This document shows, in pieces, positions 1 through 20,421 of a stretch of 20,421 nucleotides of DNA. Positions within the stretch are counted from its first letter, which is position 1. Each line of letters starts with the position of its first letter. Position numbers and translations under genes: made by a program. Below the pieces are notes generated by a model. That model worked only from the letters and a program-made list of their open reading frames with translations, did no database searches and was not told the DNA's origin. The stretch is from a virus: IMG/VR virus record IMGVR_UViG_3300034118_001975, positions 1 to 20,421 of that record; one strand, written 5' to 3'.

Positions 1-225
1 CACCCGTGGGACCCGTAGGTCCAGCGATACCTTGAGTTCCGGTTGGCCCAGTTGGCCCCGTGGGTCCAGTTGAGCCTGTAGGCCCAGTTGGTCCGGTTGG
101 CCCCGTGGGTCCTGCCGAACCAGCAACACCCGTGGGACCCGTAGGTCCAGCGATACCTTGAGTTCCGGTTGGCCCAGTTGGCCCCGTGGGTCCAGTTGAG
201 CCTGTAGGCCCAGTTGGTCCGGTTG
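1..225. repeat. Tandem 126-bp repeat inside the collagen-like gene
   Basis: Bases 1-99 are identical to bases 127-225, a period of 126 bp. This is exactly 42 codons or 14 Gly-X-Y triplets, so the repeat keeps the reading frame and the triplet phase. The first difference is at 100 (g) against 226 (a). Bases 100-126 are a linker encoding triplets such as GVAGSAG. The array may continue past the left edge. Confidence 0.93.
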
Positions 226-481
226 ACCCAGCCCCGGTGCCACCGCCACCACCGCCGCCACTGGACGAAATGCGTATATACTGGCCATCCAAAGTAACTG
301 TGACGTTACTTCCTGCGGTAATCTCTACAGCCCCGCTCAATCCATTTAGTAGAGAAACGTCCACTTCGACGTTTTGCCAAAATCCACCCGTATTGTTCCA
401 TACCCAATAATCTTGAGTTGCTCCATTCGGAGCGTAAATGTCACCGTCATTGGGGTTGGTTGGAAAAGATAGTTCTGGCAT
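1..481 (-). CDS. Collagen-like virion protein, N-terminal part (3' end off window)
   Basis: The frame opens at ATG 479-481 and stays open to the left edge, so only about 160 residues are visible. Residues 1-75 form a beta-rich, fibre-like head that starts [16 protein letters not shown] and contains [13 protein letters not shown] Gly-rich linker follows, and then an uninterrupted Gly-X-Y tract dominated by Gly-Pro-Thr triplets ([16 protein letters not shown]). Such tracts form collagen triple helices, and in phages they usually belong to tail fibres or capsid decorations, so a surface-exposed trimeric structural protein is inferred. It is the last visible gene of the left structural operon and lies 57 bases beyond another collagen-like gene. 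No clear Shine-Dalgarno precedes the ATG, and a late promoter motif ends only 6 bases upstream. The coding repeat has a 126-bp period. Confidence 0.8.
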
Positions 482-487
482 ATTGGC

Positions 488-495
488 TATTTATG
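488..495 (-). promoter_or_regulatory. Late-promoter-like motif CATAAATA
   Basis: The minus strand reads CATAAATA, close to the T4 late -10 box TATAAATA. It lies in the short gap between two collagen-like genes. Only 6 bases separate it from the downstream ATG at 481. If used as a late promoter, transcription would begin at or just inside that start codon, giving a leaderless or 5'-truncated message. Confidence 0.45.
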
Positions 496-538
496 TTTCA
501 AAGGGTCAACTGAGTTAAAGTATTTTCTGAGATGCATT

Positions 539-1825
539 TCATCCAACACCAATCCATTTATCTCCAAAGTAAACGTAAAGCTTCGCAGACGATGAATCAA
601 ACCAGAATTTACCGATATAGTTACCAGATGTTGGGGCCGTTAGCCCCACTTCGATTGTATTGACCGAGCCGGTTTGCCCATTGACACGAGATACCGAAGC
701 AGATCCCGTGAGTGATGCCGATACCGTAAGCGTATTGCTTGTCGGATTTGTAGAAAGAGTGATATTCTCACCGGCTTCAATGGTGAGAGTTTCTGCTGTG
801 TATGCCACGGCAGTAAGTCCGGGCTGACCGGGCACTCGCACATTCTTGAAAGCTTCTCCGACTCCGCCACCAGAAGAGTGCAATTCGCCTGTGGTTCTTG
901 GTTGAAGTACTCTTTGATCGAATTTGAGACTTCTTTTACCAGCATCATAAATCAGTGGATACTGTGCGGATATTACACCAGATTCTCCCGGTTCTCCCCT
1001 TTCGCCCCTGGGTCCGGTGTCGCCCTTCTCGCCCCTCTCACCTTGCGGTCCGCGTTCACCCGGAATGCCCCTCTCACCTTGTATACCGGGCTCTCCGCGA
1101 AGACCCCGTTCCCCCGGTGGTCCCACAGGACCAACAGGACCGATATCTCCTGCCGGTCCGGGTTCGCCGGGGCGACCATCCAATCCCGGATTACCATCTT
1201 TGCCCGGCAATCCGCGTTCACCTTGAGGGCCGGGCAAACCATCCCGACCATCTATTCCGGGTTCACCCCGGGGACCTGGTTCGCCTCGCGGTCCCATGGG
1301 TCCAATGGGACCAATTTGGCCGTCGCTTCCGGGTAATCCGCGTTCACCCTGCTGCCCGGTGGCTCCCGCTGGACCCTGTGGTCCCATCAATCCGGGTTGG
1401 CCGTCGTTTCCATTCGAGCCCGGTTTACCCTGCGGACCCATTGGTCCCACTGGACCTTGTGGGCCAACATCACCGCGTTCCCCCCTGTCTCCTGGTATTC
1501 CTTGATCTCCCTTGGGCCCGATGGGACCACAAGGACCAGGTGGGCCCGGGATCGAAGGTATTACGGCTTCTTGCACGTTTTCCGTGGTATCGTCAAGAAC
1601 AGTGGGAAACACAAAATGCTCGACAAAGGACTTTGCCGTTCCGCGAACAACCAAACTCTCACCCCATTCATCGATTAGGTGCAAAAAAGTTTGGCCATCA
1701 TCGTCCAACTCATAATTTGACGGATGATGTATTTCGTTTTCGGCTACGCAAAAAAACTTGCAACCATACTCATATGGCCCAAGTTTGCGTTTTAGGTATA
1801 CTTGTGGGCATGCGTCTACGCGCAT
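539..1825 (-). CDS. Collagen-like virion structural protein, 428 aa
   Basis: There are three parts. Residues 1-93 are a globular N-terminal domain. Residues 94-283 are an uninterrupted run of 63 Gly-X-Y triplets rich in GER, GEP, GPQ and GPM. Residues 284-428 are a beta-rich C-terminal domain ending [14 protein letters not shown]. The triplet tract is the mark of a collagen triple helix, so the protein is probably a trimeric fibre or surface fibril, with the ends acting as anchor and trimerisation or tip domain. The ATG lies one base after the stop of the upstream gene (TGA at 1827-1829), which suggests translational coupling. Its last 30 residues resemble the end of the 69-aa protein next to gp5. 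The charged GER/GEP triplets differ from the Pro-Thr-rich tract of the next gene. Structural role is inferred; host target unknown. Confidence 0.85.
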
Positions 1826-1826
1826 T

Positions 1827-2417
1827 TCAGATGTTTTTCCAGTTTTTCGCGGTTCTCAGTTCTTGTGAAGACAGCGGATATGAAATCAAGTTTTGCTTTC
1901 GGAATACACCAACCGCTTGTTCGTTTAGTGCTACTTCTAGACCGCAAATTTTGACGGTTCTCGCATGCACCGCATGCACATAACCTTCAAAAGCCACGAG
2001 ACTCGGAGATTGATCAGATCTATCCAGATTCTTTCTGTGCAGAAAGGACATGCTAGATGGTAGAGCATGAACCACGCTGAAATTTTTCAGATGATAGTAC
2101 GCATCCGTCACCATCTCTTTGAAATCCATCGAGGGAGTATTCGCCTTTTTACACACAACAAATAGTCTTCCGACTTGCTTTTTGTCGCGGCATGCCAATG
2201 GATAAAGAGAATAGTCTTGTTGGCCAAAAGTTTCTTGAATTGAATCTTGGAATTTCTTCGAGCGCAAGTCGTGGGGAATAATCAGGCAGTACTCGTTGTT
2301 GGGTTTGCCAAACAACAAAGACCGCATTGCACTTTCGCTAATTACGCTAGTGTCAATAGAAAAACGAGCCGGTAGATCAGTTTCGCTGAGAAATCTCTTG
2401 AATGGTACTGGTGGCAT
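1827..2417 (-). CDS. Hypothetical protein, 196 aa
   Basis: I do not recognise this protein. It is soluble-looking, with no signal peptide or membrane segment, and has a mixed alpha/beta character. Segments such as [15 protein letters not shown] and [11 protein letters not shown] resemble core beta strands, and the C-terminal part is basic. The chosen ATG (2415-2417) is 15 bases downstream of a CTAAATA late motif, with the purine-rich sequence GCGAGAGACA between them. The gene ends one base before the collagen-like gene starts, so the two are probably co-translated. Its place between structural genes suggests a virion component or an assembly helper for the fibres, but no motif supports a specific function. 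Confidence 0.7.
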
Positions 2418-2431
2418 ACATTGTCTCTCGC

Positions 2432-2770
2432 TTATTTAGTGGCTTCCGGATCAATGTGTGCTATTCCTTGCTGCTGCCGAACGATTTTCCCTGTTGGATA
2501 TTCGAGTTCAATGTCATATACATATCTACCCGGCTTTAGAGCAGCCGTTCCAGTCGGTCCCAGACTGTATGTGATGTTTCCGGTGGCTCCGGTTATACTG
2601 ACATTGAAAGATGTTGAGGAATCCGAATAGTAGCTTCGGCGCATTTTAGCGGTAGCTGTATATCCACTCCCGGCAGTAATACTCAAGACTGCACCGGTTT
2701 CGTCTGTTGCCGTCAAGCTTTTGGAAAATGTACTACCCTGATCGATGAAGATGTCTTTGTAAGTAGCCAT
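2432..2770 (-). CDS. Small virion structural protein, 112 aa (cyanophage-type)
   Basis: The protein starts MATYKDIFIDQGSTFSKSL and continues with alternating hydrophobic residues typical of beta sandwiches, ending in an R/K/Q-rich strand (YPTGKIVRQQQGIAHI). From memory, short proteins with this opening and a 'KPGRYVYDIE' strand occur in the structural modules of T4-like cyanophages as virion or baseplate-periphery proteins. The exact location is unknown. A good Shine-Dalgarno (GAGGGAG, about 8 bases before ATG 2768-2770) supports the start. It follows the giant fibre gene by 14 bases. Its stop codon TAA (2432-2434) overlaps a late promoter motif that would serve the next gene. Confidence 0.72.
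   Translation of the reverse strand: MATYKDIFIDQGSTFSKSLTATDETGAVLSITAGSGYTATAKMRRSYYSDSSTSFNVSITGATGNITYSLGPTGTAALKPGRYVYDIELEYPTGKIVRQQQGIAHIDPEATK
2433..2439 (-). promoter_or_regulatory. Late promoter motif CTAAATA
   Basis: The minus strand carries CTAAATA, the late-promoter variant typical of T4-like cyanophages. It is 15 bases upstream of the ATG at 2417. It overlaps the TAA stop of the upstream 112-aa gene. It would start a sub-operon covering the 196-aa protein and the collagen-like genes. Confidence 0.55.
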
Positions 2771-2784
2771 ATGCGGACTCCCTC

Positions 2785-5700
2785 TTACGAGTTACCCAAG
2801 ATTTCGACAAGTTGACCGCCGATTTTGAAGGCCACTATGCGCTGGACATACCATGGATCTGTGTCATTCAGGGCATTTTGCAGAGTGATGGTATTGGCAT
2901 CGACTTCGATGATGGTGCTAAAGTGAATGGGTGCGCGATTTACGCCGCCACTTGGGTTAGCGTACGCTCTGATGGTTTTTCCGTTGACATCAATTGTGCA
3001 AGCGTCACCACTACTGACGCTGTTGGCCAAAGTTCCTTGAATACTGACATACCAAATACCGTTCTGGATGTTACCGCCAAGATCAGTTTGACTATCCCAT
3101 GGCCCAATACCGGTAGTACCAAGCAGGCCATTGGGACCGGTAGCCTGGTGTTCGATTTTGTAGACTGCATCAACGTAATACTTGTTGGCTGCCTGATCGT
3201 CGGCAGTTGGTACTTTCAAACCAGCAACGGTACCAATCTTGGTAGTTGGGGTACTGGAATTGTAGAATGTGAGTGTTGGAGTAGGACGACCTGAAACAGA
3301 GTCACTACCAGAAATCAAAACTTCGCTCTGGCGAGGATTGACTGCGAGTGTGACCGAAGTATGACCGGTCAGATTGCCGCCCGAGCCACTCAGGCCGTCA
3401 CCATACACAAACAAATCGCCATATACTGTAGTCTGGCACTTGCTGTTGACCGTGCCATTGTTTTGCTGGTAGCCGCTGTTGATGATTGTTGTTGGGGTGC
3501 GCGAAAGAGCTAGGGCATCGTGTTTGACATTCCACGAATTTGACGATCCTACGTACTTGACCGTCTTGTCTGCCGTATCGGCATAGTATTTGTTGGAGGC
3601 GTAGTCGTCTGAAGATGGGCTAGTCAACCCAAAGATATATCCGATAGCAGGCCCGCCGCTGATGCCGTTGCGGAATTCCAGCGAAGGGTTGGGGCGAGTC
3701 AGTGTCTGTGCCGAGCCTGTTCCGCCAATTACTACGATGCGGCTTTGGTGAGTGCGAACAAAGAACGTCTCGCCAGTGTGTTGGCTGGTAGCCCCGATGG
3801 TGGTCAAACCGTTGGCGAATACCGAGAAATCTCCGCGAACGTGCGCTTCGGTCTTGGCTTCGTTGATTCTCGGAGTTGGGTCAGCAAAAACCGTGAATAC
3901 GGTTTCGTCTGCTCCCAATACTACCCCATCAACAATGACATTGAAACCATTGGGTACATCTTCGGAATATGGTGCCGTAGCAGCCAAAGCAATGGTGAAA
4001 TTTCCGTCCAATGGGTGATAACTATCGTCGTGATTGTGGCCTGTTAGGATGGTGGCATACGTGGTTGCCTTTGCACGAATGATGTAGTGAGCGACCAAAT
4101 ATGGCGTGTGAGTATCGAGCGGATCGCCGATACCCGAATCGCCCGTTGGACCAATACCGGTCACAACAGTCTGTGAACCGGTGGCGAGATCTGCATTAAC
4201 CGTTGTTAGGTTGTGCAAGTGGGCTGGCATCGAACTACCATCAATCGTGACAGTTTCCGATCCCCCAAAATCTGAAATTTCGTACAGATCCAATCCGACG
4301 TTTGTGTAGTCCGACGATCCGGTACTACCACCCAAAATACTTCTGGTTCTCAGGTCCGGAACAAAGAAGATTTGTTCGCCGCTGCTATTTTCATCGGCAA
4401 TGATTCGGTGTGTACCTGCCCCGCACGCAATAGATGCTGAGAAGGTCACAATACCGCTTGTGCTATCTGCGCTATCTACCGTCGCGGCATATGCCGTTGC
4501 TCCTCCGATAGGCGTGATAGTAACAGTGTCACCCGCTTCAAGATTGCGAGTTCCTCCGACCATCGTGCCGGTTGTGCCCGATGCGGTGAAAGTTATTCGA
4601 CCCTCGTAACTATCACCGATGGTGTTGTACAGTTCTGGATAATCGATAGCGCGATATCTATCACCGTCGCATAGTAGCCATTCGGATGGTAGATTGCTCA
4701 GACTTCCGGCGTATGCCTGAATAGTACCAACGGGAACCAAGCCCGACAAGTACACCTCATCTGTTGGTTCCGGAACTTGTGAACCGGAGTGATTTAGAAC
4801 ATAACCGTGTGTTGCGCTCAGTGCAATCAGCATGGGCTTTCGCACTTGGCCGACTGCAATTCGAGTTGCCGTGGCATAATCTGGATCGTAGATGAATTTA
4901 CCGGCATGTGATGCACTGGCACCAAGAAAATACACATTTCCAGCCGTAAACCCAACTCCCTCTACAGTCATGAGTGGGCCAGACAATCCGGTGATGCGAC
5001 CTTGGTGAGTGACCGTAAACTCGTTTGCAGAGTGAACCGTGCTGACGATGCCGATCGTTTCCGCCAATTCGGGAGTGGTGGCCAGAGCAGCCGTAAATCC
5101 TGCACTGGCATCATATCGAACAGCCAATCCGGCAGTCAGACCGTGACCGGCTTGTGTATATCTTCTCCGAACCGAATCCGCATTGACGAAATCTGGATCA
5201 ATTTTACCGTAAGCATCGGCTACCGGAATGGTGTAGGCTGCCGATGATGTAGCGGCGTGGGCACCGTCAAGCATATCAACATTGAGTTTTCTGGCAAAGT
5301 TGTATGCGGTGATACCGGCGTAAGTTACCCCGCTTGCACCCGGAGCAATAACAAAGCTTTCGCTCATTGAGCTAATGCCAGTGCTTCCAACTGACACACT
5401 CAAATAGTTATTGGACGAGCCTCTACTGAATTTCCAAGATCCTCCCGTAAAGGTCAATGGAGCGACAGAACTCAGTGTCTCGGCTAGGTAGATATCTGTA
5501 TTTTTTGTGCTTTCACCAGTAAAGATGAATTCGGAGTTAGATACCCCATCGTATCCGTATGAGCGATATACTCTGGAAATGATGGCATTGGTGTTGCCAG
5601 TGACACCCAGGTTGCTTGCGCTCATCCAACCATCATAGTATGCGCCGCTGTCGTTGTCGGTCCAGATCCACAAAAGGCTTTTGTCGCCTTCCGAGCCTTT

Positions 5701-6618
5701 GAGAACGATACCACCCTCATCTAGCGAGGCATTGCCAAGAAACGAGTTGGTTACACCAGCATTTGTGTTGAAGAGGTAGCGAGGTGCGCCCGTAGGACTA
5801 AAGCTGATATAGCCAGTCGCTCCAACATCTTCGGCACCATATGGATCTTGAAACAAACTACCAAACCACATCTGGGCGGTGGGTCCACCAGCCGCTCCTG
5901 TGTAGCTTTGCACGTGGCCATAAAATGCCGGTGTCAATCCGGTCGATGCGGTGAAGTAGTATGCGGTCGGTCCGTTTGCGGCAAAGAAGGTGCCACCTGT
6001 TACGCCGGTCAATCCCAGAATGGCGGCCTGTTGATAGCCCAGTTCAATTTGCTTGTCTTCGATTCTCAGATTGTTGCTGGCGATGAAATCGGTATCGCCC
6101 ATGGTGCTAAGGCTGCCCATGATTACGACGTTACCACTGATCGTTAGACTATCCATGACCAATTCGGGAGGCAGCATGTGACGCGCCTGCACCTTTTTGG
6201 CTGTTCCACTGGCACTTGTAGTTGTGTCGCTTACGTCATTGATGATCAATTCGTCACTGGCAGCAACACGCGTGGCCGACCCGCTTGCGCCGGTACCAGA
6301 CAATGCTCGATTGTAATCGTCAAACAATTGAAAATCGACAATTGCTCTTGATTGTCCGCCAATCGTCTCGTATCCAATGCCGGGTCCGGGATTCAATCCA
6401 ATAGTGATGACACCATTGTAGTTTCCCGCGTCCTCGCCCGTGTATTTGACAAGACCGGCTCCCGATTCGGAGGTTGTGCTACCAACTCCGACGTCTACAT
6501 CATAAACCTGAAGAGGATTGATGCTGTCAACGATTTGGTTTGTTCTGTTCAACCACGTATTGAAGGTATCGGTCAATACAAGTGGGTTGAGACTGATTAG
6601 ATCGCCGGTTGTTGGCAT
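2785..6618 (-). CDS. Giant tail fibre / baseplate fibre with collar domain, 1277 aa
   Basis: This is the largest gene in the window. The N-terminus (MPTTGDLISLNPLVLTDTF, then NQIVDSINPLQVYDVDVG) is a probable attachment domain. Residues up to about 600 are beta-rich and Gly/Thr/Ser-rich, as in fibre shafts. Around residues 625-850 there is a phage tail-collar domain (T4 gp12 short-fibre type): VPVGTIQAYAG, EWLLCDGDRYRAIDYPELY, VPDLRTRSILG, MPAHLHNL and THTPYLVAHYIIRA. Two degenerate repeats follow, FGLTSPSSDDYASNKYYAD and AGLKVPTADDQAANKYYVD, of the kind seen in fibre distal regions. It is therefore probably a trimeric adhesin. A Shine-Dalgarno AGGA lies about 9 bases before ATG 6616-6618, and a CTAAATA late motif is 24 bases upstream. 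The collar is in the middle, not at the C-terminus as in gp12. Host receptor unknown. Confidence 0.88.
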   Translation of the reverse strand: MPTTGDLISLNPLVLTDTFNTWLNRTNQIVDSINPLQVYDVDVGVGSTTSESGAGLVKYTGEDAGNYNGVITIGLNPGPGIGYETIGGQSRAIVDFQLFDDYNRALSGTGASGSATRVAASDELIINDVSDTTTSASGTAKKVQARHMLPPELVMDSLTISGNVVIMGSLSTMGDTDFIASNNLRIEDKQIELGYQQAAILGLTGVTGGTFFAANGPTAYYFTASTGLTPAFYGHVQSYTGAAGGPTAQMWFGSLFQDPYGAEDVGATGYISFSPTGAPRYLFNTNAGVTNSFLGNASLDEGGIVLKGSEGDKSLLWIWTDNDSGAYYDGWMSASNLGVTGNTNAIISRVYRSYGYDGVSNSEFIFTGESTKNTDIYLAETLSSVAPLTFTGGSWKFSRGSSNNYLSVSVGSTGISSMSESFVIAPGASGVTYAGITAYNFARKLNVDMLDGAHAATSSAAYTIPVADAYGKIDPDFVNADSVRRRYTQAGHGLTAGLAVRYDASAGFTAALATTPELAETIGIVSTVHSANEFTVTHQGRITGLSGPLMTVEGVGFTAGNVYFLGASASHAGKFIYDPDYATATRIAVGQVRKPMLIALSATHGYVLNHSGSQVPEPTDEVYLSGLVPVGTIQAYAGSLSNLPSEWLLCDGDRYRAIDYPELYNTIGDSYEGRITFTASGTTGTMVGGTRNLEAGDTVTITPIGGATAYAATVDSADSTSGIVTFSASIACGAGTHRIIADENSSGEQIFFVPDLRTRSILGGSTGSSDYTNVGLDLYEISDFGGSETVTIDGSSMPAHLHNLTTVNADLATGSQTVVTGIGPTGDSGIGDPLDTHTPYLVAHYIIRAKATTYATILTGHNHDDSYHPLDGNFTIALAATAPYSEDVPNGFNVIVDGVVLGADETVFTVFADPTPRINEAKTEAHVRGDFSVFANGLTTIGATSQHTGETFFVRTHQSRIVVIGGTGSAQTLTRPNPSLEFRNGISGGPAIGYIFGLTSPSSDDYASNKYYADTADKTVKYVGSSNSWNVKHDALALSRTPTTIINSGYQQNNGTVNSKCQTTVYGDLFVYGDGLSGSGGNLTGHTSVTLAVNPRQSEVLISGSDSVSGRPTPTLTFYNSSTPTTKIGTVAGLKVPTADDQAANKYYVDAVYKIEHQATGPNGLLGTTGIGPWDSQTDLGGNIQNGIWYVSIQGTLANSVSSGDACTIDVNGKTIRAYANPSGGVNRAPIHFSTIIEVDANTITLQNALNDTDPWYVQRIVAFKIGGQLVEILGNS

Positions 6619-6642
6619 TGCTTTTTATCCTGGAATGTGAAC

Positions 6643-6649
6643 TATTTAG
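6643..6649 (-). promoter_or_regulatory. Late promoter motif CTAAATA upstream of the giant fibre
   Basis: The minus strand reads CCTAAATAG, 24 bases before the fibre ATG at 6618 and upstream of a clear AGGA ribosome site. The TAA stop codon of the preceding 69-aa gene (6646-6648) is inside this motif. Confidence 0.65.
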
Positions 6650-6855
6650 GTGCGAATTCCGATCCAATTGTTATCGTATCGCACATAAAGTCTAGAATCT
6701 TGCAGATTTGTATTGAACCACAAACTGCGCTCGGTTGCGCCTGTGGGAGCGGTAGCCTGAACATACAGGCCACCCGAGTCGGAGTTTGCGGTGACCGTCT
6801 GTGTCTCGGGCTGTCTTCGGGAATTTTCTTCGATGAACTCTTGATAGGTGATCAC
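6646..6855 (-). CDS. Small structural protein, 69 aa, fibre-tip-like C-terminus
   Basis: This short protein begins at GTG (6853-6855), which overlaps the TGA stop of gp5 (6852-6854), so it is almost certainly translated by coupling with gp5. The N-terminal 25 residues are charged and probably helical (ITYQEFIEENSRRQPETQ). The rest, from APTGATERSLWF to LYVRYDNNWIGI, is a small beta module. It resembles the last 30 residues of the collagen-like protein at 539-1825 ([21 protein letters not shown]). From memory, this LWF..LYV..W module recurs at the ends of T4-like cyanophage structural proteins. The position just after the spike suggests a baseplate or spike-tip component, but no function is established. 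Confidence 0.72.
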   Translation of the reverse strand: MITYQEFIEENSRRQPETQTVTANSDSGGLYVQATAPTGATERSLWFNTNLQDSRLYVRYDNNWIGIRT

Positions 6856-7823
6856 ACGATTCCTCCGATATCATCGGGCGAGCGTCCACTAGGATTGAGA
6901 TCGATGCGAGGAGCCAGAAATGTCATGTTACCTTCACTTACTACACTGTATGTGCCCTTTACTTTGTGGTAGTGATCTCCATCTGTTTGTGAAATTGAGT
7001 TTCCTGCCACATAAATGAAGGCGTCTCCCTGAATTTCAATTTTCAGATTTCTTTCTAGCTTGACAGCCGTATCATCCTGAATGTTCTGAATTTTCTTGCC
7101 ACGAATCAATACTCTCTCGTCATCTAGAATGATCTCGTAGTTCTTGGCGACAATTTTGCGAACGACAGTTCCATCTGGATGCACTTCTTCAAATGTACCC
7201 GAACGGTGATAGGTATGAATTCTTTCGGCACCGGGTGTATCGTCAAATTCCTGAACATGACCAGCGGCAGTTTGGTGAACATGGTTGTTTGGGTAGACCG
7301 CATCGTATGATGTAGGTGGTTCATTCCATGTTTCGTCGTCAAGAGCGGCCACCACATCCGAAACCACGGTTTCTCGTTTTGTATTGACGATGGTGTCTTC
7401 GATTTTTTCGTTTCTAGCCAATCTGCTTGTATCGGCTTCACCCAAGTGAGTAGTTTTGGGATAAGTTCCAGATGGGTCGGCAAAGCCGTCGCCAATTGCC
7501 ACACCTTTCTGAAGAGGTATTCCTGGAATGCTACCAAGAATTACGGGCTGTTGGCATAGATCGGGATCTCGGAAAAACCCCAAGACCCAACTACCACAGA
7601 CTAGCCCTGTCGGAGACATGCCGACTTCACTGGTACTGGCACTCGTGACCGGCATGACGCAGACGGCCCATGGCAACTGCTCGGTCGGAATTTCTTGTGT
7701 ATTTGGGTTGTGCCACCCGAAAATTCGGACTCGGCATCGACCAAGTTTGAGGGGATCATTGTTGTCTTCGACCACGCCCTGCCACCAAATAAACCCAGAT
7801 GTTCCCATGATATTGTCGATCAT
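6852..7823 (-). CDS. 5: Baseplate central spike gp5, lysozyme-less
   Basis: The protein is 323 aa. Residues about 8-110 (GFIWWQGVVEDNNDPLKLGR, CRVRIFGWHNP, LPWAVCVMPVTSAS, VGSWVLGFFRDPDLCQQPVILGSIPG in scattered matches) are the gp5/VgrG OB-fold that sits on the gp27-type hub. A linker and charged region follow. From about residue 195 (HVQEFDDTPGAERIHTYHRSGTFEEVHPDG) the sequence becomes the beta-helical needle that pierces the outer membrane. T4 gp5 is 575 aa with an internal lysozyme; no catalytic lysozyme region fits here. The ATG at 7821-7823 overlaps the stop of the upstream gene (ATGA), and GGAG lies about 8 bases upstream. Assignment is confident from the OB-fold and HPDG needle motifs. 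Confidence 0.9.
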   Translation of the reverse strand: MIDNIMGTSGFIWWQGVVEDNNDPLKLGRCRVRIFGWHNPNTQEIPTEQLPWAVCVMPVTSASTSEVGMSPTGLVCGSWVLGFFRDPDLCQQPVILGSIPGIPLQKGVAIGDGFADPSGTYPKTTHLGEADTSRLARNEKIEDTIVNTKRETVVSDVVAALDDETWNEPPTSYDAVYPNNHVHQTAAGHVQEFDDTPGAERIHTYHRSGTFEEVHPDGTVVRKIVAKNYEIILDDERVLIRGKKIQNIQDDTAVKLERNLKIEIQGDAFIYVAGNSISQTDGDHYHKVKGTYSVVSEGNMTFLAPRIDLNPSGRSPDDIGGIV

Positions 7824-9133
7824 AGCTTGTACTCCGTGGTCTTGACTTCTGGAAATGCTGTATTCTGCGAATCGCGTTCCAGAAACAAGCGCATCTTGTA
7901 TTGATTCTTCTGAACAATGTGGGTAACTTGGGTAATGATGTACACCCCCGACAAGTACGGATCGTGCAAATCGGAGAGTTTTTGGTTGGGTTCGATGCTA
8001 GGGATATTGACTTTGACGGCTTCACCGACGCGGCGGCTCGAATCACCCGCCACCACGATGCTTATTCTTGTATTCGCCAATTGAGCCATGTATGCCCGGC
8101 GTTGTAGATATGTTGCCTCGTAGTCTTCTATCTGTTCCATGTTCTCGTAACCAAATCGCTGGCGGGGCAAAACGTGATAGCTGGCCATGGTGTGTTCGCT
8201 GAAATTGTCACCATTTCTAGGCAGCAATCCGGTTTGCTGCATGGTGTTGAGTTTGTAGTAGTCATTGTTGTAAGAAAAGTCCTGATAGTCGGTAGTCTTG
8301 AATGTGGTATCGACAATCACGGTACTCGATCCAAATAGCCCGTGCTCGACATTCTGAATGGTGTTGTTGTGCGAGAGAATCTTGAAGTTTTCGATTCTGA
8401 AAAAGTCCTGGGCCAAATCCCTCAGCACCGTTGAATTGGGTTCGCCGGAAATACCCGGCTGCTGCCAACTATAGGTAGCCGCAACTGTACTCTGTTTGGC
8501 AAGATAGTTGAAGCTGCAAAAGAAAAAGTAGTCGATGTTTTCATAGAAAACATAAGCACTATCCTGCAAGTCGGTGCTCAGACTCAATTTGGCGAGACGT
8601 TTGATGGCTTCGATGGGCGACTGATAGGGGAAGACAAAATTCTTCTTTCCGTGCGTCGGCTGAACAACAAGCTGTTTCTGTCCCCGCATCTCATCGATGT
8701 AGATCTTTTCGGCCATTTCCGAAAACTTCATATCATAGAAAGACTTCGACATCTTTGTCTTGAGGGACGATATGTGTGTAGAGCTAACAAAATGCAATTC
8801 GTACACAGCAGCGTTTTTGTTTCCCGGCGATTCTTGGCGATTTGATACCTTGAAACAGTGAAATTCTTGAGCAATTGCCTTGGCTCTACCGGCAGTCTTG
8901 AATCGAATGCGCAGTTTTTCGTTGCCAATCAGGGGAATATGTCGTGTAAAGTTGAGGTTATCGGCCAGAACCACAAATCCGCTCAAAGATGCGCGATCCA
9001 TGCTTTCGTTGATTACCAACTCAACAAAGTGATTACGCAAATCGACAATGGTGCCATTGTACGAAGTCAATAGCAATTCTTCAATGACAAATTCACCGGG
9101 GTTCAGTAGTTTGTCGTTACCCTCAAATGCCAT
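7820..9133 (-). CDS. Baseplate hub protein, gp27-like, 437 aa
   Basis: The protein begins MAFEGNDKLLNPGEFVIEEL and shows alternating beta strands (FVELVINESMDRASLSGFVVLADN, read as two strands; LRIRFKTAGRAKAI). This pattern matches hub proteins with two tail-tube-like domains, such as T4 gp27. It sits directly before the spike gp5, which binds gp27 in T4, with a 4-base ATGA overlap. It starts at ATG 9131-9133, overlapping the gp53 stop by one base (TAATG). Length is near T4 gp27 (391 aa). The C-terminal stretch YLSGVYIITQVTHIVQKNQY KMRLFL is a typical hub or tube strand pattern. I recognise it mainly by position and fold style, not by a diagnostic motif, so the gp27 identity is probable but unproven. 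Confidence 0.72.
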   Translation of the reverse strand: MAFEGNDKLLNPGEFVIEELLLTSYNGTIVDLRNHFVELVINESMDRASLSGFVVLADNLNFTRHIPLIGNEKLRIRFKTAGRAKAIAQEFHCFKVSNRQESPGNKNAAVYELHFVSSTHISSLKTKMSKSFYDMKFSEMAEKIYIDEMRGQKQLVVQPTHGKKNFVFPYQSPIEAIKRLAKLSLSTDLQDSAYVFYENIDYFFFCSFNYLAKQSTVAATYSWQQPGISGEPNSTVLRDLAQDFFRIENFKILSHNNTIQNVEHGLFGSSTVIVDTTFKTTDYQDFSYNNDYYKLNTMQQTGLLPRNGDNFSEHTMASYHVLPRQRFGYENMEQIEDYEATYLQRRAYMAQLANTRISIVVAGDSSRRVGEAVKVNIPSIEPNQKLSDLHDPYLSGVYIITQVTHIVQKNQYKMRLFLERDSQNTAFPEVKTTEYKL

Positions 9134-10056
9134 TACTTAAACACCTTTTCAATGTCTGCGATTAGAGTTGCGGCGTATTCGGGGCGCAAAATTTTGATCT
9201 TGCGCCGATTGTCATTGTTGTAGGTTTCGTGCATTCTATTGGTGATTGCGTACGAATCGATGCCGCCATGAATGTACTTGCTGAGCATAAAGTCGTTGCT
9301 GCTTGTGCTTGATGTGCTGGACGGGATACCGTCCGGGTTATCATAGAAGATGTTTTCAGTCGCATATACCTTTCGATCGTCATATTCATAGTAGTTGATT
9401 TTGGCATATGGATCGAGAATGTTGTTGAAATCGTCGATAAAATGGTGAACAGCGTCTGTATTTTGACTCAATGTGCGAATAGGCGTGGTCTTCATCGCCA
9501 CACCTTCGCTGTTGTCGCTATTCACCGCATATTCGCGGGAGAATGCGCCACCCTCTACATCTGTTACCACCAATTTGCGATATGTTGGGTCCCATTCGGC
9601 CACGGTACCGGTGACGCTAATGCTATCCTGCTGCTGTGTCACTTCATTACCCACGACAAATGAAGATTGTTCCGGTGTCAGATACGTGCTATTGCTGGAT
9701 CTTTGAAATGTGGCCGCTGTCGAACCAATGCACGAAAAAAACAGGGTAGAACCAGCATACTTATCAGACACATACGATTCCAACTGATCTTGGCTCATGG
9801 GCCAATCAAAGAATGGATTGTAGATGGTATTTGAGAGTAGGATAATCCAGTTGTAATCTGGTTTGTTGTAAACCCGTTGCGCGACGTGCTCGGACATTTC
9901 GCCATCTTTGATCACATAATCGATGTAGCATTTTGTGCTGCGTTCCGGGAACAGATCGACAAATTTGGCGGCAATCATCAAATTTACAGCAGTTTGGCTT
10001 TGATTTGATGAACCCTGAAATGAATACTTGACCTGTGGAAAATTCTTGAAGTACAT
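9133..10056 (-). CDS. 53: Baseplate wedge subunit gp53, extended
   Basis: The N-terminal half carries the gp53 signature: an early FPQVKYSF strand, FVDLFPERSTKCYIDYVIKD at residues about 32-51, and YNKPDYNWIILLSNTIYNPF at 63-82 followed by DWPMS. In T4, gp53 is the wedge subunit that clamps neighbouring wedges to the central hub. The protein here is 307 aa against about 196 in T4. The extra C-terminal part (from about residue 100) includes an SGTVAEWDPTYRKLVV-like beta segment and a YYEYDDRKVYATENIFYDNP region, seen also in long cyanophage-type gp53 proteins as far as I recall. It begins at ATG 10054-10056, overlapping the gp48 stop by one base (TAATG), which implies coupled translation. Confidence 0.88.
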   Translation of the reverse strand: MYFKNFPQVKYSFQGSSNQSQTAVNLMIAAKFVDLFPERSTKCYIDYVIKDGEMSEHVAQRVYNKPDYNWIILLSNTIYNPFFDWPMSQDQLESYVSDKYAGSTLFFSCIGSTAATFQRSSNSTYLTPEQSSFVVGNEVTQQQDSISVTGTVAEWDPTYRKLVVTDVEGGAFSREYAVNSDNSEGVAMKTTPIRTLSQNTDAVHHFIDDFNNILDPYAKINYYEYDDRKVYATENIFYDNPDGIPSSTSSTSSNDFMLSKYIHGGIDSYAITNRMHETYNNDNRRKIKILRPEYAATLIADIEKVFK

Positions 10057-11486
10057 TAGTAGTATCCTTTGGTCGTATCGCCTTCAAAGAATTTATTGGG
10101 TTCGGTCATGTCCTCGCGGGTCAGGATGTTCAGTTCTTCGAATGTCATCGATAGTTCAATCTTGACGGGTGATTTGAACGCCGCAGACTGTGTATTGAGC
10201 GATTCGATTTCTTCGTGTGTAATCAAAGTTCCATTCTGGTCGTACTTGACATTCATGTTGGTCAGAGCAGCCACTTTGTAGCGAGGCAGATATAGGTTCT
10301 CGACCCATCCCTTCTTGGGGGTATAGGTTAGGTTTTCGAGAAGAAACACTGCCGGAACCCGATAAAAGTACTTCATGTCTGGGCGAGACGGGTGGGCATA
10401 GTACTTTAGAGCCGAAAGAATCTTACCAACAGAAATGATCTCTTTTTGTGACTTTGGCATGAATACTGTACTCACACCAAACGAGCGACGTTTCACTGCT
10501 TCGAACAAAAACTCATAGTTGTCTGCTGGGACTACACCAGCCCTGGCCAAAGTCATGGCTTTGACGACGTCCTTTGTTCGATTGCTGTCTGAATCGCTCA
10601 AGAAGTTGCTAAGAATTCCCACCAAAGCCTCAGACGCTCCGCTAGCAGCTTCGTCAAGTTTTCCTTGGCCAGCCAAAGAAAGGGCATTCAGCGCGCCCTC
10701 CAAACCATTGAACATTTCGATGGCTTTCCATGAAGTATTGTACGTGTAGTTTAGGTTATCTCCCGTGGCATACAGATAGATGATACTCTTTATTTCATCG
10801 GGAGTCAACCGCATATTGACATTAGTTTGGCTAGTAACGGTAGGTGGTGGAGCCAAAAGCGTTCTTTCTTCATTTGTGGACGAAAGATATGCACCGATGA
10901 ACCGTTTGCCGTCCGGAGAATCCAGCCAATTTTGTATCTGCGAACGATATTGTTCGCGCTGTTGTGGCGTGGAATTCGGAGAATTGATGTTATTGAGTAT
11001 GTCCGAACCACCGCGCAAAGAATCGGCCCTGTTCTGAACTCGGCGACTTTCATTGGTGGCCAACCGAGTACCCAACTCAAGTCGCCCTTGCTCGGTTTTC
11101 AATTTCTCCCAGACTTCCTGCCCTGTCTCCATAATCGATTTGTAGTCGATAGATTGAATGTTGGCTCCATAGTAGTCTAGAATTGAGATTTTAAGCGCAT
11201 GACGAGGAGTGTCATAACCAACGGCAAATGAACTATCGTTGATGTTGCCAATTTCTTCGGGATAGTAGTGAACCTTGTTGAGAATGGCTTGGCTGTCTCG
11301 GCTTTCGGCGCGACGCACCAGATCATCGGTAATGCGACCATCCAAATCGGTGGTAGCATTACCATCCCGAACCGATGCTAGATTTTCAGGAATTTCCGTG
11401 TCAAATGTGAATGGTCCTTGTTGCGTATAGACGCGAAAATTGGAGTCAACCCGAGTAGTTGGGATATTTGCTGGATCGGTGGGCAA
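10056..11486 (-). CDS. 48: Tail-tube cap / baseplate protein gp48
   Basis: The 476-aa protein matches T4 gp48 in its second half: a VFMPKSQKEIISVGKILSAL helix, a YFYRVPAVFLLENLTYTP strand region, and the closing pattern PVKIELSMTFEELNILTRED, which is the typical end of gp48/gp54-type tube-cap proteins. gp48 sits on the baseplate hub under gp54 and the tail tube. T4 gp48 is 364 aa, so this one has a longer N-terminal and middle region that is charged and partly helical. The start appears to be TTG at 11484-11486, with GAGG about 9 bases upstream and a late motif (GATAAATA) 27 bases upstream. It is the first gene of the leftward structural operon, divergent from gp4. Confidence 0.83.
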   Translation of the reverse strand: MPTDPANIPTTRVDSNFRVYTQQGPFTFDTEIPENLASVRDGNATTDLDGRITDDLVRRAESRDSQAILNKVHYYPEEIGNINDSSFAVGYDTPRHALKISILDYYGANIQSIDYKSIMETGQEVWEKLKTEQGRLELGTRLATNESRRVQNRADSLRGGSDILNNINSPNSTPQQREQYRSQIQNWLDSPDGKRFIGAYLSSTNEERTLLAPPPTVTSQTNVNMRLTPDEIKSIIYLYATGDNLNYTYNTSWKAIEMFNGLEGALNALSLAGQGKLDEAASGASEALVGILSNFLSDSDSNRTKDVVKAMTLARAGVVPADNYEFLFEAVKRRSFGVSTVFMPKSQKEIISVGKILSALKYYAHPSRPDMKYFYRVPAVFLLENLTYTPKKGWVENLYLPRYKVAALTNMNVKYDQNGTLITHEEIESLNTQSAAFKSPVKIELSMTFEELNILTREDMTEPNKFFEGDTTKGYY

Positions 11487-11501
11487 TTTCAGATTCCTCG
11501 C

Positions 11502-11508
11502 CTAAATA
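11502..11508 (+). promoter_or_regulatory. Late promoter motif CTAAATA driving the rightward operon
   Basis: The plus strand reads CCTAAATATCTGG. Transcription from it would start about 6-8 bases downstream, near 11515. That leaves out the ATG at 11459 but includes the proposed gp4 start at 11540 with its GGAG ribosome site. Confidence 0.62.
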
Positions 11509-11513
11509 TCTGG

Positions 11514-11521
11514 TATTTATC
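11514..11521 (-). promoter_or_regulatory. Late promoter motif GATAAATA driving the leftward operon
   Basis: The minus strand reads GATAAATACC, 27 bases before the gp48 start codon. It lies 5 bases from a CTAAATA motif on the other strand, so the two form a divergent late-promoter pair between gp48 and gp4. Confidence 0.65.
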
Positions 11522-11539
11522 CCAGAATTGGAGAAAAGC

Positions 11540-12001
11540 ATCTCTTACAAAGGAAGATATCAACCCGAACGACCCGAAAAGTACCGTGGGGATCCCACGA
11601 AAGTGTATTATCGCAGTCTCTGGGAACGAAAATTCATGAAATTCTGCGATAGTAGCCCCAGTGTGCTAGAATGGTCTAGCGAAGAGGTGGTCATTCCGTA
11701 CTTTAGTAGCATAGATCACAAGATGCACCGCTATTATGTAGATTTTTGGGTTCGTTTGCGAACCAAAGAGGGTGGCGAAAGTTGCAAATTGATCGAAATC
11801 AAACCATATCGCCAAACGATACCACCCAAAACACCAAAAAACAGCAAAAGACCCAACTCCAAGTTCATCAAAGAAATGAAAACGTGGGCGGTCAATAATC
11901 ACAAATGGCAAGCGGCCTCTAAATACTGCAACGAACGCCAGTGGGAATTCATGATTCTGACCGAAAAGCAACTGTTCAAGAAAGACAAAAAGAAGAAATG
12001 A
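11540..12001 (+). CDS. 4: Head completion protein gp4 (PD-(D/E)XK nuclease fold), AUC start
   Basis: The body of the protein matches T4 gp4 (150 aa): KYRGDPTKVYYRSLWERKFM, VIPYFSSIDHKMHRYYVDFW and LIEIKP. The Asp of YVDFW and the E-x-K of IEIKP form the active site of the TnsA-like PD-(D/E)XK fold. gp4 completes DNA-filled heads before tail joining. T4 gp4 starts MAYSGKWVP; here the aligned peptide is ISYKGRYQP, placing the start at ATC 11540-11542. GGAG (11530-11533) lies exactly 6 bases upstream. This gives 153 aa, close to the family length. The frame is open upstream to an ATG at 11459, but that would add 27 residues that fit nothing in the family and would precede the promoter. TTG 11528 is the other possible start and lacks a ribosome site. 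The TGA stop overlaps the next ATG. Confidence 0.88.
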   Translation: MSYKGRYQPERPEKYRGDPTKVYYRSLWERKFMKFCDSSPSVLEWSSEEVVIPYFSSIDHKMHRYYVDFWVRLRTKEGGESCKLIEIKPYRQTIPPKTPKNSKRPNSKFIKEMKTWAVNNHKWQAASKYCNERQWEFMILTEKQLFKKDKKKK

Positions 12002-12306
12002 AGAAACCTGCTGGCAAAATCTTGAGAATTACTCCTGACACCATTGGTCGAGTGGCCATTCGCAATAGATCTATTCCGGAATTTCATCTGATTCTGGGTG
12101 TGGATAGACGAGAGTACAAATTTTTAGATCTCTCTGACGTTCGTGTGCGGGCCAAAGTGCTGAATGCATTGATGATTAGCCCAGATTTCCAATTGAGTCG
12201 AGTTCGTATCAATCGAAATGTACCAATCGGACGTGCCGACTTGCAAAAAGCCGATTATGATTTGTTTCTGGACAGTACCAACTATCGGAACATCAAATGG
12301 CAGTAA
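11998..12306 (+). CDS. Hypothetical protein between gp4 and gp54, 102 aa
   Basis: I do not recognise this protein. It starts MKKPAGKILRITPDTIGRVA at ATG 11998-12000, which overlaps the gp4 stop (ATGA). The longer open frame from 11941 is inside gp4 and was not used. The protein is basic, with alternating strands and short helices (EYKFLDLSDVRVRAKVLNAL, then a FQLSRVRINRNVPIGRA strand). No membrane segment or catalytic motif is visible. Its last 10 bases overlap the start of gp54, so it is tightly coupled to tail-tube genes on both translation and position. A small assembly or connector role is possible, but nothing in the sequence proves it. Confidence 0.75.
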   Translation: MKKPAGKILRITPDTIGRVAIRNRSIPEFHLILGVDRREYKFLDLSDVRVRAKVLNALMISPDFQLSRVRINRNVPIGRADLQKADYDLFLDSTNYRNIKWQ

Positions 12307-13466
12307 ATCAACCCGGCTACAATCCACAGCAAACCCAAGCACCAGCCGCTGCTGGTGGCACTGTGATTCTTCCCAGCGACGTCGCAATCGCCCGGGGCGA
12401 GAAACCCACCACCAAATTCAATACCCCGTCTCAGTCCAACCTGGTGTCCCGCTTTATTTCACAGGTCAAGCATCAAGGTACCTATCGAAGCAATCGATTT
12501 GTCGTATTGGTTCACGGGCCATCGGTGAGTGCAAATTTCTTCAGTCCAGATAACAGCATTCCGGGTAATCTACCGGACCAGAATCCTGTACCAAAAACCG
12601 CCGACAAGTTGAAATTTCTCAATTTCAACACTCCACTAACTCTCAACATGAAAGAACGACTGGCTTTGGCGTGCCAGGAGGCCATACTACCCGCCAAAGG
12701 ATTGATGACGCAAGAATTCAACTCAACCGGGTCGGGGCCACCCATTTCTCATGCATACGCCGAAAACTACGCACCCGAATTCACACTGAGCTTTTTGTGC
12801 AGCGGCGATTTCTTTGAACGCCAGTACTTCCTGAATTGGATGGAAGGTATTGTGAATCGAGGAACCCACGAGGTGGCCCTATACGAAAAGTACGCGCTGC
12901 CGTGGAGTGTCATTGTGGCGTGTCTGCCTAGTGATATGGGTTGGTTGGGCTCTACACAGGCAAACGAGGGCGCATCATTTGGAGAAATTGCGCGGGGTCT
13001 GGGAAGCGATTCTACTCCTGCCGAATTCTACTACACAAAGTTCGAGCATGTGTATCCGGTGCGGGTAAACCAGAGTGTGTTGAATCACGAAACCGATGGA
13101 TCGCCGATCATGAAATTCGACGTCATGTTCAAGTGCTATCGTTGGTCGGATCCAATCGTCCAGTATCGCTATCGCAACACCTTTGAAGAATACGAAATTC
13201 CCGAAGATAAACTCAGTCCGTTTGAGAGATTTGTTCGCACTGCACAAAAAGTGGCACAGTATGCCAAGTACGCCGATCCAAGAGAGTTGCGTGGGCTGAT
13301 TATCAATGAAGGCTTGGGGAAATTGAACAGCACATTTGGAGAAGGAACGGTCGAAACTATTGCAGTTGGTGGCCAGCAGGCCGATGTGTTTGTACGAAGT
13401 GACAATATCATCAAAACCGGAATTCAGAATCCCGGTAGTTATTTGGATTCGCTCATAGGAAGATAA
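12297..13466 (+). CDS. 54: Tail-tube initiator / baseplate-tube junction protein gp54
   Basis: The 389-aa protein has a Pro/Gln/Ala-rich flexible N-terminus (residues 1-45). A tail-tube-like fold follows: LACQEAILPAKGLMTQEFNS, YAPEFTLSFLCSGDFFERQY, FLNWMEGIV and later PIMKFDVMFKCYRWSDPI. The 'SFLCSGDFFER..F..W...I' and 'FDV.F.YRW' patterns are shared by the gp19/gp54 tube family. T4 gp54 (320 aa) polymerises on gp48 and starts tube growth. The start ATG lies inside the upstream gene with GGA about 7 bases ahead. A three-base gap separates its stop from gp26. gp48 is encoded on the opposite strand, so the tube-start pair gp48/gp54 is split between divergent operons. The alternative is a second gp48-like cap, less likely given these motifs. 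Confidence 0.82.
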   Translation: MAVNQPGYNPQQTQAPAAAGGTVILPSDVAIARGEKPTTKFNTPSQSNLVSRFISQVKHQGTYRSNRFVVLVHGPSVSANFFSPDNSIPGNLPDQNPVPKTADKLKFLNFNTPLTLNMKERLALACQEAILPAKGLMTQEFNSTGSGPPISHAYAENYAPEFTLSFLCSGDFFERQYFLNWMEGIVNRGTHEVALYEKYALPWSVIVACLPSDMGWLGSTQANEGASFGEIARGLGSDSTPAEFYYTKFEHVYPVRVNQSVLNHETDGSPIMKFDVMFKCYRWSDPIVQYRYRNTFEEYEIPEDKLSPFERFVRTAQKVAQYAKYADPRELRGLIINEGLGKLNSTFGEGTVETIAVGGQQADVFVRSDNIIKTGIQNPGSYLDSLIGR

Positions 13467-13469
13467 ACC

Positions 13470-14177
13470 ATGACATTACCACAGATTGAAGTCCCGACAT
13501 ACCAGATGCGCCTAATCAGTACAGGCGTAACAGTCAACTACCGCCCCTTTTTGGTCAAAGAGAAGAAAATCTTGATGATTGCCGCCGAGAGCAAGAGTCA
13601 CACTGCGGCATACAACAGCATCAAGCAAATCGTCTCAAATTGCACCTTTGGTAAAGTCAACGCCGAGCAAATAGCTCTCTTTGATCTTCTCAATCTCTAC
13701 CTAAAAATCCGCAGCAAATCCATCGGTGAAACTGCCGACTTCAAATTTCCGTGCCCACATTGCAAGCACATGATTTCGTCGTCTATCGACTTTGAGAATA
13801 TCAATGTCGTGGTACCTCCCGAGCACAACAAAAATGTCAAACTCGATTCCAAGAGTGGCATTATGATGAAGTACCCCAACATCGAGATTGATAAACTCCT
13901 GAATAGTTCGGATGCGAGAAAAGAAGATCTCGACGTCGATATCGTCATGCAATGCATCGATTACGTGTACGACGGGAATGACATTACGTACGCCAAAGAT
14001 ATCGATCAACAGCAACTCAAGGTATTCATCGAAAGCCTGACCGAACAGAATTACAACAAACTCATCGACTATTTCAAGCATCTACCCAAGCTAGAATACC
14101 CCATCGAAATGAATTGCAAGGGGTGCGGCAAACAAGAGAAGCTAACCGTGAATGATTTGTTTGGTTTTTTCGCCTAA
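13470..14177 (+). CDS. 26: Baseplate hub / tail assembly chaperone gp26
   Basis: The 235-aa protein starts MTLPQIEVPTYQMRLISTG and has VNYRPFLVKEKKILMIAAES at about 22-41, the hallmark of the T4 gp26 family (T4 gp26 is 208 aa). Two CxxC pairs (C95/C98 in CPHCKH, and C216/C219 in CKGCGK) look like a split zinc site. In T4, gp26 is needed for hub assembly. Its place immediately before a probable tape-measure gene suggests it acts as a tail assembly chaperone, like lambda gpG. GGAAG lies 8 bases before the ATG. The 3' end contains a T TTT TTC slippery sequence at codons 233-234. A hairpin overlaps the stop, allowing a -1 shift into a 60-codon extension. Confidence 0.9.
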   Translation: MTLPQIEVPTYQMRLISTGVTVNYRPFLVKEKKILMIAAESKSHTAAYNSIKQIVSNCTFGKVNAEQIALFDLLNLYLKIRSKSIGETADFKFPCPHCKHMISSSIDFENINVVVPPEHNKNVKLDSKSGIMMKYPNIEIDKLLNSSDARKEDLDVDIVMQCIDYVYDGNDITYAKDIDQQQLKVFIESLTEQNYNKLIDYFKHLPKLEYPIEMNCKGCGKQEKLTVNDLFGFFA

Positions 14178-14235
14178 GCTGCATCGATGAAGATTTGTTG
14201 GGGTATTACAAACTCAATTTCAAATTGATGCAGCT
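14165..14235 (+). promoter_or_regulatory. Predicted -1 programmed ribosomal frameshift signal
   Basis: The slippery heptamer T TTT TTC (14165-14171) is in the correct phase for gp26 codons TTT-TTC. It is followed by a 5-nt spacer and a 9-bp perfect stem: AGCTGCATC (14177-14185) pairs with GATGCAGCT (14227-14235). Three further pairs (G-U, A-U, U-A) extend the stem inward. The large loop contains an inner 5-bp stem, TTTGT (14194-14198) with ACAAA (14208-14212). In the -1 frame a TGA at 14153 closes the window upstream, and the 0-frame stop is at 14175, so the shift must happen in about 20 bases that contain this heptamer. Confidence 0.82.
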
Positions 14236-14353
14236 AAGCAAGTACAGTCTGACAGAACTAGAAAATATGTTGCCATGGGAGAGAGAAATCTATATTTTGC
14301 TGCTCCAAGAACACATCGACGAAGAAAACAAGAAACTGGCAAGACACGAGTAA
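14171..14353 (+). CDS. 51: gp51-like tail, -1 frame extension of gp26 (60 codons)
   Basis: After a -1 slip at codon 234 of gp26, translation continues RLSCIDEDLLGYYKLNFKLM, then QLSKYSLTELENMLPWEREI, and ends at TAA 14351-14353. The fusion would be 294 aa. The pattern YY.LNF.L....YS..ELE.MLPWEREIY resembles, from memory, T4-like gp51 and the C-terminal parts of tail assembly chaperones that bind tape measures. No good separate start exists. ATG 14228 would give only 41 residues and drop the YYKLNF part; it also lies inside the hairpin stem. TTG 14195 has no ribosome site. In T4, gp26 and gp51 are separate genes. The predicted partner is the tape-measure protein encoded 6 bases downstream. Real coding is strongly supported by composition; the mode of expression is inferred. 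Confidence 0.78.
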   Translation, partial: RLSCIDEDLLGYYKLNFKLMQLSKYSLTELENMLPWEREIYILLLQEHIDEENKKLARHE

Positions 14354-14359
14354 CCCACC

Positions 14360-15883
14360 ATGGCCGAAGGTAAATGCAGTAGTTGCGTACTAGACAAGTT
14401 GCAAAAATTCGTCGATAGCGAACGACGCCCATCCTCTAGATCTGGGGAAGTATATCAGTCTCTGGCAGGAATGGGGCTATTTTCTCCATCGAGAGACGAA
14501 AGCAAATCGTCTTTGGGAGTGGTTGTTCCAGAATCCCCACTGGCAGGCGAGCCTCGCGAATCGGGGTTGCCTATGGGAACTTTCACCAAAGAAATGGTCA
14601 AGACCATTGCGTCGATGCATCGAGAACTGGCTGCCGTTAACAAAACTGTGACCGTCTCGACGGCTACCATGGTTCGTAGTATTGATTCTATGACTGCTGC
14701 CGTGGTGCAGAGTCGCCGAAACGGACAAGCAACCGACTTGATGGTTCGCGCGGCACCAGGGCGGGTATCAAATGCTCCAACCACCATCAGCGAAATCCAA
14801 TCTCTGTCTCGACCGTCAATTACTCAGACGGCCCCGGTTGCCGCCGAGCAATCCAGAAACGACGTCATTGCCGACTCGATCAATGTGAACGAATTGGTAG
14901 GAATTCAAGAAAAACAAAGTGACACCCTAGAACAAATTCAAACGGGTCTATATGGCATTTCGATGGGCGTCGATAGTATGACCGATCGACTTCGTGGAAT
15001 CGAGAAAAAATTCGAAACCATGAACGATGTGCTTGCCAGTCGCGAGGCAGCAAGGGAGGCCGAGCGGGGAGAGGGGGCCAACTCGACACCAAAGCCAGTG
15101 GATGCTCAAGCAAAAGATACTGGTGGTGGATTGCTTTCGTCTATGTTGCGGGGGTTGGGTGGCGTCATTGCCGGGCTGACACCAAGTCTCAAGACTCTTC
15201 AGTCTATGATCGGGACCTTGAGCGGCAGTGTTACCAGTCTTTTGGTGCCGCTTGGAAAGGCTATAGGCGGGTTTGTTACCATGGGTGGATTGGCCACAGC
15301 CGGTACCCTTGCGGCTATCGGTGCCGGTCTTGGGGTAATCGCATACGAGATTTACATCGCCGCCAAGTGGATTGCCGAAACCAAAAAACTGAATAGTGAT
15401 AGAACTCTGGAAACCGATCGTCAAGAGCAGCAACTTTCTGGTGCCAAGGATATCTTCCAGACACGCATTGACACAGATCGCAGTAATGGCCTAGAGCCAG
15501 CACCGCGAGACGAGCAGTACGTCAGTCAATTTGATATCATGCAAGAACAAAATGAGTTGGAAAAAATCAAGGAACGCCGAAATGGCCTAATGGAAGCAGC
15601 CACGCAATCAGCCGGAGTTGGTGCCGGTGCAAATTTGATGCTGTTGGAAAACGTCAGGATACTGGATCAGAAGATCTACAGAAAAGTTTGGACGAAAAGA
15701 AGACTCGCTTTCAGGAAAAACGCGAGCAGATTACTACCGACCAAATTGAATTTGTTAAGCCACCCGAGAAGCAGTTTTCGACCCGTGAGGATGCACCATA
15801 CTCTGGTTTTGATGCACAGCAAAGATCCGAAATCACCAACATCGGGCAAGCTTTGGTTCCGGTCAAAGCTGATCGATCTATGA
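14360..15883 (+). CDS. 29: Probable tail tape-measure protein (gp29-like), frame broken near 3' end
   Basis: The intact part (to about residue 432) has a CSSC motif at residues 6-9, a Ser/Pro-rich head and helical or coiled-coil stretches (KEMVKTIASMHRELAAVNKT; EKQSDTLEQIQTGLYGI). A Gly/Ala/Leu-rich hydrophobic region lies at about 260-335, with segments such as GLATAGTLAAIGAGLGVIAY, followed by charged helix. Helical rods with internal hydrophobic segments are typical of tape measures, which set tail length and interact with the membrane. It directly follows the chaperone pair, the usual place. After about 15662 the frame turns into Arg/Leu/Ser-rich junk (RRLAFRKNASRLLPTKLNLL) up to the stop at 15883, while the -1 frame becomes protein-like. 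Adding one base would give about 564 aa, close to T4 gp29 (590). Sequencing error or real mutation cannot be told apart. Confidence 0.72.
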   Translation: MAEGKCSSCVLDKLQKFVDSERRPSSRSGEVYQSLAGMGLFSPSRDESKSSLGVVVPESPLAGEPRESGLPMGTFTKEMVKTIASMHRELAAVNKTVTVSTATMVRSIDSMTAAVVQSRRNGQATDLMVRAAPGRVSNAPTTISEIQSLSRPSITQTAPVAAEQSRNDVIADSINVNELVGIQEKQSDTLEQIQTGLYGISMGVDSMTDRLRGIEKKFETMNDVLASREAAREAERGEGANSTPKPVDAQAKDTGGGLLSSMLRGLGGVIAGLTPSLKTLQSMIGTLSGSVTSLLVPLGKAIGGFVTMGGLATAGTLAAIGAGLGVIAYEIYIAAKWIAETKKLNSDRTLETDRQEQQLSGAKDIFQTRIDTDRSNGLEPAPRDEQYVSQFDIMQEQNELEKIKERRNGLMEAATQSAGVGAGANLMLLENVRILDQKIYRKVWTKRRLAFRKNASRLLPTKLNLLSHPRSSFRPVRMHHTLVLMHSKDPKSPTSGKLWFRSKLIDL

Positions 15884-16053
15884 TCGAAGGAAGTCTGACC
15901 AAAAATCACCAGACCAAGCTGGCAAGAGAAAACAAATGGCCTCAGCCTATTGTTTTGCCAGCGCAAAACACAAATGTGGTCGATCAATCTTCTACAAACT
16001 ACATGTTGTCAACGAGATACTATAGACCATTTGATATGGATGTTCGTCCATAA
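15688..16053 (+). CDS. C-terminal part of the tape-measure gene, in the -1 frame
   Basis: This frame encodes a natural-looking C-terminus: SLDEKKTRFQEKREQITTDQ, a Pro/Lys stretch, and the end YMLSTRYYRPFDMDVRP. It is open upstream of the TTG at 15688 (SEDLQK), and that TTG has no ribosome site, so it is almost surely the end of the gene at 14360 and not a separate gene. The transition must lie around 15640-15665, where both frames are open. The TAA stop at 16051-16053 is followed at once by a strong hairpin terminator, as expected for the true end of the operon. Confidence 0.75.
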   Translation: MDEKKTRFQEKREQITTDQIEFVKPPEKQFSTREDAPYSGFDAQQRSEITNIGQALVPVKADRSMIEGSLTKNHQTKLARENKWPQPIVLPAQNTNVVDQSSTNYMLSTRYYRPFDMDVRP

Positions 16054-16054
16054 A

Positions 16055-16078
16055 AACAGGCCCCATATGGGGCCTGTT
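16055..16078. terminator. Bidirectional terminator between convergent operons
   Basis: AACAGGCCCC-ATAT-GGGGCCTGTT is a perfect 10-bp stem with a 4-base loop, located between the tape-measure stop (16053) and the gp32 stop (16105). On the minus strand the hairpin runs into TTTTTATGG, a good rho-independent tail that would end gp32 transcripts. On the plus strand the tail is CGTTCT, weaker, but the stem probably still slows or stops transcripts. Confidence 0.9.
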
Positions 16079-16104
16079 CGTTCTGCTATCATATACCAGT
16101 CAAA

Positions 16105-17001
16105 TCACTCTTCGGACGCGAGTCTGCGAAGATACTCGCTCATATCGTCATCATCTGCCTTAGCTGTCGCAGACGGGGTGGGTGTTGATGTTGCCGCGAA
16201 TGGAGCCTGGTTTTGCTTGGTGGTTGACGATTCTGCGGCTGTGGTTCTAGGCGCACTCGAACCAGAACCAAGCACAGTCGTCAAGCGTGCCGATAGCTCA
16301 TCATAGCTCTTGAACTTCGTCGGATCGGTGAATTCACCCAGAGGGTATAGCTTATCGAACACCTCTGCGATTTTGGCCCGATCGGCAAATAGAGGCCCGG
16401 CCTGACCAAATTCACTGCTGTCGTAGTTGGGATAGTCGCCGATCTGCTTGATCTTGAGCTTGAACACCTTGCCGGTCAATGGATTGAACGGATCGATGGG
16501 TTCTTCACCGGCATAAGCCGGAGTCATACACTCGGTGATCTTGTCGAAGATCTTTTTGCCGTAACGGTAGAGGAAGACCTTGCCCTCGTTCTCTTTGTTA
16601 GCCGGATCATTGATCACGTAAATGTTGCTGATGTAGCTCAACTTGCGCTTACGAGCGCGGGCAATTTCCTTGTCGCTGTCCAGCCCGCTGTTCCACAAAA
16701 CACTGTTGGCTTCGCAGACCGGGCACTTCTGACCATTGAGAGTGGTCGGACAATTCTCGATGAACCAGTCTCCCTTGGGGCCTTGAAAGCCGTGGCTGAA
16801 AACTCTTGCCCACGGAATTTCTTCATCTCCACCGGCAGGCAAGAACCGAATAACGGCAAATCCGTTACCAGTCTTGTCCTTACCGGGAACCCAGAAGCGA
16901 TCGTCTGTATACGATTCGCCCTTCTTGTTCATCTTCTCCAGTTCACGGCTAAGTGAACCAACGGTCTGAGCCGAACGCTGCAAGTATTTCTCAAAACTCA
17001 T
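16105..17001 (-). CDS. 32: Single-stranded DNA-binding protein gp32
   Basis: The 298-aa protein aligns with T4 gp32: a basic N-terminal region (residues 1-30), NGFAVIRFLPAGGDEEIPWA at about 46-65, and the zinc module H70, C84, C93, C96 (FSHGF ... ENC ... KCPVC). The OB-fold core follows (SYISNIYVINDPANKENEGK, then VFLYRYGKKIFDKI; KIKQIGDYPNYDSSEF). The C-terminus is Ala/Thr/Pro-rich and acidic (ADDDDMSEYLRRL), corresponding to the part that recruits replication partners such as gp59. gp32 covers ssDNA during replication, recombination and repair. A ribosome site GAAAGGA lies before the ATG (16999-17001), and TATAAATA is 41 bases upstream. It is last in its operon, behind gp59 as in T4, and ends at a strong terminator. 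Confidence 0.96.
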   Translation of the reverse strand: MSFEKYLQRSAQTVGSLSRELEKMNKKGESYTDDRFWVPGKDKTGNGFAVIRFLPAGGDEEIPWARVFSHGFQGPKGDWFIENCPTTLNGQKCPVCEANSVLWNSGLDSDKEIARARKRKLSYISNIYVINDPANKENEGKVFLYRYGKKIFDKITECMTPAYAGEEPIDPFNPLTGKVFKLKIKQIGDYPNYDSSEFGQAGPLFADRAKIAEVFDKLYPLGEFTDPTKFKSYDELSARLTTVLGSGSSAPRTTAAESSTTKQNQAPFAATSTPTPSATAKADDDDMSEYLRRLASEE

Positions 17002-17042
17002 ATATTCCTTTCTGTTTTGTGTATCGAGTTTCGTATCACTGG

Positions 17043-17050
17043 TATTTATA
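17043..17050 (-). promoter_or_regulatory. Consensus late promoter TATAAATA upstream of gp32
   Basis: The minus strand reads TATAAATACC, an exact T4 late promoter box, 41 bases before the gp32 ATG. It gives gp32 a late promoter of its own in addition to read-through from the gp59 operon. The TAA stop codon of gp59 (17046-17048) is part of the box. Confidence 0.75.
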
Positions 17051-17663
17051 CCAAGCTCATGAATTCCAATTCATCCCGTAGCACTTTTCGGTATGCGGAT
17101 CGATTTAGGGTGGGAAAAAAGCAACGGTATTTCTTGTACTTTAGACTCATGGCTTGATATGTTGGGTCGTGGCCCAAATGTCGATCAAATGCGGGCAAAA
17201 ACTGTAGGATATCGTTCAATATGATGAATGATTCGGGGGTGATCTTGCCTTGTATGGCAAACTGGAAGATGAGGGGATGCCGTGCTCCTTTTTCGCATTC
17301 GAAGAGATCATTGAATTTGAGACGGTTGGCTTCGAGATGTTCACATATGGTATGCACATCCTGTTTGTAGCGATAGTCCATGCTTTCGTAACGTGTTTGC
17401 CAAGCCTTGTATACACTTAGCGATTGTTCGTCCAGCATGTCGCCGATCCAACGGGTTTCGTCGTGCATGAAATTGGCCACGAAGAAATTCACTACGTCAC
17501 AATCATTGAGTTTTTTGGATAGTTTCTCGAAGAAGTAGCGGTCTCGGCGTTGATTGTATGTCTGGCGTTTGGCATTTACAGGACCATAACGCGAGTAGTC
17601 ATATGATTTCTGGAAGTGCGCCTTGATGCCCAAGTAAATCCCAAAAATCTCGAAACCCGTCAT
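17046..17663 (-). CDS. 59: Replicative helicase loader gp59
   Basis: The 205-aa all-helical protein matches T4 gp59 (217 aa): GFEIFGIYLGIKAHFQKSYD at the N-terminus, then TYNQRRDRYFFEKLSKKLND, NFFVANFMHDETRWIGDML, and the C-terminal helical domain with SFIILNDILQFLPAFD. gp59 loads the gp41 helicase on gp32-coated forks and recombination intermediates. It lies between gp33 and gp32, the same order as in T4. CGAGG lies about 7 bases before the ATG (17661-17663). No separate promoter is visible, and the gene is probably expressed with gp33 and the exonuclease. Confidence 0.93.
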   Translation of the reverse strand: MTGFEIFGIYLGIKAHFQKSYDYSRYGPVNAKRQTYNQRRDRYFFEKLSKKLNDCDVVNFFVANFMHDETRWIGDMLDEQSLSVYKAWQTRYESMDYRYKQDVHTICEHLEANRLKFNDLFECEKGARHPLIFQFAIQGKITPESFIILNDILQFLPAFDRHLGHDPTYQAMSLKYKKYRCFFPTLNRSAYRKVLRDELEFMSLV

Positions 17664-17678
17664 GGTTGACCTCGGTGT

Positions 17679-17915
17679 TTACTGTGTTCTGACTGGAAGA
17701 GTTCTTGGTTTAGGACGCAGGTTCAATTTCTGGAAATCAAAATCCAATCTTTCCCGTACGTCTGGTGTTAACAATCCCTTGACGGTTTCTGGATCTATCC
17801 GGTGGGTTTCGCACAAATGTAAGACTGCATCAATCGTATTGCACTTGTGCTTTTCTTGGTAATCCAAAACTTCTTTGGAAAACGATCTTTTGGTCAGTTT
17901 GAACGACGCGCCCAT
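17679..17915 (-). CDS. 33: Late transcription coactivator gp33
   Basis: This is a 78-aa protein with a helical N-terminal part (SKEVLDYQEKHKCNTIDAVL), then LCETHRIDPETVKGLLTPDV, RERLDFDFQKLNL and the basic end RPKPRTLPVRTQ. The pattern 'DA.L..CE...I..E.V..L......K/R......LN.L' is that of gp33 relatives. T4 gp33 (112 aa) bridges the RNA polymerase beta flap and the sliding clamp to activate late promoters. Its place just upstream of gp59-gp32 is conserved with T4. The ATG (17913-17915) is inside the exonuclease 3' end with GAGG close upstream. The late promoter motifs in this window would be its targets. The sigma gp55 partner is not in the window. Confidence 0.85.
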   Translation of the reverse strand: MGASFKLTKRSFSKEVLDYQEKHKCNTIDAVLHLCETHRIDPETVKGLLTPDVRERLDFDFQKLNLRPKPRTLPVRTQ

Positions 17916-18625
17916 ATATCCTCACACTTCTTTTGTACCTCGTCATAATCATGTTGCTTCCAATACAGATCTACAGTAGTCTGCAATTGGGTTTCATATT
18001 CCGAGGTTTTTTTGATGAACTCTTGAACTGTTCCTTGTTCGTTTCCGATAAGGATGACGATTTGGGGTATGGTGGCTCCGGTCATTTCCTTGAACATTCT
18101 GGCATAGCATGTTGCCTGTTCAAAGTAATTCTGAATCCACTGTTCTTTTTTCTCTTTGCCACTACCCTTGAAGTCGATGATGCTTGGTACATTCTTGTAG
18201 TTTGCAATGCAGTCTACCCGACCCGCCATGCGCAACTCATTGGACCACATGGGGGATTCTTGCATGCATATGTCAGAGATGTTGTGCAGATACGGCTGCA
18301 TTTTCTGAAAGATGAATTTGGTTAGAATGTGATGAGAATTTAGGTAGGACGCATCGTTTTTGAGATATTGCTCGATCATCAAATGCAGATCGTTACCACG
18401 ATTCGACGCGTGTTCCATCAGTTTCTGGTTGTTTGGTGATTCTCTCCATTTCTGGAAGAAATCCCGCTTGGAGAAACCTGTTACCGTGGTAACTGACGGA
18501 TACCACCGTGGAACAAATTCGGGGATTCGGTAGTACCGCCCATCCTCGATTTCCATGCTTTGAATCAATCCTCGGTCGTGACGAAGACGATGTGATATGT
18601 TAAGATGTTGAAATTGGTGGGTCAT
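17894..18625 (-). CDS. PD-(D/E)XK exonuclease, MGME1/RecB-like
   Basis: The 243-aa protein shows the motif order of the MGME1/RecB-type nuclease group. These are YPSVTTVTGFSKRDFFQKWR near residue 42; NRGNDLHLMIEQYL near 93 with the conserved RG..xH; MAGRVDCIANYKNV near 152 with the metal-binding Asp; IIDFKGSGK near 168 with the D-x-K catalytic pair; and FEQATCYARMFKEM near 187, the Q-x3-Y motif. Such enzymes process ssDNA ends. In T4-like cyanophages a similar gene sits beside gp33 and may help recombination or host DNA breakdown. The ATG overlaps the stop of the zinc-ribbon gene (ATGA), so the two are translationally coupled. The catalytic motifs look intact. The exact substrate polarity cannot be told. 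Confidence 0.87.
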   Translation of the reverse strand: MTHQFQHLNISHRLRHDRGLIQSMEIEDGRYYRIPEFVPRWYPSVTTVTGFSKRDFFQKWRESPNNQKLMEHASNRGNDLHLMIEQYLKNDASYLNSHHILTKFIFQKMQPYLHNISDICMQESPMWSNELRMAGRVDCIANYKNVPSIIDFKGSGKEKKEQWIQNYFEQATCYARMFKEMTGATIPQIVILIGNEQGTVQEFIKKTSEYETQLQTTVDLYWKQHDYDEVQKKCEDIWARRSN

Positions 18626-18882
18626 TCAAACCTATTTGTGATTCGGGTTCTGGGGTTGGCTTTTCGTACTTTATCTAGTACTTCTTTCCAGCCCTTGTCG
18701 GTTTTTTTCGTGCCAATCTTGACTGGGTCACAGACGGCTGGAGCACCGATCACGAGATCGATAGTGTTGCTTTGGTTGCACGATGGGCAGGCCAACTTGC
18801 ACGGTTTCTTTCGATCATCGATTTTTTGAAACTGCTCAAACTGGTGCTGGCAGGAACTGCATTTGTAATCGTAATTTGGCAT
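18622..18882 (-). CDS. FmdB-like zinc-ribbon protein, 86 aa
   Basis: The protein starts MPNYDYKCSSCQHQFEQFQK and has a CxxC pair at C8/C11 and a second at C32/C35 (CPSC), the classic FmdB/CxxC_CxxC_SSSS zinc ribbon. The C-terminal half is basic (KKTDKGWKEVLDKVRKANPR). Small zinc-ribbon proteins of this type are common in phages, and many bind nucleic acid or partner proteins; the precise role is unknown. Its stop overlaps the exonuclease start by 4 bases, so a joint function with that nuclease is plausible. It begins 7 bases after the uvdE stop. The ribosome site is weak (GAG about 7 bases upstream). Confidence 0.82.
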   Translation of the reverse strand: MPNYDYKCSSCQHQFEQFQKIDDRKKPCKLACPSCNQSNTIDLVIGAPAVCDPVKIGTKKTDKGWKEVLDKVRKANPRTRITNRFE

Positions 18883-18889
18883 GAGTTTC

Positions 18890-19813
18890 TCAGGGTGTCA
18901 GGATTTTGGTGCAATACTCAACGATGGCCAGATCTTTGTTCTTGAATTCCATGTCAACGTCGAACGATTTGCCGTAGGTGTCAAAGGGAGTGCCATAGGG
19001 CATGGAAGCATGGGCTCGTTTGTTTTTGTTGCCGGGATCCGATTGCGCGTAGTGGAATAGAGGGCGAACGCCGTCTGGCCATGTGGAATAGGCACACTCG
19101 AATGCATCTCTCTCGCTCATTGTACCGGGATTGCACTGGTGGTGCAGATAGTCAAAAGTGATGGGAATTCCCGTGCGTTGGTGAATGTATTTATACAACG
19201 CTTCGACCGTCCAGATTCCCTTGTCCTCGTTTTCGAGAACAAGGCGGCTGCGAACAACCGGAGAAAGTCGATTCCAATTTCGAACAAACCGATCGGCGAT
19301 TTCTGCATGTGTGCCACGAGAACAATTCATGTGAATGTTCATGGGACTATTGTAGTTGGATTCTGCTCCAAACATTGTCATGATTCGGGCTTCATGTTCC
19401 AACTGATATTGGGTACGAATGCAAACCGCACCGTTCTCGCTTGCCAGTACGTTAAACTGGTCGGGATGGCAACTGATGCGCAAACCTTCGGAAACGAGTT
19501 TCTTGAGTCTTCCGGCAGCAACATCTAGAGCATTGCCACTGACACGAACAATGTCGTCCATGCCAAAATCGAGTCCATCGATAGTGACAACTGGAACCAT
19601 ATTGCTACCTACGCGATACACCCATTTATTGAGATCGCAAATTTCGCCCAGGTCAGAAGTGACATTGAAATTGCGAATGGCGATTTGAGAAATCTTGAAC
19701 ATGGTCGTGGCCAGCCCACATTCAGACCGCAATTTTAGATACTGCTTGCGGGTCATGGTCTTGTGAGACCCACCATCGGATAGTTTACAACACAGGCCAT
19801 ATCGCATATTCAT
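18890..19813 (-). CDS. uvdE: UV damage endonuclease UvdE
   Basis: The protein has the UVDE TIM-barrel motifs in order: YGLCCKL near the N-terminus (lesion-probing Tyr), ISCHPDQFNVLAS, NIHMNCSRG, LVLENEDKGIWT, ITFDYLHHQCNPG, FHYAQS, RAHASMPYG and DVDMEFKNKDLAI. These supply the His/Glu/Asp cluster that binds three metals. UVDE nicks 5' of UV photoproducts and starts alternative excision repair. I chose ATG 19811-19813 (307 aa). The longer frame from 19867 would start inside the upstream terminator hairpin, and its extra residues do not fit the family. ATG 19805-19807 is equally possible. No strong ribosome site is visible. T4 uses the unrelated DenV glycosylase for the same task. It lies at the head of the repair and replication operon. 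Confidence 0.92.
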   Translation of the reverse strand: MNMRYGLCCKLSDGGSHKTMTRKQYLKLRSECGLATTMFKISQIAIRNFNVTSDLGEICDLNKWVYRVGSNMVPVVTIDGLDFGMDDIVRVSGNALDVAAGRLKKLVSEGLRISCHPDQFNVLASENGAVCIRTQYQLEHEARIMTMFGAESNYNSPMNIHMNCSRGTHAEIADRFVRNWNRLSPVVRSRLVLENEDKGIWTVEALYKYIHQRTGIPITFDYLHHQCNPGTMSERDAFECAYSTWPDGVRPLFHYAQSDPGNKNKRAHASMPYGTPFDTYGKSFDVDMEFKNKDLAIVEYCTKILTP

Positions 19814-19857
19814 GGTATATTGTATGCCACGAGTCGATCTATTCCCAAAAGAAACAA

Positions 19858-19877
19858 CCCAGGCCATTGGGCCTGGG
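19858..19877 (-). terminator. Rho-independent terminator
   Basis: CCCAGGCC (19858-19865) pairs with GGCCTGGG (19870-19877) around a 4-base loop. On the minus strand the hairpin is followed by TTGTTTCTTTT, a U-rich tail. It lies 15 bases after the stop of the upstream small gene and before uvdE, so it separates the two units. Confidence 0.82.
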
Positions 19878-19892
19878 CGGCAGGGTTTCGAT

Positions 19893-20138
19893 TTATTGAC
19901 CGGGGTGGGCTTTTAGTATCGCCTCGGCAATACGTGCGGCTGTGGCTGCGTCGTAGCAAATGCAAACATTTTCGGGATGAAATAGTCCCTGTAAGGCTTC
20001 GCGGGCTAGTCGCATTTCGACTTCGCCTTCTGGCGGATACCCATCCATGAGTTTTCGAATCAACGCATTTAGTCTTTGAACAGGCGTATCCTGATGTTCG
20101 TCCGCGTCGTAGCAAAAATGGTAATCAGGAGATGGCAT
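19893..20138 (-). CDS. Hypothetical protein, 81 aa
   Basis: I do not recognise this protein. It starts MPSPDYHFCYDADEHQDTPV, is acidic in its first third, and has two helical stretches (QRLNALIRKLMDGY; AATAARIAEAILKAHPG). I chose ATG 20136-20138. A longer form from TTG 20177 (94 aa) would overlap the upstream gene by 34 bases and has no clear ribosome site. It ends 15 bases before a strong terminator, which suggests the end of a small operon of short accessory genes. No catalytic motif or membrane segment is visible. Confidence 0.62.
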   Translation of the reverse strand: MPSPDYHFCYDADEHQDTPVQRLNALIRKLMDGYPPEGEVEMRLAREALQGLFHPENVCICYDAATAARIAEAILKAHPGQ

Positions 20139-20143
20139 GGTGT

Positions 20144-20329
20144 TCAGATGTAAGAAATCTCGTGCTTTCTCATCCAAAATTGCTCATCGCCCCACTCTTT
20201 GTTGATGACCTGCACCAGATATTGGGGGCCCCAGACCCGGTCGTGCTCGACAAAGAGCACCTGGCCTGTTCTCTTGTTGGTCTGGGAACTGCGAATGTTG
20301 ACCCAACGCACGCGATCTCTATCGCTCAT
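20144..20329 (-). CDS. Hypothetical protein, 61 aa
   Basis: This small basic and aromatic protein begins MSDRDRVRWVNIRSSQTNKR and continues GQVLFVEHDRVWGPQYLVQV, with two likely beta strands and Trp-rich segments. I do not recognise it. The ATG at 20327-20329 is followed by coding-like sequence on the minus strand, and the stop is 5 bases before the next start, so the two small genes are probably co-transcribed. The position next to a tRNA and ahead of a terminator is typical for short phage accessory genes. Confidence 0.62.
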   Translation of the reverse strand: MSDRDRVRWVNIRSSQTNKRTGQVLFVEHDRVWGPQYLVQVINKEWGDEQFWMRKHEISYI

Positions 20330-20355
20330 GATTACATCCGAAAAGTTTACAAGGC

Positions 20356-20374
20356 ATTCTGAACTATTCAGAAT
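20356..20374. repeat. Inverted repeat downstream of the tRNA
   Basis: ATTCTGA (20356-20362) and TCAGAAT (20368-20374) are perfect 7-bp arms around the loop ACTAT. It begins 6 bases past the tRNA 3' end on the minus strand. It could be a tRNA 3' processing or stabilising hairpin; there is no immediate U-run, so a full terminator is unlikely. Confidence 0.5.
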
Positions 20375-20380
20375 CTAAAG

Positions 20381-20421
20381 TCGGGGAGACAGGACTCGAA
20401 CCTGCATTTACGTGTACCCAA
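20381..20421 (-). tRNA. tRNA-Pro(UGG), 3' half (5' part off window)
   Basis: Read on the minus strand, the last bases give anticodon-loop sequence TTGGGT, anticodon-stem 3' arm ACACG, a 5-base variable loop TAAAT, the T arm GCAGG-TTCGAGT-CCTGT, the acceptor 3' strand CTCCCCG and discriminator A. With this spacing U33 is followed by anticodon UGG and G37, as in tRNA-Pro. CCA is not encoded. The 5' half should begin with CGGGGAG just beyond the right edge. Phage tRNAs are common in T4-like genomes. Confidence 0.85.

Follow-up and report, generated by a model that had tools for sequence, protein, structure and literature searches.

The locus behind gene 26 of this T4-type phage raises the question of how a gp51-type protein sequence can be expressed from codons that lie in the -1 frame relative to gp26. 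The window, that is, the whole stretch of DNA that was analysed, measures 20.4 kb and comes from a T4-type phage that has not been cultured. The locus very probably yields, from one mRNA, two forms of one tail assembly chaperone by means of a -1 shift, and comparison with relatives gives strong support to programmed -1 frameshifting as the link between gp26 and a gp51-type tail. Within this explanation, we infer the slippage, its efficiency, the ratio of the two forms and the chaperone mechanism. The elements of the gp26–gp51 junction are as follows.

13470–14177, + strand: gp26-like gene, short form, 235 aa (PF12322 T4_baseplate / phrog_150)
14153–14155, + strand: TGA closing the -1 frame upstream of the slip (read from the sequence)
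14165–14171, + strand: slippery heptamer T TTT TTC, in phase with gp26 codons 233–234 and kept in 115 of 120 lineages
14172–14176, + strand: 5-nt spacer, GCC plus the first two bases of the gp26 stop TAA
14171–14353, + strand: gp51-type tail in the -1 frame, RLSCID...LARHE, 60 aa (first codon CGC 14171–14173, stop TAA 14351–14353)

The upstream gene is a near full-length member of its family: residues 9–235 match PF12322 (9.6e-50, 169.7 bits, with a curated cut-off of 24.5), and profile search gives phrog_150 at 1.1e-53. The AlphaFold2 model of the protein has a pLDDT of 92.4, and zinc-ribbon-like parts (CxxC) are found in it.

At the 3' end of the gene, codon 233 is TTT (14166–14168) and codon 234 is TTC (14169–14171), with a T before them at 14165 and with GCC and the gp26 stop TAA (14175–14177) after the heptamer. 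The run has the X XXY YYZ form in the gp26 phase and lies in the overlap of the two frames, between TGA 14153 and TAA 14175. Since the -1 frame is shut by TGA 14153, the shift is confined to about 20 nt. Reading after the shift gives RLSCIDEDLLGYYKLNF...LARHE, in which residues 6–57 match phrog_634 (gp51, baseplate hub assembly catalyst) at 2.8e-21, and the predicted shifted product comprises 234 + 60 = 294 aa. When the window is compared in the -1 frame with its nearest relative, L004, the differences by codon position number 15, 9 and 27, the pattern of a coding frame. A previous sequence-only reading of this DNA had proposed a heptamer in exact gp26 phase at codons 233–234, an upstream closure of the -1 frame leaving about 20 bases for the shift, 60 gp51-like residues in that frame and a 294-aa product; the coordinates, the TGA at 14153–14155 and the family match agree with it on every count.

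Under the proposed mechanism, the majority of ribosomes would terminate at TAA 14175 and release the 235-aa short form, gp26. A minority, paused by a stem 5 nt downstream, would slip by -1 on T TTT TTC, where both tRNA-Phe could re-pair with TTT, and these slipped ribosomes would go on to make the 294-aa long form with the gp51 tail, which is predicted from T4-type gp51 to consist of three helices. If the two forms act as lambda G and GT do, the short one would form a coat on the tape measure protein, and the less abundant long one would bring in tail tube subunits through its tail. Natural fusions of the same parts in one frame are found in T4 gp51 and in Vibrio pv27.

The conservation of the slip site was analysed in gp26 loci gathered from named phages, viral contigs and genome contigs, with lineages defined as gp26 proteins below 80% amino acid identity (120 lineages; 114 complete tails). 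In 115/120 lineages, the final 40 nt of gp26 contain T TTT TTN in phase, and the remaining parts of these genes have the in-phase run at only 19 of 26,785 codons. If the protein is kept constant and each gene's own codon usage is applied, a T-ending codon followed by TTT in all 115 has a log10 probability of -48.8 if the lineages are independent; they share ancestry, so the true probability is less extreme than 10^-48.8. This choice among synonymous codons indicates conservation of the heptamer beyond coding need. Chance, or conservation of the Phe-Phe pair alone, is ruled out by the heptamer counts together with the codon-choice test. The heptamer-bearing phages include Vibrio phage KVP40 and phages of Synechococcus, Prochlorococcus, Pelagibacter, Stenotrophomonas, Caulobacter, Sinorhizobium, Agrobacterium, Rhizobium, Desulfovibrio, Variovorax and Aeromonas. 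Pieces of T4-type phages bearing the cassette were also encountered in bacterial and archaeal assemblies (L134–L157; binned as Euryarchaeota, Heimdallarchaeota, Flavobacteriales and others), and these are probably contaminating phage contigs.

The stem that would pause the ribosome is formed by two arms.

14177–14188, + strand: 5' arm of a 12-bp stem, AGCTGCATCGAT (fold; enrichment across relatives)
14224–14235, + strand: 3' arm of the 12-bp stem, ATTGATGCAGCT (fold; inside the conserved LMQ codons of the tail)

The stem begins 5 nt after the heptamer, within the 5–9 nt range of a stimulatory structure, and comprises 12 bp including one G-U, the first nine being Watson-Crick pairs; a 5-nt spacer and a perfect 9-bp stem extendable to 12 had been proposed for this position and were found so. 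The fold of the window junction has a z of -2.63 over 91 nt, and of -5.35 over the 60 nt past the spacer when dinucleotide shuffles are used as the reference. Across the relatives, the same 60 nt show a mean z of -1.21 vs -0.49 in a gp26-internal control, with values below -2 at 31/114 junctions vs 13/114 controls (dinucleotide shuffles). A synonymous-codon control gives a similar result, with a junction mean of -1.30 vs -0.41 for a control stretch of the tail (p 4e-6) and -2.46 for the window. The stem is favoured across relatives, yet it is not universal, a strong one being found in around a quarter of them. The comparison of related junctions bore out a shared slip site (115/120) and, for a shared stem, found a strong one in only 31/114. 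The 3' arm of both the window and L004 reads ATGCAGC, from the codons of the conserved LMQ, and the 5' arm codes for LSCI, off the common protein sequence (IALSH in most lineages). A 5' arm unlike the common protein, paired with codons of a conserved one, suggests that the pairing is under selection.

The organization of T4 itself is different. T4 gp26 and gp51 had been taken as separate genes, and two genes they are; gp51, however, is not merely the tail. Residues 1–201 of the 249-aa T4 gp51 match PF12322 (3.9e-52), as T4 gp26 does (8.8e-64), and its C-terminal end matches the gp51 tail. T4 gp51 is a second copy of gp26, a paralogue, carrying the tail in frame, so T4 has short and long forms through gene duplication. 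In the predicted structure of T4-type gp51 (pLDDT 87.8), strands and helices follow the order of the window gp26 and are followed by three helices. Vibrio phage pv27 has a tandem of a short gene (L123:890-1540) and a long gp26-plus-tail gene (L123:1543-2232), possibly an intermediate toward the arrangement in T4, whose gp26 is encoded on the opposite strand. T4-type phages would then have two routes to the two forms, either frameshifting or two paralogous genes, with the window phage and most of its relatives using one gene and the shift. T4 would be a clean case in which gene duplication took the place of a frameshift, or the reverse.

T4 gp26 and gp51 are listed as hub assembly chaperones, gp51 being required but absent from the particle (PMC3004832). 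The identification of the tail assembly chaperones of T4-like phages is attributed to Vladimirov, Gautam and Davidson (2022, Virology 566:9-15) in two papers that cite it, PMC10885494 and PMC12846349. According to the first, some T4-like phages have one short and one fused longer gene instead of frameshifting; according to the second, short-form genes of T4-like phages are known to contain poly-T sequences for a -1 slip. On our reading, the genes meant are gp26 and gp51, given the exact match to the pattern described here. As conveyed by these citing papers, the T4-like chaperones have short and long forms, a poly-T slip and two-gene variants with a fusion. On our reading, the arrangement seen here is thus known in outline since 2022, and the chaperone suggestion of the previous sequence-only reading had been published by then. 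Compared with that set through the same papers, the window represents one more uncultured phage of the T4 type, and its local stem is strong. Other papers citing the 2022 work hold nothing further on T4-type phages. Relative to the work as known through its citations, the additions here are the scale, the codon-choice and synonymous controls, the stem in its clade, the variant of Ackermannviridae and the pv27 tandem.

The sequence of the window provides for a short form and a predicted long form with a common N-terminal part, and the next gene downstream recalls the order of lambda.

14360–16053, + strand: probable tape measure gene (ORF 14360–15883, then 15688–16053), on its position and a 641-aa single-ORF counterpart in L004

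The frame of this gene changes near 15650, its second ORF (15688–16053) being in the -1 frame. The L004 counterpart is intact (3890–5815, 641 aa), so an indel near 15650 in the window contig is likely. A profile search found no family match for the downstream gene in the window or in L004. The next long gene is annotated as tape measure in Cr30 and phiM12; for the Cr30 product, the best match is a tail lysin, and a tape measure family is matched weakly (phrog_794, 1.5e-7). The downstream gene is a probable tape measure, on position, length and the Cr30 and phiM12 annotations. The lambda-like order of G/GT followed by H, as claimed from the sequence, is retained on those grounds, although without a family match. 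In lambda, likewise, the short form and the minor long form precede the tape measure. The lambda slip heptamer is GGGAAAG, and that of the window is T TTT TTC. The -1 frameshifted tail genes were reportedly surveyed by Xu, Hendrix and Duda in 2004.

The parallel with lambda could also be convergent: the frameshift would be real, and gp26 and gp26-51 would be a baseplate hub assembly factor without descent from the lambda G/GT chaperones. This is unlikely, although it is the strongest of the alternatives. No sequence similarity between lambda G/GT and gp26 was found, and gp26 is larger and has zinc-ribbon-like motifs, which are not known in lambda G. Sequence search found no solved structure related to gp26. 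In Foldseek searches of solved structures, known chaperones are not significant; for the gp26 model, the HK97 gp13 chaperone 2ob9 is reached at a non-significant E of 2.2 (probability 0.41, rmsd 2.9 over 55 columns), and for the T4-type gp51 model no chaperone appeared. Against convergence, 2ob9 and the related 3fgx (probability 0.20) are among the best Foldseek probabilities for the gp26 model, which gives a weak indication that gp26 shares its fold with lambda G or HK97 gp13. Two further lambda-like features, the position directly before the tape measure and the short/long logic, also argue for chaperones, as does the published work on tail assembly chaperones to which PMC10885494 and PMC12846349 refer. 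The proposal that the pair is the T4-type counterpart of G/GT is supported by its arrangement and by that published work, the fold match (2ob9, E 2.2) being weak.

Two-form chaperones are found outside these phages. In PMC12846349, tail assembly chaperones are described for phage Adele (Vandenendeviridae/Andersonviridae), from other phage families. In Bacillus phage 0305phi8-36, orf143/144 form a two-gene short/long chaperone without frameshift (PMC2147016), like T4 gp26/gp51; its lineage is unrelated, and the window phage uses one gene.

The tail could, alternatively, be a separate small gene 51 with its own start (e.g., TTG 14195), translationally coupled to gp26, the T-run being kept only through Phe-Phe. 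Databases do annotate gp51 on its own, and in four lineages (L022, L027, L028, L120) an ATG overlaps the gp26 stop. This is very improbable. In every heptamer-bearing lineage the tail is in the -1 frame relative to gp26, and its conservation begins at the first residues after the slip, so that in most lineages the first usable start comes only after a conserved part of the tail. An ATG is absent from the first 12 codons in 87 of 114 complete tails, and ATG, GTG and TTG are all absent in 64; the first ATG in most tails is the conserved Met of the core 'NFALMQHH'. Moreover, the protein does not require a T before TTT, or TTT rather than TTC, but 115/120 lineages keep both, and in T4 the tail is fused to a gp26 copy. 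That gp26–gp51 is instead one normal gene broken in the T-run by an indel, through sequencing error or mutation, is barely credible: T-runs are error prone and there is the likely indel elsewhere in the window, in the downstream gene near 15650, but every heptamer-bearing relative examined shows this frame relation, and many of them are isolated phages that were sequenced separately, which rules out sequencing error as the cause of the frame break.

Evidence from about 120 lineages supports the view that T4-type phages have one tail-building protein, with gp26 as its short and gp51 as its long form. This offers an explanation for a long-standing puzzle, that T4 gp51 is essential but missing from the particle. 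In cyanophages and related phages, hundreds of records list gp51 separately, often starting within the conserved part, and could be corrected.

Some junctions depart from the common pattern. In Ackermannviridae (L025, L116–L119) the tail is in the -1 frame, and a conserved NTT TTC ATT TAA replaces the heptamer; in Kuttervirus and Taipeivirus, none of ATG, GTG and TTG precedes the conserved core of the tail. Vibrio D510 (L026) has the tail in the -1 frame and CTT TTC AAG TAATG, without a T TTT TTN heptamer, and contig L153 has G TTT TTT. A slip on N NTT TTC is of the type of T7 gene 10. Ackermannviridae, D510 and L153 may use such a slip, or, in D510, a restart. If the Ackermannviridae slip differs, the motif has been exchanged and the frame relation kept. 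In the four lineages whose ATG overlaps the gp26 stop (TGATG/TAATG), the heptamer is also present, so that a free tail is possible besides the fusion. Taken jointly, it is doubtful both that some lineages make three products (short form, shifted long form and a free tail from the stop-overlapping ATG) and, separately, that Ackermannviridae slip on N NTT TTC at the same place.

Two further genes of the window were noted, both on the - strand. A collagen-like repeat protein (539–1825; PF01391, 3.8e-34) is probably a tail fibre or appendage, and an endonuclease-like gene (18890–19867; phrog_8420, 8.3e-37) adjoins T4-type replication and late-transcription genes.
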